Shown: positions 1 to 64,000 of the stretch, piece after piece | Layout of the letters: each line of letters starts with the position of its first letter | How positions within the stretch are numbered: position 1 is the first letter of the stretch | NCBI RefSeq assembly: GCF_001202025.1 | Contig: NZ_LGHS01000066.1 | Location: 1-64,000 of the forward strand | Length of the DNA stretch: 64,000 nt | From: Pseudorhodobacter aquimaris | GTDB lineage: Bacteria; Pseudomonadota; Alphaproteobacteria; Rhodobacterales; Rhodobacteraceae | Direction: 5' to 3' | Translations under genes and position numbers: made by a program | The notes under the pieces: model-generated | Databases searched by the model: none | Seen by the model: the letters and a program-made list of their open reading frames with translations, nothing else | What the model was told of the DNA's origin: nothing

Positions 1-1030
1 GGTGAACGGCAGCGTGCGCATCACACGACAGATCGCGGGACTTTCGTGCCGCTGGTGTTCGCGCCGGGCGAGGCTTTCCAGTTCGACTGGAGTGAGGACT
101 GGGCCTATGTCGGCGGTGAGCGCATCAAGCTGTAGGTCGCCCATATCAAGCTGTCGCATAGCCGCGCATTCTTGGTGCGGGCCTATCTGCTGCAAACACA
201 TGAGATGCTGTTTGATGCCCACTGGCACGGGTTCCGCGTTTTTGAGGGCGTCCCCGGGCGCGGCATCTACGACAACATGAAGACAGCCGTCGACCGGGTT
301 GGCGTCGGTAAACGGCGCGATGTAAATGCGCGGTTTCTGGCCATGACCAGCCACTACGTCTTCGATCCCGAGTTCTGCAATCCGGCGGCGGGCTGGGAGA
401 AGGGTCAGGTTGAGAAGAGCGTGCGTGATGCCCCCTCTCGCGCATTCGAGCATGCGCGAGAGGGGGCCTGATCACTTTCGATCGCAATCGCTATTCCGTG
501 CCCGCCAGCTTTGCGAACCGGCCGGTGAGCCTGCGCATCTACCCCGACCGGTTGGTGAGTGTCGCCGAGGGGCATGTGATCTGCACACATCAGCGGATCA
601 TTGAGCGATCCCACCGCCAGCCTGGGCGCATCATCTATGATTGGTGCCATTATCTGGCTGTCGTTCAGCGCAAACCCGGGGCGCTGCGCAATGGCGCGCC
701 CTTCGTCGAAATGCCCGAACCCTTCCGCTTGCTGCAAGCGAAGATGCTGCGGCAGCCCGGTGGAGATCGGGAGATGGTCGATATCTTGTCACTGGTCTTG
801 CATCACGATGAACAGGCGGTGCTCTGCGCGGTAGAATTGGCATTGGAGGCTGGCGTGCCGACCAAGACCCATGTGCTGAACCTGCTGCATCGCCTGTTGG
901 ATGGTAAGCTGACTGACCAGCCAGACGTGGACCCTCCAGCTGCCTTGCCGCTGAGTAAGGAGCCAGAGGCCAATGTCGCACGGCTCATGATGGGTTGCGG
1001 GTCCAGAAAGGAGCGCGCGATGCGTCATGA
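1..1030 (+). pseudogene. istA: IS21-family transposase istA, decayed 3' part
   Basis: Remnant of the DDE transposase of an IS21-family insertion sequence; its 5' end lies outside the window. The frame starting at base 1 reads FQFDWSEDWAYVGGERIKL, then an in-frame TAG at 133-135, then an integrase-core segment with GVPGRGIYDNMKTAVDR. Around 430-467 a hairpin replaces a block that is present in related transposases, and the reading frame changes; the conserved ITFDRNRYSVPASFANRP part resumes at about 471 in another frame. A further one-base slip near 985 would restore a C-terminus ending GARDAS with its TGA overlapping the istB start. With at least three lesions no functional transposase can be made. 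Family assignment is by recalled similarity and by the adjacent istB. Confidence 0.85.
430..467. repeat. 38-bp palindrome (16-bp perfect arms) inside the istA remnant
   Basis: Left arm 430-445 (starting GCCCCCTCTCGCGCAT) is perfectly complementary to right arm 452-467, with a six-base spacer TCGAGC. It lies exactly where a conserved block of the transposase (my estimate is on the order of 100 codons) is missing, so it either inserted there or marks a deletion junction. It has no T-tract and is not an obvious terminator. No second copy was seen in the window. Confidence 0.85.
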
Positions 1031-1075
1031 TCCCGCTGGAGCTGCCATCGTCATCATGCTGCGCAGCCTGAAGAT

Positions 1076-1109
1076 GCGTCACGCCGAAGGCGTGCTTGCA
1101 GCACGACGC
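1076..1109. repeat. Small palindromic insert, copy 1
   Basis: A 34-base unit bounded by GCGTC and GACGC; the likely inserted part is 27 bases (1079-1105) at a GCG/ACGC junction. It can form two mutually exclusive hairpins: CACGCC-GAA-GGCGTG (1080-1094) and CGTGCT-TGC-AGCACG (1091-1105). Removing it restores an istB-like reading (LRSLKM, two residues, MAQAV). In istB it is translated in frame without a stop. Confidence 0.75.
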
Positions 1110-1163
1110 ATGGCGCAGGCTGTGCAGGATCTGCATGAGCAAGGGTCGCCCGCATTTGAAGCC

Positions 1164-1197
1164 GCGTCACGCTGAAAGCGTGCCTCTGGCACGACGC
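1164..1197. repeat. Small palindromic insert, copy 2
   Basis: Second copy, same 34-base length and same flanking GCG/ACGC junction (likely insert 1167-1193). It differs from copy 1 at six positions: four are two compensatory base-pair changes (one in each hairpin stem), two are in a loop. Hairpins are CACGCT-GAA-AGCGTG and CGTGCC-TCT-GGCACG. It sits in another codon phase than copy 1 and so introduces the TGA at 1173. Removing it restores FEAATPILSQ, the expected istB reading. Confidence 0.75.
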
Positions 1198-1981
1198 CGA
1201 TCCTGTCGCAGATGCTCAAAGCGGAAATGGCCGAACGCGAGGTGCGCTCTATCGCCTATCACATGAAGGCGGCGCGCTTTCCGGCTTATAAAGACCTCTC
1301 TGGCTTTGACTTCGCTGCCAGCGAGATCCGTGAAGCCTTGGTCCGCCAACTCCATCGTTGTGAGTTCATGGACGCTGCCGAGAATGTGGTGCTGATCGGA
1401 GGCCCGGGAACAGGAAAGTCGCATGTTGCAACCGCCCTCGGCATTCAGGCCATTGAGCATCACCGCAAGCGTGTGCGCTTCTTCTCGACGGTTGAACTGG
1501 TCAATGCGCTGGAGCAGGAAAAGGCACTGGGTAAGGCCGGAAAGATCGCTGAGGCATTGGTCAAAACTGACTTGGTGATACTGGATGAGCTGGGATATCT
1601 GCCGTTCAGCGCCTCTGGCGGCGCGCTGCTCTTCCATCTTCTGAGCAAACTGTATGAACGCACCAGCGTCATCATCACCACCAACCTGAGCTTCAGTGAA
1701 TGGGCCAGCGTCTTTGGCGATACCAAAATGACCACAGCACTGCTCGATCGTCTCACCCATCGCTGCCATATCCTCGAGACCGGCAATGACAGCTACCGCT
1801 TCAAGGCAAGCTCCGAAACAGCAAAGAAAAAGCGAAAGGAGGCAACAGCATTGACGCCATCATAATCAGCAGATCATAACGAACAGGTGGGTCAGTTCTC
1901 AGTGACAATCAACAGCGAAGGTCTCTGAAAGAACTCGAAAATGGGGCGTAGATAAGAGTGCAGCACTGATATTAAGATTGA

Positions 1982-3370
1982 TTTGACGAATGTCTCCTTC
2001 GACGGATCGCACCGCAGCATCTTGCCGGGAAGCCGAAGGTCAACCTCGAAAAGCTGACCTTGTTGCCGCTGCCACCATCTCCGGAGGTCTGGACCAGCCA
2101 GGTTGCGCTGCCTGCGACCTCTGAAACATTCGAGGATGCCGAAGGCGCTTGGCGTGAACTCACCGTAGAGGCGATAGCGCCCGCGGATCGCCCGGACCCT
2201 GCCTTCCGGAAGCACTTCACCACACGTGGCGGAGTCCTTTCCTTCGATGATCTTGCAAAGTCCGAGGCAAGCCTCGGTGCGCCGGGCGCAGTGATGTTCA
2301 CCTCCGAGCAGGGCGGCACCCCAGTGATCGAACGACTGGAGCGCCCGATCTATGCGCTCGATATCCATCCCGAGGGCAAGGGCTTCGCGACACGGTCGAA
2401 AACGACTATCCTGACCGTCTATCGTGAGGACCTGAAAGTCGATTTCGAGACAGACCTTTCCGCCACGCCCGAAGTCGCAGCAGGGCGCCGCCGTCTCGAT
2501 CTTGACGTGGAAGGTGGTTTCCTTTGGGGTGAACCCCACTTGGCGCTCAACTGCATCGCGCTCAGCCCTAGCCGGGACCGCTATCTTTACACGCATGTGG
2601 ATGAAGCGTGGTGTATCGACCGGGACGGAAAACCTCTCTGGGGCGTCCGCATGCCTGAGTGTCCTGTAGAGACCTATCATCAGACCTTCGAAGTGGGCGG
2701 CATACGCGGGCATACGGGAACCGCCGCGGAAATCGAGGAGGCACTCGAAAAGCTTGAGCTTGCGCTACCGGTAACGCCGGATGAGATCCGGCAGAAATAC
2801 CGCGGCTTGGTTCGTCAGCTGCACCCGGACCTCAACCCCGGCAACGAAGAGTGGATGAAGGCGGTCAACGCGGCTTACGAGGCGCTGACTGGGGCCAGCC
2901 ACGATGATCTGCAGGGTAAGGGAAATGCCGAAGACTTGCTGACGTTCTCCGCCACCGTGACGTTCATGACTGGCGGCGGTCCTGACCGCCTTCAGGCTGC
3001 GGCCTTCTCGGGGCGTGGCGACTCGGTGTTGCTGGGAACCTCCCAGGGGCGGGTCCTGCGCATCGATGCTTCCGGCAAGCCGATCGCTCTATACGATGTG
3101 GGCAGCGCGCCGATCCGGGTCCTGGACACGGATCGCTACCTCTACATCCAGACATTCACCCGGCTTTACGTGCTCGAAGGGAACCGCCTAGTGGGGCTGC
3201 AGGACTGTCCGAATTTCGGGGGGCAGCTCAGTCATACGTTGTGCGAGAGATGCATCAGAGTGCAACGTTGCCCCGATATCAGTTGCTTACCGCTGATCAT
3301 CAGTAACATCGTTAGGTTGTTTCGCATCGCATCTTATCTGTTACACTGTTCGGCTATCGGTACAGCGTAA
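1982..3370 (+). pseudogene. J-domain protein with flanking repeat/propeller-like segments, 5' end lost
   Basis: An open frame from just after a TGA at 1979-1981 to 3370, without a credible ATG near its beginning (the only early option is TTG at 2060), directly downstream of the IS21 remnant, so the true N-terminus is probably missing. A J-domain lies near the middle: TPDEIRQKYRGLVRQ, the HPD signature in QLHPDLNPGNEE and a closing helix NAAYEALTG; such domains recruit Hsp70 (DnaK). On both sides are segments resembling beta-propeller or PQQ-like blades (YALDIHPEGKGFAT, LGTSQGRVLRIDASGKPIA, YIQTFTRLYVLEGN). After about 3215 the frame becomes Cys/Ile-rich and unlike the rest, suggesting that the 3' end is foreign too. 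Function unknown. Confidence 0.6.
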
Positions 3371-3512
3371 AGTGCTGGTTGTTAGGACAACAAACAAGTT
3401 GCCAACATAGCCCGATAAACTGAATCAATTTAGCTAAAATGCTAATTTCCTGCAAAACCGTAAAACTTACCCTACCAGAAGTAGTCTATTATGGGTGTTT
3501 AAGAATTTGTGA
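3371..3512. other. AT-rich non-coding stretch beside tRNA-Ala
   Basis: No gene seen. Clearly more AT-rich than the rest of the window and touching the 3' end of the tRNA gene, the usual position where integrases recombine. I found no duplicated tRNA 3' end and no integrase inside the window, so an attachment site is only a possibility. Confidence 0.4.
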
Positions 3513-3588
3513 TGGTGGAGCCTAGCGGGATCGAACCGCTGACCTCCTGCATGCCATGCAGGCGCTCTCCCAGCTGAGCTAAGGCCCC
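3513..3588 (-). tRNA. tRNA-Ala (anticodon GGC)
   Basis: 76 nt including the encoded CCA. Read on the minus strand it begins GGGGCCTTAGCTCAGC, has anticodon stem CCTGC/GCAGG around loop ATGGCAT (anticodon GGC), T-arm GGTTCGATCC and acceptor end AGGCTCCACCA. The acceptor stem pairs over seven positions with one G-U. Confidence 0.97.
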
Positions 3589-3669
3589 ATCATTTTGCAG
3601 AACCGCTGCATCGGTAGCTGCTATTTAGGGGAGGGGCGCAGGCGCTGCAAGAGGAAAAATCATCCAAAT

Positions 3670-3701
3670 GCGAAAACCGTTAAACAAGGTCGGGTTTTCG
3701 C
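3670..3701. terminator. Possible terminator hairpin after the FYDLN-acid gene
   Basis: Nine-base arms GCGAAAACC (3670-3678) and GGTTTTCGC (3693-3701), downstream of the leftward gene ending at 3736. No long T-tract follows the stem, so this is weak. Confidence 0.35.
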
Positions 3702-3735
3702 GGCAACGCCTGTGCCCAAGCCTTCCCCATAAGGC

Positions 3736-4080
3736 TCAGTTGTCGTCGTCAGGGCTGCTGACATCAGCCAGATCGTCCAGCGATACGGTATCATCGCTGT
3801 CATCTTCCAGCAGATCATCACCCTCATCGTCCGAATCATCGGTTTCGACAACAGCCAGCAGATCGTCATCTGCATCCAGATCGTCGACCAGTGGTTCATC
3901 ATCGTCTTTTGCGGTTTCGGCACGGCTAGACGCGGTCGACGTGATTTTGCGACGTGCGCTGTCGATATCCACAACCTCACCCGTATAGGGGCTGACGATC
4001 GGGTTCTTGTTCAGGTCGTAAAAGCGCTTCCCGGTGGTGGGGCAAAGGCGCTTTGTACCCCATTCTTCCTTGGGCATCAT
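3736..4080 (-). CDS. FYDLN-acid (TIGR02300-type) protein
   Basis: 114 aa. The N-terminus MPKEEWGTKRLCPTTGKRFY, followed by DLNKNPIVSPYTG, is the signature of this alphaproteobacterial family: a small zinc-ribbon-like head and a long acidic tail. Here the tail (about residues 60-114) is almost only D, E, S and small residues. Function unknown in the family. The start is one of two consecutive ATGs (4080 or 4077) after a GGGG ribosome binding site; a longer open frame upstream lacks family similarity. It is next to tRNA-Ala and transcribed the same way. Confidence 0.9.
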   Translation of the reverse strand: MMPKEEWGTKRLCPTTGKRFYDLNKNPIVSPYTGEVVDIDSARRKITSTASSRAETAKDDDEPLVDDLDADDDLLAVVETDDSDDEGDDLLEDDSDDTVSLDDLADVSSPDDDN

Positions 4081-4292
4081 ATTCCCCTTGTGACATCGGC
4101 TGGCAACGGTACCCATGATGGGCCGGACCATACCAGCAAAAGGGTCGCTTGCCACAGGTCTGCGCCCCTGTCAAAGGCTTTTGCGTGTGGCTGGCTGGTG
4201 TTTGGTCTTTCTGGTCGCTGCTGGACGTCTAAGGGGCTTGCAGCAGGCGCGCAGCACGGGCATTCTGGCTCGCGCAAAGGAACAAGGATCTT

Positions 4293-4979
4293 ATGCCCGT
4301 CTTGCCTGGCCCCCCTCCTGTTGAAGTGACGTTGCGCCGCACTGCGCGGGCGCGGCGTATGTCGTTGCGTGTGTCGCGGCTGGACGGACGTGTGACATTG
4401 TCACTGCCACCCGTGGTGCGGGAGGCCGAGGCGATGGCCTTTTTACACGCGCAAGAGGGCTGGATCCGCAAGGCGCTGTTGAACGTGGTGCAGGGCGGTG
4501 TTGTGGCATTGGGGGATGAGATCCCGGTTGAGGGACGCTTGGTTCGGTTGATGCCGGGGCAGGGCCGCAATCTGGTGCTGACGCAGGATACGCTTTTGGT
4601 GCCGGGCACGGCCGAGCGGGCAGGCGCGCGGGTGGCCGCCTACCTTAAAACCCGCGCGCGGGACCGGCTTGCTGCGGCCTCGGACCATTATGCGGGCCGT
4701 ATCGGGCGACAGTACCGGACATTGACCCTGCGCGATACGCGGTCGCGTTGGGGGTCTTGTACCTCTGAGGCGGGCTTGATGTATTCGTGGCGTTTGATCA
4801 TGGCACCGCCGGAGGTGTTGGATTATGTCGCCGCACATGAGGTCGCGCATTTGATCGAGATGAACCACTCGCCCCGGTTCTGGGCCATTGTGGCTGATCT
4901 GAGGCCTGATTACGAAGTCCATCGCCGTTGGTTGAAATCCGAAGGCCATGTCTTGCACAGCTATCGGTTTACGGGATGA
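4293..4979 (+). CDS. YgjP/SprT-like zinc metallopeptidase (DUF45)
   Basis: 228 aa. Carries the zinc motif HEVAH at residues 182-186 with a third His in EMNHSPRFW, and the family signature TRSRWGSC just before it, as in YgjP-type M48-like peptidases. No signal peptide or membrane segment, so probably cytoplasmic; substrate unknown. ATG 4293 is preceded by AAGGAT. It runs into the GntR gene, whose start lies 14 bases after its stop, so the two are probably co-transcribed. Confidence 0.88.
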   Translation: MPVLPGPPPVEVTLRRTARARRMSLRVSRLDGRVTLSLPPVVREAEAMAFLHAQEGWIRKALLNVVQGGVVALGDEIPVEGRLVRLMPGQGRNLVLTQDTLLVPGTAERAGARVAAYLKTRARDRLAAASDHYAGRIGRQYRTLTLRDTRSRWGSCTSEAGLMYSWRLIMAPPEVLDYVAAHEVAHLIEMNHSPRFWAIVADLRPDYEVHRRWLKSEGHVLHSYRFTG

Positions 4980-4992
4980 TGGGGGGAAGGGG

Positions 4993-5658
4993 ATGTTGAC
5001 GTCAAGCGGCACGCCGATGTTGCGCGCAGTGGACCCGAATGCCGCCGCGCATGAACGGCTTTACCGGACGTTGCGCAGTCAGGTGATGTACGGGGAATTG
5101 CCGCCGGGACAGGCACTGACCTTGCGCGGCCTTGCGCGGACCTTTGGCGTTTCCATGACCCCGGCCCGAGAGGCCGTGCGCCGTCTGGTGGCCGAAGGGG
5201 CCTTGTCGCTCTCGTCTTCGGGGCGGGTGGCCACGCCGGAACTCTCGCCCGAACGCTTGGAAGAACTGGCCTCTATCCGCGCGCTGTTGGAGCCAGAGCT
5301 GGCGGCCCGTGCCTTGCCGCGGGCCCATTTCGCGCTGATCGACCGGCTGGCCGCAATCAATGTCGCCAATACCGAGGCCGTCCAACGTCAGGATGCGGTG
5401 GCCTATCTGCGCACCAATCTGGAATTTCACCGCACACTTTACCTGCGCGCCCAAGCGCCTGCGATGCTGGCGCTGACCGAAACTGTCTGGCTGCAGCTTG
5501 GCCCGACCATGCGCGCGCTTTATGGCCGTTTGCGCCGGAATGAGCCGCCGCCCTATCACCGCCTGATTTTGGGCGCACTGAAGGCCGGTGATGAACCCGG
5601 CCTGCGTCTGGCCATCCGCACCGATGTCACCCAAGGGTTGCGGCATCTGGCCAGTTGA
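4993..5658 (+). CDS. GntR-family transcriptional regulator (FadR/FCD type)
   Basis: 221 aa. N-terminal winged helix with LYRTLRSQVMYGELPPGQAL, then TFGVSMTPAREAVRRLVAEG (recognition helix region), and a C-terminal all-helical FCD ligand domain (ELASIRALLEPELA, LEFHRTLY). ATG 4993 is chosen because it follows a strong GGGGGAAGG; an in-frame upstream ATG overlaps the previous gene. Targets unknown; the neighbours are a peptidase gene upstream and deoD downstream. Confidence 0.88.
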   Translation: MLTSSGTPMLRAVDPNAAAHERLYRTLRSQVMYGELPPGQALTLRGLARTFGVSMTPAREAVRRLVAEGALSLSSSGRVATPELSPERLEELASIRALLEPELAARALPRAHFALIDRLAAINVANTEAVQRQDAVAYLRTNLEFHRTLYLRAQAPAMLALTETVWLQLGPTMRALYGRLRRNEPPPYHRLILGALKAGDEPGLRLAIRTDVTQGLRHLAS

Positions 5659-5722
5659 TTTCAGGGCTTTTACTGGGCGTTCCGGTCGCTTAGGCTGTCG
5701 GTGAACCGCAGCGGAGGATCAG

Positions 5723-6427
5723 ATGACCATTCATATCGGCGCCAAGCCCGGCGACATTGCCGAAACCGTTTTGATGCCGGGCGATCCCTATCGCGCAAAA
5801 TGGGCCGCCGAGACCTTTCTTGAGGACGCCAAGCTGGTCAATGAGGTGCGCGGGATGCTGGGTTATACCGGCACCTGGCGCGGCCATAGGATTACGATCC
5901 AAGGCTCAGGGATGGGGATGCCGTCCTTGTCGATCTATGCGAATGAGTTGATCCGCGATTACGGTGCGCAGACCTTGATCCGTATCGGTTCGGCGGGGGC
6001 GATGCAGCCGCATGTCAAGGTGCGCGACCTTGTTCTGGCGATGTCGGCCTGTACCCTTAGCACCCCGTCGCGCGGCATTTTCAAAGAGCTGAATTTTGCC
6101 CCCACCGCTGATTTTGGCTTGCTGCATGCGGCATGGGCGGCGGCACAGGATATGGATGCGACCTGCCACGCGGGACAGATCTACTCGTCCGATGTGTTCT
6201 ATGACGAACGGCCCGACCTGAATGAACAGATGCAACGTCACGGCGTTCTGGCCGTAGAGATGGAGGCGGCAGAGCTTTATACGCTGGCGGCGCGCTATGG
6301 TCGTCGGGCCTTGGCGGTGCTGACGATCTCGGATCATTTGCTGACCCATGAGTCCTTGCCAAGCGATCAGCGTGAACGCAGCTTTGGCGATATGGTTGAA
6401 GTGGCGCTGACGGCGGCCTTTGCCTAA
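5723..6427 (+). CDS. deoD: Purine nucleoside phosphorylase, DeoD type
   Basis: 234 aa, usual length for the hexameric bacterial enzyme that splits purine (deoxy)nucleosides with phosphate in the salvage pathway. Phosphate- and substrate-site motifs are visible: [10 protein letters not shown] near the N-terminus, [34 protein letters not shown] and LTISDHLL. Start ATG 5723 follows GGAGG. Cytoplasmic. Confidence 0.96.
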
Positions 6428-6630
6428 TTCTTGCGTGGCCTCAGGCAGTCGCGGGGTTCCTTGCCCGCGGGTGGGTCCATATGCGCCCCGCAGGCCGCGC
6501 AGACATAGTGGTTCGGCCCGCCCGTCCGGTCCAGCCGCCAACGACATGCGCGGGTCAGCGTGGAGTTGCGGCGTGACAGCCACATGTACAGCAAGGTGCC
6601 GATAAGAAGCGCAAGAAGAAGCAGAGGCAT
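6424..6630 (-). CDS. Small membrane-anchored Cys-containing protein
   Basis: 68 aa. One hydrophobic segment at the N-terminus ([19 protein letters not shown]) followed by a basic linker and a short C-terminal part with CAAC and a third Cys, possibly half of a metal- or redox-site. The start at 6630 puts the hydrophobic helix first; a longer frame to 6690 exists. Its end overlaps the end of deoD by four bases. Not recognised. Confidence 0.55.
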
Positions 6631-6779
6631 TCTGACCTGAGGGTAGGGGATATGTTCAGGCAAGGCTAGCCAGAGTGTGTCGACTGTCAAGCGTTCTGCC
6701 TGATAAATGGTCGACCTATCCTATCCGGATATAGGGGCGCGGGTTACGCCCCTGCGTGATTTTTGGTCTTTTTCGAATA

Positions 6780-6920
6780 TCAGGCAGCGGTCAGATATTC
6801 GCAATATTCCGGCGTTTCACAGGTAACCTCTGTTTCGGCGTCGAAATAGGCATAGGCCTGCTCAAGAGCTTCCAAAGCGGCTTTGGCTGTGTCGTCGGCG
6901 ACGTTGATTTCGTTCGTCAT
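6780..6920 (-). CDS. Small acidic protein, 46 aa
   Basis: Reads MTNEINVADDTAKAALEALE..., with many acidic residues, a Tyr-rich centre and two Cys near the C-terminus (CETPEYCEYL). ATG 6920 has a GAGG site at normal spacing. It stands alone between converging genes. I do not recognise it; codon use resembles the neighbours, so it is probably real. Confidence 0.6.
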   Translation of the reverse strand: MTNEINVADDTAKAALEALEQAYAYFDAETEVTCETPEYCEYLTAA

Positions 6921-7025
6921 GTGAACCTCGTAAGGGTAAAAGGTTCCTCCCGCCTTAGTATCTAGTCTTGATGGCACAGCATAACAAGTTGCTATTTCTG
7001 CATTGCAGCATTGCGTTTGGCGCAC

Positions 7026-7050
7026 AAAAAAACGGCCCGCAAAGGGGCCG
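7026..7050 (-). terminator. Rho-independent terminator of the sdh operon
   Basis: On the minus strand, 20 bases after the sdhB stop: stem CGGCCC/GGGCCG with loop CTTTGC-type, directly followed by seven T. A classical terminator. Confidence 0.88.
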
Positions 7051-7070
7051 CTTTTCAGAATAGCGTGGGA

Positions 7071-7847
7071 TCAGACGACCCGTTCGACCATCTTTTTCTT
7101 GATCGCCGCAATCGCCTTGGCAGGGTTCAACCCTTTGGGGCAGGTCTTGGCGCAGTTCATGATGGTATGGCAACGGTAAAGCTTGAAGGGATCTTCCAGA
7201 TCATCAAGCCGCTCCGGTGTCGCCTCATCGCGGCTGTCGATGATCCACCGGTAGGCATGCAGCAACGCCGCCGGCCCAAGGTAGCGGTCAGAGTTCCACC
7301 AGTAGGACGGGCAGGACGTAGAGCAGCAAGCGCACATCACACATTCATAAAGACCGTCCAGCTTTTCGCGGTCCTCAATGCTTTGACGCCACTCTTTCGC
7401 GGGCGTGTTGGTCTTGGTTTCCAGCCATGGCATGATAGAGGCGTGCTGGGCATAGAAATGCGTCAGATCGGGGATCAAATCCTTGACCACAGGCATATGC
7501 GGCAATGGGTAGATTTTCACATCGCCCTTTACCTCGTCCAAGCCGTGAATACAGGCCAGCGTGTTGATGCCGCCAATGTTCATCGCGCAAGATCCGCAGA
7601 TCCCCTCGCGGCAAGAGCGGCGGAAGGTCAGCGTCGGGTCAATCTCGTTCTTGATCTTGATCAGCGCGTCCAGAACCATCGGGCCGCAACTGTCCATGTC
7701 GACGAAATAAGTGTCGACCCGTGGGTTTTCCCCATCGTCCGGCGTCCAGCGATAGATCTGGAACTTGCGCACGTTGCTACCGCTTGGTTTTGGCCAAGTT
7801 TTGCCAGTGCGAATGGTGGAGTTTTTGGGCAGGGTGAATTGAACCAT
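7071..7847 (-). CDS. sdhB: Succinate dehydrogenase iron-sulfur subunit
   Basis: 258 aa. Passes electrons from the flavoprotein SdhA to the membrane quinone site in complex II. Ligands of the three clusters are visible: [2Fe-2S] CREGICGSC (Cys79, 84, 87) and Cys99; [4Fe-4S] CVMCACC (from Cys169); [3Fe-4S] [14 protein letters not shown] (from Cys226). Last gene of the leftward operon sdhC-sdhD-sdhA-two lipoproteins-fkbM-sdhB, 24 bases behind the fkbM stop, followed by a strong terminator. Confidence 0.98.
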
Positions 7848-7871
7848 CGGTCCCTCTCCTTACGTCTTGGG

Positions 7872-8603
7872 TTATGCGGGGTCCGGTGAATGCCACCGGG
7901 TGAACAGGACATCCATCAGGCGCGGGGCGCCGCCACCTTTGCCATCGCCGGTCATCCGCAAGACATCGCGGAATTCAAGGCCGGCAGCGGCAAGGCGGGT
8001 GATGATCTGGCTGGGCGGGGCGATACCGGCAAAGCGCTTTGTCAGCGACAGTTCCAATATCACAAAGTCTGTGCGTTTGAGGGTTTGCTTGGCGCCTGCA
8101 AGCACCTCATCCTCAAACCCTTCGGTATCGATCTTGAGGCCGACACGGCCGGGAAAATCAGCGGCAAGCAGGTCAAGCGTGGTCACGGCAACCTCGCGCG
8201 CCTCTATCCGGGTAAAAGTAGAGGAAATACGGTCCGTACGGGTGCCAAGGCTGGCCATTTCGCCATGCTCACCCTTGTCGGAAAAGGGGATGTTAAGCGT
8301 CATTCGCCCCGGCATCCGGCCCAATGCGGTTTCAAAAAACTGCGCTTTCTTGGGGGTCTTGGCATCATTCAGTACGGCCCGTGATTCCACGCGCGGATCG
8401 ACCAGAACAAAGCGGGCGTCGGGAAAAGCCCCATAAAGAAAAGGCGTGCCAAGGTCGACGCCGACATCAAACACCACATCAGGCGCAAGGCCAAAACTTT
8501 GCAGATGCCCGGATTTGGACTTATCCGCAACCGCCGTCAGCCCCTTGCGCCGCAAAAAGCGGTTCACTTGGGGGCGGTCGATCTGGGCGTGTTGCAGGGC
8601 CAT
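7872..8603 (-). CDS. FkbM-family SAM-dependent methyltransferase
   Basis: 243 aa. SAM-binding start VVFDVGVDLGTPFLY and VLVDPRVES, plus the FkbM-type block TTLDLLAADF, VGLKIDTEGFEDEVLAGA and VILELSL. FkbM-type enzymes usually O-methylate sugars, lipids or secondary metabolites; the substrate here is unknown. It is embedded in the sdh operon, three bases after the stop of a lipoprotein gene and 24 before sdhB, so it must be expressed with complex II. Confidence 0.88.
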   Translation of the reverse strand: MALQHAQIDRPQVNRFLRRKGLTAVADKSKSGHLQSFGLAPDVVFDVGVDLGTPFLYGAFPDARFVLVDPRVESRAVLNDAKTPKKAQFFETALGRMPGRMTLNIPFSDKGEHGEMASLGTRTDRISSTFTRIEAREVAVTTLDLLAADFPGRVGLKIDTEGFEDEVLAGAKQTLKRTDFVILELSLTKRFAGIAPPSQIITRLAAAGLEFRDVLRMTGDGKGGGAPRLMDVLFTRWHSPDPA

Positions 8604-8606
8604 ATG

Positions 8607-8903
8607 CTAGCCCTTCCAGTCGCTGCGGGAATAGAGCGGCTGCGACGGTGGCTGCCCCGATTTTTGATAGACGCATTGATCAAACACCGCCGAAGGGTCG
8701 CGCCCCATCAGATAATCAGAGGTGACGCCCATTTTGAAGCGCGCAAGCGCGTTGCCCTCGCTGTTGACCCCGACCCCCATTTCGCCATGCGGACCAGTGG
8801 TTGAATAGGCGCGGCCAAGGCATTGACGTTCAGCCTGCTCAACCGAAACCGGACCGCAGGCCGTCAGGGCCAAAAGTGCTGCTGCCGCGCCGCGCCCGAT
8901 CAT
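8607..8903 (-). CDS. Small lipoprotein (sdh operon, second)
   Basis: 98 aa. Short signal sequence with a lipobox ending LTAC (MIGRGAAAALLALTAC), then a mature part with three further Cys and no recognised domain. Start ATG overlaps the TGA of the preceding lipoprotein gene (ATGA), indicating translational coupling. Expected to be anchored in the envelope. Function unknown. Confidence 0.75.
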   Translation of the reverse strand: MIGRGAAAALLALTACGPVSVEQAERQCLGRAYSTTGPHGEMGVGVNSEGNALARFKMGVTSDYLMGRDPSAVFDQCVYQKSGQPPSQPLYSRSDWKG

Positions 8904-9220
8904 AGCGATAACCCCGGAATTCCGGCCCCAAGCACACATTGCACGGTGGCCGGGCGTTTCAGGATGGTCGCGATGGTTTGTACGGTGCGTGTGCCGGCAC
9001 GGGTGCCAACGTCCTTGGCCAAAAGCAAAATCTCATCCGTGCTGGCATTGTCGAGGACGCAAACAGTCACCGCCTCGGCCTGAGGGCCGGGCAGACGTTG
9101 TTGCACCACCGGCAGGACGACCGTTTTTGCCGTGCTGCGCGTGATTTGCTCCACCGGGTTGGTGGTTGTGCAGGCAGAGGCTGCCAGCACAAAAATCAAA
9201 GGCAGGGCCAGAGCACGCAT
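8900..9220 (-). CDS. Small lipoprotein (sdh operon, first)
   Basis: 106 aa. Signal peptide [17 protein letters not shown] with lipobox Cys17; mature part TTTNPVEQITRSTAKTVVLP..., with two more Cys (VCVLDN, VQCVLG). Its ATG shares one base with the sdhA stop (TGATG), and its own stop overlaps the next gene. No known domain. The tight coupling to sdhA suggests a role connected to complex II, but that is inference from position only. Confidence 0.78.
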   Translation of the reverse strand: MRALALPLIFVLAASACTTTNPVEQITRSTAKTVVLPVVQQRLPGPQAEAVTVCVLDNASTDEILLLAKDVGTRAGTRTVQTIATILKRPATVQCVLGAGIPGLSL

Positions 9221-11022
9221 CAGTACACGCGCGCTTTGGGGGCAATCTTTTTCAGGTCGATACCGCCTTCTTCTTGCTTGGTCAGCGGGTCCATATGCAC
9301 CGGCCGGGTCGTTAGCGTTACCTTGTTGCCGTCAACATGTGCCAGCGAATGGACCCGCCAGTTTACATCGTCACGATCGGGATAATCCTCATGGGCATGG
9401 GCACCGCGGGATTCCTTGCGTGCCTCGGCGGCCACGATGGTTGCCAGCGCGTTGGGCATCAGGTTGCCCAGCTCCAGCGTTTCCATCAGATCCGAGTTCC
9501 AGACCATCGAGCGGTCCGTCACCTTGAGGTCATCCATCTTGGCGGCGATCGCAGTCATCTTGACCACACCTTCGGCCAGCGTTTTGTCGGTGCGGAACAC
9601 GGCGGCATCAGCCTGCATCGTGGTCTGCATCTCCATCCGCAGCTCGGCGGTGGGGAGAGAGCCGTCTGCGTGGCGCACCGCATCAAAGCGATCAAGCGCC
9701 TTGTCGACCTCGGCCTTGTTCACCGGCTCATTACGCTCTTTGGGGTTCACGATCTCACCGGCGCGAATGGCGGCGGCACGACCGAATACCACAAGGTCGA
9801 TCAAGGAGTTGGAGCCAAGTCGGTTGGCACCATGTACCGAGGCACAGCCCGCCTCACCCACAGCCATCAGGCCGGGGAAGATGGCATCGGGGTTGTCCTT
9901 GGTCGGGTTCAACACCTCACCAAAGTAGTTGGTCGGAATGCCGCCCATGTTGTAATGCACGGTCGGGATAACCGGGATCGGCTCTTTTTGCAGGTCGACA
10001 CCGGCAAAGATGCGCGCGGATTCCGAAATGCCCGGCAGGCGCAGGTCCAGCGTCTCTTTGGGCAGGTGGTTGAGGTGGAGGTGGATGTGGTCCTTGTTCG
10101 GCCCGACACCACGTCCTTCGCGGATCTCGATCGTCATGCAGCGGCTGACAACGTCGCGGCTGGCCAAGTCCTTATAGGTCGGGGCGTAACGTTCCATAAA
10201 ACGCTCCCCTTCGGAGTTGGTCAGATAGCCGCCTTCGCCCCGCGCCCCTTCGGTGATCAAACAGCCGGAGCCATAGATGCCGGTGGGGTGGAACTGAACG
10301 AATTCCATATCCTGAAGGGCCAGACCTGCGCGGGCAACCATGCCGTTGCCGTCGCCGGTGCAGGTATGCGCCGAGGTGGCCGAGAAGAACGCACGACCAT
10401 AGCCGCCAGTGGCCAGCACAACCATCTTGGCGTTGAACACATGGATGGTGCCGTCATCAAGTTTCCACGCAACGATGCCGGTGCAACGCCCGTCGGTGAT
10501 GATCAGGTCCAGCGCGAAATATTCGATAAAGAATTCGGCGTTGTTTTTCAGCGACTGACCGTAAAGCGTGTGCAGGATCGCGTGGCCGGTCCGGTCCGCT
10601 GCGGCGCAGGTGCGCTGCACAGGGGGGCCTTCGCCGAATTCGGTGGTGTGGCCGCCAAAGGGGCGCTGATAGATCTTGCCTTCTTCGGTGCGCGAAAACG
10701 GCACGCCGTAGTGTTCCAGCTCGTAAACCGCCTTGGGGGCTTCGCGTGCGAGGTATTCCATCGCATCGGTGTCGCCCAGCCAGTCGGACCCTTTTACGGT
10801 GTCATACATATGCCACTGCCAGTTGTCCGGCCCCATGTTGGAAAGAGAGGCGGCGATGCCCCCTTGGGCGGCAACAGTATGCGAACGGGTCGGGAAAACT
10901 TTGGTGACGCAGGCGGTGCGCAGGCCCTGTTCGGCCATGCCAAGCGTTGCGCGCAGGCCGGCACCGCCAGCCCCCACAACAACGACATCATATTCATGCG
11001 TCTCGTATTCATAAGCGGTCAT
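9220..11022 (-). CDS. sdhA: Succinate dehydrogenase flavoprotein subunit
   Basis: 600 aa, normal length. Oxidises succinate to fumarate. FAD-binding [18 protein letters not shown] at the N-terminus, the FAD-linking His in [11 protein letters not shown], and active-site segments [18 protein letters not shown] and [14 protein letters not shown]. The start at 11022 follows GAGGGA and matches the family N-terminus; the longer open frame is not needed. Ten bases after sdhD. Confidence 0.98.
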
Positions 11023-11032
11023 GGTCTGTCCC

Positions 11033-11404
11033 TCAAAGCGCGATGCGCGCAAGGGCGAAAAGCCCGGTTGCGGTGATCGCGTAGGAAAGTGAAATGGCGA
11101 TGATGACAAGCACGCGGCGGGTCGAACCCTGCGAGTAATCCTCGATCATCATGGTGGCGCCTTTGGCGAAATGGCGCATGCCGACGAAGATGACCAGCGC
11201 GGTCAGGATCGCGGGGAAGGGGCGCGCAAAGGTTGCAACGACCTCTTCTTGGGTGCCGCCAAGAGCAGAGCCGAAGATATAGAGCCACGCAGGCACCATA
11301 AAGGCCAGCCCGACGGCAGAGACAGTCATATACCAATGGTGTTCGGTGCCGGAATGGGCAGAGCCCTTGCCCATAGCGCGCTTGCGGTCGGTCAGATAAC
11401 GCAT
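11033..11404 (-). CDS. sdhD: Succinate dehydrogenase membrane anchor subunit
   Basis: 123 aa with three hydrophobic helices (starting about residues 28, 62 and 95). Contains [13 protein letters not shown], the end of the second helix typical of alphaproteobacterial SdhD. Together with SdhC it forms the haem b and quinone site of complex II. Start at 11404 ([12 protein letters not shown]); the sdhC stop is 10 bases upstream. Confidence 0.95.
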
Positions 11405-11414
11405 GACAGCCCCC

Positions 11415-11801
11415 TTATTGCACAAGAATGATTGTGATGATGGTCAGAACGACCGAACCGATGATGCAGGCCCAGCCCAGCTTTTCGGCAGTGGAAATAT
11501 CGAAGCCCTTGCCCGAATCCCAATACAGATGCCGCAGCCCTGCAAGGTAGTGATACCAGATGGCCCAAAGTGAGGCGGTAAAGACCAGATCCCCGAACCA
11601 CGATGTCGCAACCGCATTGGCGGTGGCGAAAGCGTCCGGCGATGTTGCGGCGGCCAATAGCCACCATACCGCCAGCATTGTACCAACGATCAACCCGTTG
11701 CCGGTGATCCGCGTCAAGATCGATGTCATCGACGTCAACTGTGGGCGGTAAATCTGCAAGTGTGGGGAAAGGGGGCGTTCAACCCGCTTTGCGTTTGCCA
11801 T
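11415..11801 (-). CDS. sdhC: Succinate dehydrogenase cytochrome b556 subunit
   Basis: 128 aa. N-terminal quinone-site signature ERPLSPHLQIYRPQLTSM, TSILTRITG, three transmembrane helices and the haem ligand region LAGLRHLYWD. First gene of the sdh operon; its upstream region carries tandem TGTGATCACA-type boxes. Confidence 0.97.
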   Translation of the reverse strand: MANAKRVERPLSPHLQIYRPQLTSMTSILTRITGNGLIVGTMLAVWWLLAAATSPDAFATANAVATSWFGDLVFTASLWAIWYHYLAGLRHLYWDSGKGFDISTAEKLGWACIIGSVVLTIITIILVQ

Positions 11802-11952
11802 TGTTTCATCCCTCGTGGCTGCGCCCGGCGGGGTAGGCCCGCGCTGTAGGCTTGCTGCTTTGATATATGCATAGCCTATTTTCAGCCCGAGTCACGAGAG
11901 GAGACGCGAAAAATCGATGGTTTCACGGTAGTTGATGCAGAAAAATGATGTA

Positions 11953-11983
11953 TGTGATCACGTTATTGCAGTCTGTGATCACA
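11953..11983. promoter_or_regulatory. Tandem operator boxes upstream of sdhC
   Basis: Two boxes with core GTGATCAC: TGTGATCACG at 11953-11962 and a perfect TGTGATCACA at 11974-11983, centres 21 bp apart (two helical turns). About 150-180 bp upstream of the sdhC start. The same pair with the same spacing is found upstream of sucC. The binding protein is unknown. Confidence 0.7.
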
Positions 11984-12086
11984 TTGAGGGGCGTTTCTTT
12001 GTCCCGTGGACTCTTGTTTTACACGCCAAAGAAACAGCAAAGGCCATGGCGCAGGAAAACCATAGGAGGCAAATGGCAAGGTCTGG

Positions 12087-12128
12087 GGATCGGGCGTATA
12101 TTTGTGATCACAAATATACGCCCGATCC
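12087..12128. repeat. Perfect 42-bp palindrome with TGTGATCACA core
   Basis: Each 21-base half (left half begins GGATCGGGCGTATATTTG) is the exact reverse complement of the other, with no spacer; the centre (12103-12112) is TGTGATCACA, identical to the boxes in front of sdhC and sucC. It begins 11 bases downstream of the mch stop on the minus strand. No T-tract follows in either direction, so it is more likely a protein-binding or cruciform site than a terminator. Confidence 0.85.
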
Positions 12129-12139
12129 AAACGTAGCCG

Positions 12140-13168
12140 CTAGGTGGGGATCAGCGCCCAGTAGTCGAGGTCCAGCAAGACGGATGGATTGTATTTCCCG
12201 TCCTCACCGCGCAAGGCAAAGGGGGCGGCACCATGTTTGACTGCCACAAGCCGAAGGCGGATGGCACCGACACCGGGGGCAGAGGTTTCGGCCTTGTCGA
12301 GCACCTCGGACCAAGCCCGCACCGTATCGCCGGCAAAGCAGGGGTTGGCATGGGCACCCGCATTCAGCGCCACAATCATCTGCGCATTGGCCAGCCCGTT
12401 GAACGACAGCGCCCGCGCCAGCGAGATTACATGCCCGCCATAGATCAGGCGGCGGCCATCCTCGCGGTTGGTGGCGTCGAAATGCACCTTGGCGGTGTTC
12501 TGCCACAGACGGGTGGCCAGCATATGTTCGGCCTCCTCGACGGTGACGCCGTCGATATGGTCGATCTGCTCACCAATGGCATAGTCGCCCCAGCGATGCG
12601 GCTCTCCGGCCAAGGTGAAATCGTAATCCGTGAAATCCAGCCCCTCGGGGATCACCAAACGGTCAGGCGTGACGGTTTTAGGCAGATCAGGGATCACGGT
12701 CTCGGGCGCGGCCGTATCGCGGTTTTTGCGCACCATGACCCAGCGGACATATTCCAGCACCGCCTCGCCGCTTTGGTTGATCCCCCGCGTGCGCACATAG
12801 ACCACGCCGGATTTCCCGTTTGAGTTCTGCTTTAACCCGATGACCTGCGATTCCGAACGCAGCGTATCGCCCGGATAGACCGGCGCCAGCCAGCGCCCGT
12901 CGCCATAGCCAAGATTGGCCACGGCATTCAGCGAAATGTCGGGCACGGTTTTGCCAAAGACGGTGTGGAAGGCGATCAGGTCATCCATAGGTGACCCCTC
13001 CAGCCCGCAGGCCACCGCGAAATTATCCGAGGAATAAAGCGCATGTCGCGCTGGATAAAGCGCATGGTAAAGCGCGCGCTCCCCCTCGGCCAAGGTGCGG
13101 GGGACGGCATGTTGGATCACCTCGCCCAAAGTGTAATCTTCGAAAAATCGGCCGGGATTGGTTTTCAT
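12140..13168 (-). CDS. mch: Mesaconyl-CoA hydratase (beta-methylmalyl-CoA dehydratase)
   Basis: 342 aa, two fused MaoC-like hot-dog domains. Interconverts mesaconyl-C1-CoA and beta-methylmalyl-CoA in the ethylmalonyl-CoA pathway of acetate assimilation. Recognisable: GRFFEDYTLGEVIQHAVPRT at the N-terminus, SSDNFAVACGL, and the second-domain DATNREDGRRLIYGGHVISL. The pathway context (malyl-CoA thioesterase, ecm and ccr in the same window) supports it, and I recall the same order near mdh in Rhodobacter. Confidence 0.93.
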   Translation of the reverse strand: MKTNPGRFFEDYTLGEVIQHAVPRTLAEGERALYHALYPARHALYSSDNFAVACGLEGSPMDDLIAFHTVFGKTVPDISLNAVANLGYGDGRWLAPVYPGDTLRSESQVIGLKQNSNGKSGVVYVRTRGINQSGEAVLEYVRWVMVRKNRDTAAPETVIPDLPKTVTPDRLVIPEGLDFTDYDFTLAGEPHRWGDYAIGEQIDHIDGVTVEEAEHMLATRLWQNTAKVHFDATNREDGRRLIYGGHVISLARALSFNGLANAQMIVALNAGAHANPCFAGDTVRAWSEVLDKAETSAPGVGAIRLRLVAVKHGAAPFALRGEDGKYNPSVLLDLDYWALIPT

Positions 13169-13192
13169 GGCATCGCTCCTTGGCAGCGGGGA

Positions 13193-13396
13193 TCAGTGTT
13201 GACCCAGTTTGATGTCGGGTGAATAGGTGCCGGGGGCCTCCTTGACCACGGCCTGACCACAGCGCATCACGCCCTTGGCCGCATCCCACGCATAGGTCGG
13301 AGAGCCGTGCAGCTCCCACCCTTTGTTCAGCGCATCGGTCACTTTGTGGCAAAACGCCGAGGTGTCTTCTTCGGTCAGCAAGCGGTAAAGTTTCAT
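13193..13396 (-). CDS. DUF1737-domain protein
   Basis: 67 aa. MKLYRLLTEEDTSAFCHKVT, then GWELHGSPTYAWD, is the typical DUF1737 pattern; cytoplasmic, function unknown. Lies between the NnrU-like gene (4-base gap) and mch (24-base gap) in one leftward transcription unit. Confidence 0.85.
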   Translation of the reverse strand: MKLYRLLTEEDTSAFCHKVTDALNKGWELHGSPTYAWDAAKGVMRCGQAVVKEAPGTYSPDIKLGQH

Positions 13397-13400
13397 GGGA

Positions 13401-13943
13401 TTATCCAAAGGGGTTATAGCCAAGCCAGATATGGATGGCAGCAGTGAGTGAGAATACGACCACGGTCGCGATCAGCGCGGTGATCTCTTTTTTCACCGCC
13501 ACCGCGTGATATGGGCCGGGCGGGGCGACACGGTTCAGCACGATGACCTCGGCCAAGGCCCAAGCGAACAAGCCGCCAAACAGCAGGAATGAGGGCGTAT
13601 CGCCATTGACCAACAGGTGCGACAAGGCCCAGAGCTTGACCGCCGTCAGCTGCGGATTGCGCACCCATTTGGTGATCCGGGTTTTGGCGCCCGAGGCCGC
13701 AAAGAGGTAGAACGCAAACAGCATCAACAGGTTGTTGATCCCCGTCAGCATCGGGCTGCGGCCCCAAAAGAAGGTGCCCTCGGCAGCGCGGTAACCGACG
13801 GTCATCAGCACAATCGCGACCACCGAACCGATGGCCACAATTGCCTTGCCCTTGTCGCCAAACCTTGCGCGGTGAGCGGGGGCAATGCGTTTCCAGAAAT
13901 GCACGCCGGACCACAACAGCAGTCCAAGAAGGATCAGAAGCAT
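13401..13943 (-). CDS. NnrU-family membrane protein
   Basis: 180 aa, about five to six transmembrane helices. Starts MLLILLGLLLWSGVHFWKRI and has ALSHLLVNGDTPSFLLFGG, characteristic of NnrU-like proteins (homologues of plant zeta-carotene isomerase and a denitrification-linked protein). No denitrification genes are nearby, so the role here is open. Confidence 0.85.
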   Translation of the reverse strand: MLLILLGLLLWSGVHFWKRIAPAHRARFGDKGKAIVAIGSVVAIVLMTVGYRAAEGTFFWGRSPMLTGINNLLMLFAFYLFAASGAKTRITKWVRNPQLTAVKLWALSHLLVNGDTPSFLLFGGLFAWALAEVIVLNRVAPPGPYHAVAVKKEITALIATVVVFSLTAAIHIWLGYNPFG

Positions 13944-13953
13944 AAATCGCCTT

Positions 13954-14805
13954 TTATGTTTGGCTCATGGCCTTGATGGCCGCAGCTTTGGCCAGAGTCG
14001 CCTCTGCGGTCACGATATGCAAGTTCTCAACAATCTTGCCATCGACAACGGCCACGCCCTGACCGGCGGCTTTGGCGGCGTTAAAGGCGTCGATCTGACG
14101 TTGGGCGGTCTCAACCTCGGCGTCGCTGGGGGCAAAGGCCTGATTGGCGATCTCAAGCTGGGCGGGGTGGATCAGGGTTTTGCCGTCAAAGCCCATGTCG
14201 CGCCCCTGTTCGCATTCAATGCGCAGCCCGTCCTCATCCTTGAAGGCGTTATAGACGCCGTCGACAATCGTCAGCCCCTGCGCCTTGGCGGCCAAAAGGC
14301 ACAGGCCAAGCCCCGCCTGCATCGGCAGACGGTCGGCACGGAAACGGCTGTTAAGCTCTTTGGCCAGATCATTGGTGCCCATCACCATCCCTGCCAGCCG
14401 CGGATGGGCGGCGATCTCGGCGGCGTTGAGCATGCCAAGCGCGGTCTCCATCATCGCCCAAAGCGGCACATCGGGGATAAGGGCGGCCACCGCATCCAGA
14501 TCCTTGGCCGAGGAGACCTTGGGGATCAACAGCGCGTCAATCTTGGCGCCCTTAAAGGCCGCGATGTCATCCGCGCCCCATTCCGTGTCCAACCCGTTTA
14601 CCCGCACGATGCGCACACGTTTTCCGTAATCCGCTGTGGCCAGTGTTTCGACCAAAAGTGCGCGCGCGGCGGTTTTCTCATCAGGGGCGACGGCATCCTC
14701 CAGATCAAAGATGATCGCATCGGCGGCAAGGGTCTTGGCCTTTTCCAGCGCCCGCTCCTTTGATCCGGGGATGTAAAGTGCAGAACGGTAGGGGCGTGTG
14801 GTCAT
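13954..14805 (-). CDS. mcl2: CitE-like (3S)-malyl-CoA thioesterase
   Basis: 283 aa. HpcH/HpaI-CitE aldolase fold: RSALYIPGSKERALEKA, AIIFDLEDAV, MMETALGMLN, and GKTLIHPAQLEIANQAF. The size fits the thioesterase Mcl2 of Rhodobacter, which hydrolyses (S)-malyl-CoA to malate at the end of the ethylmalonyl-CoA pathway, better than the longer Mcl1 lyase. First gene of a leftward unit with NnrU-like, DUF1737 and mch. A lyase activity cannot be excluded. Confidence 0.85.
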   Translation of the reverse strand: MTTRPYRSALYIPGSKERALEKAKTLAADAIIFDLEDAVAPDEKTAARALLVETLATADYGKRVRIVRVNGLDTEWGADDIAAFKGAKIDALLIPKVSSAKDLDAVAALIPDVPLWAMMETALGMLNAAEIAAHPRLAGMVMGTNDLAKELNSRFRADRLPMQAGLGLCLLAAKAQGLTIVDGVYNAFKDEDGLRIECEQGRDMGFDGKTLIHPAQLEIANQAFAPSDAEVETAQRQIDAFNAAKAAGQGVAVVDGKIVENLHIVTAEATLAKAAAIKAMSQT

Positions 14806-15095
14806 GATTCTCTCCCAAGCAATAATGTTGCGCTATGGTTTCCGTTTTTGGCACAATCGGCAAGAAGATATTTGCCGCAGTGCAGCAACCCCTGAACGAA
14901 GCGTTAACTTTTTATACGTCTTTGATGTGCAGGTTTCCCCTATGCCGTAGACCCGAAGGATGCGGTGGGATGGATTGAAATCAAGGGGATGGTTATGAAA
15001 GATAAACTTTTTGCGCTCTCGTTCGGGTTTGCCGCGCTGATCCTTTTCACCAAGGCGCATGCACAGGTGTTTGATACAGGTCAACAGGTCGCCTG

Positions 15096-16954
<1,859 letters not shown>

Positions 16955-16975
16955 GATTTGGCTTATCACGTTTCA

Positions 16976-17001
16976 AGGGCGTCCGTTCGGGCGCCCTTTT
17001 T
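16976..17001 (+). terminator. Rho-independent terminator after mdh
   Basis: Stem AGGGCGTCC / GGGCGCCCT (one G-T pair) with loop GTTC, followed by TTTTT, 21 bases after the mdh stop. Confidence 0.88.
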
Positions 17002-17083
17002 GTTTGCGCAGGGCAAGGTTTATTGCCGCAAAGCAGCATTTTCCAGCGATGCGAATCACCTCCAAAACATAACGCAGCGCTTT

Positions 17084-17114
17084 TGTGATCACACGTTTCG
17101 GGGCTGTGATCACA
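17084..17114. promoter_or_regulatory. Tandem operator boxes upstream of sucC
   Basis: Two perfect TGTGATCACA boxes at 17084-17093 and 17105-17114, centres 21 bp apart, 105-135 bp before the sucC start. Same sequence and spacing as the pair before sdhC, which implies control of both TCA operons by one regulator. Identity unknown. Confidence 0.75.
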
Positions 17115-17218
17115 AACGTCGGTATTTACATTCAAAAGGGGTTTTTTAAAGAAATACCTTTTGAACTGGCCCCGGAATATGTCATCAAGGGGCAAATTCC
17201 TTACCGATAGGACAGCCG

Positions 17219-18411
17219 ATGAACATTCACGAATACCAAGCCAAAGCCCTGTTGCGCAGTTATGGGGCGCCTGTGTCCGATGGTCGCGCTGTTTTGAAGG
17301 CAGAAGAAGCCAAGACAGCAGCGGGCGAAATGGACGGCCCGCTTTGGGTTGTCAAGCGCAGATCCACGCAGGTGGCCGTGGCAAGGGCCATTTCAAAGAG
17401 GCGGAAGCCGGCGAAAAAGGCGGCGTGCGTCTTGCCAAATCCGTTGAGGAAGCCGCCGAGATGGCCAAGCAGATGCTGGGCCGCACGCTGGTGACGCATC
17501 AGACCGGCCCTGCGGGCAAGCAAGTGAACCGCATCTATATCGAAGATGGTTCCGATATTGAGCGTGAGCTTTATCTTGCGCTGTTGGTGGACCGCCAGAC
17601 CAGCCGTGTGTCCTTTGTCGCCTCGACCGAGGGCGGGATGGACATCGAAGAGGTTGCGGCCAATACGCCCGACAAGATCGTTTCCTTCTCGGTCGACCCT
17701 GCGTCGGGCCTGTCCGATTTCCACGGTCGCCGCGTTGCATTCGCATTGGGCCTGCAAGGTGCGCTGGTCAAACAATGCGTGGGGTTGGTCAAGCTGCTCT
17801 ACAAGGCTTTCCTTGAGAAAGACATGGAGATGCTGGAAATCAACCCGCTGATCGTCACACCCGAAGGTCAGCTCAAGGTTCTGGACGCCAAGGTCTCCTT
17901 TGACGACAACGCGATGTACCGTCACGGCGATGTTGCCGCATTGCGCGACGAAACCGAAGAAGACCCCAAAGAGCTGGCAGCCTCCAAGTTCGACCTGAAC
18001 TATATCGCGCTGGACGGTGAGATTGGCTGCATGGTCAACGGTGCCGGTCTTGCGATGGCAACGATGGATATCATCAAACTCTATGGCGCCGAGCCTGCGA
18101 ATTTCCTTGATGTTGGTGGCGGTGCGACCAAAGAAAAGGTCACCGAGGCCTTCAAGATCATCACCTCGGACCCCAATGTTAAGGGCATTCTGGTGAATAT
18201 CTTTGGTGGTATCATGCGCTGTGACGTGATCGCCGAGGGCGTTGTTGCTGCGGTGAAGGAAGTGGGCCTGCAGGTGCCATTGGTTGTGCGTCTCGAAGGG
18301 ACAAATGTTGAAGAAGGCAAAGCCATCATCAACAATTCCGGCCTGAATGTTATCGCTGCGGAAAACCTGAAAGACGGTGCGCAGAAAATCGTGAAGGCCG
18401 TCAAAGGCTAA
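17219..18411 (+). CDS. sucC: Succinyl-CoA ligase beta subunit, with a one-base frameshift
   Basis: Starts [20 protein letters not shown] at 17219 and runs to Lys46 (17354-17356) in one frame; the rest, [16 protein letters not shown] to the end, is in the next frame. One G missing after 17356 (expected GTC AAG GCG CAG) explains it; with it restored the protein is 397 aa, the normal length. ATP-grasp domain and the active-site [15 protein letters not shown] are intact. SucCD makes succinate and ATP/GTP from succinyl-CoA in the TCA cycle. Because the rest is undamaged, a sequencing error is as likely as a mutation. First gene of suc operon. Confidence 0.93.
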
Positions 18412-18478
18412 GGCAGCAAGCAGGTGGGCCGTACAGGCCCGCCCGCGACAAGCATCAATTGTGGTGAAAGGTTGTGCC

Positions 18479-18772
18479 ATGCAGAAAACTCTACTCGGTT
18501 CCGCGATGTTGCTGGCACTTTCAGCTTGTAGCGGCGGCATGATGACCGGTGGCACAGACAGCACTGGCAATGAAGCGCAGGTATGTGGCGAACAGTCCGA
18601 TTGGGCGCGCAGCGGCAAGGTTGGCGGTGGCGATGTAACCATCACCTGCCCTGAAGGTGCCCGCCCTGTCACTGGTGCCGCAGGTTCAACACCTGGCAAC
18701 GAATACAACCGTAACGCTGATATGTACCGCGCTGGTTGGGATGGCTTTATGAAAGTCCACACCGCAAAATAA
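18479..18772 (+). CDS. Small lipoprotein between sucC and sucD
   Basis: 97 aa. MQKTLLGSAMLLALSAC is a signal peptide with lipobox; the mature part begins SGGMMTGGTDSTGN and ends NADMYRAGWDGFMKVHTAK. No known domain. ATG 18479 has AAAGG upstream. It lies in the suc operon between two subunits of one enzyme, 67 bases after sucC and 74 before sucD. Function unknown. Confidence 0.75.
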   Translation: MQKTLLGSAMLLALSACSGGMMTGGTDSTGNEAQVCGEQSDWARSGKVGGGDVTITCPEGARPVTGAAGSTPGNEYNRNADMYRAGWDGFMKVHTAK

Positions 18773-18846
18773 CGTAATCCGCCGGGGCTGTCGTCCCGGT
18801 ATTCAGATAGCAGCGCAACGCTGCCGACCTAATGAAGGAGGCCCGG

Positions 18847-19731
18847 ATGGCCGTACTCGTCAACGAAAATACCCGTGTGATCTGTCAAGGCCTGACGGGG
18901 AGCCAAGGCACGTTCCACAGTGAACAAGCAATCGCATATGGCACCAAGATGGTTGGTGGCGTAACCCCCGGCAAGGGTGGCACGACGCATCTGGACCTGC
19001 CGGTGTTCAACTCGGTGCATGAGGCCCGCGCGGTCACAGAGGCAAATGCAAGCGTGATCTATGTGCCGCCACCCTTTGCGGCCGATTCCATTCTTGAGGC
19101 GATCGACGCCGAGATGGAGCTGATCGTCTGCATCACTGAAGGTATTCCGGTTCTGGACATGATGCGCGTGAAACGTGCTCTCGAAGGCTCCAAATCCCGT
19201 CTGATCGGGCCAAACTGCCCCGGCGTTATCACGCCTGACGCTTGCAAGATCGGCATCATGCCGGGCCATATTCACCGCCGCGGGTCGGTTGGTGTTGTCT
19301 CGCGCTCCGGCACGCTGACATATGAAGCGGTGAAGCAGACATCCGATCTGGGCCTTGGCCAGTCCTCGGCTGTGGGCATCGGCGGCGACCCGATCAAAGG
19401 GTCCGAGCATATCGACATTCTGGAAATGTTCCTTGCCGATCCCGAAACCCAGTCGATCATCATGATCGGTGAGATCGGTGGCTCTGCCGAGGAAGAAGCA
19501 GCGCAATTCCTGGCCGATGAGCGCAAGAAAGGCCGTTGGAAACCGACAGCAGGCTTTATCGCCGGTCGCACCGCCCCTCCCGGCCGCCGTATGGGCCACG
19601 CAGGCGCGATCGTTGCCGGTGGCAAAGGCGACGCAGAAAGCAAGATTGAGGCGATGCAAGCCGCCGGTATCGTTGTGGCCGAAAGCCCAGCCCACCTTGG
19701 TGAGGCCGTCATGGCCGCGATCAAGGCATAA
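18847..19731 (+). CDS. sucD: Succinyl-CoA ligase alpha subunit
   Basis: 294 aa. CoA-binding N-terminus ([20 protein letters not shown]), the NCPGVITP segment, and the phosphohistidine site [11 protein letters not shown] 18847 has a strong GGAGG. Pairs with SucC. Followed by a GC-rich intercistronic hairpin (19739-19756) before sucA. Confidence 0.97.
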
Positions 19732-19738
19732 ACTTTGG

Positions 19739-19756
19739 GGCGGGGGAAACCCCGCC
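19739..19756 (+). other. Intercistronic hairpin sucD-sucA
   Basis: GGCGGGG / CCCCGCC with a GAAA tetraloop, no T-tract. Probably stabilises the upstream mRNA or partly terminates. Confidence 0.5.
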
Positions 19757-19826
19757 TTCACACTTTTCAGACAATGGTGGTTTTTTCTCGCCATCCACCC
19801 GGCCCCAACCCTGATGAGGTCTAGCA

Positions 19827-22787
19827 ATGACTGAACAATCCCCGAACGCCCAATTCCGTGCCCAAGATTTCCTTGATGGGGCGAATGCCGAATATATCGA
19901 TCAAATGGCGGCAAAGCACGCGGTGGACCCTGCGTCGGTCGATGCCAGCTGGGCCGCATTCTTTGCCGAGATTGCCGAGGCGGATAAGGTAGCCGAAGCG
20001 GCTGCTGCAGGCCCATCATGGGCGCGCAACGACTGGCCACCGGTGCCATCGGATGATCTGACAGGCGCGCTGACGGGTGAATGGCCGGTGATGCCCTCCA
20101 AGGAAGGTAAGGCCGCAGGGCAAAAGATTGTCGCCAAAGCTGCTGAGGCGGGTGTCTCGCTGTCGGATGCGCAGGTGCAGCGTGCGGTTCTGGACAGTAT
20201 CCGTGCGTTGATGATCATCCGCGCCTACCGTATCCGTGGCCATCTGGCCGCCGACCTTGACCCGCTGAACATCCGCGATGAGACCAACCACCCAGAACTG
20301 GACCCGGCCTCTTACGGGTTTACCGGTGCTGATATGGACCGTCCGATCTTCATCGACAATGTGCTGGGGCTGCAGGTGGCCACCATGCGCCAGATCGTTG
20401 AGATCGTGAAGCGGACCTATTGCGGCACATTCGCGCTGCAATACATGCACATCTCGGATGCCGAGCAGGCTGCATGGCTGAAGGAACGGATTGAGGGTTA
20501 CGGCAAGGAAATCGCCTTTACCCGTGAGGGGCGCAAAGCCATCCTGAACAAGCTGGTCGAGGCCGAGGGTTTTGAGAAATTCCTGCATGTGAAATACATG
20601 GGGACCAAACGTTTTGGCCTTGATGGCGGCGAAAGCCTGATCCCCGCGATGGAGCAGATCATCAAACGCGGTGGCGCTTTGGGCGTACAGGATATCGTGA
20701 TCGGCATGCCGCACCGGGGCCGTCTGTCGGTTCTGGCCAATGTGATGCAAAAGCCGTACCGCGCCATTTTCAACGAGTTTCAGGGCGGTAGCTTCAAGCC
20801 CGAGGACGTTGGTGGTTCGGGCGATGTGAAATACCACCTCGGCGCGTCCAGCGACCGGGAATTTGATGGCAACACAGTTCACCTGTCGTTGACCGCAAAC
20901 CCCAGCCACCTTGAGGCGGTGAACCCCGTCGTTCTGGGCAAGGTCCGCGCCAAGCAGGATCAGCTGAATGATCCAAACCGTGAAAAGGTCCTGCCGATTT
21001 TGCTGCATGGCGATGCGGCATTTGCGGGGCAGGGCGTCGTTGCGGAATGCTTTGGCCTTTCGGGCCTGCGCGGGCACCGGACGGGTGGTACGATCCATAT
21101 CGTGGTGAACAACCAGATCGGCTTTACCACAGCGCCGCATTTCAGCCGCTCTTCGCCCTATCCGACCGATATCGCGATGATGGTTGAGGCGCCGATTTTC
21201 CACGTGAACGGGGATGATCCTGAGGCGGTGGTCCATGCGGCAAAAGTGGCGACCGAATTCCGCCAGAAGTTCCACAAGGACGTGGTTCTGGATATCTTCT
21301 GTTATCGCCGCTTTGGTCACAACGAAGGCGATGAGCCGATGTTCACCAACCCGGCCATGTACACGCAGATCAAAAAGCACAAGACGACCCTGTCGCTTTA
21401 TACCGAGCGTTTGGTCAAGGATGGCCTGATCCCCGAGGGTGAAATCGAGGATATGAAGGCCACATTCCAGGCGCATATGAACGCGGAATTCGAGGCCGGC
21501 AAAGACTATAAGCCGAACAAGGCCGACTGGCTGGATGGCCGCTGGAAACACATGACCCACAAGGGGGATGATTACGAATCCGGCCAGACCGCGATCAGCA
21601 ACGAGATGATGGCAGAGATTGGCACAGCCCTGACCACCGTGCCTGACGGGTTTGATTTGCACCGGACGGTCGGTCGCCAACTGGCGGCAAAGGCCAAGAT
21701 GTTCGAGGAAGGCGTTGGCTTTGACTGGGCCACGGCCGAGGCGCTGGCCTTTGGCAGCCTTGTCTCCGAAGGATATCCCGTGCGCCTTTCCGGGCAGGAT
21801 TGTACCCGTGGGACATTCAGCCAACGCCACTCTGCTTTTGTGGATCAGGTGACCGAAGACCGCCATTACCCGCTAAACCATATCAAGCCGGGTCAGGCGC
21901 GCTATGAGGTGATCGATTCCATGCTGTCGGAATATGCGGTGCTGGGCTTTGAGTATGGCTACTCTTTGTCCGAGCCGAATGCCCTGACAATGTGGGAAGC
22001 GCAGTTTGGTGATTTTGCCAATGGCGCGCAGATCATGTTCGACCAATTCATCAATTCGGGTGAAAGCAAATGGTTGCGGATGTCAGGCCTCGTTTGCCTG
22101 TTGCCGCATGGCTATGAGGGGCAGGGGCCGGAACACTCTTCCGCCCGTCCCGAACGCTTTTTGCAGATGTCGGCAAATGACAACTGGATTGTGGCGAACT
22201 GTTCGACCCCGGCCAACTATTTCCACATTCTGCGCCGCCAGATGCACCGCGATTTCCGCAAGCCGCTGATTTTGATGACGCCGAAATCCTTGTTGCGCCA
22301 TCCGATGTGCGTCTCAACTGCCGCTGAATTTACCACTGGATCCAGCTTCCACCGTGTTTTGTGGGATGATGCGCAACAGGGCCATTCCGAGCTGACGTTG
22401 AAGGCGGATGACAAGATCAAACGTGTCGTGATCTGCTCGGGCAAGGTCTATTTTGATCTGTTGGCCGCGCGAGATGAGCAAGGGCTTGATGATGTTTACC
22501 TTCTGCGTCTGGAACAGTTCTATCCGTTCCCCGCAATGACGATGGTCAAAGAGTTGGAGCGGTTCAAGGGTGCCGAGGTTATCTGGTGCCAGGAAGAACC
22601 GAAAAACCAGGGGTACTGGACCTTTGTCGAGCCTAACCTTGAATGGGCATTGGGCAAGGTGAAGGCGAAAAGCAGCCGTGCGCGCTATGCCGGTCGTGCG
22701 GCCTCGGCCTCGCCAGCGACAGGGTTGGCCAGTCGTCATAAAACGGAACAAGAGGCGCTGATTGCTGATGCGCTGACGGGGGAATAA
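19827..22787 (+). CDS. sucA: 2-oxoglutarate dehydrogenase E1 component
   Basis: 986 aa, normal length. Thiamine-diphosphate decarboxylase of the 2-oxoglutarate dehydrogenase complex. N-terminal [28 protein letters not shown], ThDP pyrophosphate site with [13 protein letters not shown], and C-terminal [14 protein letters not shown]. Five bases ahead of sucB, so translationally close. Confidence 0.98.
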
Positions 22788-22792
22788 GGCGC

Positions 22793-24295
22793 ATGGCTAC
22801 TGAAGTACGGGTTCCAACGCTGGGTGAAAGCGTGTCGGAGGCGACGGTCGCCACCTGGTATAAAAAGCTGGGTGACACCGTTGCTGTTGATGAGATGCTC
22901 TGTGAGCTGGAAACCGATAAAGTCACCGTTGAGGTGCCGAGCCCAGTTGCAGGCACCCTGACAGAGATTGTCGCAGCCGTGGGCGAGACCGTGGGCGTTG
23001 CGGCCCTTCTGGCCCAAATCGGCGCGCAATCTGAAAACACAGGGGCCGCCGCCCCGACAACCGATGACAAAGACGCAAAGGCCGAGGCCAGCGTGAAAGA
23101 GGGTAAAATGACCGACGTAAATGTACCGACCCTTGGCGAATCCGTATCCGAGGCAACCGTTTCCACTTGGTTCAAAAAGGTGGGTGACGCGGTTGCCCAA
23201 GACGAAATGCTGTGTGAGCTGGAAACCGACAAGGTCTCGGTTGAGGTTCCAAGCCCCGTCGCGGGTGTTTTGAAAGAGATCGTCGCCGCCGAGGGCGAAA
23301 CGGTTTCCGCAAACGCCAAACTGGCTGTGATCGCCGAAGGCGAAGCAGGCACCGTCGCGATTGACGCAGGCCCCGAAGAGACCAAGCCACGCAAGACTGA
23401 GGATACCGTCAAATCCAAGGACGTCGAGGATGCACCTTCCGCCAAAAAGGCAATGGCAGAGGCCGGTTTGAACCGCGATCAGGTTCAGGGTTCTGGCCGT
23501 GATGGTCGTGTGATGAAAGAAGATGTGGCCAAAGCGGCGTCCGCCCCTGCGCCGGTTGCGGCCGCCCCGCGCGCGCCTGTCTCAACCGATGATGCCAGCC
23601 GTGAAGAGCGGGTCAAGATGACCAAGCTGCGCCAAACCATCGCGCGCCGTCTGAAAGAAAGCCAGAACACCGCCGCCATGTTGACCACCTATAACGAGGT
23701 GGACATGTCCGAGGTGATGTCGCTGCGCAACCAGTACAAAGACCAGTTCGAAAAGAAACACAAAGTGCGTTTGGGCTTTATGTCCTTCTTTACAAAGGCT
23801 TGCTGCCACGCGCTGAAAGAAGTGCCTGAGGTGAATGCCGAGATTGATGGCACCGATGTCGTCTATAAAAACTATGTCCATATGGGCGTGGCGGCTGGTA
23901 CGCCTTCGGGTCTTGTCGTGCCGGTGATCCGCGATGCCGACAGCATGTCCTTTGCCGAGATCGAAAAAGCGATTGCCGAAAAAGGGGCGCGCGCCCGTGA
24001 TGGCAAGCTGACCATGGCCGAGATGCAAGGCGGCACGTTCACCATCTCCAACGGTGGTGTTTACGGCTCGCTGATGTCCTCGCCCATCCTGAACCCGCCG
24101 CAATCGGGTATCTTGGGGATGCACAAAATCCAGGACCGCCCTGTCGTTGTGAACGGAGAGATCGTCATCCGTCCGATGATGTATCTGGCGCTCTCCTATG
24201 ACCACCGGATCGTCGACGGCAAAGGGGCCGTGACCTTCCTCGTGCGCGTCAAAGAAGCGCTTGAGGATCCACGCCGGTTGCTGATGGATTTGTAA
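22793..24295 (+). CDS. sucB: 2-oxoglutarate dehydrogenase E2 (dihydrolipoyl succinyltransferase), two lipoyl domains
   Basis: 500 aa, longer than the roughly 400-aa single-lipoyl form. Two near-identical lipoyl domains with lipoylation lysines in [15 protein letters not shown] (Lys43) and [15 protein letters not shown] (Lys147), separated by an Ala/Asp/Lys-rich linker; then an E1/E3-binding domain ([20 protein letters not shown]), a hinge, and the catalytic domain with [13 protein letters not shown]. The duplicated lipoyl domain is, from memory, common in Rhodobacterales. Confidence 0.97.
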
Positions 24296-24301
24296 CAACA
24301 T

Positions 24302-24640
24302 ATGGGCGGCACGCGACGAAGCAAAGAGCAGATATTGGCCGAGTTTCATTGGCTTTATGACTGTTTTGAAGCGTCCATGGCCGCCCATGCCCCCATTGAA
24401 GGCATTGATTATTCCTGTGTGCCTTCCCGTGTTCAGATGCTTGGCAGGCTCGGAAAAGGTCTTAGCCCATCGCAGCTTGTGTCTGGCGTTCGTTCGGCTT
24501 TGGGGGATGCAGCGAAAGTGATGCGCATACTGCCCAAGGATAATCCTGCCAAGGGCGCGGCGCTTCATGCAAATTATGCAGCCATTCGCGGCCGCAGTCT
24601 TGAGGACGACATTGCCCTTGCGAAAAAGGCCCATTCATGA
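24302..24640 (+). CDS. Hypothetical protein, 112 aa
   Basis: Starts MGGTRRSKEQILAEFHWLYD; mixed charged and helical, no signal or membrane segment. Its stop overlaps the start of the MAPEG gene (ATGA) and it begins six bases behind sucB, so it is expressed with the suc operon. The ribosome site is weak and an internal start is possible. Not recognised. Confidence 0.65.
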   Translation: MGGTRRSKEQILAEFHWLYDCFEASMAAHAPIEGIDYSCVPSRVQMLGRLGKGLSPSQLVSGVRSALGDAAKVMRILPKDNPAKGAALHANYAAIRGRSLEDDIALAKKAHS

Positions 24641-25032
24641 CCCCAGAACTCACCACCCTCGCCCTCGCGGCCGTGCTCCAAGCCGTCCAGTTCATCCTGT
24701 TCGCCATTCCCGCGAACCGGGAGTTGGGCACCGGCTACACGTCTTCTGCGCGGGACCGGCCACCAAGCCGCGAACTCTCGGTTCGCACGGGGCGGCTGCA
24801 GCGGGCCTTGAATAACCACTTTGAGGGGTTGATCCTGTTCACTATTGCCGTGGTTGTCGTCACGCTTGGCGATCAATCCACCGGCTTCACCGCCGCCTGC
24901 GCTTGGGTCTATCTCGTGGCGCGGGTCCTGTTTATCCCTGCCTATGCCTTTGGCTGGAACCCTTGGCGTTCTGCGATATGGGGCGTAGGCTTCTTTGCAA
25001 CCGTGGCGATGATCGTGGCTGCACTCTTGTAA
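24637..25032 (+). CDS. MAPEG-family membrane protein
   Basis: 131 aa with four hydrophobic helices. RTGRLQRALNNHFEGLILF is the MAPEG signature (related to microsomal glutathione transferases), and AWVYLVARVLFIPAYAFG fits the last helices. Coupled to the preceding small gene by an ATGA overlap; sits between sucB and lpd. Substrate unknown. Confidence 0.85.
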   Translation: MTPELTTLALAAVLQAVQFILFAIPANRELGTGYTSSARDRPPSRELSVRTGRLQRALNNHFEGLILFTIAVVVVTLGDQSTGFTAACAWVYLVARVLFIPAYAFGWNPWRSAIWGVGFFATVAMIVAALL

Positions 25033-25107
25033 TCTATCTGTTCGGAAATACCTTCGGGGTTCGGGGGCAGGCAGCCCCCGACGACATAACAATAAGGAAC
25101 CCTATCC

Positions 25108-26493
25108 ATGGCAAGTTTTGACGTCATCATCATCGGCGCTGGGCCTGGCGGCTACGTTTGCGCCATCCGTTGCGCACAGCTCGGCCTGAAGACCGCTGTG
25201 GTTGAAGGGCGCGAAACGCTGGGCGGGACCTGCTTGAATGTGGGCTGCATCCCGTCCAAGGCGCTGCTCCATGCGACGCACTCCCTGCATGAGGCAGAGC
25301 ATAACTTTGCCAAGATGGGCCTGAAAGGCAAATCGCCTTCGGTCGATTGGGAGCAGATGAAAGCCTATAAGCAGGACGTTGTTGACGGCAACACCAAGGG
25401 TATCGAATTCCTGTTCAAAAAGAACAAGGTAACTTGGCTGAAGGGCTGGGGCTCTATCCCTGAGGCGGGCAAGGTCAAGGTCGGCGATGAGGTGCATGAG
25501 GCCAAAAACATCGTGATCGCTTCGGGTTCGGAAGCGTCCAGCCTGCCGGGTGTTGAGGTCGATGAAAAGACGGTCGTGACCTCGACCGGCGCTTTGGTCT
25601 TGAACAAGGTGCCGAAATCACTGGTGGTGATCGGGGCTGGCGTGATCGGGCTGGAAATGGGCTCTGTCTATGCGCGTTTGGGGTCCGAAGTGACCGTGGT
25701 GGAGTACCTTGACGCTATCACGCCGGGTATGGACGGCGATGTCGCCAAAACCTTCCAGCGGATTCTGACCAAGCAAGGGATCAAATTCGTGCTTGGCGCT
25801 GCGGTTCAGGGTGTGACGACCAAGGGTGGCAAGGCCAAGGTTACCTATAAGCTGCGCAAGGATGACAGCGAGGCGGTGCTGGATGCCGATTGCGTGCTGG
25901 TTGCCACAGGGCGCAGGCCGTTCGTCGATGGTCTGGGCTTGGACGCTTTGGGCGTAGAGATGGAGCCGCGCGGCCAGATCAAGACCGATCATTTCGCGAC
26001 CAACATCAAGGGCATCTATGCGATTGGTGATGCGATTGTCGGGCCGATGCTTGCGCATAAGGCCGAAGATGAAGGCATGGCGCTGGCCGAGATTCTGGCC
26101 GGTAAGGCGGGTCATGTGAACTATGATGTGATCCCCGGTGTGGTCTATACCACGCCAGAGATCGCATCGGTTGGCAAAACCGAAGAGCAGCTGAAAGAGG
26201 CCGGTCGCGCCTATAAGGTTGGCAAATTTTCCTTTATGGGGAACGCGCGGGCCAAGGCGATTTTCCAGGCTGAAGGGTTTGTGAAAATCCTTGCCGACAA
26301 AGACACCGACCGCATTCTGGGCGCGCACATCATCGGGCCAATGGCGGGTGATCTGATCCATGAGGTCTGCGTTGCAATGGAATTTGGCGCTTCGGCCCAA
26401 GATCTGGCGCTGACCTGCCACGCACACCCGACCTATAGCGAGGCAGTGCGCGAAGCCGCCCTCGCTTGCGGCGATGGCGCGATCCACGCCTAA
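25108..26493 (+). CDS. lpd: Dihydrolipoamide dehydrogenase (E3)
   Basis: 461 aa. FAD-binding [17 protein letters not shown], redox pair [15 protein letters not shown] (Cys42/Cys47), NAD site [20 protein letters not shown], and the C-terminal His-Glu motif in [11 protein letters not shown]. Reoxidises the lipoyl groups of SucB. Last gene of the suc operon, followed by a terminator. Confidence 0.98.
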
Positions 26494-26498
26494 GACAT

Positions 26499-26524
26499 AA
26501 AAGGGGGCCAATGGCCCCCTTTTT
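26499..26524. terminator. Bidirectional terminator between lpd and ecm
   Basis: AAAAGGGGGCC-AAT-GGCCCCCTTTT: a GC stem flanked by A-tract and T-tract, serving the two converging genes. Confidence 0.9.
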
Positions 26525-28491
26525 CATTCTGCGGCGACGGGGCTGGGGTCGACCAAGACCACAATATCCATCATGATTTTGTTCAGCTCAAAGTCTTTGG
26601 GCGTATAAACGGCGGCCACACCCATCTTGCGCAGGGCCTCGGCATCGCTTTCAGGGATAATGCCGCCAACGACCAGCGGAATATCCGCGAGGCCGTTCTC
26701 GCGCATCATCTCCAATGTCTCGGTGATTAATGGCAGATGGGACCCTGACAGGATCGAAAGGCCTACGATATGCGCATCCTGTTCAATCGCGGCGTTTACG
26801 ATTTCCGTTGGAGTCAGGCGGATCCCCTCATAGTGGATGTCCATGCCGCAATCCCGCGCACGGGCGGCGATTTGTTCGGCCCCGTTCGAATGACCGTCCA
26901 GCCCGGGTTTGCCCACCAAAAACTTCAATGGCCGCCCCAGTTTTGACGAAACCGCCTGCACCGCCTCACGGATCGGTTCCAATCCTTCGGTACGGTTCGA
27001 CGGGTTTTGCGAAACGCCGGTGGGTGCGCGGTATTCACCAAAGGCCGCGCGGATCGTGGCGCCCCATTCGCCGGTCGTCACCCCCGCTTTCGCACAAGCA
27101 ATTGAGGGCGGCATGATATTGGCGCCACTCTGCGCGGCACTGCGCAGCGCAGCAAGAGCGGCCTCAACGGCCGCCGCGCTGCGGGCTGTTTTCCATTCGG
27201 CCAGCCGTTCCAGCTGGTCCGCCTCGGCCTCTGGATCGGCGGCCATAATCGCGCCGTCCCCCGCCGTCAGCGGGCTCGGCGTCGTCTCGACCCAGCGGTT
27301 TACGCCAACGACGGTGGTTTCCCCGCTTTCGATCCGGGTAATGCGCTCTGCGTTCGCCTCAACCAACCGTCCCTTCATATAGCCGATCGCCGCCACGGCC
27401 CCGCCCATATCGTCGATACGGGCCAGCTCTTCGCGCGCCCCTTCTTTCAGGCTTTCTACCTTGCGATCAACGGCCGGGTTGCCATCAAACAGGTCCTCAT
27501 ATTCCAGCAAATCGGATTCATACGCCAGAATCTGCTGCATCCGAAGCGACCATTGCTGATCCCAAGGGCGCGGCAGGCCAAGCGCTTCATTCCACGCGGG
27601 CAATTGCACGGCACGCGCGCGGGCTCTTTTGGAAAGCGTCACCGCCAGCGCCTCGATCAAAATCCGGTAGACGTTGTTTTCGGGCTGCTGCTCGGTCAGA
27701 CCAAGCGAGTTGACCTGTACGCCATAGCGGAACCGACGATATTTCGCATCCTGCACGCCGTAACGGGTCAGGCAAATCTCATCCCAAAGGTCGACAAAGG
27801 CCCGCATTTTGCACATTTCGGTGATGAAACGGATGCCCGCATTCACAAAGAAGGATATGCGGCCAACCATATTCGGAAAATCATCGGCCGAGACTTTGCC
27901 CTTCAGGTCATCCAGCACCGCACAGGCGGTGGCCAGCGCAAAGGCCAGCTCTTGCTCTGGCGTCGCGCCCGCCTCTTGCAGGTGATAAGAGCAGATGTTC
28001 ATCGGGTTCCACTTTGGCAGATGTTTCTGCGTATAGGCGGCCACATCGGTGATCATCCGCAAACTGGGCGCAGGCGGGCAGATATAGGTCCCGCGTGATA
28101 GATATTCTTTGATCAGGTCGTTTTGTACGGTCCCGTTCAGCTTGGATACATCCGCGCCCTGTTCTTCTGCCACAGCGACATAAAGCGACAAAAGCCACGG
28201 CGCGGTGGCATTGATCGTCATCGAGGTATTCATCTGTTCCAGCGGAATATTCGCAAACAGCGCCCGCATGTCACCAAGATGAGAGACAGGCACGCCGACC
28301 TTTCCCACCTCGCCCCGTGCCAGCTCATGGTCCGAATCATATCCAGTTTGCGTGGGCAGGTCGAAGGCAACCGAAAGCCCGGTCTGGCCCTTGGCAAGGT
28401 TCCCGCGATAAAGCGCATTGGAGGCCGCAGCGGTGGAATGGCCGGCATAGGTCCGAAACAGCCATGGCTTGTCTTTGGTCGGGGCGGTCAT
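26524..28491 (-). CDS. ecm: Ethylmalonyl-CoA mutase (B12-dependent)
   Basis: 655 aa, single polypeptide. Mutase barrel with YAGHSTAAASNALYRGNL, LSVAFDLPTQTGYDSDHELA, and MNTSMTINATAPWLL; C-terminal cobalamin domain with LVGKPGLDGHSNGAEQ (DxHxxG). The shorter length and position opposite ccr point to ethylmalonyl-CoA rather than methylmalonyl-CoA mutase (MeaA type). Converts ethylmalonyl-CoA to methylsuccinyl-CoA. Its stop lies at the edge of the shared terminator. Confidence 0.92.
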   Translation of the reverse strand: MTAPTKDKPWLFRTYAGHSTAAASNALYRGNLAKGQTGLSVAFDLPTQTGYDSDHELARGEVGKVGVPVSHLGDMRALFANIPLEQMNTSMTINATAPWLLSLYVAVAEEQGADVSKLNGTVQNDLIKEYLSRGTYICPPAPSLRMITDVAAYTQKHLPKWNPMNICSYHLQEAGATPEQELAFALATACAVLDDLKGKVSADDFPNMVGRISFFVNAGIRFITEMCKMRAFVDLWDEICLTRYGVQDAKYRRFRYGVQVNSLGLTEQQPENNVYRILIEALAVTLSKRARARAVQLPAWNEALGLPRPWDQQWSLRMQQILAYESDLLEYEDLFDGNPAVDRKVESLKEGAREELARIDDMGGAVAAIGYMKGRLVEANAERITRIESGETTVVGVNRWVETTPSPLTAGDGAIMAADPEAEADQLERLAEWKTARSAAAVEAALAALRSAAQSGANIMPPSIACAKAGVTTGEWGATIRAAFGEYRAPTGVSQNPSNRTEGLEPIREAVQAVSSKLGRPLKFLVGKPGLDGHSNGAEQIAARARDCGMDIHYEGIRLTPTEIVNAAIEQDAHIVGLSILSGSHLPLITETLEMMRENGLADIPLVVGGIIPESDAEALRKMGVAAVYTPKDFELNKIMMDIVVLVDPSPVAAE

Positions 28492-28848
28492 AGGGCCTCC
28501 TTACATCTGGCGCGCAATTTTATTACCTTATGCGATTGATAGGCGACATATTGCATCATTGTCAATTCGCCGCAGCGCAGCAGCGCGAAATTGCTGCTCG
28601 GGATGCGTAAACTTCTGTCTTTTGGCGAGGTGTTGACTAGAATAAAGACCAAGCCTGTAGTCGGCAGGCACTGTTGGACAGGTTTCGAGGGCGTTCGCCC
28701 TCGTCAAGGGTGCGCTGCAATGCGGCGGACATAAAATTACAAAAACAGCCCGTTTGGCATTGCAATGTTGCGCAATGCCTTTTATCTCTGTCGTAAGGCC
28801 GCGCCGATTCTGCGATGCGGCATGACATTACGCCAAGAGGAGGCCCGC
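28492..28848. promoter_or_regulatory. Divergent ecm/ccr promoter region
   Basis: 357 bases without a gene. Contains a perfect hairpin CGAGGGCG-TT-CGCCCTCG (28686-28703) and two adjacent short palindromes TTGCAA (28760-28765) and TTGCGCAA (28768-28775), about 75 bp before ccr. The latter resemble TTGCAA-type sites of short-chain acyl-CoA regulators (RamB/PccR family), which is only an inference. Confidence 0.5.
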
Positions 28849-30141
28849 ATGGCACTGGATACGCAGCACGATATCGTTGCCTATGATGCACCGAAAAAGG
28901 ACCTTTATGAGGTCGGTGAAATGCCGCCCTTGGGGCATGTGCCAAAGCAGATGTACGCTTGGACCATCCGCCGCGAACGTCACGGCGACCCTGATACCGC
29001 CATGTTGGTTGAAGTCGTCGATACGCCCAAGATCGACAGCCACGAAGTGCTGGTATTGGTGATGGCCGCTGGCGTGAACTACAACGGGGTTTGGGCGGCC
29101 TTAGGCCTGCCGATTAGCCCGTTTGACGGTCACAAACAGCCATATCACATCGCCGGTTCTGACGCGTCGGGCATCATCTGGGCCGTGGGCGACAAGGTAA
29201 AGCGCTGGAAAGTCGGCGACGAGGTGGTGATCCACTGCAATCAGGACGATGGCGATGATGAAGAGTGCAACGGTGGCGATCCGATGTTCTCGACCAGCCA
29301 GCGGATCTGGGGCTATGAGACGCCGGACGGCTCTTTTGCGCAGTTCACCAACGTGCAGGCGCAACAGTTGATGCCACGCCCCAAGCATCTGACATGGGAG
29401 GAAAGCGCTTGCTACACGCTGACCCTCGCCACCGCTTACCGGATGCTGTTCGGCCATGAGCCGCATGACCTCAAACCCGGCCAGAACGTGCTGGTCTGGG
29501 GCGCCTCGGGGGGGCTGGGGTCCTTTGCGATCCAGCTGATCAACGCGGCGGGCGGCAATGCGATTGGCGTGATCTCGGAAGAGGACAAGCGCGAATTCGT
29601 GATGGGGCTTGGCGCGAAAGGTGTCATCAACCGCAAGGATTTCAGTTGCTGGGGCCAACTGCCCAAAGTGAACACGCCAGAATATAAGGAATGGTTCACC
29701 GAGGCGCGCAAATTCGGCAAGGCGATCTGGGATATCACCGGCAAGGGCAATAACGTCGATATGGTGTTTGAACATCCGGGCGAGGCGACTTTCCCAGTGT
29801 CGACGCTGGTGTGTAAAAAAGGCGGCATGGTGGTGATCTGTGCCGGGACCACCGGCTTTAACTGTACCTTTGACGTACGCTATTTGTGGATGCACCAAAA
29901 GCGCGTTCAGGGCAGCCATTTCGCCCACCTCAAGCAGGCGTCGTCGGCCAATAAGCTGATGCTGGAGCGGCGGCTGGACCCTTGCATGTCCGAGGTGTTT
30001 CCATGGGATGAAATCCCGGCAGCCCATATGAAAATGCTGAAAAATCAGCATAAGCCGGGCAATATGTCGGTATTGGTTCAGGCACCACATACGGGCTTGC
30101 GCACCTTTGAAGATACGCTTGAGGCCAGTAAAAACCGTTGA
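28849..30141 (+). CDS. ccr: Crotonyl-CoA carboxylase/reductase
   Basis: 430 aa, normal length. Zinc-independent MDR-family enzyme making ethylmalonyl-CoA from crotonyl-CoA, CO2 and NADPH, the key step of the ethylmalonyl-CoA pathway. NADPH loop WGASGGLGSFAIQLINAAGG; family segments HKQPYHIAGSDASGIIW and HCNQDDGDDEECNGGDPMF. ATG 28849 follows AGAGGAGG. Monocistronic, ended by a terminator. Confidence 0.97.
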   Translation: MALDTQHDIVAYDAPKKDLYEVGEMPPLGHVPKQMYAWTIRRERHGDPDTAMLVEVVDTPKIDSHEVLVLVMAAGVNYNGVWAALGLPISPFDGHKQPYHIAGSDASGIIWAVGDKVKRWKVGDEVVIHCNQDDGDDEECNGGDPMFSTSQRIWGYETPDGSFAQFTNVQAQQLMPRPKHLTWEESACYTLTLATAYRMLFGHEPHDLKPGQNVLVWGASGGLGSFAIQLINAAGGNAIGVISEEDKREFVMGLGAKGVINRKDFSCWGQLPKVNTPEYKEWFTEARKFGKAIWDITGKGNNVDMVFEHPGEATFPVSTLVCKKGGMVVICAGTTGFNCTFDVRYLWMHQKRVQGSHFAHLKQASSANKLMLERRLDPCMSEVFPWDEIPAAHMKMLKNQHKPGNMSVLVQAPHTGLRTFEDTLEASKNR

Positions 30142-30160
30142 TTTGCGACTATTAGCCAAT

Positions 30161-30195
30161 AAAGCCGCGTCTCCAGCTTGGGGACGCGGCTTTTT
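30161..30195 (+). terminator. Terminator after ccr
   Basis: Eleven-base stem AAAGCCGCGTC / GACGCGGCTTT followed by T residues. Confidence 0.9.
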
Positions 30196-30310
30196 GCTTG
30201 CGTAGGGGGGGGCTATTTGTGGTTACTATTTATTGACGGATGGGTGATTAGAGTTGGGAGAGCGGCCTATGCATTAGGCGACAATTTCAACCTCTTATAT
30301 TGGGGGCGCA

Positions 30311-30511
30311 ATGCGCCATGACTGGATCTTTGACGTGTTGGCCGATCTGCAGGTCTATGCGAGCGAAAACGACCTTCCCGCCCTGGCGGCGCAGGTTGTA
30401 ACGGCCCTGCAGATAGCAGAGCTTGAAATCGGTGCGGAGGCTGGGCAAGCGCCGCCGGCATTGGATGTTGTGGCGGCAGTCATTGCCGAAAAGCGTCGCC
30501 GCGCACATTGA
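30311..30511 (+). CDS. Small conserved-type protein, 66 aa
   Basis: MRHDWIFDVLADLQVYASEN..., predicted helical, ending EKRRRAH. Resembles short uncharacterised Rhodobacteraceae proteins with the same start. Soluble. Upstream of the helicase gene, same strand, gap 78 bases. Confidence 0.65.
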   Translation: MRHDWIFDVLADLQVYASENDLPALAAQVVTALQIAELEIGAEAGQAPPALDVVAAVIAEKRRRAH

Positions 30512-30589
30512 TACGATTTTCGCTGTGGCCGGTATGAAAACCTGCCTTGCTCGCTGGTCTTGGCGAGCGGGCGCAGCTATGGTCGCGTG

Positions 30590-32113
30590 ATGGAAAATAC
30601 CGCGCTGACATTCTCCGACGATCAGGCAGAGGCCTGGGACAGGCTCTCCGATCAGCTTCGGGGGATGGGCATTGATTTGCAAAGCGAAGCCCTTGTTCCC
30701 GCGATGGAGGGCAAGGCCAGTGTCACGGCCGTGATCGGCAAGGCAGGGTCGGGCAAGACCATGCTTTTGGCCAGCCTTTATAAGGCGATGGTCGCGGCGG
30801 GCGTGGATATCGTCTCGGGCGACTATGAAGGTAAAAAGCGCAAGGACCGGCGTACCTTGGCCATTCTGGCGCCTACGAATAAGGCCGCATCGGTTTTGCG
30901 GCTGCGGGGGGTGCCTGCGACGACGATCCACCGTATCCTTTATACCCCGCTCTATGATCCGGAATATGAAAAGATCGCCGAATGGCTGGCCGGCAATGGC
31001 CCGCGCCCCGAGGTTGAGGGGCTGACCGAGCTGGCGCTGGACCGCGCCAAGGCGTTTTACGATACGGTTGCCTCTATTCCCGGTGCCTTGGCGGCGGCCG
31101 GCTTGCGGGGGTCTGATTTCATCAAGGGCTGGAAACGGCGCGAGGAGCCGCTGGATGTGGGGTTCGTTGACGAATCCTCGATGCTGGACCAACGTCAGTT
31201 CGATGACCTGCGTGAGATTTTCCCGACCTTGGTGCTCTTTGGCGATCCGGCACAGCTTGCCCCCGTTGGCAACTCCGGTGAGATGGTCTTTGATAAACTT
31301 GGCCCGACACGGCGGTTGGAGCTGAGCCGGATCCACCGCCAGACGGCGGGCAATCCGATCCTAGATCTGGCGCATGCCTTGGCCGACCCTGACCTGACCT
31401 TTGAGGCTTTTGAGCGTATGGTCGAAGAGGCCGCCGCCCGCGATCCGCGTGTGGAGGTGGCACAGCGCGTGGACAGCGATCTGATGTCACGTTCTCCGGT
31501 TCTCGTGTGGCGCAATGCGACGCGTATCCGCCTGATAACCGCCTTTCGGGCCGCTCATAATGCGCCGGAATTCGCGCTGATCCCCGGTGAGCCGCTGATC
31601 TGTGACGGGATTGAACTGCCGGTGAAGCACCGCAAAAAGCGCATTGATCTGGAGGCGCGCGGCCTGATCAAAGGCGCGCAGGTGATCTATATGGGGCCGG
31701 GAAACCGGGATGGCTTTGCCCGCCTGCATGTGGTCGGTGCCGAAGAGCCACAGGTATCGGCCGCCAGCATTATCAAGATCGAGAAACCGGATGAGGATGA
31801 ACCTTTCATCCCGTCTGCCGCCAAAATGGGCGCCGCATTTTTGCACGGGGCCGCCGTGACGATCCACAAGGCACAGGGTAGCCAATGGGACACGGTGCAG
31901 GTCTTTGCGCCCGACCTTTGGGCCGCCGCCCAAGCCGGCCGGACCGAGGCGGGGATGCCGCTGTGGAAACGGCTGGCCTATGTTGCGATCACGCGTGCGC
32001 AAAACCGGCTGCTGTGGGTGGTGCGCAACCGTCTGGCCCGCCCGGTTGAGGTGTTGGGTGTGTCCGATCTGTCGGCCAAGCCCGCGCCATTGGAATTGCA
32101 AGCAGAGGAATAG
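30590..32113 (+). CDS. RecD-like superfamily 1 DNA helicase
   Basis: 507 aa. Walker A GKAGSGKT (residues 50-57), motif with APTNKAASVLRLRG, Walker B VGFVDESSMLD, motif III LFGDPAQLAPV, and C-terminal UvrD-like VTIHKAQGSQWD and YVAITRAQNRLLW. ATP-dependent 5'-3' type helicase core without RecBC partners nearby; likely repair or replication-linked. ATG 30590 chosen because it gives the family-like N-terminus. Confidence 0.9.
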   Translation: MENTALTFSDDQAEAWDRLSDQLRGMGIDLQSEALVPAMEGKASVTAVIGKAGSGKTMLLASLYKAMVAAGVDIVSGDYEGKKRKDRRTLAILAPTNKAASVLRLRGVPATTIHRILYTPLYDPEYEKIAEWLAGNGPRPEVEGLTELALDRAKAFYDTVASIPGALAAAGLRGSDFIKGWKRREEPLDVGFVDESSMLDQRQFDDLREIFPTLVLFGDPAQLAPVGNSGEMVFDKLGPTRRLELSRIHRQTAGNPILDLAHALADPDLTFEAFERMVEEAAARDPRVEVAQRVDSDLMSRSPVLVWRNATRIRLITAFRAAHNAPEFALIPGEPLICDGIELPVKHRKKRIDLEARGLIKGAQVIYMGPGNRDGFARLHVVGAEEPQVSAASIIKIEKPDEDEPFIPSAAKMGAAFLHGAAVTIHKAQGSQWDTVQVFAPDLWAAAQAGRTEAGMPLWKRLAYVAITRAQNRLLWVVRNRLARPVEVLGVSDLSAKPAPLELQAEE

Positions 32114-32143
32114 GGCCACCGCTGGCCCAGATAGGAGAAAGTT

Positions 32144-32380
32144 ATGACCGCCGTTTTTGTCCAGTTCCGTTGCACCCCCGGCAAAACCTATGAGGTGGCC
32201 GATGCGATCTATGACCGTGAGGTGGTGTCAGAGCTATTTTCCACCAGTGGCGAATACGACCTGATCGCCAAGATCTATATCCCTGACGGTCAGGACGTGG
32301 GACATTACCTGTCCAAGACCTTGTTCGACATTCCGGGCATTGTGCGCACCCTGACCACGATGACCTTCAAGGCGTTCTAA
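32144..32380 (+). CDS. Stand-alone Lrp/AsnC ligand-binding (RAM) domain protein
   Basis: 78 aa: the effector and oligomerisation domain of Lrp/AsnC regulators without the DNA-binding helix-turn-helix ([37 protein letters not shown]). Start follows AGGAGA. Its stop overlaps the end of the convergent pyrD. May sense an amino acid or co-assemble with a full-length Lrp protein. Confidence 0.9.
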
Positions 32381-33435
32381 AGCCAGCTTTCGCGCGCGGT
32401 TCCCACGGCGTCCTCGATGCTGTTATGGCCATCACGTTGCAGCAGCGCATCAAGACCTTGGGCGATCTCGCCCGCGATGCTGATCCCTTGATAGACCATG
32501 GCGGTATAAAGCTGTACCGCCGACGCGCCCGCGCGGATCTTGGCATAGGCCTGATCGGCATTGCTGATCCCGCCGACGCCAACCAAGGGGATCTTGCCCT
32601 CGGTCAGCTTGGACAATTGCGCCAGAATACGGGTAGAGCGTTCAAAGAGCGGCGCCCCCGACAGCCCCCCCGCCTCATGCGCATGGGCACTGTGCAAGCC
32701 GTCGCGCGACAGGGTGGTATTGGTCGCGATGATGCCTGAAATACCGGTGGTCAGCGCCACCTCGGCGATTTGTGCCAGCTCATCTGGGCTCAGGTCCGGC
32801 GCGATCTTCAGGAACACGGGGATCGGTGTGGCAAGGCCCGCGCGCACCTTCATCACACCCGCCAACAGCCCCGTCAGCGCCGCAGCCCCCTGCAGGTCAC
32901 GCAGCTTTTCGGTGTTGGGCGAAGAGACATTGACCGTTGCAAAATCGGCATGCGGCCCGCAATGTGCCAGCACTTTTGCGAAATCGGCGGCGCGGTCGTC
33001 CGAGGTTTTATTCGCACCAAGGTTAAGGCCCACCGGCACCCCGTCGGGGCGTTTGGCCAGGCGGGCGGCGATCGGCCCCATCCCTTGGTTGTTAAAGCCA
33101 AAGCGGTTGATGGCGGCGCGGTCCTCGGTCAGGCGGAACAGGCGCGGTTTGGGATTGCCGGGCTGGGGAAGGGGGGTTGCGGCCCCCACCTCCAGCCAGC
33201 CAAAGCCCGCGCGCATCAGCGCAGGCAGCCCTTCGGCATTTTTATCGTATCCCGCCGCAAGCCCCACAGGGTTGGGCAAGGACAGGCCGGCCAAAGTAGT
33301 TTGCAGGCGTGGCGACGTAAACGGCCCCGGTGTCGGCGCCAATCCGGCCCGCAGCGCCAATAGTGACAGCGTATGCGCCTGTTCAGGATCGAGCAGATGC
33401 AGGGATCTGAGGGCGATTTTTTCCAGCGGTGTCAT
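32377..33435 (-). CDS. pyrD: Dihydroorotate dehydrogenase, class 2 (quinone)
   Basis: 352 aa. FMN barrel with an N-terminal membrane-associated helix; [42 protein letters not shown] and LVGVGGISN are typical of class 2 enzymes. Oxidises dihydroorotate in pyrimidine synthesis. ATG 33435 overlaps the stop of the DUF952 gene (ATGA); longer upstream frame is not needed. Confidence 0.97.
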
Positions 33436-33788
33436 GGCGTGCCCCCTGCGAACATATGACCCTCCGGGAAGATATGTCCCGAGGCACCCAGCGGCAGCGC
33501 CTTGTCCCACAGCACATCCGTCATGCGCAGATTGCGGTAAAGATGCGGAAACAGCGCCCCGCCGCGCGACGGCTCCCATTTCAGGGCGTCGCCCAAAGCA
33601 TCGGCTTCAACCGCGACCAGAACCAGATCGGATTGATCGGCGAAATGCTTGGCAGCCGTTTCGGCGGCCTGAGCGGCGGTGGAGAAATGCACATAACCGT
33701 CGATCAGATCAATCGGGGCACCAGCGGTTTCGCCCGCAGCTTGCAAGGCGTTCCATTCAGCGCGGCGGAGGATTTTGAATATAAGCAT
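33432..33788 (-). CDS. DUF952-domain protein
   Basis: 118 aa. [40 protein letters not shown] and [14 protein letters not shown] match DUF952, an uncharacterised family. Coupled to pyrD. The start could be four codons earlier (33800). Confidence 0.88.
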
Positions 33789-33894
33789 GGCTGCGTTCAT
33801 GCACTGCCGCGAAATCAGCGTCAAGGCGCGGAAGGCTTTGACAGAAGGGGATGCGGGCGTAAAGATACGGACATAAACCGATAGGAGTACGGCT

Positions 33895-35412
33895 ATGACC
33901 ATCCTGACCAAGGGCTTTTTAACCGTGGCACTGGGGGCGACCGCTTTGGTTGGCTTGCCTCAGGCCACGCTGGCCGAGACGGTGAAACTGACGCTGCTGG
34001 GCGTGGGCGATATTTACAACTTTGCCGATGACAACGGGCGCGGCGGCTTTGCGCGGCTGAACGCGGTGGCAAAGGCGGAACGCGCGGCCAACCCCAATAC
34101 GATCTATGTGTTTGACGGTGATATGCTGTCGCCCTCGATCCTTTCGGGGTTCGACAAGGGGCAAAATACGGTTGATCTGACCAATCTGGAACCCTTTGAT
34201 TTGGCGGTGCCGGGGAACCATGAATTTGACTTCGGGCCAGAGAATTTCTTGGCCAAGGTGGAGGCCTCGAACTATCCTTGGGCGGCGGTGAACATTTCAC
34301 AGGCAGATGGGTCGCCCTTGCCCGGTTTGGGCGGTGTGATGGTCAAAGAGGTGGCGGGGCTGACGGTCGCGCTTATTCCGGTGGCGCAGGATACCTCGCC
34401 CACGGTGGCCGCAACCGGCGATCTGATCTTTGGGCCAACGGTGGATATGGGCGTCGATGCAGCGCGGCAGGCACGGGAGGATGGCGCCGATCTGGTGATC
34501 GGTGTGGTCCAGACCGACAAGCGCAATGATGAGCTGTTGATCGCCTCCAAGGCCTTTGACGTGATCCTGTCGGGTGATGATCATAGCTATGGCACCTCTT
34601 ATGATGGGATAACGGCCTATGTCGAAACCTCGATCGACGCGCGGTTTGTGGCGCCATTGGATCTTTATGTCGATGTGACCGAAGAGGATGGCAAGCGCTC
34701 CGTGTCCTGGACGCCGATTTTCCGCTTTATCGATACGGTGAATGTCGAACCCGACCCCGAAAGCCAGGCGATGGTCGAGGCCTTTCAGGCGCAGCTGGAT
34801 GACAGCCTCAACATCGCCTTGGGCACGACCGAGAATATGCTGGATTCTCGTCGCAATGTGATCCGCGGTGAGGAATCCGCCATGGGCAACCTGATAGCCG
34901 ATGCGATCCGCGATGCGACAGGGGCCGATATCGGGTTGGCGAATGGCGGCGGTATTCGCGGGGATACGACCCATGAGGCAGGCAGCGAATTGACCCGCCG
35001 TGATATCCTGACCGAGCTGCCCTTTGGCAATGTGACCGTTTTGACCGAGCTTCCGGGCAGTCAGGTGCTTGCCGCCTTTGAAAACGGCGTAAGCCAGTTT
35101 GAAAAAGGGGCAGGGCGGTTCTTGCAGCTGTCGGGGGCGTCGATTGTGTTTGATCCGACCGCCCCTGCCGGTTCGCGCATTGTAGAGGCGCTTGTGGGTG
35201 ATGCGCCTTTGGATGTCGACAAGCTCTATAAGGTTGCGGCCAATGATTATATCCTGGATGGCGGCGACGGGTTTGACGCCTTGGGGGGCGGCAACGTTCT
35301 GATCAATGCCGGGAATGGCAATCTGATGGCGAATGACGTGATGGATTACATCACCAAGATGGGCGGTGTGACCAGCAAGGTCGAAGGCCGGGTGAAGCAA
35401 CTGGGCCAGTAA
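33895..35412 (+). CDS. 5'-nucleotidase/metallophosphatase-like periplasmic protein, divergent metal site
   Basis: 505 aa with a signal peptide (to about residue 27, ending TLA). N-terminal metallophosphatase domain and C-terminal 5'-nucleotidase domain (GEESAMGNLIADAIRD, ANGGGIRGDT, LPFGNVTVLTELPG), UshA-like. The canonical DxH is GDIY at 38-41, the usual SH block near residue 207 reads VQTDKRND, and the usual GHTH is GDDH at 227-230, while GNHE (107-110) is kept. It may therefore have altered or lost catalysis in the first domain. Confidence 0.85.
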   Translation: MTILTKGFLTVALGATALVGLPQATLAETVKLTLLGVGDIYNFADDNGRGGFARLNAVAKAERAANPNTIYVFDGDMLSPSILSGFDKGQNTVDLTNLEPFDLAVPGNHEFDFGPENFLAKVEASNYPWAAVNISQADGSPLPGLGGVMVKEVAGLTVALIPVAQDTSPTVAATGDLIFGPTVDMGVDAARQAREDGADLVIGVVQTDKRNDELLIASKAFDVILSGDDHSYGTSYDGITAYVETSIDARFVAPLDLYVDVTEEDGKRSVSWTPIFRFIDTVNVEPDPESQAMVEAFQAQLDDSLNIALGTTENMLDSRRNVIRGEESAMGNLIADAIRDATGADIGLANGGGIRGDTTHEAGSELTRRDILTELPFGNVTVLTELPGSQVLAAFENGVSQFEKGAGRFLQLSGASIVFDPTAPAGSRIVEALVGDAPLDVDKLYKVAANDYILDGGDGFDALGGGNVLINAGNGNLMANDVMDYITKMGGVTSKVEGRVKQLGQ

Positions 35413-35420
35413 CAGGTTTC

Positions 35421-35455
35421 GCACAGGCCGCGCAGATGTTGCGGCCTGTGCTTTT
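35421..35455 (+). terminator. Terminator after the 5'-nucleotidase-like gene
   Basis: Eleven-base perfect stem GCACAGGCCGC / GCGGCCTGTGC followed by TTTT. Confidence 0.88.
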
Positions 35456-35519
35456 GGACTGTGTGTTTTTCCAATGTGTGCTTGCACAGGGCTGGCGGGT
35501 TGATTATATCTACCCCAGC

Positions 35520-35593
35520 GCGGGTGTTGTGTAATGGTAAGACCCTAGCCTTCCAAGCTAGAGACACGGGTTCGATTCCCGTCACCCGCTCCA
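35520..35593 (+). tRNA. tRNA-Gly (anticodon TCC)
   Basis: 74 nt with encoded CCA. Acceptor GCGGGTG/CACCCGC, anticodon loop CTTCCAA (TCC), T-arm GGGTTCGATTCCC. Confidence 0.97.
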
Positions 35594-35643
35594 ATCCCAA
35601 CACTTTGATCACGCAGCCGCTTTACGCGGCCACGCGAAGGTCT

Positions 35644-36435
35644 TTAGCTGATGTTTTCGCCGCGGGGCATGCCCAAGACGTGATAGCCGCCGTCAACGCG
35701 CACAATCTCGCCCGTTGTGTGCATCCCGTAGTCGGAGGCCAGAAACACCGCCGTACCGCCAACTGATTCGAGAGTGGCATTGGTTTGTAGGGGCGCATTT
35801 GCCTCGGTGTGGCGGTAGGTTGCGCGCGCGCCGCCAATGGCCGCCCCCGCCAGCGTTTTCATTGGGCCGGGAGAGATCGCGTTCACGCGGATCTTTTGCG
35901 GCCCAAGGTCCGCCGCCAGATAGCGGACCGAGGCCTCAAGTGCTGCCTTGGCCACGCCCATGACGTTGTAATTCGGCGTCACACGGTTGGAACCGCCATA
36001 GGTCATCGTCATCAGACAGCCACCATCAGGCATTAATTCCGCCGCACGGCGCGACACGTCGATGAAGGAATAACAGCTGATATCCAGCGATTGCTTGAAA
36101 TTCGCGCGGCTGGTGTTGCTGATCCGGCCTGTCAGCTCGTTCTTGTCGGAATAGGCGATGGCATGGACCAGAAAATCGATGCTGCCCCATTCGTCCTTGA
36201 TCCGCTGGAATGCCAGATCAAGCGAGGCGTCATCGGTGACATCAACATCCACCATCAGATTGGACCCGACACTTGCGGCCAGCGGCTCCAACCGCTTGCC
36301 AAAGGCCTCACCTTGATAGGTGAAGGCCAGCTCTGCCCCCTCGGCCGCCAGTGCGCGTGCGCAGCCCCAGGCGATGGATCGCTCATTGGCGACGCCCATC
36401 ACAAGGCCCCGCTTGCCCTTCATCAGATCGGCCAT
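35644..36435 (-). CDS. fabI: Enoyl-ACP reductase (NADH)
   Basis: 263 aa. Short-chain dehydrogenase fold with GLVMGVANERSIAWG at the nucleotide site, catalytic YNVMGVAK (Tyr-x6-Lys), and ISPGPMKTLA. Last reduction step of fatty acid elongation. Operon fabA-fabB-fabI on the minus strand; three bases after the fabB stop. Converges with tRNA-Gly. Confidence 0.96.
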   Translation of the reverse strand: MADLMKGKRGLVMGVANERSIAWGCARALAAEGAELAFTYQGEAFGKRLEPLAASVGSNLMVDVDVTDDASLDLAFQRIKDEWGSIDFLVHAIAYSDKNELTGRISNTSRANFKQSLDISCYSFIDVSRRAAELMPDGGCLMTMTYGGSNRVTPNYNVMGVAKAALEASVRYLAADLGPQKIRVNAISPGPMKTLAGAAIGGARATYRHTEANAPLQTNATLESVGGTAVFLASDYGMHTTGEIVRVDGGYHVLGMPRGENIS

Positions 36436-36438
36436 GGA

Positions 36439-37665
36439 TTAACCCTTGTATTTGCTCATCAAAAGCGTGGCATTGGTGCCGCCGAACCCGAAAGAGTTGG
36501 ACAGGATGCTGTCGTGGTCTGCATCGCGGTACTCGGTGGCGATTTCCTCGGGCTTCAGCTCGGGGTCCAGCTCGGTGACATTGGCCGAGGCGGTGATAAA
36601 GCCGCCCTGCATCATCAAAAGGGAATAGATCGCCTCATGCACGCCGGTCGCACCCAAGGAGTGCCCCGTCAGCGATTTGGTCGAGGAAATCGGCGGAACC
36701 GCCCCTTCGCCAAAGACGCGGCGGATGGCCTTTACCTCGGTCACATCGCCTGCGGGGGTCGAGGTGCCATGCGCGTTGATATAGGTAACGCGGCGGCCCT
36801 CGGGTAGGGTGGACATGGCCAGCTTCATTGACCGTTCACCGCCCTCACCGGATGGGGCAACCATATCGGCACCGTCGGATGTGGCGCCATAGCCGGTGAC
36901 CTCGCCATAGATTTTGGCACCGCGGGCCAGCGCGTGGTTCAACTCTTCCAGCACCACAACCCCGCCACCGCCGGCAATGACAAAGCCGTCACGGGTGGCG
37001 TCAAAGGCGCGGGCGGCCAGTTCGGGCGTGTCGTTATATTTGCTGCTCATCGCGCCCATGGCATCGAATAAGCACGACAGCGTCCAGTCAAGTTCCTCGC
37101 CACCGCCGGCAAAGACGATATCCTGTTTGCCCATCTGGATCAGTTCCGCACCATTGCCGATGCAATGCGCCGAGGTGGAACAAGCCGAGGTGATGGAGTA
37201 ATTCACGCCCTTGATCTTGAACGGCGTGGCAAGGCAGGCCGAGTTGGTCGAGGACATGCATCGCGTGACCATAAACGGGCCCATCCGCTTGGGCGCGCCC
37301 TTTTCGATCACGATGTTATGGGCCTGGAAAAAGTTGGAGGTCGACGGCCCGCCGGACCCCATGATCAGGCCGGAACGCTCATTCGAGACATCCGAGGCCT
37401 CAAGCCCCGCATCCGCAATCGCCTGTTCCATTGCGATAAAGTTATAGGCCGCACCGGGACCCATAAAGCGCAGGTCGCGCTTGTCGATATGGTCCTCTAG
37501 CGTGATCTGCGGCATGCCGTGGATCTGGCTGCGAAAGCCGTGCTCGACATATTTGGGGGCGGCAGTGATACCGGATTTTCCGGCCCGCAAGGAGGCCTCA
37601 ACCTCGGCCGCGTTATTGCCGATGGATGACACGATACCGAGACCGGTGATGACGACGCGACGCAT
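36439..37665 (-). CDS. fabB: 3-oxoacyl-ACP synthase I
   Basis: 408 aa thiolase-fold condensing enzyme. Catalytic Cys in [15 protein letters not shown], His residues in [11 protein letters not shown] and [11 protein letters not shown]-terminal [10 protein letters not shown]. With FabA it makes unsaturated fatty acids. Confidence 0.97.
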
Positions 37666-37711
37666 GGGCGCTCTCCTTATTTCAAATCGTTTGGGATCAG
37701 CTCTCGGGTTG

Positions 37712-38221
37712 TTAGCTCTCGGACAGGGCGACCTTCATATCCTTGACGAGATAGATCACCTCGCCATCCGCCTCGACGCGGCCATCGGCAACGCCCATGG
37801 TCAGGCGGCGGGTCTGGATGGCCTTGGTAAAGTCGACGTAATACCGCAGCATCTTGCGCTCAGGGCGCACCATGCCTGTCAGCTTGACCTCACCCACGCC
37901 AAGCGCATAACCGCGCCCCTGCCAGCCGCGCCAACCAAGGTTGAAGCCGGTCAGCTGCCACAGCCCGTCAAGGCCAAGGCAGCCGGGCATGATCGGATTG
38001 CCGGGAAAGTGGCAGTCAAAGAACCACAGATCAGGCGTGATATCGAATTCGGCCACGATATGGCCCTTGCCGTGTTCGCCGCCATCGCCCGAAACCTCGG
38101 TGATGCGGTCCATCATCAGCATGGGTGGTGCGGGTAATTGTGCATTGCCGGGGCCGAACAATTCACCGCGTGCGCATTTCAGCAGGTCTTCTTTATCGAA
38201 ACTTGTCGGATATTGCGTCAT
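37712..38221 (-). CDS. fabA: 3-hydroxydecanoyl-ACP dehydratase/isomerase
   Basis: 169 aa. Hot-dog enzyme with the active His in [20 protein letters not shown]. Dehydrates and isomerises the C10 intermediate, the branch point to unsaturated fatty acids. Divergent from irr across 154 bases that should hold both promoters. Confidence 0.97.
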
Positions 38222-38375
38222 GCGGCAATGCCCCTTCCTCTGGCTGGTCTTTCCCCTCCATTATCATCCGGATTTACCAACTGGCAAGTGCGGGGTGGAT
38301 GTCGATATATGGTATCGGCTTGAAAAACGGGACAGAAGCACGTTATATAGGGTTGGAAAACAAGGTGGATGACGG

Positions 38376-38792
38376 ATGCTTGATCTTGCAGTGAAGCGTG
38401 GAACGGAATGGCTGGCGATGGGGGACCTGCGCCCGACGCGTCAGCGCGTTGCCTTGGCGCGGCTTCTGGTGGGGGATGGCGAGGATCGTCACGTCACCGC
38501 CGAAAGCCTGTTTGCAGCCTCTACCAAGGCCGGTGATGGCGTCAGCCTTGCGACGGTCTATAACACCTTGCGCGCCTTTTGCGAGGCGGGGCTGATGCAG
38601 GAAGTGGTGGTAGACGGCGCGAAAAGCTATTTCGACACGCGGATGGATGATCACCCCCATTTTTATTGGGAAGACAGCGGTGAGCTGACCGATGCTGCCG
38701 CCGATCAGCTTGAGATCGCGCGCCTGCCGGATGTGCCCGAAGGTACAGAGATCTCAAAGGTCGATGTGGTGATCCGCCTGCGCAAGGTATAA
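38376..38792 (+). CDS. irr: Iron response regulator Irr (Fur family)
   Basis: 138 aa. Winged helix with RPTRQRVALARLL and VSLATVYNTLRAFCEAG, the Fur/Irr recognition region; C-terminal dimer domain with DDHPHFYWEDSGEL. The His cluster usually seen here in Irr reads H93-P-H95. The start is one of two in-frame options (MLDLAV or the later MGDLRP). Position beside fabA/fabB is typical for alphaproteobacteria. Confidence 0.92.
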   Translation: MLDLAVKRGTEWLAMGDLRPTRQRVALARLLVGDGEDRHVTAESLFAASTKAGDGVSLATVYNTLRAFCEAGLMQEVVVDGAKSYFDTRMDDHPHFYWEDSGELTDAAADQLEIARLPDVPEGTEISKVDVVIRLRKV

Positions 38793-38801
38793 TGCGCCGC
38801 A

Positions 38802-39479
38802 ATGGTGCCCAAGCGCGAAGCCGACCTTTACGCCCCCCTCAAGGCTTATCTGGTCCAGCAAGGCTATGACGTCAAAGCCGAGATCGGCGATTGCGATATC
38901 ATGGCACGGCGCGGGGATGAGCCGCCGGTGGTGGTGGAGATGAAGCTGACGTTCTCATTGCAACTGGTGATGCAGGGGGTGGCGCGGCAGGGGATGTTCG
39001 ACCATGTCTATCTGGCGGTTCCGGTCTCCAAGGGCTGGAAGCTGCGCTACCGCGATATCATCACGCTGTGCCGCAGGCTGTCGTTGGGCTTGCTTGCCGT
39101 TGGCCCCAAAGGGATAGAGGCGCATCTGGACCCCGCCCCCTATGCGCCCAGGATAAAAACCAAAGCTGCCGCGCGGTTGTTGCGTGAATTTGACCGCCGT
39201 GTGGGCGACCCGAATGAGGGCGGGATCACCGGCGTCAAAAAGATGACGGCCTATCGTCAGGATGCGATCCGCTGTGCGCGCCACCTTCAGGCGGGGCCGT
39301 GCAAGGCGGCAGTGGTGGCCAAGGTCACGGGGGTGACGCGGGCCGGTGATTTGATGCGCCGCGACCACTATGGCTGGTTTGAGCGGGTCTCTTTGGGGAT
39401 CTATTCGCTGACGCCCAAGGGGCATGCGGCCCTGACGGAATATGCGGGGTTGCTGGCCCCGGCTGAGGATGCGCCATAG
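38802..39479 (+). CDS. DUF2161 family PD-(D/E)xK-like protein
   Basis: 225 aa. [31 protein letters not shown] and [13 protein letters not shown] give the D...ExK core of a restriction-endonuclease fold; C-terminal part is winged-helix-like ([18 protein letters not shown]). Probably DNA-related, substrate unknown. Nine bases behind irr, so the two genes may share a transcript. Confidence 0.85.
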
Positions 39480-39532
39480 CCGCATTATTTCAGGCTCTTT
39501 CCTCGGGCTTGATTCGCAGATATACGGCGCTG

Positions 39533-40903
39533 ATGTCCCAGAACCCACCCAGCCTTCGCCCGGATCTTGCCCCCAAAGCGCGCATTGCCGCCCCCCGACG
39601 AGAGGGGCAGCCCATGATCGGCATGGTCAGCCTTGGCTGTCCCAAAGCGCTGGTCGACAGTGAACGGATTTTGACGCGTCTGCGCGCTGAAGGCTATGCC
39701 ATCTCGCCCGATTATACCGGCGCGGATGCGGTGATCGTGAACACCTGCGGCTTTCTCGACAGTGCCAAGGCCGAGAGCCTGGATGCAATCGGTGAGGCGC
39801 TTCAGGAAAATGGCCGTGTGATTGTGACGGGGTGCTTGGGGGCCGAGCCGGATTATATCCGCGAACATCACCCCAAAATTCTGGCCGTCACCGGCCCGCA
39901 TCAATATGAGCAGGTGCTGGATGCGGTCCATCTTGCCGTGCCGCCTTCGCCCGATTCGTTTATCGATCTGCTGCCTGCATCTGGCGTTACGCTGACGCCG
40001 CGGCATTACAGTTACCTCAAGATCTCTGAGGGCTGCAACCACAAGTGCAAGTTCTGCATCATCCCCGATATGCGCGGCCGTCTGGCCAGCCGTCCGGCCC
40101 ATGCCGTGCTGCGCGAAGCGGAAAAGCTGGTGGATGCCGGTGTGCGCGAACTTTTGGTGATTTCCCAAGATACCAGCGCCTACGGTGTTGATATCAAACA
40201 TGCAATCGACAAGGGGCACCGCGCCCATATCACCGATCTTGCGCGCGATCTCGGTTCGCTTGGCGCTTGGATCCGGCTGCATTACGTCTATCCCTATCCG
40301 CATGTGCGCGACCTGATCCCGCTGATGGCCGAGGGGTTGATCCTGCCTTATCTGGATATCCCGTTCCAACATGCGCATCCCGATGTGTTGAAACGTATGG
40401 CCCGTCCGGCGGCGGCGGCCAAGACCTTGGACGAGATCGCCGCATGGCGCAGTGCCTGCCCCGATATCACCCTGCGGTCTACCTTTATCGTCGGCTATCC
40501 CGGAGAAACCGAGGCAGAGTTCCAGACCCTGCTGGATTGGCTGGATGAGGCGCAGCTGGATCGGGTTGGCTGTTTTCAGTACGAAAACGTGGATGGCGCG
40601 CGGTCCAACGCGCTGCCCGATCATGTGCCGGATGAGGTCAAGCAAGACCGCTGGAACCGCTTTATGGAAAAGGCCCAGGCGATTTCCGAGGCCAAGCTGG
40701 AGGCCAAGGTCGGCGCCACGATTGAGGTGATCGTGGATGAGGTCGACGAAGAGGGCGCCACCTGCCGCACCAAGGCCGATGCGCCCGAAATCGACGGAAA
40801 CCTCTTTATCGACGAGGGGTTCGACGCGCTTTCGCCCGGGGATATCGTGAAGGTCAAGGTCGAAGAGGCCGGTGACTACGATCTTTGGGGGCGGCTGGTT
40901 TAG
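39533..40903 (+). CDS. rimO: Ribosomal protein S12 methylthiotransferase
   Basis: 456 aa. UPF0004 domain ([30 protein letters not shown]), radical-SAM CNHKCKFC, and C-terminal TRAM domain. Methylthiolates Asp88 of S12. ATG 39533; the N-terminal extension of about 25 residues is unconserved. Confidence 0.96.
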
Positions 40904-40967
40904 GGCTGTTGTCGAAGCGGCCAAGCACACGTAGGATTCCGGTCATAGTAACGGGAAAGGGCGCAGG

Positions 40968-42950
40968 ATGCGGTGGTTGGTTCGGATAGGTGCAGTTCTG
41001 GCACTGCTCATCGTGGCGCTGGTGGGGGTGGTGTTCCTGATCCCGTCCCAAAAGGTTGCCGATCTGGCCGCGGCACAGTTTTTCAAGGCAACGGGGCGGG
41101 CCCTGACGGTTGAGGGCGGGGTCAGCCCCTCGGTCTGGCCGGTGCTGGGCGTCAGAACGGGGCAGGTGCGCCTTGCCAATGCCGATTGGTCCGACGCAGG
41201 CCCGATGCTGGAGGCAGAGGGTCTGGCGATCGGGGTCGATGTGGCTTCTTTGTTCAAGGGCAATATCAAGATCACCAAGATCGAGGCGATCCGCCCGCAG
41301 ATTATTCTGGAACGCAACGCGGATGGTGCAGGCAATTGGGAAATTGCGGGATCGGGCGCGGCGTCGACGGGGCCAAGTGAAGATACCGCCACCGCGCAGG
41401 TGATCACGTTGGACCATGGCGTGATCGAGGGCGGCTCGGTCCTGTTTCTGGACCATGGCAATGGTACGCGGATGGCGCTGCAGGATATTGCCGCCGAGGT
41501 GCGTCTGCCCGATTTTACCGGGCCGGCCACCGTCACCCTTACGGCGATGAAGGATGATGTGCCGCTGGAATTGGCGGCGCGCATCGCAGGGTTTGACCAG
41601 TTTCTGGCCGGTAAGATCACCGAGGTGACCGTGAACACGCAGATCGGCGGATCGACGGCGGGTTTTGACGGTCGGATCGGCACCGCCCCCTTGGTGGCTG
41701 AGGGCGTGGTGACGGCCGATTTTGCCGATCTGACGGCGGTTGCGGCTGTGGCGGGGCAGGCGGCACCCACGCTTTCGCAAGGGATGGGGGCATCTGTGCG
41801 CAAGCTGTCGGGCACCGTCACCCTTGCCGAGGCGGGGTCGCTGCATCTGCGCGGCGGTGTGATCGAACTGGACCGCAACCGTTTTTCTGGCGATCTGGAT
41901 ATGAGCTTTGACGGTCCGCGCCCCAAGTTGACGGCCAAAATGACGGCGGGGGCGCTCGATTTTTCAAGGCTGGCGGGTGACACATCCGCGGGTGGCAGCG
42001 GAGGTGACGCGGCCTCGGGCTGGTCGCGCGATGTGATTGATGTAAGCGGCCTTGACGCGCTGGATGCCTCTGTGGCCTTGACGGCCGAGAGCATTGATCT
42101 GGGAACGGCCAAGCTGGGGCGCACGCGTTTGCTGGTCACGCTGGACCGCGCGCGGATGGTGGTCGAGGCCAAGGAATTGCAGGCGTATGGCGGCAATATC
42201 ACCGGCAATTTCGTAGTCAACGGGCGCGGGGGGCTGTCGGTTGGTGGCGATCTGCGCTTTGCCGGCATGGCGATGCAGCCCTTGTTGCAGGATGTGGCCG
42301 ATTTCGACCGGCTGATCGGCACCGGCGATATCAGCCTGAAATTTCTGGGCGTCGGCAACAGCATGTCGGCCATCATGAATTCCATTTCCGGTGACGGTTC
42401 TGTGCGGTTCGGCAAGGGTGAGCTGCGGGGGCTTGATCTGGTGGGGATGCTGCGGTCGCTGGATGTGGGCTATGTCGGTGAGGGGCAAAAGACGATCTTT
42501 GACGCGATCACCGGTTCCTTCACGATGCAGGACGGCGTTTTGCGCAATGATGATTTGCAGTTCAGCGCGCCCTATGTCTCGGCGGCAGGGTCGGGCCGGA
42601 TTGGTATCGGCGCGCGCGATCTGGACTACCGGCTGACGGCAACGGCCCTGGCCGACAGCGATGGCAGCGGCGGTGTGTCCGTGCCTTTGCTGATTTCCGG
42701 CCCTTGGGCACAGCCGAAGTTCCGCTTGGATATGCAGGGCTTGATCGACCAGAACCTTGCCGAGGAAAAGGAACGCCTGAAGGAAAAAGCCCGCGCCGAG
42801 GAAGAGCGCGCGAAGGCCAAGCTGGAAAAAGAACTGGGCCTTCAGCGTGAGGAAGGCGAGCGGCTGGAGGATGCCGCCAAACGCCGCGCACAAGAGGCGC
42901 TGGAGGCCGAGGCCGCCCGTGCATTGAAACGGCTGTTGGGCGGGAATTGA
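40968..42950 (+). CDS. AsmA-family protein
   Basis: 660 aa. N-terminal transmembrane anchor (RIGAVLALLIVALVGVVFLI), then a large periplasmic AsmA/TamB-like beta domain (VEGGVSPSVWPVLGVRTGQV) with the conserved C-terminal block (LRGLDLVGMLRSLD), and a charged coiled tail rich in Lys/Glu/Ala (about 600-650). Family members assist lipid or outer membrane protein transport; exact role unknown. Confidence 0.9.
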   Translation: MRWLVRIGAVLALLIVALVGVVFLIPSQKVADLAAAQFFKATGRALTVEGGVSPSVWPVLGVRTGQVRLANADWSDAGPMLEAEGLAIGVDVASLFKGNIKITKIEAIRPQIILERNADGAGNWEIAGSGAASTGPSEDTATAQVITLDHGVIEGGSVLFLDHGNGTRMALQDIAAEVRLPDFTGPATVTLTAMKDDVPLELAARIAGFDQFLAGKITEVTVNTQIGGSTAGFDGRIGTAPLVAEGVVTADFADLTAVAAVAGQAAPTLSQGMGASVRKLSGTVTLAEAGSLHLRGGVIELDRNRFSGDLDMSFDGPRPKLTAKMTAGALDFSRLAGDTSAGGSGGDAASGWSRDVIDVSGLDALDASVALTAESIDLGTAKLGRTRLLVTLDRARMVVEAKELQAYGGNITGNFVVNGRGGLSVGGDLRFAGMAMQPLLQDVADFDRLIGTGDISLKFLGVGNSMSAIMNSISGDGSVRFGKGELRGLDLVGMLRSLDVGYVGEGQKTIFDAITGSFTMQDGVLRNDDLQFSAPYVSAAGSGRIGIGARDLDYRLTATALADSDGSGGVSVPLLISGPWAQPKFRLDMQGLIDQNLAEEKERLKEKARAEEERAKAKLEKELGLQREEGERLEDAAKRRAQEALEAEAARALKRLLGGN

Positions 42951-42959
42951 GCGAGGGGG

Positions 42960-42975
42960 TGTGATGCAAATCACA
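42960..42975. promoter_or_regulatory. CRP/FNR-type palindrome upstream of leuC
   Basis: TGTGATGCAAATCACA matches TGTGA-N6-TCACA perfectly. It lies about 200 bp before leuC, just after the asmA-like gene. A Crp-Fnr family regulator is plausible; which one is not visible. Confidence 0.5.
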
Positions 42976-43176
42976 TTGCCTCACCCGCCAGAAAGGCGTA
43001 GTGTCCGCGCCATGATACGCTTTTTCGACATTGATGATCGCGCACGCTTGCCTTGGCGGTTTTTCGGCCAATGCCGGTCTGTGCTTGCGCGACTTTGACC
43101 GCAGCCCGCAATGTCACGTGACTGCGGGGCCTTTTGCCCTGCGCCTATTTCCCTAGCCAGATGAGAGATCAGAGCC

Positions 43177-44580
43177 ATGACTGCTCGTACCCTGTATGAC
43201 AAGATCTGGGATGACCATGTCGTCCATCAAGCCGAAGACGGCACCTGCCTTTTGTATATTGATCGGCATTTGGTGCATGAAGTCACCAGCCCGCAAGCCT
43301 TTGAAGGGCTGCGGATGACGGGCCGCAAAGTGCGTGCGCCGGAAAAGACCATCGCCGTGCCGGACCATAACGTGCCGACCACGCTGGACCGCGCCAAAGG
43401 CATCGAGAATGAGGAATCCCGCATTCAGGTCGATGCGCTGGACAAGAACGCGCGTGACTTCGGGGTGCATTACTACCCTGTGTCGGATGTGCGCCAAGGC
43501 ATCGTGCATATCGTTGGCCCCGAGCAGGGCTGGACCCTGCCCGGCATGACCGTGGTCTGCGGCGACAGCCACACCGCCACGCATGGCGCCTTCGGTTCGC
43601 TTGCCCACGGCATCGGCACATCCGAGGTGGAACATGTTCTGGCCACCCAAACGCTGATTCAGCAAAAATCCAAGAATATGAAGGTCGAGATCACCGGCAA
43701 GCTGCCACATGGTGTGACCGCCAAAGACATCACCATGACCGTGATCGGCAAAACCGGCACTGCGGGCGGCACCGGCTATGTCATCGAATATTGCGGTGAG
43801 GCCATTCGCGATCTGTCGATGGAAGGCCGCATGACCGTGTGCAACATGGCCATTGAGGGCGGCGCACGCGCGGGTCTGATCGCACCGGATGAGAAAACCT
43901 TTGAATATTGCATGGGCCGTCCCCACGCCCCCAAAGGCGCTCAATGGGAGGCCGCACTTGCCTATTGGAAAACCCTGTTTTCCGATGAGGATGCGCATTT
44001 CGACAAGGTCATCACCATCCGCGCCGAAGATATCGCCCCTGCGGTCACATGGGGCACCAGCCCCGAGGACGTGCTGCCGATCACGGCAACCGTCCCTGCG
44101 CCGACCGATTTCAAGGGTGGCAAGGTAGAGGCGGTGCAGCGCGCGCTTGACTATATGGGTCTGACGCCGGGCATGAAGCTGACGGATATCGAGATTGATA
44201 CGGTGTTTATCGGGTCCTGCACCAATGGCCGGATCGAGGATCTGCGCGCCGCGGCGGCGATCCTGAAAGGCAAGAAAATCAAGGACGGTATGCGCGCGAT
44301 GATCGTTCCCGGTTCCGGCCTCGTGCGCGCACAGGCCGAGGAAGAGGGTCTGGCCGATATCTTCAAAGAGGCCGGTTTTGAATGGCGTCTTGCGGGCTGT
44401 TCGATGTGCTTGGCGATGAACCCCGACCAGCTTTCGGAAGGGGAGCGTTGCGCCGCCACCTCCAACCGCAACTTTGAGGGGCGTCAGGGCTATAAGGGTC
44501 GCACGCATCTTGTGTCGCCCGCAATGGCCGCCGCCGCTGCGGTGACCGGCAAGCTGACAGATGTACGGGAGATGATGTAA
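43177..44580 (+). CDS. leuC: 3-isopropylmalate dehydratase large subunit
   Basis: 467 aa aconitase-type enzyme. [20 protein letters not shown], the Fe-S ligands in [11 protein letters not shown] and [11 protein letters not shown], and C-terminal [11 protein letters not shown] are typical. Leucine biosynthesis. Stop overlaps the leuD start (TAATG). Confidence 0.98.
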
Positions 44581-45185
44581 TGGAAAAATTCGATAAACTC
44601 TCGGGCATCGCGGCCCCTATGCCTTTGGTCAATATCGATACCGATATGATCATTCCCAAGGTGTTCTTGAAAACCATCAAACGGTCGGGCCTTGGTGCGA
44701 ACCTCTTTGACGAAATGCGTTTTGATCGCAAAGGCAATGAGATCGCTGATTTCGTGCTGAACAAACCTGCCTACCGCGAGGCACAGATCCTTGTGGCCGG
44801 CGATAACTTCGGCTGCGGGTCGTCGCGCGAACATGCCCCTTGGGCCTTGGCGGATTTCGGGATCAAGGCGATTGTCTCGACCTCCTTTGCAGATATCTTT
44901 TTCAACAACTGTTTCAAGAACGGCATCCTGCCGATCGTGCTGCCCCAAGAGGCGGTGGATGTCTTGATGCAGGACGCTGAAAAAGGGGCGAACGCGCGGA
45001 TGGATGTGGACCTTGAGGCGCAAACCGTCACCACCTCGGATGGTGAGGTGTTCCACTTTGAGGTGGACAGCTTCAAGAAGCATTGCCTGATGAACGGTCT
45101 GGATGACATCGGCCTGACGATGGAAAAAGCCGCAAGCATCGACAGCTATGAGGCCAAGGCGGCAACCTCTCGCCCTTGGGTCTGA
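44580..45185 (+). CDS. leuD: 3-isopropylmalate dehydratase small subunit
   Basis: 201 aa swivelling domain. [18 protein letters not shown] and [14 protein letters not shown] are diagnostic. Forms the enzyme with LeuC. Confidence 0.98.
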
Positions 45186-45210
45186 TGTCCTGCGAATGAA
45201 CACTGCATTC

Positions 45211-45238
45211 AGGGCCGCCCAAATCGGGTGGCCCTTTT
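45211..45238 (+). terminator. Possible terminator after leuD
   Basis: AGGGCCGCCC / GGGTGGCCCT stem (one G-T pair) with loop AAATC and TTTT. The leu genes continue downstream, so it may only reduce readthrough. Confidence 0.55.
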
Positions 45239-45351
45239 GCAATCCGAGGTTGATGCAGGCGGGCGACACATGCAAGGGTTTCCATTGCGCGGGGATTGCC
45301 TGAACCGCAGCGTGTTGTCACAAATTGGGCCCAAACACGGGAAGGCTTTCG

Positions 45352-46434
45352 GTGCTGTCAAAACCTCTTTGCGCGTTGATCTCTTGTCTGATGTTTCTGG
45401 CGGTGTCGGCCCAAGCGCAAGATCCCGCCACGCTGCGCATCGCCACCTATAACCCGGATCTGAGCCGTAAGGGGCCGGGCCTGCTTTTGCGCGATATCCT
45501 TGCAGGCAAGGACAAGCAGATTGCGGCGGTTATCGCCACGTTGGTTGAGCTGGATGCCGATATTCTGGTGCTGACGGATGTGGATTACGATCACGGGCGC
45601 GTGGCCCTGACCGCCCTGGCCGAGGCGCTGGCACATGCTGGTGCGCCCTATCCCCACCGCTTTACCGCGCGCCCCAACAGCGGCATGGCCACGGGGTTGG
45701 ATATGGACGGCGACGGGCGTTTGGGCGGGCCGGGGGATGCGCAGGGTTTTGGCTTTTTCGCGGGCAAAGGGGGCTTGGCCGTTCTGTCACGCCTGCCGAT
45801 CGATGCGGCGGGGGTGCGCGATTTCAGTGATTTTTTGTGGCAGGATCTGCCCGGCAATATCATTGACAACAGCCTGACCGCGCCGGCTCGCGCCATTCAG
45901 CGGCTGTCCAATACCTCCCATTGGGATGTGCCGGTGATCTTGTCGGATGGCGCGCCGCTCCATTTGCTGATCTGGCACGCTACGCCGCCGGTGTTTGACG
46001 GGCCCAAGGATCGCAACGGCCGACGCAACCATGATGAGGCCGCCTTTTGGCTGCGTATGCTGGATGGGACGCTGCCCTTTGCGCCGCCGGATGCGCCCTT
46101 TGTGCTGCTGGGTGAGGCCAAGCTGGACCCGATCGATGGCGACGGTCGCAATGGTGCGATCAACGCGCTGCTGACCCATCCAAAACTGCAAGATCCGGCG
46201 CCGCAAGGCCAGCATGGCCGCAAGGAGCCGGAGCACAAAGGTCCTGCAGCACTTGATACCACGCTTTATGATTTTGGCGGGCTGCGGGTGGATTATGTTT
46301 TGCCCTCGGCGGGGCTGGGCGTCCGCGATGCCGGTGTTCTCTGGCCCGGGGATGATGCGCCGAATGCCGAAACCTTTGCCCGCGCATCGCGTCATCGGCC
46401 GGTTTGGGTGGATATCGCCCTGCCTTTACCTTGA
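45352..46434 (+). CDS. Exported endonuclease/exonuclease/phosphatase (EEP) family protein
   Basis: 360 aa from a GTG start at 45352 with AAGG upstream; signal peptide [21 protein letters not shown] fold motifs: [40 protein letters not shown], and [18 protein letters not shown]. The usual Glu of the family in the second motif is Asp here (TDVDYD). Periplasmic nuclease or phosphodiesterase of unknown substrate. Inserted between leuD and leuB. Confidence 0.82.
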
Positions 46435-46496
46435 CCATGCCTGACCAAAACGCTAGGCCGAACCCACCCTTTTCCCTTGAATTGCAGGAGCGTATT

Positions 46497-47606
46497 TTGG
46501 CCAATCCTTCCCTTCTTATCCTTGCCGGTGACGGCATCGGCCCCGAAGTCATGACCGAGGTCAAAAAGATCATCACCTGGTTCGGTGACAAGCGCGACAT
46601 TCAATTCGATGTCTCCGAAGATCTGGTCGGCGGCTGCGCCTATGATCAGCACGGAACCCCTTTGCATGACGACACGATGGCGCGCGCGCTAGAGGTGGAC
46701 GCGGTGCTGTTGGGTGCTGTTGGTGGGCCGAAATATGATGACCTCGACTTCTCGGTAAAGCCGGAGCGGGGGCTTTTGCGCCTGCGCAAGGAAATGGATT
46801 TGTTTTCCAACCTGCGTCCGGCGCAATGTTTCGACGCATTGGCTGATTTCTCCAGCCTGAAAAAGGATATCATCTCCGGTCTTGATATTATGATCGTGCG
46901 TGAGTTGACCTCGGGCGTCTATTTCGGCGAACCGCGGGGGATTTTCCCTGATAATGAGGGTGGCCGCGTTGGCGTTAACACCCAACGCTATACCACCAAT
47001 GAGATCCGCCGCGTTGCACGCTCTGCGTTCGAGCTGGCGAAACGCCGCAATAACAAGGTCTGCTCTATGGAGAAGGCCAATGTGATGGAATCCGGCATCC
47101 TGTGGCGTGAAGAGGTGCAATGGGTCCATGACAACGAATACCCCGAGGTGGAGCTGTCGCATATGTATGCCGACAACGGCGCGATGCAGCTGGTGCGGTG
47201 GCCCAAGCAGTTCGACGTGATCGTTACCGACAACCTGTTTGGCGATGTCCTGTCCGATTGTGCCGCGATGTTGACCGGCTCGCTTGGCATGTTGCCCTCG
47301 GCCAGCCTTGGTGCGCCGCAGGAAAACGGTCGACCAAAGGCGTTGTATGAGCCGGTTCACGGCTCTGCCCCTGATATCATGGGTCAGGGTAAGGCGAACC
47401 CGATTGCCTGCATCCTCTCTTTTGCGATGGCGCTGCGCTATTCGTTCGATCTGGGCGATGAGGCCACCCGTTTGGAACAGGCCGTGGAAAAAGTGCTGGC
47501 CGATGGCGCACGCACCGCGGATCTGATGGGCAAAGAAGGCGGCACCCCGATCAGCACCAGCCAGATGGGCGATGCGATTGTTGGTGCATTGGATGCCAGC
47601 CTTTGA
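46497..47606 (+). CDS. leuB: 3-isopropylmalate dehydrogenase
   Basis: 369 aa. [56 protein letters not shown] and [11 protein letters not shown] are the family motifs. The TTG at 46497 is taken as start because CAGGAG lies at proper distance and the length then fits; the longer frame upstream has no homology. Confidence 0.96.
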
Positions 47607-47614
47607 AATGGGCA

Positions 47615-47638
47615 AAGGCGCGGGGATGTCCGCGCCTT
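47615..47638. terminator. Hairpin between converging leuB and sugE
   Basis: AAGGCGCG / CGCGCCTT with an eight-base loop, without a strong T-tract. Confidence 0.5.
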
Positions 47639-47669
47639 ACCCCTCAAGGGGGTGGGTTTCAATGCCCTC

Positions 47670-47993
47670 TCAGGCCAGTTTCAAGGCCACAATACCCGCA
47701 ATGATCAGGCCGATACCTGCCAGCCTTGTTGCATTCACCGGATCACCAAGCAGCACCATCGCCGAGACCGCGGTGCCGACCATGCCAATGCCAACCCAAA
47801 CTGCATATGCCGTGCCGACCGGCAGGGATTTCATCGCATAGGCCAGCAACCAAAAGCTGATGAGTGCGCCGATAACCGTCAGGACCGAAGGCACCAACCG
47901 CGTAAACCCGTCCGAATATTTCAGACCAAGCGCCCAGCCGACCTCAAACAGACCGGCAAGCACAAGGGCAGGCCAGGCGCCGACCAGTGTCAC
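47670..47993 (-). CDS. sugE: SMR-family exporter, SugE/Gdx type
   Basis: 107 aa, four transmembrane helices. [20 protein letters not shown] (Glu in helix 1 for proton coupling, WALGLKYS typical of SugE/Gdx) and [14 protein letters not shown]. Gdx members export guanidinium; others export quaternary ammonium compounds. Its start overlaps the accA stop (ATGA). Confidence 0.92.
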
Positions 47994-48949
47994 GCCGCAA
48001 GGCCTTTGGACCCCATGGCGATAAACTTTTGCCGGCGGTCCTTGACCAGGGCATCCGAGGTCATGTCCTTCATCTCATCCAGCATGGTCTGAATGGCGGC
48101 ACCGACAGCCGCAATCTGGGCCACGCTATCGCGCTGTGCACCGCCCATGGGTTCCGCGATAATGCGGTCAATCACGCCCAGTTTTTGCAGATCCTGCGCT
48201 GTCAGACGCAAGGCCTCGGCGGCTTCACGCATTTTCTCGGCGTCTTTCCACAGGATGCTGGCGCAGCCTTCGGGGCTGATTACCGAATAGACCGAATGTT
48301 CCAGCATCGCGATGCGGTTTGCCGTGGCAAAAGCCACCGCACCGCCCGAGCCGCCTTCGCCAATGACCACCGAGATCAGCGGCACGCCGATTTCCAGACA
48401 TTTCTGGGTAGAGCGCGCAATCGCCTCGGATTGGCCGCGCTCTTCTGCGCCTTTGCCGGGATAGGCGCCGGGAGTATCCACCAGCGTAATCACCGGCAGG
48501 CCAAAGCGATGCGCCAGATCCAGCAGGCGCACGGCCTTGCGATAGCCCTCTGGGCGCGACATGCCGAAATTACGCTCGATCCGGCTTTTGGTGTCATTGC
48601 CCTTTTCATGGCCGATCACCACAACCGGCACATCGTTGAACCGCGCCAGCCCGCCCATGACGGCATGGTCATCGGCAAAATTCCGGTCGCCCGCAAGCGG
48701 CGTGTATTCGGTAAAAAGCGCCTCGATATAATCTTTGCAATGGGGCCGGTCGGGGTGGCGTGCGACAAGGCACTTTTGCCATGGCGACAGGCCTTTATAC
48801 AGATCGCGGAGCATGGTCGCGGCTTTGGCATCAAGGGCCGCCGCTTCCTTTTCCACATCCATCTCTTTGTTGGACCGCGCCATCGCGCGCAGCTCTTCGG
48901 CTTTGCCTTCAATCTCTGCCAGAGGCTTTTCAAACTCGAGATAGTTCAT
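47990..48949 (-). CDS. accA: Acetyl-CoA carboxylase carboxyltransferase alpha subunit
   Basis: 319 aa. [51 protein letters not shown] and [12 protein letters not shown] are diagnostic. Makes malonyl-CoA with AccD. Start at 48949 ([14 protein letters not shown]). Confidence 0.98.
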
Positions 48950-49164
48950 TGCATACTCCTGATCGGACCAAAGGATATATGAACGCAGTAGGGGCCGATT
49001 GCAACTCGGCAAGATTTACGAAACGGGCGTGGGCCGTAAAAATGTGTTTATTTCTCGCCTTGGGGGCGTGGTGTGCCCCGGCAGATCGAAAAGAGGCCTG
49101 CCAAGCCTTTCCTCGCCGTCCCGTCCGTGCAATTTTATTGGCAAGCGATCAAAGAGGCCTGCAC

Positions 49165-49674
49165 ATGTATCTATCTTCGCGGCTGCGCGCGCTTTTTGCG
49201 CGGTCTGCACCATCGGACCCACCGCGCGCGGATAATGCCATCCGTATGCATATTGCCGCCAGTGATCCTGATTTTCCCGCGAAACGAGAGGCCGCCGTCA
49301 GTGCCATTATCGCCGCGATTGATGGGGTGGCGCAGCAGCACGGGTTTTCCCAAAAGCCGAAGTCATGGGCCAAAGAGGGCGCGCTCGGGCTAGTCTCTAT
49401 TCATGTGCAGCGCAGCCGTTTCGGGTTTGATTGCCAGATCAACCTTGGATTTCAGCCGAGATCACAGCGGCTGGAGGGGCCTTGGGCCGAGGACGGTTTT
49501 GTATCGCTTGGCCAGTTTTTCCCGCAAGATGGCCCGATAGAAGAAGAGGGTGGCATCATCACCTATCTGGATGTTTACCGCGATGCCGCCAGCCTGATGC
49601 CGATCATGCGTATACTGGAGGGTCACGCCCTGCCTGGCTTCTGGCCCATCTTATCGATGCCGAGGCGCATATAG
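49165..49674 (+). CDS. DUF4304-like hypothetical protein
   Basis: 169 aa. KSWAKEGALGLVSIHVQRSR followed by FGFDCQINLGFQP resembles DUF4304 proteins, whose function is unknown. No signal peptide. Start ATG 49165 (MYLSSRLRALFARS). Alone between accA and a TRAP operon. Confidence 0.6.
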   Translation: MYLSSRLRALFARSAPSDPPRADNAIRMHIAASDPDFPAKREAAVSAIIAAIDGVAQQHGFSQKPKSWAKEGALGLVSIHVQRSRFGFDCQINLGFQPRSQRLEGPWAEDGFVSLGQFFPQDGPIEEEGGIITYLDVYRDAASLMPIMRILEGHALPGFWPILSMPRRI

Positions 49675-49771
49675 CCCCGACGCGGGCTGACTTTGCGGCG
49701 CGTTAAAAAATTATCTTGTCCTTCAATTCGATTTCTGGTCCATATCGCAAATCTGAATGGGAGGAAAACGA

Positions 49772-50770
49772 ATGAATATTGCCCTGAAATCCGGTTTTGT
49801 TGCCGTGATTGCAACGGCGGCGCTGTCGGGTGCTGTGATGGCAGAAACCCTGCGCCTGTCACATAATGTCGGTGATACGACCACCTGGCAGCAAGGCGCG
49901 GTCCGTTTTGGAGAGCTGCTGGCAGAGAAAACCGACGGTGCTTTTGATGTACGCGTTTTCCCAAATGCGCAGCTTTCGGGCGGCGATCAGATGCGTCAGG
50001 CCGAAATGGTCGGGCGTGGCGCACTTGATCTGGTGGTGACATCGGCGATCAACGTCACCCCTTTGGTGCCGGAAATGGCTGTGTTCTCGCTGCCCTATCT
50101 CTATGCTGGCTATGATCAGGTAGATGCGACCACGCAAGGTCCGGCGGCCGGTTTGCTCGAAGATATCTTGCGCGAAAAGGGAATCGAGGTTCTGGCTTGG
50201 GGCGAGAACGGCTTTCGTGAGGTGACCAATAACACCCGCCCGATCAAATCACCCGCCGATATGGAGGGGCTGAACATGCGCGTTGCAGGCCCGATGTATA
50301 TCGACGTGATGAACGCGCTGGGGGCGAACCCGCAGCAGATGCAATGGGGAGAGACCCTGACTGCCCTGCAACAAGGTGTGGTTGACGGTCAGGAAAACCC
50401 GATCGGCGCTGTGATTATCCCGCAGCAGGTCTATGAGATGCAGAAATATCTGACCACATGGCACTATTCCTATGACCCGATTTTCCTTGGCGTTTCGGCA
50501 AAACGCTGGGAGTCGCTGGATGCCGAGACCCAAGGCCAGATGCGCGACGCCGCTGTTGAGGCCATGGCATACCAGCGCCAGATCACCCGTGAGGGCACAG
50601 ATGCCGGCGTCGCCTTCTTGCGCGAAAAGGGCATGGAGGTATATGAGCCGAGTGAAGCAGAGCTGCAGGCGTTCCGCGATGCCACCAAACCGGCCTTTGA
50701 CGCATGGGCCGCCAAGGTTGGTGACGAGATCGTAGGTGCCTTCCGCAAGGCAATTGACGAAGCCGGCTGA
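49772..50770 (+). CDS. TRAP transporter substrate-binding protein (DctP family)
   Basis: 332 aa with signal peptide (FVAVIATAALSGAVMAET). Domain features ETLRLSHNVGDTTTWQQGA, VFPNAQLSGGDQMRQAEMV and MEGLNMRVAGPMYI, where the Arg normally binds the substrate carboxylate. Periplasmic binding of an organic acid; identity unknown. First gene of a dctP-dctQ-dctM operon; ATG 49772 after GGGAGG. Confidence 0.93.
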   Translation: MNIALKSGFVAVIATAALSGAVMAETLRLSHNVGDTTTWQQGAVRFGELLAEKTDGAFDVRVFPNAQLSGGDQMRQAEMVGRGALDLVVTSAINVTPLVPEMAVFSLPYLYAGYDQVDATTQGPAAGLLEDILREKGIEVLAWGENGFREVTNNTRPIKSPADMEGLNMRVAGPMYIDVMNALGANPQQMQWGETLTALQQGVVDGQENPIGAVIIPQQVYEMQKYLTTWHYSYDPIFLGVSAKRWESLDAETQGQMRDAAVEAMAYQRQITREGTDAGVAFLREKGMEVYEPSEAELQAFRDATKPAFDAWAAKVGDEIVGAFRKAIDEAG

Positions 50771-50777
50771 TTGAAAC

Positions 50778-50800
50778 TGGCGCGGCACCCTGCCGCGCCA
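50778..50800 (+). other. Intercistronic hairpin dctP-dctQ
   Basis: Perfect ten-base stem TGGCGCGGCA / TGCCGCGCCA with a CCC loop and no T-tract. Such hairpins protect the abundant binding-protein mRNA from 3' degradation. Confidence 0.7.
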
Positions 50801-50823
50801 CACGTCGCACAAAGGGGAATGCC

Positions 50824-51294
50824 TTGCGGTTCATTCTGCGGGATTTTGAGAAAATTGTCTGTGCCGTGCTTTTTCTGGGCATGACGCTGCTTGGTTTTGC
50901 GAATGTGCTGGTCCGTTATGGCAGCAACTTCTCCTTTGCTGCGACCGAGGAAATTCTGACCAACGGGTTTTTGCTGCTGACCGTATTTGGCGCCGCCATT
51001 GCCGCGCGCCGCGGTGAGCATCTGGCCGTGACCCTGATCCATGATCTTTTGCCCAAGCGCGTGGCGCAGGTGGTATTTGTGCTGTCTGTGGTGCTGAGCG
51101 TGGGGCTCTTGGCCGCCTCGGCATGGTTTTCCTGGGAATCGTTGATGAACCTGATGGATAACGGCATGCGCAGCTATGCGCTGGGGGTGCCTGCGTGGTG
51201 GTATCAGGCGGCGCTGCCCTTTGGGTTTGCGCTGGTGGTCATCCGCTATCTGCAACATGCCGCAGAGGTGTTTTGGGCCAAGCCCGATGTCTGA
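50824..51294 (+). CDS. TRAP transporter small permease (DctQ)
   Basis: 156 aa, four transmembrane helices; TLLGFANVLVRYGSNFSFAA, FGAAIAARRGEHLAVTL and WYQAALPFGFALVVIRYLQ are typical of DctQ. Start is a TTG at 50824 behind AAAGGGG. Ends overlapping dctM by eight bases. Confidence 0.9.
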   Translation: MRFILRDFEKIVCAVLFLGMTLLGFANVLVRYGSNFSFAATEEILTNGFLLLTVFGAAIAARRGEHLAVTLIHDLLPKRVAQVVFVLSVVLSVGLLAASAWFSWESLMNLMDNGMRSYALGVPAWWYQAALPFGFALVVIRYLQHAAEVFWAKPDV

Positions 51295-52603
51295 GGTGTT
51301 TGGCATGGGTGCCGGAACCCAGATGATTGCGGTGTTTTTCCTGTTCATGGCCTTGAGGGTGCCTGTGGCCTTTGCGCTTGGGCTGTCAGCGCTCTATGCG
51401 ATGTGGCAGATCGGGTTCGGCTTTGAGCTGGCGGGCGATCTGATCGCAACCGGCATTGCCAAATACGCGCTCTTGGCGATCCCCTTCTTTATTCTGGCCG
51501 GAACCTTGATGGGGTCGCTGGGCATTGCCGAACGTATGATCCGCTTTTTCCGGGTGCTGATCGGGGATTTGCCCGGTGGTATGGGGGTGGTCGGCACGGT
51601 TGTGTGCCTGTTTTGGGGGGCGGTTTCGGGCTCGGGGCCGGCCTCTGTTGCAGCCATCGGCCCGATGATCATTCGCGGGATGGAGGAGGACGGCTATCCG
51701 CGTGCGGCGGCTGCCGCCTTGGTCTGTACGGGGGCTGCGCTTTCGATTGTGATCCCGCCCTCGATCGGTTTGGTGATCTACGGGGTGATTGCAGAAACCT
51801 CGATCTCATCGCTGTTTATTGCCGCGATTATCCCCGGTGTTTTCATGGGGTTGTTGATGCTTGTCGTGCTGCCCTTTGTGAAATCCAAAGGGCGTGAGAG
51901 CCTTGACCGCATTGCGCCACCGCCTGCCTCGGCCGGTTATTTCCAAGACCTTTGGCACAGTTTTCGGGACTCCTTTTGGGGGTTGATGACGCCGGTGGTT
52001 ATTCTGGGCGGCATCTATTCCGGTATCTTTACCCCGACCGAGGCGGCGCTGGTGGCGACCGTTTACGCGCTGGCGGTTGGGGGCTTGGTTTACCGCACCC
52101 TAACCCTGCGCGGGCTTTATGATGCGCTGACGGATGCAGCTGCGTCATCTGCGGTGGTGATGCTGGTGGTCGCCTATGCCAGCCTGTTCGGATGGGTCGT
52201 CACGGTAGAGGATCTGGTCGGTCAATACTCGGGCCAGCTTTTGGGGCTGAGCGATAATTCCGCGGTGATCTTGATCGTGATCATGCTGATCTTCCTGATC
52301 GCGGGGATGTTCATGGATCCGGTTACCGTGATGTTCATCGCCCTGCCCATTATCCTGCCGGTGGTGCGAGAGCTGGGCTGGGATCCGGTCTGGTTCGGGG
52401 TGCTGGTCATGGTGAACCTTGCGATCGGCCTGATCACGCCGCCGGTGGGGATCAACCTTTATGTAGCCGCCAATGTCACGCGTTTGCCGATTGAACGCAT
52501 CGCGCGGGCCAGTCTGCCGTTCTTGTTGATCAGCATTCTGGGGCTTGGAGTTGTGGCGGCCTTCCCAAACCTGTCGCTGGTCCTGCCGACACTACTGAAA
52601 TAG
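51287..52603 (+). CDS. TRAP transporter large permease (DctM)
   Basis: 438 aa, about 12 hydrophobic helices. IPFFILAGTLMGSLGIAERM, FWGAVSGSGPASVAAIGP, IPPSIGLVIYGVIAETS and GLITPPVGINLYV are typical. ATG at 51287 inside the end of dctQ. Confidence 0.94.
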   Translation: MSEVFGMGAGTQMIAVFFLFMALRVPVAFALGLSALYAMWQIGFGFELAGDLIATGIAKYALLAIPFFILAGTLMGSLGIAERMIRFFRVLIGDLPGGMGVVGTVVCLFWGAVSGSGPASVAAIGPMIIRGMEEDGYPRAAAAALVCTGAALSIVIPPSIGLVIYGVIAETSISSLFIAAIIPGVFMGLLMLVVLPFVKSKGRESLDRIAPPPASAGYFQDLWHSFRDSFWGLMTPVVILGGIYSGIFTPTEAALVATVYALAVGGLVYRTLTLRGLYDALTDAAASSAVVMLVVAYASLFGWVVTVEDLVGQYSGQLLGLSDNSAVILIVIMLIFLIAGMFMDPVTVMFIALPIILPVVRELGWDPVWFGVLVMVNLAIGLITPPVGINLYVAANVTRLPIERIARASLPFLLISILGLGVVAAFPNLSLVLPTLLK

Positions 52604-52607
52604 CGGC

Positions 52608-53129
52608 CTATGGCGCGGGTTTGGCCAAGCCCGCCGCAATATCCAGAAGGCGCGTTTGAACCCGGAAGAACCGGTGCAAAACGGCGGCGTCGGGCAGTTG
52701 CCTTGCCATGGCAGAGACGCCTTTCAGGGTGACCGGGGTCTGTCCTTCGGGCAATGTGATCGTAAGGCTTGTGGTGGGGGCATCCGGGACATTGCGCAGG
52801 CGCAACCCGCTGTTGGAAACCTCTGCCTCGATTGCCGTGGTGGAGATGGCCAAAGCCGCATTTTCATCAATCAGTTCATTGAAAAGCGTATCCTTGGCGG
52901 CTTCATCCAGATGCGACACCACAGGGGGATCCCCCGGCCGCTGGCCGCGTGCGGTGATTGTGCCATCCGATGTAATGGTCAAAATGGGCGCTTCGCCCTT
53001 GCGGGGTTTCTGGCCGCTGCTCATATCGAACGTCAGCACGATTGCGTTAGGTGTCATGCCGAAATCCCGCGCTTGGGCGCTTGTCGCAAGCCCCTGTAAT
53101 ACCAACAACATCACCAAAAGAAACCGCAT
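52608..53129 (-). CDS. Exported hypothetical protein
   Basis: 173 aa. Signal peptide MRFLLVMLLVLQGLATSAQA; the mature part is hydrophilic, with no Cys and no known domain. ATG 53129 with AGGAGG at ideal spacing. Converges with dctM. Function unknown. Confidence 0.7.
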   Translation of the reverse strand: MRFLLVMLLVLQGLATSAQARDFGMTPNAIVLTFDMSSGQKPRKGEAPILTITSDGTITARGQRPGDPPVVSHLDEAAKDTLFNELIDENAALAISTTAIEAEVSNSGLRLRNVPDAPTTSLTITLPEGQTPVTLKGVSAMARQLPDAAVLHRFFRVQTRLLDIAAGLAKPAP

Positions 53130-53200
53130 CAATACCTCCTGAAAAAAGTGGGGCGATGCCCGATGGCACCGCCCCTGAAACGAAACGAACCTAGCTACGA

Positions 53201-54132
53201 TTACGCACGTTTGGACTTGCGGCGAAGGGCCGGTACAAACCCGAGTGCGCCCAGCAGCAACAGGCCACTTGCAGGCAATGGAACCGGGCTTGGCGTGGTG
53301 CCGATATCGGCTGCCAGCGGGATGGAGACAGCCGTAAAGGGGTCGATGGTCAGATACCCGAGATCCTGAAACGCAGCGATGGTCGCGGCCGAAACAGTCG
53401 CTGGGTCATCCACTGCATAAGGTGTCATCAGTTCGGGATCATTATAAAGGCCCGAAATGGGGGAGCCGTCTTCTGGCGAACATGCCGCGCCGTCCAAACC
53501 GGCAATCCAGCATTCGTTCCAATGTCCGCCACCATTTTCAAGCAGGATGGACGAAAGCGACGTGCCGTTCGTCGTATTGAATGCAGCCAGCGCATTTGCG
53601 CCGATGTAGTTGTTGCCCGAAGCATCTGTCAGATCGTTGTCGGCAAACATCGTGCCAAAGCCAACCGCATGTGCAACTTCGTGAACAGCGGAGTCGAGGA
53701 AAAGCTGCTCGGACTGCGGGAATTCGGCATCAGCGCCAAAATCGGCTGCGTCGAATTGCATGAAGCCGCCGACAGCCCGCTCAAATCCAGACTGCGTCGC
53801 AAAGGCTAGGGGACCGGCAAAAGCAAGCGATCCGCTGGAACCATCTTCATAGGTCATCCAGGCATCAAGCGTGTAGACGGCATCGGTCAACCCGGTGAAG
53901 CCGGTCAAAACGGTTTCCCAGAATGTCTCTGCCGCGCCGAAAAGCTGCTTTTGACGTGCCGAGAAAGCTTCTGTCGCGTTTTGCGCGCCGGTTGAGGGAT
54001 CTCCGTCGCCGTCACTGTCAACGATGACGCCTGCGGGCAGGTAGTTAACGATCAGATCGAAAGTCGCGGCATTTGCAAACCGGCGTTCACTGCAAGAACC
54101 GCACCAAGTGCAGTTAAAAAGTTTTTGTTCAT
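53201..54132 (-). pseudogene. Leishmanolysin-like (M8) exported protein with VPLPA-CTERM, frameshift in the signal peptide
   Basis: Signal peptide MNKNFLTALGAVLAVNAG starts at 54132, but the mature part (FANAATFDLIVNYLPAGVIV) is in another frame; one A missing from the run at 54078-54080 (plus-strand sense) explains it. Restored length is 310 aa. Zinc site HEVAHAVGFGTMF, later GGGHWNECW and DPELMTPYA, as in bacterial leishmanolysin relatives (HExxH plus a distant His). C-terminus VPLPASGLLLLGALGFV and an Arg/Lys tail is a VPLPA-CTERM sorting signal. Could be a sequencing error. Secreted or surface anchored. Confidence 0.75.
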
Positions 54133-54318
54133 TTTTTATACCTTTGCTATCAGGGCCGCGCCCTTCCCCACCGGCAAACCACCTGTTGCGACCAGAAATT
54201 GTCGGTTGGTTAATAATTTGCTGACGGCTGAGTGCCGTAATCACGGCATCGTTACAATTTCAAGAAAAATCGATAAAAAAATCTTTCAAGTTGTGTCGCA
54301 AGACCAGTTTCAGCCCCC

Positions 54319-54354
54319 CCCCAAGGCCAGATCAGGCAACCGTGGGCCTTGGGG
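54319..54354. terminator. Hairpin after the peptide ABC operon
   Basis: CCCCAAGGCC / GGCCTTGGGG, loop 16, beside a nine-C run and just downstream of the leftward dppF-like gene. No T-tract in either direction. Confidence 0.4.
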
Positions 54355-54356
54355 CG

Positions 54357-55358
54357 CTATGTGGTGGCGAGAGGGGAGATTACCTCATGATAGGGGCAGG
54401 CAACGAAATGCCCCGGCGCGGCCTCTTGCATCAAGGGACGGCTCTCGGCGCAATCGGGCTGTGCCTTGGGGCAACGGGTCCGAAACGCACAGCCCGAAGG
54501 CGGGCTCAGCGGTGAGGGCAGCTCTCCGCCCAGCACGGGGCGTTTGCGTGCGGCTTCAAGCAGAGGGTCGGGGATCGGCACCGAGGCAATCAGCGCCTGT
54601 GTGTAGGGGTGGCGGGGTTCGCGAACCAGCTGGCGGGCCTCGGCCTGTTCCATCTGGCGGCCCAGATACATCACCAAGGTGCGGTCGCTGATATGTTTCA
54701 CCACGCTCAGATCATGGGCGATAAAGATCATCGACAGCTTCATCTCGCGCTGCAACTGTTTGAGCAGGTTCACCACCTGCGCCTGCACCGAGACATCCAG
54801 CGCGCTGACCGGCTCATCACAGATCACCAGCTTGGGGTTCAGGATCAGGGCGCGGGCGATGCCGATGCGCTGACACTGCCCGCCCGAAAACTCATGCGGA
54901 TAACGGTTGAGGAGGTTGGGCAGCAGCCCCACGCGTTCCATCATCTCACCGACACGGGTGCGGGCGTCCTTTTTGCTGATGTCGGGCTGATGGGTGGTCA
55001 GGGGTTCGGCGATGATCTCGCCCACGGTCATGCGCGGGTTAAGGGCGGCAAGCGGGTCTTGGAACACCATCTGCACATCGCGCCGGTGGGTGCGCCGGTC
55101 GCGCGGGGACATTTGCCGCAGGTCACGGCCTTCCCACAGGATCTGCCCGCCGGTGGTGGGTACGGTGCCCACGATCGCGCGGGCAAGCGTTGATTTTCCC
55201 GAGCCGGATTCCCCGACCACTCCCATGGTTTGCCCTGCCTCAAGGTCAAAGCTCATCTTGCTGACGGCCTGCAACTTGCCCGGTTTGGTCCAGGGCCAAG
55301 CGCCGCGCGGGGTCACGTCAAAGGTTACATCCAGATCACGCACTTGCAGCAGGGTCAT
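54357..55358 (-). CDS. Peptide ABC transporter ATP-binding protein (DppF-like)
   Basis: 333 aa. Walker A GESGSGKST, signature LSGG-type FSGGQCQRIGIARAL, Walker B LVICDEPVSALDVS, and the C-terminal oligopeptide motif with Cys (CAFRTRCPKAQPDC), probably an Fe-S site. Last gene of a leftward operon; start overlaps the preceding stop by four bases. Confidence 0.93.
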   Translation of the reverse strand: MTLLQVRDLDVTFDVTPRGAWPWTKPGKLQAVSKMSFDLEAGQTMGVVGESGSGKSTLARAIVGTVPTTGGQILWEGRDLRQMSPRDRRTHRRDVQMVFQDPLAALNPRMTVGEIIAEPLTTHQPDISKKDARTRVGEMMERVGLLPNLLNRYPHEFSGGQCQRIGIARALILNPKLVICDEPVSALDVSVQAQVVNLLKQLQREMKLSMIFIAHDLSVVKHISDRTLVMYLGRQMEQAEARQLVREPRHPYTQALIASVPIPDPLLEAARKRPVLGGELPSPLSPPSGCAFRTRCPKAQPDCAESRPLMQEAAPGHFVACPYHEVISPLATT

Positions 55359-56320
55359 TTCACCACCTCCGGATCGGCATGGCAGGCACGGCGCACATCG
55401 CGGTAGGCCAGCAGTTCAGGTTGCACATCGCCGCAATGATCCAGCCGGAAGGCACAGCGCGGGGTAAAGGGGCAGCCTTTGGGCAGGCGCGACATATCGG
55501 GGGGATCGCCGGGGATTGTTGCCAGCTCATCCTGATCGATATCCAACCGCGGCACGGCCCGCAAAAGCCCCAGCGTATAGGGGTGCGAGGGGGTGGCAAA
55601 AAGGTCGGTCGTCGCCCCCTGTTCCATCACCCGCCCGCCATACATTACCACCGTGCGCTCGCAGGTATCGGCAACGATGCCAAGGTCGTGGGTGATCAGG
55701 ATCATCGCGGTGCCGAACTCTTGGCGGACCTCGGCCAGAAGCTCCATGATCTGGGCCTGAACGGTGACATCCAGCGCGGTCGTCGGCTCATCCGCGATCA
55801 ACAGACGCGGGCGGCACAAAAGCGCCATGGCGATCATGATCCGCTGGCGCATCCCGCCCGAAAACTCATGCGGGTACATGCGCAAACGACCCGCCGCATC
55901 GGGGATGCGCACCGCGTCCAGCATGGCGACACAATCCTTGAGCGCGTCACGTTTCGACATGCCCTTATGCAGGGTCAGAACCTCGGCCATCTGGTCACCG
56001 ACCTTTAGGTAGGGGTTCAGCGAGGTCATCGGGTCCTGAAAGATCATCGCCATCTGCTGCGCCCGCAGCTTGTTGAGCGCCGATTGCGACAGGCCCAACA
56101 GCTCATCCCCGTCCAGACGAACCGAACCGCTGGCCAAGCCGTTACGCGCCAGAAGCCCCATAACCGCAAAGGCCGTCTGGCTTTTGCCCGAACCGGATTC
56201 GCCGACGATAGCGAGGGTTTCCCCCGCCTCAATGGACAGCGACAGCCCGTTCACGGCATTCACCGTGCCGTCAGCGGTGCGAAAGGTTACCGCAAGGTTT
56301 TCTACGTCAAGCAAAGCCAT
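55355..56320 (-). CDS. Peptide ABC transporter ATP-binding protein (DppD-like)
   Basis: 321 aa. Walker A GESGSGKSQT, FSGGMRQRIMIAMAL, Walker B LLIADEPTTALDVT, C-terminal CPFTPRCAFRLDHCGD. Pairs with the DppF-like ATPase. ATG shares a base with the stop of the DppC-like gene (TAATG). Confidence 0.93.
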   Translation of the reverse strand: MALLDVENLAVTFRTADGTVNAVNGLSLSIEAGETLAIVGESGSGKSQTAFAVMGLLARNGLASGSVRLDGDELLGLSQSALNKLRAQQMAMIFQDPMTSLNPYLKVGDQMAEVLTLHKGMSKRDALKDCVAMLDAVRIPDAAGRLRMYPHEFSGGMRQRIMIAMALLCRPRLLIADEPTTALDVTVQAQIMELLAEVRQEFGTAMILITHDLGIVADTCERTVVMYGGRVMEQGATTDLFATPSHPYTLGLLRAVPRLDIDQDELATIPGDPPDMSRLPKGCPFTPRCAFRLDHCGDVQPELLAYRDVRRACHADPEVVK

Positions 56321-57237
56321 TATCTGTCCTTTGGATCGAGGGCATCACGCAGCCCGTCGCCAATGAAGAAAAACGCAAACAGCGACACCACAAAGAACGC
56401 CAGCGGAAAGCCCAGCATCCAAGGGGTATCGTTGCGCATGTTCGCCGCACCCATATTGATCAGCGCCCCCCAAGAGGTGCTGGGCTCCTGCACGCCAAGA
56501 CCCAGAAAGCTGATGAAGGATTCAAAGATGATCATCTGTGGGACCAGCAGTGTGGCATAGACGATCACCACCCCCAAAAGGTTTGGCACGATATGGCGCG
56601 CGATGATGCGCGGGGTGCTGACGCCGGTGGCGATGGCGGCCTCGACGAATTCCTTGTTCTTGATGCTCAGGGTCTGGCCGCGCACGATCCGCGCCATATC
56701 CAGCCATGAGATCATCCCGATGCCGATGAACAGCATGACGATCGACCGCTCGAACACCACCAGCAACAGGATCAGCACAAACATATAGGGGATCGACATC
56801 ATCAGATCGACGATCCGCATCATCACCGTATCCGTGCGCCCGCCGACATAACCCGCAACCGCCCCCCATGCCGTGCCCACCACGACCGAGATCAGCGCCC
56901 CCACGATCCCCACCATCAAGGAAATCCGCGTGCCTTGCACGACCCGCGCATAAAGGTCACGACCGGATTCGTCGACGCCGAAGTAATGCCGGTTTTCCCA
57001 TGACGGCCCGCCCACCTCGGGGATAGAGCCGAGCATGGACCAGTCGATCTCTTCGTTGCTCCACGGGGTTGCGAATTGGCCAAGGCTGGCGAAAAGCGCC
57101 ACCAGCACCAGTATCACCATGCTGATCACGGCAGCCTTATTGTGAAAAAACCGCACCCGCGCGTCTTCCCATAGGGATCGGCCCTTGACGGGTTCGATCC
57201 GGGCTGCGGCCTCGACTGTTGCGCGTCCTGCGATCAT
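56320..57237 (-). CDS. Peptide ABC transporter permease (DppC-like)
   Basis: 305 aa, six transmembrane helices; FGVDESGRDLYARVVQGTRI and the EAA loop EAAIATGVSTPRIIARHIVP are typical. Start 57237 with AAAGGGGG upstream; an upstream in-frame start is less likely. Confidence 0.92.
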   Translation of the reverse strand: MIAGRATVEAAARIEPVKGRSLWEDARVRFFHNKAAVISMVILVLVALFASLGQFATPWSNEEIDWSMLGSIPEVGGPSWENRHYFGVDESGRDLYARVVQGTRISLMVGIVGALISVVVGTAWGAVAGYVGGRTDTVMMRIVDLMMSIPYMFVLILLLVVFERSIVMLFIGIGMISWLDMARIVRGQTLSIKNKEFVEAAIATGVSTPRIIARHIVPNLLGVVIVYATLLVPQMIIFESFISFLGLGVQEPSTSWGALINMGAANMRNDTPWMLGFPLAFFVVSLFAFFFIGDGLRDALDPKDR

Positions 57238-57250
57238 TGGTTTGCCCCCT

Positions 57251-58174
57251 TTAATAACGGATCTTGGGGTCGATCCACGCATAGATCACATCGACCAAAA
57301 GGTTGAACAGAACCGTCAGCGCCCCGATCAGAATGGTGATCCCCATGATCACCGAATAATCCCGCGCCAATGCGGAGTTGACAAAGAACTGCCCGATCCC
57401 GCCGGTTGAAAAGAACACATCAATAAGCACCGATCCCGTGATCATCCCCACAAAGGCCGGCCCCAGATATGAGATCACCGGCAGCATCGCAGGTTTAAGC
57501 GCGTGACGCAGGATAACGCGGTGCATCGGCAGGCCCTTGGCCCGTGCGGTGCGGATGAACCCTGCGTTCAGCACCTCCAGCATCGAGGACCGCGTAATCC
57601 GCGCGATGCTGGCCATATAGGATGTCGAAAGGGCAATCACCGGCAGGATCAGATATTCAATCTGCCCGCCGCGCCAACCGCCCCCGGGCAACCAGCCAAG
57701 CCAAAGCGTAAAGATCAGCACCAAGATCGGCGCCATTACGAAATTGGGCAAGACCTGCGCGCCGATGCTGATGCCGACGGCCAGATAGTCCAGCCATGAA
57801 TTGTGAAATACCGCCGCCATCACGCCCAGACTGCCGCCCACAGCCACGGCCACCAAAAAGGACCAGAACCCGTAGGTCAAAGTGACCGGAAAGCCCTGCG
57901 CGATCAGGTCGTTGACCGTGCGGTCCTTGAACTTGAAGCTGGGGCCGAAATCGAAATGCGCGACCACATCCCAGACATAGATCCCCATCCGCTGAAGCAG
58001 GGGTTTGTCGAGCCCGTATTTCGCCTCCAGGTTGGCCAGAACAGCCGGGGGCACACCGCGTTCGGTGGCAAAGGGGCTGCCGGGGGCGGCCTCCATCAAC
58101 AAAAAGGAAAACACGATCAGCAGCAGAATCGTCGGCACAGCGATGGCCAGCCGTTTGAGGATGAATGCGGTCAT
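57251..58174 (-). CDS. Peptide ABC transporter permease (DppB-like)
   Basis: 307 aa, six helices; MTAFILKRLAIAVPTILLLI start and the EAA loop RTARAKGLPMHRVILRHALK are typical. 13 bases before the dppC-like start. Confidence 0.92.
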   Translation of the reverse strand: MTAFILKRLAIAVPTILLLIVFSFLLMEAAPGSPFATERGVPPAVLANLEAKYGLDKPLLQRMGIYVWDVVAHFDFGPSFKFKDRTVNDLIAQGFPVTLTYGFWSFLVAVAVGGSLGVMAAVFHNSWLDYLAVGISIGAQVLPNFVMAPILVLIFTLWLGWLPGGGWRGGQIEYLILPVIALSTSYMASIARITRSSMLEVLNAGFIRTARAKGLPMHRVILRHALKPAMLPVISYLGPAFVGMITGSVLIDVFFSTGGIGQFFVNSALARDYSVIMGITILIGALTVLFNLLVDVIYAWIDPKIRY

Positions 58175-58196
58175 GGTGTTCCCCCTTGCGTAAACG

Positions 58197-58221
58197 AAAA
58201 GGGGGGCGGCGCACCGCCCCC
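58197..58221 (-). other. Intercistronic hairpin between the binding protein and DppB-like genes
   Basis: GGGGGCGG / CCGCCCCC with a four-base loop; on the minus strand followed by CTTTT. Allows more binding protein than permease to be made. Confidence 0.65.
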
Positions 58222-58241
58222 GGTCATGTCAAATCGCGGAT

Positions 58242-59858
58242 TCAGTCAGCGACGCGATAGAAATCTTTGACATACCAGTTGTTTTCCACATTGTTCATCG
58301 GGAAGCCTTTGATGGCCGGATCCAGCAAGAATGTGTTGGCATAATGGTAGACCGGAATGATGCCCATATCATCCGACAGGATCTGCTCGGCGGCCTTATA
58401 TTCCGTTGCCGGATGGTCAGAGGTTTTCGACGCTGCGATCACCTTGTCATATTCGGCATTGGACCATTTCCCGTCGTTTTGCTCCTGATCGGTGGTCAGG
58501 ATATCGAGGAAGGTCGAGGCCTCGTTATAATCGCCACACCATGCCACCCGCGCCAGATCGAAATCACCGCCGCGCCGCACGTCCAGATAGGTGGACCACT
58601 CCATATTGGACAGGGTCACGGTGATGCCCAGTTTCTGCTTCCACATCTGGCTGAGAACGGTTGCGATCTTCTTGTGGTTCTCATCGGTGTTATAGATCAG
58701 CTTGAGTTCCAGATCCTCAACGCCTGCCTCTGCGATCAATTCCTTGGCTTTGGCGTCACGCTCGGCCTGTGTCCAGCCTGCATATTCGATCTCGGGCATC
58801 TCAAAGCCTGCCGTAGCGGCATGGGCAAAGTTATAGCCTGGCAGCTCTCCACCTTGCAAAATCTGGTCGACGATCACATTGCGGTCGACGGCATAGCTAA
58901 GCGCCTGACGCACGCGGGGATCGCGCAATTCGGGTTGGGAATCGGGGCGCTGGTTGATCGCATAATAATAGGAACACAAGCGCGGCACCGATTTCGCCTC
59001 ATCGGGGCGCTCGGTTTTCAGGCGGGGATAGGTGCCCGCCGGAAGCGGCTCCAGCATGTCATATTCGCCGGACTCGTAGCGGGTCAGCGCCTGATTAACG
59101 TCATTGATGACAAGGCCGGTGACCTCTTCGATGATCACGCTGTCGGCGTCCCAATAGGTCGGGCTTTTGACCAGCGTGAAATATTCATTCAACGCCAGTT
59201 CCTTGAGCGTATAGGCCCCGTTGCCGACATAGTTTTCCGGCGCGGTCCAGTCGCTGCCGAATTCCTCAACCGTTGGCATGTGGATCGGGGACAGGGTTGC
59301 ATAAGAGGTCATCGCCGGGAAATAGGGCACGGGCTGGGTCAGCGTCACCTTGAGGGTGTGATCATCCACCGCTTCAACGCCAAGCTCGCTTGGGTCCATC
59401 TTGCCTGCGACAATCTCGGCGGCGTTTTTCATCTGGGTCAATTCGACATACCACGCATAGGGCGAGGCGGTTGCCGGATCGGCGGCGCGGCGCCATGCGT
59501 TGACGAAATCCTGGGCGACGACGGGGTCACCATTGCTCCACTTGGCGGTGTCGCGCAGGGTGAAGGTATAGACGGTGTTGCCCTCGCTGGCCTCAAACCC
59601 GGTGGCCACGCCGGGGCGCAGGTTGCCATCGGCATCCTGTGTCATCAGCCCTTCCATGATCTGGCGCAACACATGGCTGCCCGCGGTTTCTTCATTCAAC
59701 TGGGGATCAAGCGTCGGGAACTGATCCAGCAACCGATAGGAAAAGACCTGTTTTTCAGCCAGCGTATCGCCCTCGGCGACATCTGCGGCATGGGCCGTCG
59801 AAAAGCCCAAAGCGAACACGGACGCGGTCGTCATGGCAAGAATTGTACGGCGATACAT
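58242..59858 (-). CDS. Peptide ABC transporter substrate-binding protein (OppA-like)
   Basis: 538 aa with signal peptide (TTASVFALGFSTAHA). SBP family 5: QVFSYRLLDQFPTLDPQLNE, LRQIMEGLMTQDADGNLRPG, WSNGDPVVAQDFVNAWRRAA. Periplasmic oligopeptide binding. First gene of the operon. Confidence 0.95.
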   Translation of the reverse strand: MYRRTILAMTTASVFALGFSTAHAADVAEGDTLAEKQVFSYRLLDQFPTLDPQLNEETAGSHVLRQIMEGLMTQDADGNLRPGVATGFEASEGNTVYTFTLRDTAKWSNGDPVVAQDFVNAWRRAADPATASPYAWYVELTQMKNAAEIVAGKMDPSELGVEAVDDHTLKVTLTQPVPYFPAMTSYATLSPIHMPTVEEFGSDWTAPENYVGNGAYTLKELALNEYFTLVKSPTYWDADSVIIEEVTGLVINDVNQALTRYESGEYDMLEPLPAGTYPRLKTERPDEAKSVPRLCSYYYAINQRPDSQPELRDPRVRQALSYAVDRNVIVDQILQGGELPGYNFAHAATAGFEMPEIEYAGWTQAERDAKAKELIAEAGVEDLELKLIYNTDENHKKIATVLSQMWKQKLGITVTLSNMEWSTYLDVRRGGDFDLARVAWCGDYNEASTFLDILTTDQEQNDGKWSNAEYDKVIAASKTSDHPATEYKAAEQILSDDMGIIPVYHYANTFLLDPAIKGFPMNNVENNWYVKDFYRVAD

Positions 59859-60093
59859 TGAAATCCTCCAGAGTAGGGGTCGTCACGCGGGGTGCGGTAT
59901 CGACAACTTAAACCACATCATAATGTAGGAATTTAACCAGTTTGCAAGTATTGTGGACAGGTGACCTCGCGCAATCCACAGCACGATATTGTCATGCAGG
60001 CTTTGCGGCAATCAGGGAACGCATTTTACATGCAAAGCGTTGTTGCGTAGCATTGTGCACAAAGCCGTGTCGCGCCAAAAGGACCCCCTCAAA

Positions 60094-61890
60094 GTGATCT
60101 CACTCCCCGTTGAATACACGCCTCTGGTCGCGCTTTTCCTTATCGGCTGTCTGTTTGTTCTGTTCGTCCTTGAACGTTACCCGCCCGAGGTCACGGCGGC
60201 AGGCGTGGCGGCCATGTTTCTGATTTTGGGGCTGGTCAGCCATGACGCCGCCCTTTTGGCCTTTTCCAATCCGGCCCCGCTGACGATTGCGGCGATGTTT
60301 GTCATTTCCGGTGCTTTGGTGCGCACGGGGCTTTTGGATGCGCTGGCAGGGCGGATACTGGCTTGGGCCGAGGTCTCACCGGTTTGGGCCGGACTGGGGT
60401 TTGTGCTGGCGATCATTATCAGTTCCGGCATGGCCAATAATACCCCCGTTGTCCTGGTGCTGATCCCGATTGTGATCAAACTGGCGCAAAAGCTGGGTAT
60501 GGCGGAAACGCGGGTGCTGATCCCGCTGTCTTATGTGGCGATTTTGGGCGGTACGCTGACGCTGGTTGGCACCTCGACCAATATCCTTGTGGCGGGTGTC
60601 GCCCGCAATGACGGGCTTGATGCCTTTTCGATATTCGAGATAACGCCGATCGGTTTGGTTGTTGTCGTGGTCGGGCTGTGCGCCCTGGCCCTTCTTGGTC
60701 CGTTCCTTTTGCCCAAGCGGCACAGTGGCGGCACCGCACTTTCGGAACATGACACGGTTTACCTGACCGAGGTGAAAATCGCAGAGGATTTTGACGGTAT
60801 CGGCACGGTGCTTGGTTCGGTGGCGGCCTTTAAGCGTGCGGGGGTTCAGATCGTCGCCCTGCGTGATCAGGGTGTTTTACGCCGCGATGCATCACACGAT
60901 CATGTGCTGGCCGCAGGGGATGAGGTGATCTTGCGCGTGGATGCGGCAGAGCTGTTGACCCTCAAGAGCCTGCCAAAACTATCCTTGGGTGCGATACGCG
61001 GCGCGCCGCCGGTAAAGGATGCAGAAGACGAAGAGGAACTGGTCTTGGGACAGGTTATGATCAAGCCCAATCGCCGCCGCAGTCAGGGGGGCTTGGCAAG
61101 CCTGTCGCTGGGCCACCGCTACGGCTTGCAGGTCTTGGGGGCGTTCCGGCCGGGGCATAAATTCGGACCCGATCTGGAAACCGCCACCCTGCGCCCTGCC
61201 GATGTCTTGCTGGTCGAAGGGCCCCGCGCAGGGTTTGAGCGGCTGGAGCGGTCGGTCGACGTGGTGCCGATCAGCCGCCCCACGATCCGCCCCTACCGGC
61301 GCAGCCATGCGCCGATTGCCGCTTTGGCGATGCTGATGGTCATTGTTCTGGCCGCGCTGAATGTGGCGGATATCGCCATTCTGTCCCTGATCGCCGTGGC
61401 GATTTTGCTGATCACCCGCTGTATGGACAGCGATGAGGCTTGGGGCTTTCTGGACGGGGGGATATTGGTGCTGATCTTCTCGATGCTGATCATTGGGTTC
61501 GGGTTGCAGGAAACCGGTGCGGTTGCATTGGTGGTGGGCGGAATGGCCCCCTTTGTCGAGGGGTTGCCGCCCATCGTGATGCTGGCGGCCTTCTATCTGA
61601 TGACCTCGATCCTGACCGAGATCGTCAGCAACAATGCCGTCGCCATTATCGTCACCCCCATCGCCATCAGCCTTGCCGTGGCCGCAGGGGTCGATCCGCG
61701 GCCCTTTGTTGTGGCGGTGATGTTTGGTGCCAGTGCCAGCTTTGCCACGCCGATCGGCTATCAGACCAACACGTTGGTTTACGGCGCGGGCAACTACCGC
61801 TTTGCGGATTTTCTGCGCATCGGGGTGCCGATGAACCTGATCGTGGGGGCGGCAAGTGTGGCGGTGATCCCGATCTTCTTTCCGTTCTAA
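60094..61890 (+). CDS. SLC13-type permease with TrkA-C domain
   Basis: 598 aa from a GTG. Two blocks of helices, each with the SNT-type signature (GMANNTPVVLVLIPI and TEIVSNNAVAIIVTPIAI), separated by RCK_C/TrkA-C domains (about 210-390) such as VAAFKRAGVQIVALRDQGVL. Na+- or H+-coupled anion uptake (sulfate, dicarboxylate or similar); substrate not clear. Divergent from the OppA-like gene. Confidence 0.9.
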   Translation: MISLPVEYTPLVALFLIGCLFVLFVLERYPPEVTAAGVAAMFLILGLVSHDAALLAFSNPAPLTIAAMFVISGALVRTGLLDALAGRILAWAEVSPVWAGLGFVLAIIISSGMANNTPVVLVLIPIVIKLAQKLGMAETRVLIPLSYVAILGGTLTLVGTSTNILVAGVARNDGLDAFSIFEITPIGLVVVVVGLCALALLGPFLLPKRHSGGTALSEHDTVYLTEVKIAEDFDGIGTVLGSVAAFKRAGVQIVALRDQGVLRRDASHDHVLAAGDEVILRVDAAELLTLKSLPKLSLGAIRGAPPVKDAEDEEELVLGQVMIKPNRRRSQGGLASLSLGHRYGLQVLGAFRPGHKFGPDLETATLRPADVLLVEGPRAGFERLERSVDVVPISRPTIRPYRRSHAPIAALAMLMVIVLAALNVADIAILSLIAVAILLITRCMDSDEAWGFLDGGILVLIFSMLIIGFGLQETGAVALVVGGMAPFVEGLPPIVMLAAFYLMTSILTEIVSNNAVAIIVTPIAISLAVAAGVDPRPFVVAVMFGASASFATPIGYQTNTLVYGAGNYRFADFLRIGVPMNLIVGAASVAVIPIFFPF

Positions 61891-61901
61891 GCCGCCCCGG
61901 A

Positions 61902-62681
61902 TCAGCGGCGGCTTAGCAGGTCTGAATAAAACGCCGCGTCCAGCTGTTGCATAGAGGCCTCGGCGCAGCACATATGTTCGTCCATCGCCTTGGCGACGGC
62001 ATCCCGGTCGCGGCGCCTGAAGGCGGCGAGGAGCTCTTTGTGATAGGCGACATTGCGTGCGCCAAAGGCTTCGTGCTCTTGCAGGCTGCCGGCGCGGTAA
62101 TCCACCAGATCGCGGATAAGCCCGTTAAGGAATTGGCAAATGAAGACCAAAATCGGATTGTCGCTGGCCTCGGCCAGAATGTCGTGGAATTCGACCTCGG
62201 CTTGCCGCGCCAGCTCGCGCTCTTGTTCGTTGTTGGCGTTTTCGCACAGGCGGATGTTTTCCTCTAGCGCCGTCAGATGCGCCGCAGTAAGCCGGTGCAC
62301 CACATTCACCGCCAGCGCCACTTCCATGGATCGGCGCAGCTCATAGACATGTTTGAAGTCGAGCTTTTGAAAATGCAGGAATTGCCGCAATTGACGTGAT
62401 GCGATCTCGGCCGAGGTTTGTTGCACCTCGGGGCCGCCATTGGGGCCGGAATGCATGATCAGCAGCCCTTCCACCTCAAGCGCCTTGAGCGCCTCGCGCA
62501 TGGTCCCGCGAGAGCAGCCGTAGTGGTCTTGCAGCGCGCGTTCATTCGGAAGCCGGTCTTTGGGGCCAAGGTTTTCCCGCACAATCCAGCGCCGCAGATC
62601 CTCGGCGATCTGATCCGAGAGTTTGACCCTGCGCATCTTGGGCGCAGAGGAGGTGGTCGGGGTACGGCTCACGCGGGCCAT
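61902..62681 (-). CDS. GntR/FadR-type transcriptional regulator
   Basis: 259 aa. Winged helix KLSDQIAEDLRRWIVRENLG, RLPNERALQDHYGCSRGTMR EALKALE, then an FCD domain with metal-site His residues (VEFHDILAEAS, NVAYHKELL, MDEHM). Its start overlaps the end of the M81 peptidase gene by 13 bases, so it is co-transcribed with it and probably regulates that locus. Confidence 0.92.
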   Translation of the reverse strand: MARVSRTPTTSSAPKMRRVKLSDQIAEDLRRWIVRENLGPKDRLPNERALQDHYGCSRGTMREALKALEVEGLLIMHSGPNGGPEVQQTSAEIASRQLRQFLHFQKLDFKHVYELRRSMEVALAVNVVHRLTAAHLTALEENIRLCENANNEQERELARQAEVEFHDILAEASDNPILVFICQFLNGLIRDLVDYRAGSLQEHEAFGARNVAYHKELLAAFRRRDRDAVAKAMDEHMCCAEASMQQLDAAFYSDLLSRR

Positions 62682-64000
62682 CCTGTGATACTGTCCAAGG
62701 GGTAGATCGGCCTTTTTAGTCGTTCAAAGGAAAACAGGCTGTAGTCAGAGCTGGTGATACCGCCGCTGGCGCATTCGATCACCGCGCGCGACAGGGGCGA
62801 GAAGACCGGACGGCAATACATCCGCGATTTCAGGATCAGGTAACGTGCCGCCAGCGGGTCAATCCCTGCCGAGGTGAACACCCCCAGATCCCACGGCTCA
62901 TGCGGGCGCTCGGTGATCAGGATGGTCGCTTGTGGCGTTTGCAGTACCACGGCACGGCCCATGTCACAGGCCTGTCCGGTATAGATCGGGCCGCTCACCA
63001 CATAGCGCCCGTCGCTGCATGCTGTAACCTTGCCACGCAGGGGCAGCGGAGGCTGTGGCGCGATGAAGCCCTTGGCGATGGCCTTATTGCCAAGCGTCAC
63101 ATCTACTGTGGCGCCGGGGCCTGCTTGGGTCAGGGTTGCGACCAGTTCAGGGTCACAGATCGGGCCTGCGATGATCCCGTCCATCCCCTCGGCCAGTGCG
63201 GTGGCCAGCACATCCATATTGTCGCAACTGCCCCCCGACATGCAGTTATCGCCATGATCCAGCAACAATACCGGGCCGGTTCCGGGTTGATCGGCGGCAC
63301 TGCGTGCCTCTAGCAGGGATTGGGCGAGGGGCTGTTCGACGTAGACGAAATCCTCGCGCCGATCCCAAGCGCAGCGGGCCAGTTCACCGGCGAGACCGGT
63401 GGCCTGATCGGGGGTGGTGGCGACCGTCACGATCGACAGCCCCGCATCGGCAATATCGGACAGGCCAAAGCCGCCGAATACCGTGGCGGCCAGCACGCCG
63501 TTCTTGCCCTCGGCGGTGCGGGCCTGTTCGATCAGATCGGTCATCGCGCAATCGACTTCGGTATTCATTTTCAACGTATGCGGCAGCATCGGCGGATGTG
63601 AAAGCGCCATATGCGGGCGCAGTCCCTCGGAGAGCATCGCCTCGATGATGCGGGTCACATGCGCGCCGGTGGCATACATATCGATATGCGGATAGGTCTT
63701 GAACCCGACGATGCAATCACAGTTTTCAACGATCTTCGCGCTGATATTGCCATGCAGATCCAGCGCCACACCCAAGGGCACATCGGGGGCCAGCGCGCGG
63801 ATACGGGCCAGAAGCTCCCCCTCGCAATCCTCATGGCCCTGGCTGACCATCGCGCCGTGCAAGTCCAGCAAGATCACATCCACACCGCCCGCAACCGCGC
63901 GCAGCAACGGGGCGATCAGCGCCTCGAATACCTCATCAGGGCAGGGGCCGCTGGGGTTGGCCGTTGCCGCCAGCGGGGTGATCAGATCATCCCCGCGTTT
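62669..64000 (-). CDS. M81-family metallopeptidase (MlrC-like), partial at window end
   Basis: 444 codons present; the N-terminus continues beyond 64000. DUF1485/MlrC N-domain with VILLDLHGAMVSQGHEDCEG, ALDLHGNISAK and YPHIDMYATG, and the C-terminal domain with LLLDHGDNCMSGGSCDN. MlrC takes part in microcystin breakdown; relatives without it act on other small peptides or cyclic amides. Next to a peptide ABC transporter and a GntR regulator. Confidence 0.9.
   Translation of the reverse strand, partial: KRGDDLITPLAATANPSGPCPDEVFEALIAPLLRAVAGGVDVILLDLHGAMVSQGHEDCEGELLARIRALAPDVPLGVALDLHGNISAKIVENCDCIVGFKTYPHIDMYATGAHVTRIIEAMLSEGLRPHMALSHPPMLPHTLKMNTEVDCAMTDLIEQARTAEGKNGVLAATVFGGFGLSDIADAGLSIVTVATTPDQATGLAGELARCAWDRREDFVYVEQPLAQSLLEARSAADQPGTGPVLLLDHGDNCMSGGSCDNMDVLATALAEGMDGIIAGPICDPELVATLTQAGPGATVDVTLGNKAIAKGFIAPQPPLPLRGKVTACSDGRYVVSGPIYTGQACDMGRAVVLQTPQATILITERPHEPWDLGVFTSAGIDPLAARYLILKSRMYCRPVFSPLSRAVIECASGGITSSDYSLFSFERLKRPIYPLDSITGWPA

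Follow-up and report, generated by a model that had tools for sequence, protein, structure and literature searches.

Within the istB gene of an IS21 element, a 64,000-nucleotide stretch of the Pseudorhodobacter aquimaris genome (contig NZ_LGHS01000066.1, positions 1 to 64,000; hereafter the window) carries two short, similar palindromic units. An earlier sequence-only reading placed these at 1076-1109 and 1164-1197 and proposed a very small palindromic mobile element, comparable in idea to Rickettsia palindromic elements. We asked what the units are, where they begin and end, and how they may have entered the gene. Empty sites in related genomes and dispersed copies in many others essentially support a mobile element. 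On the evidence below, the units are probably copies of a non-autonomous, 30-bp palindromic element that is related to CGTC-tagged REPs and spreads by loop replacement.

Two hairpin pairs within istB

Both 34-base units are present as described, and they differ at the six sites that had been listed: a C:G to T:A change in the first stem, a T:A to C:G change in the second, and two loop bases. Table 1 gives the 30-base elements within them, as delimited by the comparisons described below. The two copies lie 88 bases apart within istB, the downstream part of which (1212-1865) encodes a 217-aa IstB ATPase part matching Pfam IstB_IS21 (PF01695) at 6.6e-72. The coding consequences were also read correctly: the frame stays readable through copy 1, as the peptide RHAEGVLAARR, and copy 2 brings in a TGA at 1173-1175 that stops it. 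The same frame is open again afterwards.

Table 1. Coordinates of the element copies, their parts and their host gene in the window, and of one tandem array in another genome. The CGTC tags of copies 1 and 2 follow the definition in the descriptive text of PMC3733652.
Feature	Position	Strand	Remarks
istB of IS21 element, host of copies 1 and 2	1020..1865	+	frame, PF01695
Element copy 1, 30-mer GTC...GAC	1078..1107	+	between ATGC and GCAT; covariance model 55.7 bits
Copy 1 left CGTC tag (its C is part of the target)	1077..1080	+	inverse GACG 1105-1108
Copy 1 hairpin A, CACGCC-GAA-GGCGTG	1080..1094	+	window sequence, pair counts
Copy 1 hairpin B, CGTGCT-TGC-AGCACG	1091..1105	+	overlaps hairpin A by CGTG
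Element copy 2, 30-mer GTC...GAC	1166..1195	+	between GC and GC; covariance model 54.8 bits
Copy 2 left CGTC tag	1165..1168	+	inverse GACG 1193-1196
Copy 2 hairpin A, CACGCT-GAA-AGCGTG	1168..1182	+	window sequence, pair counts
Copy 2 hairpin B, CGTGCC-TCT-GGCACG	1179..1193	+	window sequence, pair counts
Five-unit tandem array	L230 = G480 C6:103748-103885		

The hairpins of each copy had been called mutually exclusive. This holds for the full-length form, in which the 6-bp stems A and B have CGTG in common, but not for the predicted fold of both 42-base DNA strands, in which a shortened three-way junction accommodates both hairpins. The fold energies of these strands are unexceptional (z -1.82 and -0.91, with 6 and 40 of 200 shuffles equally stable). 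The stop codon at the copy 2 hairpin led us to consider translational bypassing, of which T4 gene 60 is the type case; no matching in-frame take-off and landing codons were seen, and this explanation was set aside.

Thirty bases in place of three

The boundaries of the element were taken from related loci with empty sites. In another genome of the same genus (G006, locus L182), the adjoining flanks are identical to the window up to both junctions; where the window has GTCACGCCGAAGGCGTGCTTGCAGCACGAC this locus has CAG (site 1), and where the window has GTCACGCTGAAAGCGTGCCTCTGGCACGAC it has CAT (site 2). A plasmid locus of Roseicitreum antarcticum (L188) has CGG at site 1 and CAT at site 2. Relative to both loci, each window site therefore contains 30 bases in place of 3, a net gain of 27. 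This swap explains why the earlier reader could delete 27 bases and keep the frame, and it replaces the junctions that such a deletion implied. Uninterrupted relatives lack the bases of the two units, the opposite of what would have spoken against the earlier reading. A similar exchange is found in a putative IS110-type transposase of the own genome, where a 29-base variant takes the place of 3 bases present in a Pseudorhodobacter turbinis plasmid (L222); the net gain of 26 shifts the transposase frame, yet this IS is multi-copy.

We then extended the comparison of occupied and empty sites to all fetched loci. An empty homologue, defined by nine bases on each side with at most 2 mismatches each, the two innermost bases equal and a gap of up to 12, was present for 50 of 145 sites with both flanks. 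The replaced length is 3 at 26 of these sites, 5 at 10, 4 at 4, 6 at 3, 10 at 3, 2 at 2, and 8 and 1 at 1 site each. The 14 sites with lengths other than 3 or 5 include self-matches or poor alignments. The 50 sites are partly non-independent: istB site 1 recurs in L017 and L074 and the IS110 site in L216, L217, L220 and L221, several 3-base sites are a single event seen in multiple IS copies, and some matches fall inside the same locus (e.g., L042 and L123). Under a looser rule, 60 sites gave replaced lengths of 3 at 31, 5 at 9, 2 at 8, 0 at 4, 1 at 3, 6 at 2, 4 at 2 and -1 at 1. Empty sites with identical adjoining bases are those in L182 for both window copies, in L222 for the IS110-type copy and in L121 for the istA copy of L155, as well as a second palindrome within L098. 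At the best-supported sites a target-site duplication is absent, and 3 bases are replaced.

The bases flanking the element are complementary beyond shuffles, with a mean stem of 1.74 versus 1.19 and a top value of 1.46 in 1000 shuffles (n=155), and commonly take the form GC-NNN-GC or CC-NNN-GG. No complementary flanking pair is found in 33 of the 155 copies, so not every target can have been a pre-formed hairpin. The 30-mer is preceded by C and followed by G in 124 of 151 copies on each side. Many copies are embedded in longer palindromes (GCGCCCG...CGGGCGC, for example), of which L072 and L098 contain versions that lack the element. Two arrays among the 230 loci repeat the element in tandem with a 27-base period, with four units in L123 and five in L230 (Table 1); the junctions read GTC, and GAC ends the final unit only. 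Such arrays would be expected if a new element took the place of the GAC that ends an older copy, and slippage could also make them.

Element anatomy and covariation

The 30-mer has the consensus GTC-ACGCY-NNA-RGCGT-GCYTNYRGC-AC-GAC. One strand carries CGTC and the hairpin ACGCC-GAA-GGCGT, the other CGTC and the hairpin GTGCC-NNN-GGCAC, and these two units (A and B) overlap at GT. The terminal tag is present in most copies, with G in 135 and C in 124 of 151 before the fixed TC; for its inverse, C follows the fixed GA in 137 and G in 124 of 151. Stems are 5 to 6 bp long, starting with A:T then C:G in unit A and with G:C then T:A in unit B, and are longer only where host flanks happen to pair. 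Loops have 3 bases in the main form and 5 where pair 18:22 is open, and an unpaired CCA-like tail is absent. Every sampled copy is an inverted dimer with its tags outside, a form that the search patterns required.

A covariance model was built from 71 of 127 distinct 34-mers, leaving out seven likely chance loci (L026, L075, L091, L119, L139, L146 and L149). In the window it scores copies 1 and 2 with E-values of 4.4e-15 and 8.4e-15, both copies being among the 71 rows that built it. The innermost stem pairs vary with compensation: columns 10:14 are C:G in 60 sequences, U:A in 6, A:U in 1 and unpaired in 4, and columns 21:25 are C:G in 39, U:A in 19, U:G in 3 and unpaired in 10. Because the sequences had been collected by means of a pattern, most stem columns had no room to vary and carry no information. 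None of 500 shuffles matched the observed covariation score or the count of cells altered on both sides. Two of the five measures did not stand out, as 275 of 500 shuffles did as well for pairs with a change on both sides and 404 of 500 for further pair types.

The compensatory differences between copies 1 and 2 are real, as had been claimed, but they need not have arisen in istB. Identical 28-base cores occur in other genera, the copy 1 type twice in G304 and the copy 2 type in G069. Judged by their sequences, copies 1 and 2 are two subtypes of the element, and the window seems to have received two separate insertions.

Distribution among genomes

Many unrelated sites carry the element. Among relatives, a 34-base pattern with up to 3 mismatches is present in 6 of 195 genomes including the own genome, with 0 for the backward-pattern control. 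Across the family, a 28-base pattern with up to 1 mismatch is present in 51 of 394 genomes, again including the own, with 117 hits in total versus 7 for the pattern read backwards. The covariance-model search of own and related genomes proposed by the sequence-only reading gave at least 16 copies in the own genome and carriers in at least 10 of 142 genomes of a class sample (own included; E up to 0.01; mostly weak), both of which are lower bounds, with at most 49 candidates scored per genome and stricter filters. G304 and G484 are apparently one genome, given their identical positions, and are counted twice among carriers.

In named genomes, at least 120 stretches match. Among the matches listed, 57 are from Rhodobacterales, 48 from Acetobacteraceae, 7 from Hyphomicrobiales, 3 from other alphaproteobacteria and 1 from an unassigned proteobacterium, and of 4 outside the class at least some are probably chance; these orders are presumed from the organism names. 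Rickettsia is absent among the matches listed. The highest counts (up to 2 mismatches) are 27 hits each in Plastoroseomonas hellenica and Falsiroseomonas oryziterrae, 24 in Roseomonas ponticola (tandem units included), and 22 each in Roseomonas oleicola and Pseudaestuariivita rosea, and the backward control gave 3 hits over the 17 genomes counted. Seven stretches of viral contigs match, two of them taken as chance; phage records gave no match to one consensus 30-mer, and plasmid records gave 5 matches to another. These copies in other genomes meet the objection that a unit confined to this istB would be no mobile element.

Host genes and multiplication with insertion sequences

Copies are found in either orientation, and besides IS21 their locations include other IS families, intergenic DNA and the genes dnaE and uvrC. 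Pfam scans of ORFs beside or over copies (129 and 120 ORFs, of 305) gave Transposase_20 (IS110) 7 times and IstB 5 times. Further transposases, including those of IS91 and IS66, and individual housekeeping genes were also seen. In Hyphomicrobium sp. SB8, a dnaE frame of 1236 residues (L104:1-3708) contains two copies and a uvrC frame (L081:2-1930) contains one; both frames stay open across larger palindromic repeats in which the element lies. Like Rickettsia palindromic elements, the element thus occurs in frame within open genes. The dnaE alignment with other genomes of this genus is interrupted at residues 180-220 in G494 and around residues 920-970 in G489, G490, G493 and G494, which is where copies sit inside larger CTCTCCCC...GGGGAGAGGG-type repeats. 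In G489 and G490 the alignment crosses residues 180-220 without a break, with a single stop in each; the first insert may be common to these genomes or simply bridged there. Other long ORFs over copies (MTTB, ABC-3 and M29) may be over-extended at their starts.

The copies of the own genome comprise 6 in IS21 and 10 at a single site of the IS110-type transposase. Three IS21 copies carry both units (C66, C58 and C24), and a fourth piece (C64, L004) is cut by the contig end inside unit 1; neither unit is present in the IS21 paralogues on C13, C15 and C73. The host of the ten copies (C14, C19, C27, C28, C46, C50, C65, C67, C70 and C76; L216-L221 and L226-L229) is classed as IS110-type from PF02371 hits beside most of them, a provisional assignment. 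Eight of the ten share an identical 29-mer and the same surroundings, and two (L218 and L219) have diverged at the same site.

Relation to known repeats

The closest resemblance is to the CGTC-tagged REPs, a group to which the descriptive text of Di Nocera et al. 2013 (PMC3733652) assigns Rickettsia RPE-4 and RPE-6 along with Neisseria dRS3. The comparison with Rickettsia palindromic elements was thus apt, as RPE-4 and RPE-6 have the same outer tag. According to the same text, CGTC repeats have no dedicated transposase, are missing in Acetobacteraceae, and occur in uvrB and dnaE of R. conorii. The 30-mer is like them in its CGTC tag, its occurrence mainly in alphaproteobacteria and its intragenic copies. 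Inverted dimers with outer tags, which predominate among CGTC repeats, may be a further likeness, given that the search patterns asked for this form, as may the lack of an associated transposase (PF01797 in 3 of 46 carriers). Its palindromic sites resemble the dimers inside palindromes described there for H. neapolitanus.

The differences, as far as the descriptions in PMC3733652 go, are in the stems (5-6 bp, versus 8-9 bp with the first two pairs A:T), in the loops (mostly 3, versus 4-5 bases), in the lack of a CCA-like tail, in the overlap of the units as a fixed 30-mer, and in the occurrence of the 30-mer in Acetobacteraceae. Since stem, loop and tail all differ, we do not place it in any of the four CGTC families, a separation made against text descriptions rather than consensus sequences. 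The 30-mer is probably kin to the CGTC-tagged REPs, as an extreme relative.

Other small repeats share fewer features. REPIN/BIME and the GTAG REPs moved by RAYTs are likewise small inverted hairpin pairs that are scattered and non-autonomous, but the 30-mer has no GTAG tag, its carriers mostly lack a detectable Y1 gene (not found in 43 of 46), its count does not exceed 27 hits in any of the 17 genomes counted, and it replaces 3 or 5 bases at many targets. The small dispersed repeats of Nostoc, reportedly described by Elhai et al. in 2008 as mobile, about 21-27 bp long and nested in other repeats, would be alike in size, mobility and nesting, although they belong to another phylum. MITEs are also non-autonomous, with inverted ends and with genic and intergenic copies, but the 30-mer shows no target duplication, is 30 bp long and has no parental IS identified. 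Text searches of the literature, made by wording rather than by sequence and with most subscription papers outside their reach, found no description of the 30-mer family.

Candidate movers

A RAYT-type Y1 transposase (PF01797) was detected in 3 of 46 carriers versus 3 of 34 other genomes, with the same search detecting the E. coli control. Among 20 carriers, PF02371 was detected in 13 and PF01695 in 19, these being host genes or weak hits; PF01695 is weak (E about 1e-8 to 1e-5) in G477, G478, G482 and several more. The 7 carriers in which PF02371 was not found include three with 22 to 27 element hits. With PF02371 missing there and PF01695 often weak, an IS110 or IS21 enzyme was rejected as an obligatory mover. 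Clustering of ORFs over 126 loci returned, as top recurrent representatives, ABC and TctC transporters, solute-binding proteins, DctM and dehydrogenases. Nine of 10 scanned recurrent ORFs are of these transporter, solute-binding or dehydrogenase types and the tenth matched nothing; host IS110 genes also recur.

Proposed mechanism and alternatives

The target of the element would be a tiny hairpin or cruciform, the loop of which would be swapped for the hairpin pair of the element, either through an enzyme supplied in trans or through a template switch during replication. Copies landing in IS genes would then be multiplied along with the IS, and the own genome has such a pattern, with three IS21 copies carrying both units and ten IS110-type copies carrying one at the same site. 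Less firmly than the mobile element itself, we propose that this may be a new mode of DNA insertion, in which the 3- or 5-base loop of a hairpin is exchanged for a 30-base hairpin pair with stems intact and nothing duplicated, the actor being an enzyme or a replication reaction. Replication alone is possible but somewhat doubtful: a polymerase at a small palindrome would jump to an element copy with similar GC-rich flanks, copy the pair and return. This would need none of the tested transposase families (PF01797 and PF02371, not found in 43 of 46 and 7 of 20 carriers, respectively) and would draw on the C and G that sites have in common around the 30-mer (124 of 151 copies on each side). The replaced length is, however, fairly constant (3 or 5 at 36 of 50 sites), as are the ends, and the many genera reached are not obviously expected from rare jumps. 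An enzyme and template switching would be expected to leave an identical trace.

Mobilization in the manner of REPs, by a RAYT/TnpA-REP or another IS200/IS605 Y1 enzyme, is very unlikely. A hairpin with a terminal tetranucleotide, inverted dimers and intragenic copies do resemble REPs as PMC3733652 describes them, but the tag is CGTC rather than GTAG, and the PF01797 counts, as low in carriers as in non-carriers against a positive E. coli control, bring a RAYT mover close to refutation. A connection with a REP-associated tyrosine transposase, as proposed in the sequence-only reading, was thus not borne out. We consider it highly improbable that the units are a regulatory RNA or attenuator of IS21, in which two switching hairpins control istB; each copy does have two overlapping hairpins and the compensatory differences, but this reading is at odds with copies in both orientations, in other IS families, in intergenic DNA and in dnaE and uvrC, with own-genome IS21 paralogues that cover the sites and lack copies, and with 0 Rfam matches at E up to 1 (window 1-3000). 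Two similar copies so close together in one gene could also reflect local duplication or chance palindromes within istB, an explanation we find scarcely credible given identical cores of each subtype separately in other genera and a backward control of 0 in 195 genomes.

The exchange of a hairpin loop for the 30-mer bears on a wider question, as the 2013 description of CGTC-type palindromic repeats had no known means by which they move (PMC3733652, in its descriptive text). If true, loop exchange could be the missing route by which these repeats, which have no known transposase, spread. In the 30-mer family, occupied and empty sites can be compared, and they show a defined trace of 30 bases gained and mostly 3 or 5 lost at small palindromes. 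This trace, the many named hosts (isolates that are presumably cultivable) and the multi-copy IS copies make the spread of such repeats directly testable. The family adds to the published picture, as described in PMC3733652, on two points: the missing transposase and the absence from Acetobacteraceae.

Other palindromes near the element

The GC-rich palindrome GCGCCCG...CGGGCGC recurs with and without a central element in L072, L098, L138, L161 and other loci. At L044:2182-2209, the element lies within an apparent canonical CGTC repeat (CGTCGTTCCCGC ... GCGGGAATCCAG), so that two palindromic families are nested. In the istA gene of the window's own IS, a palindrome, CCCCCTCTCGCGCAT...ATGCGCGAGAGGGGG, occupies positions 430-470, where L188 has about 215 bases of istA. 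This break lies near the istA site that the element occupies in L133, L155 and L225.
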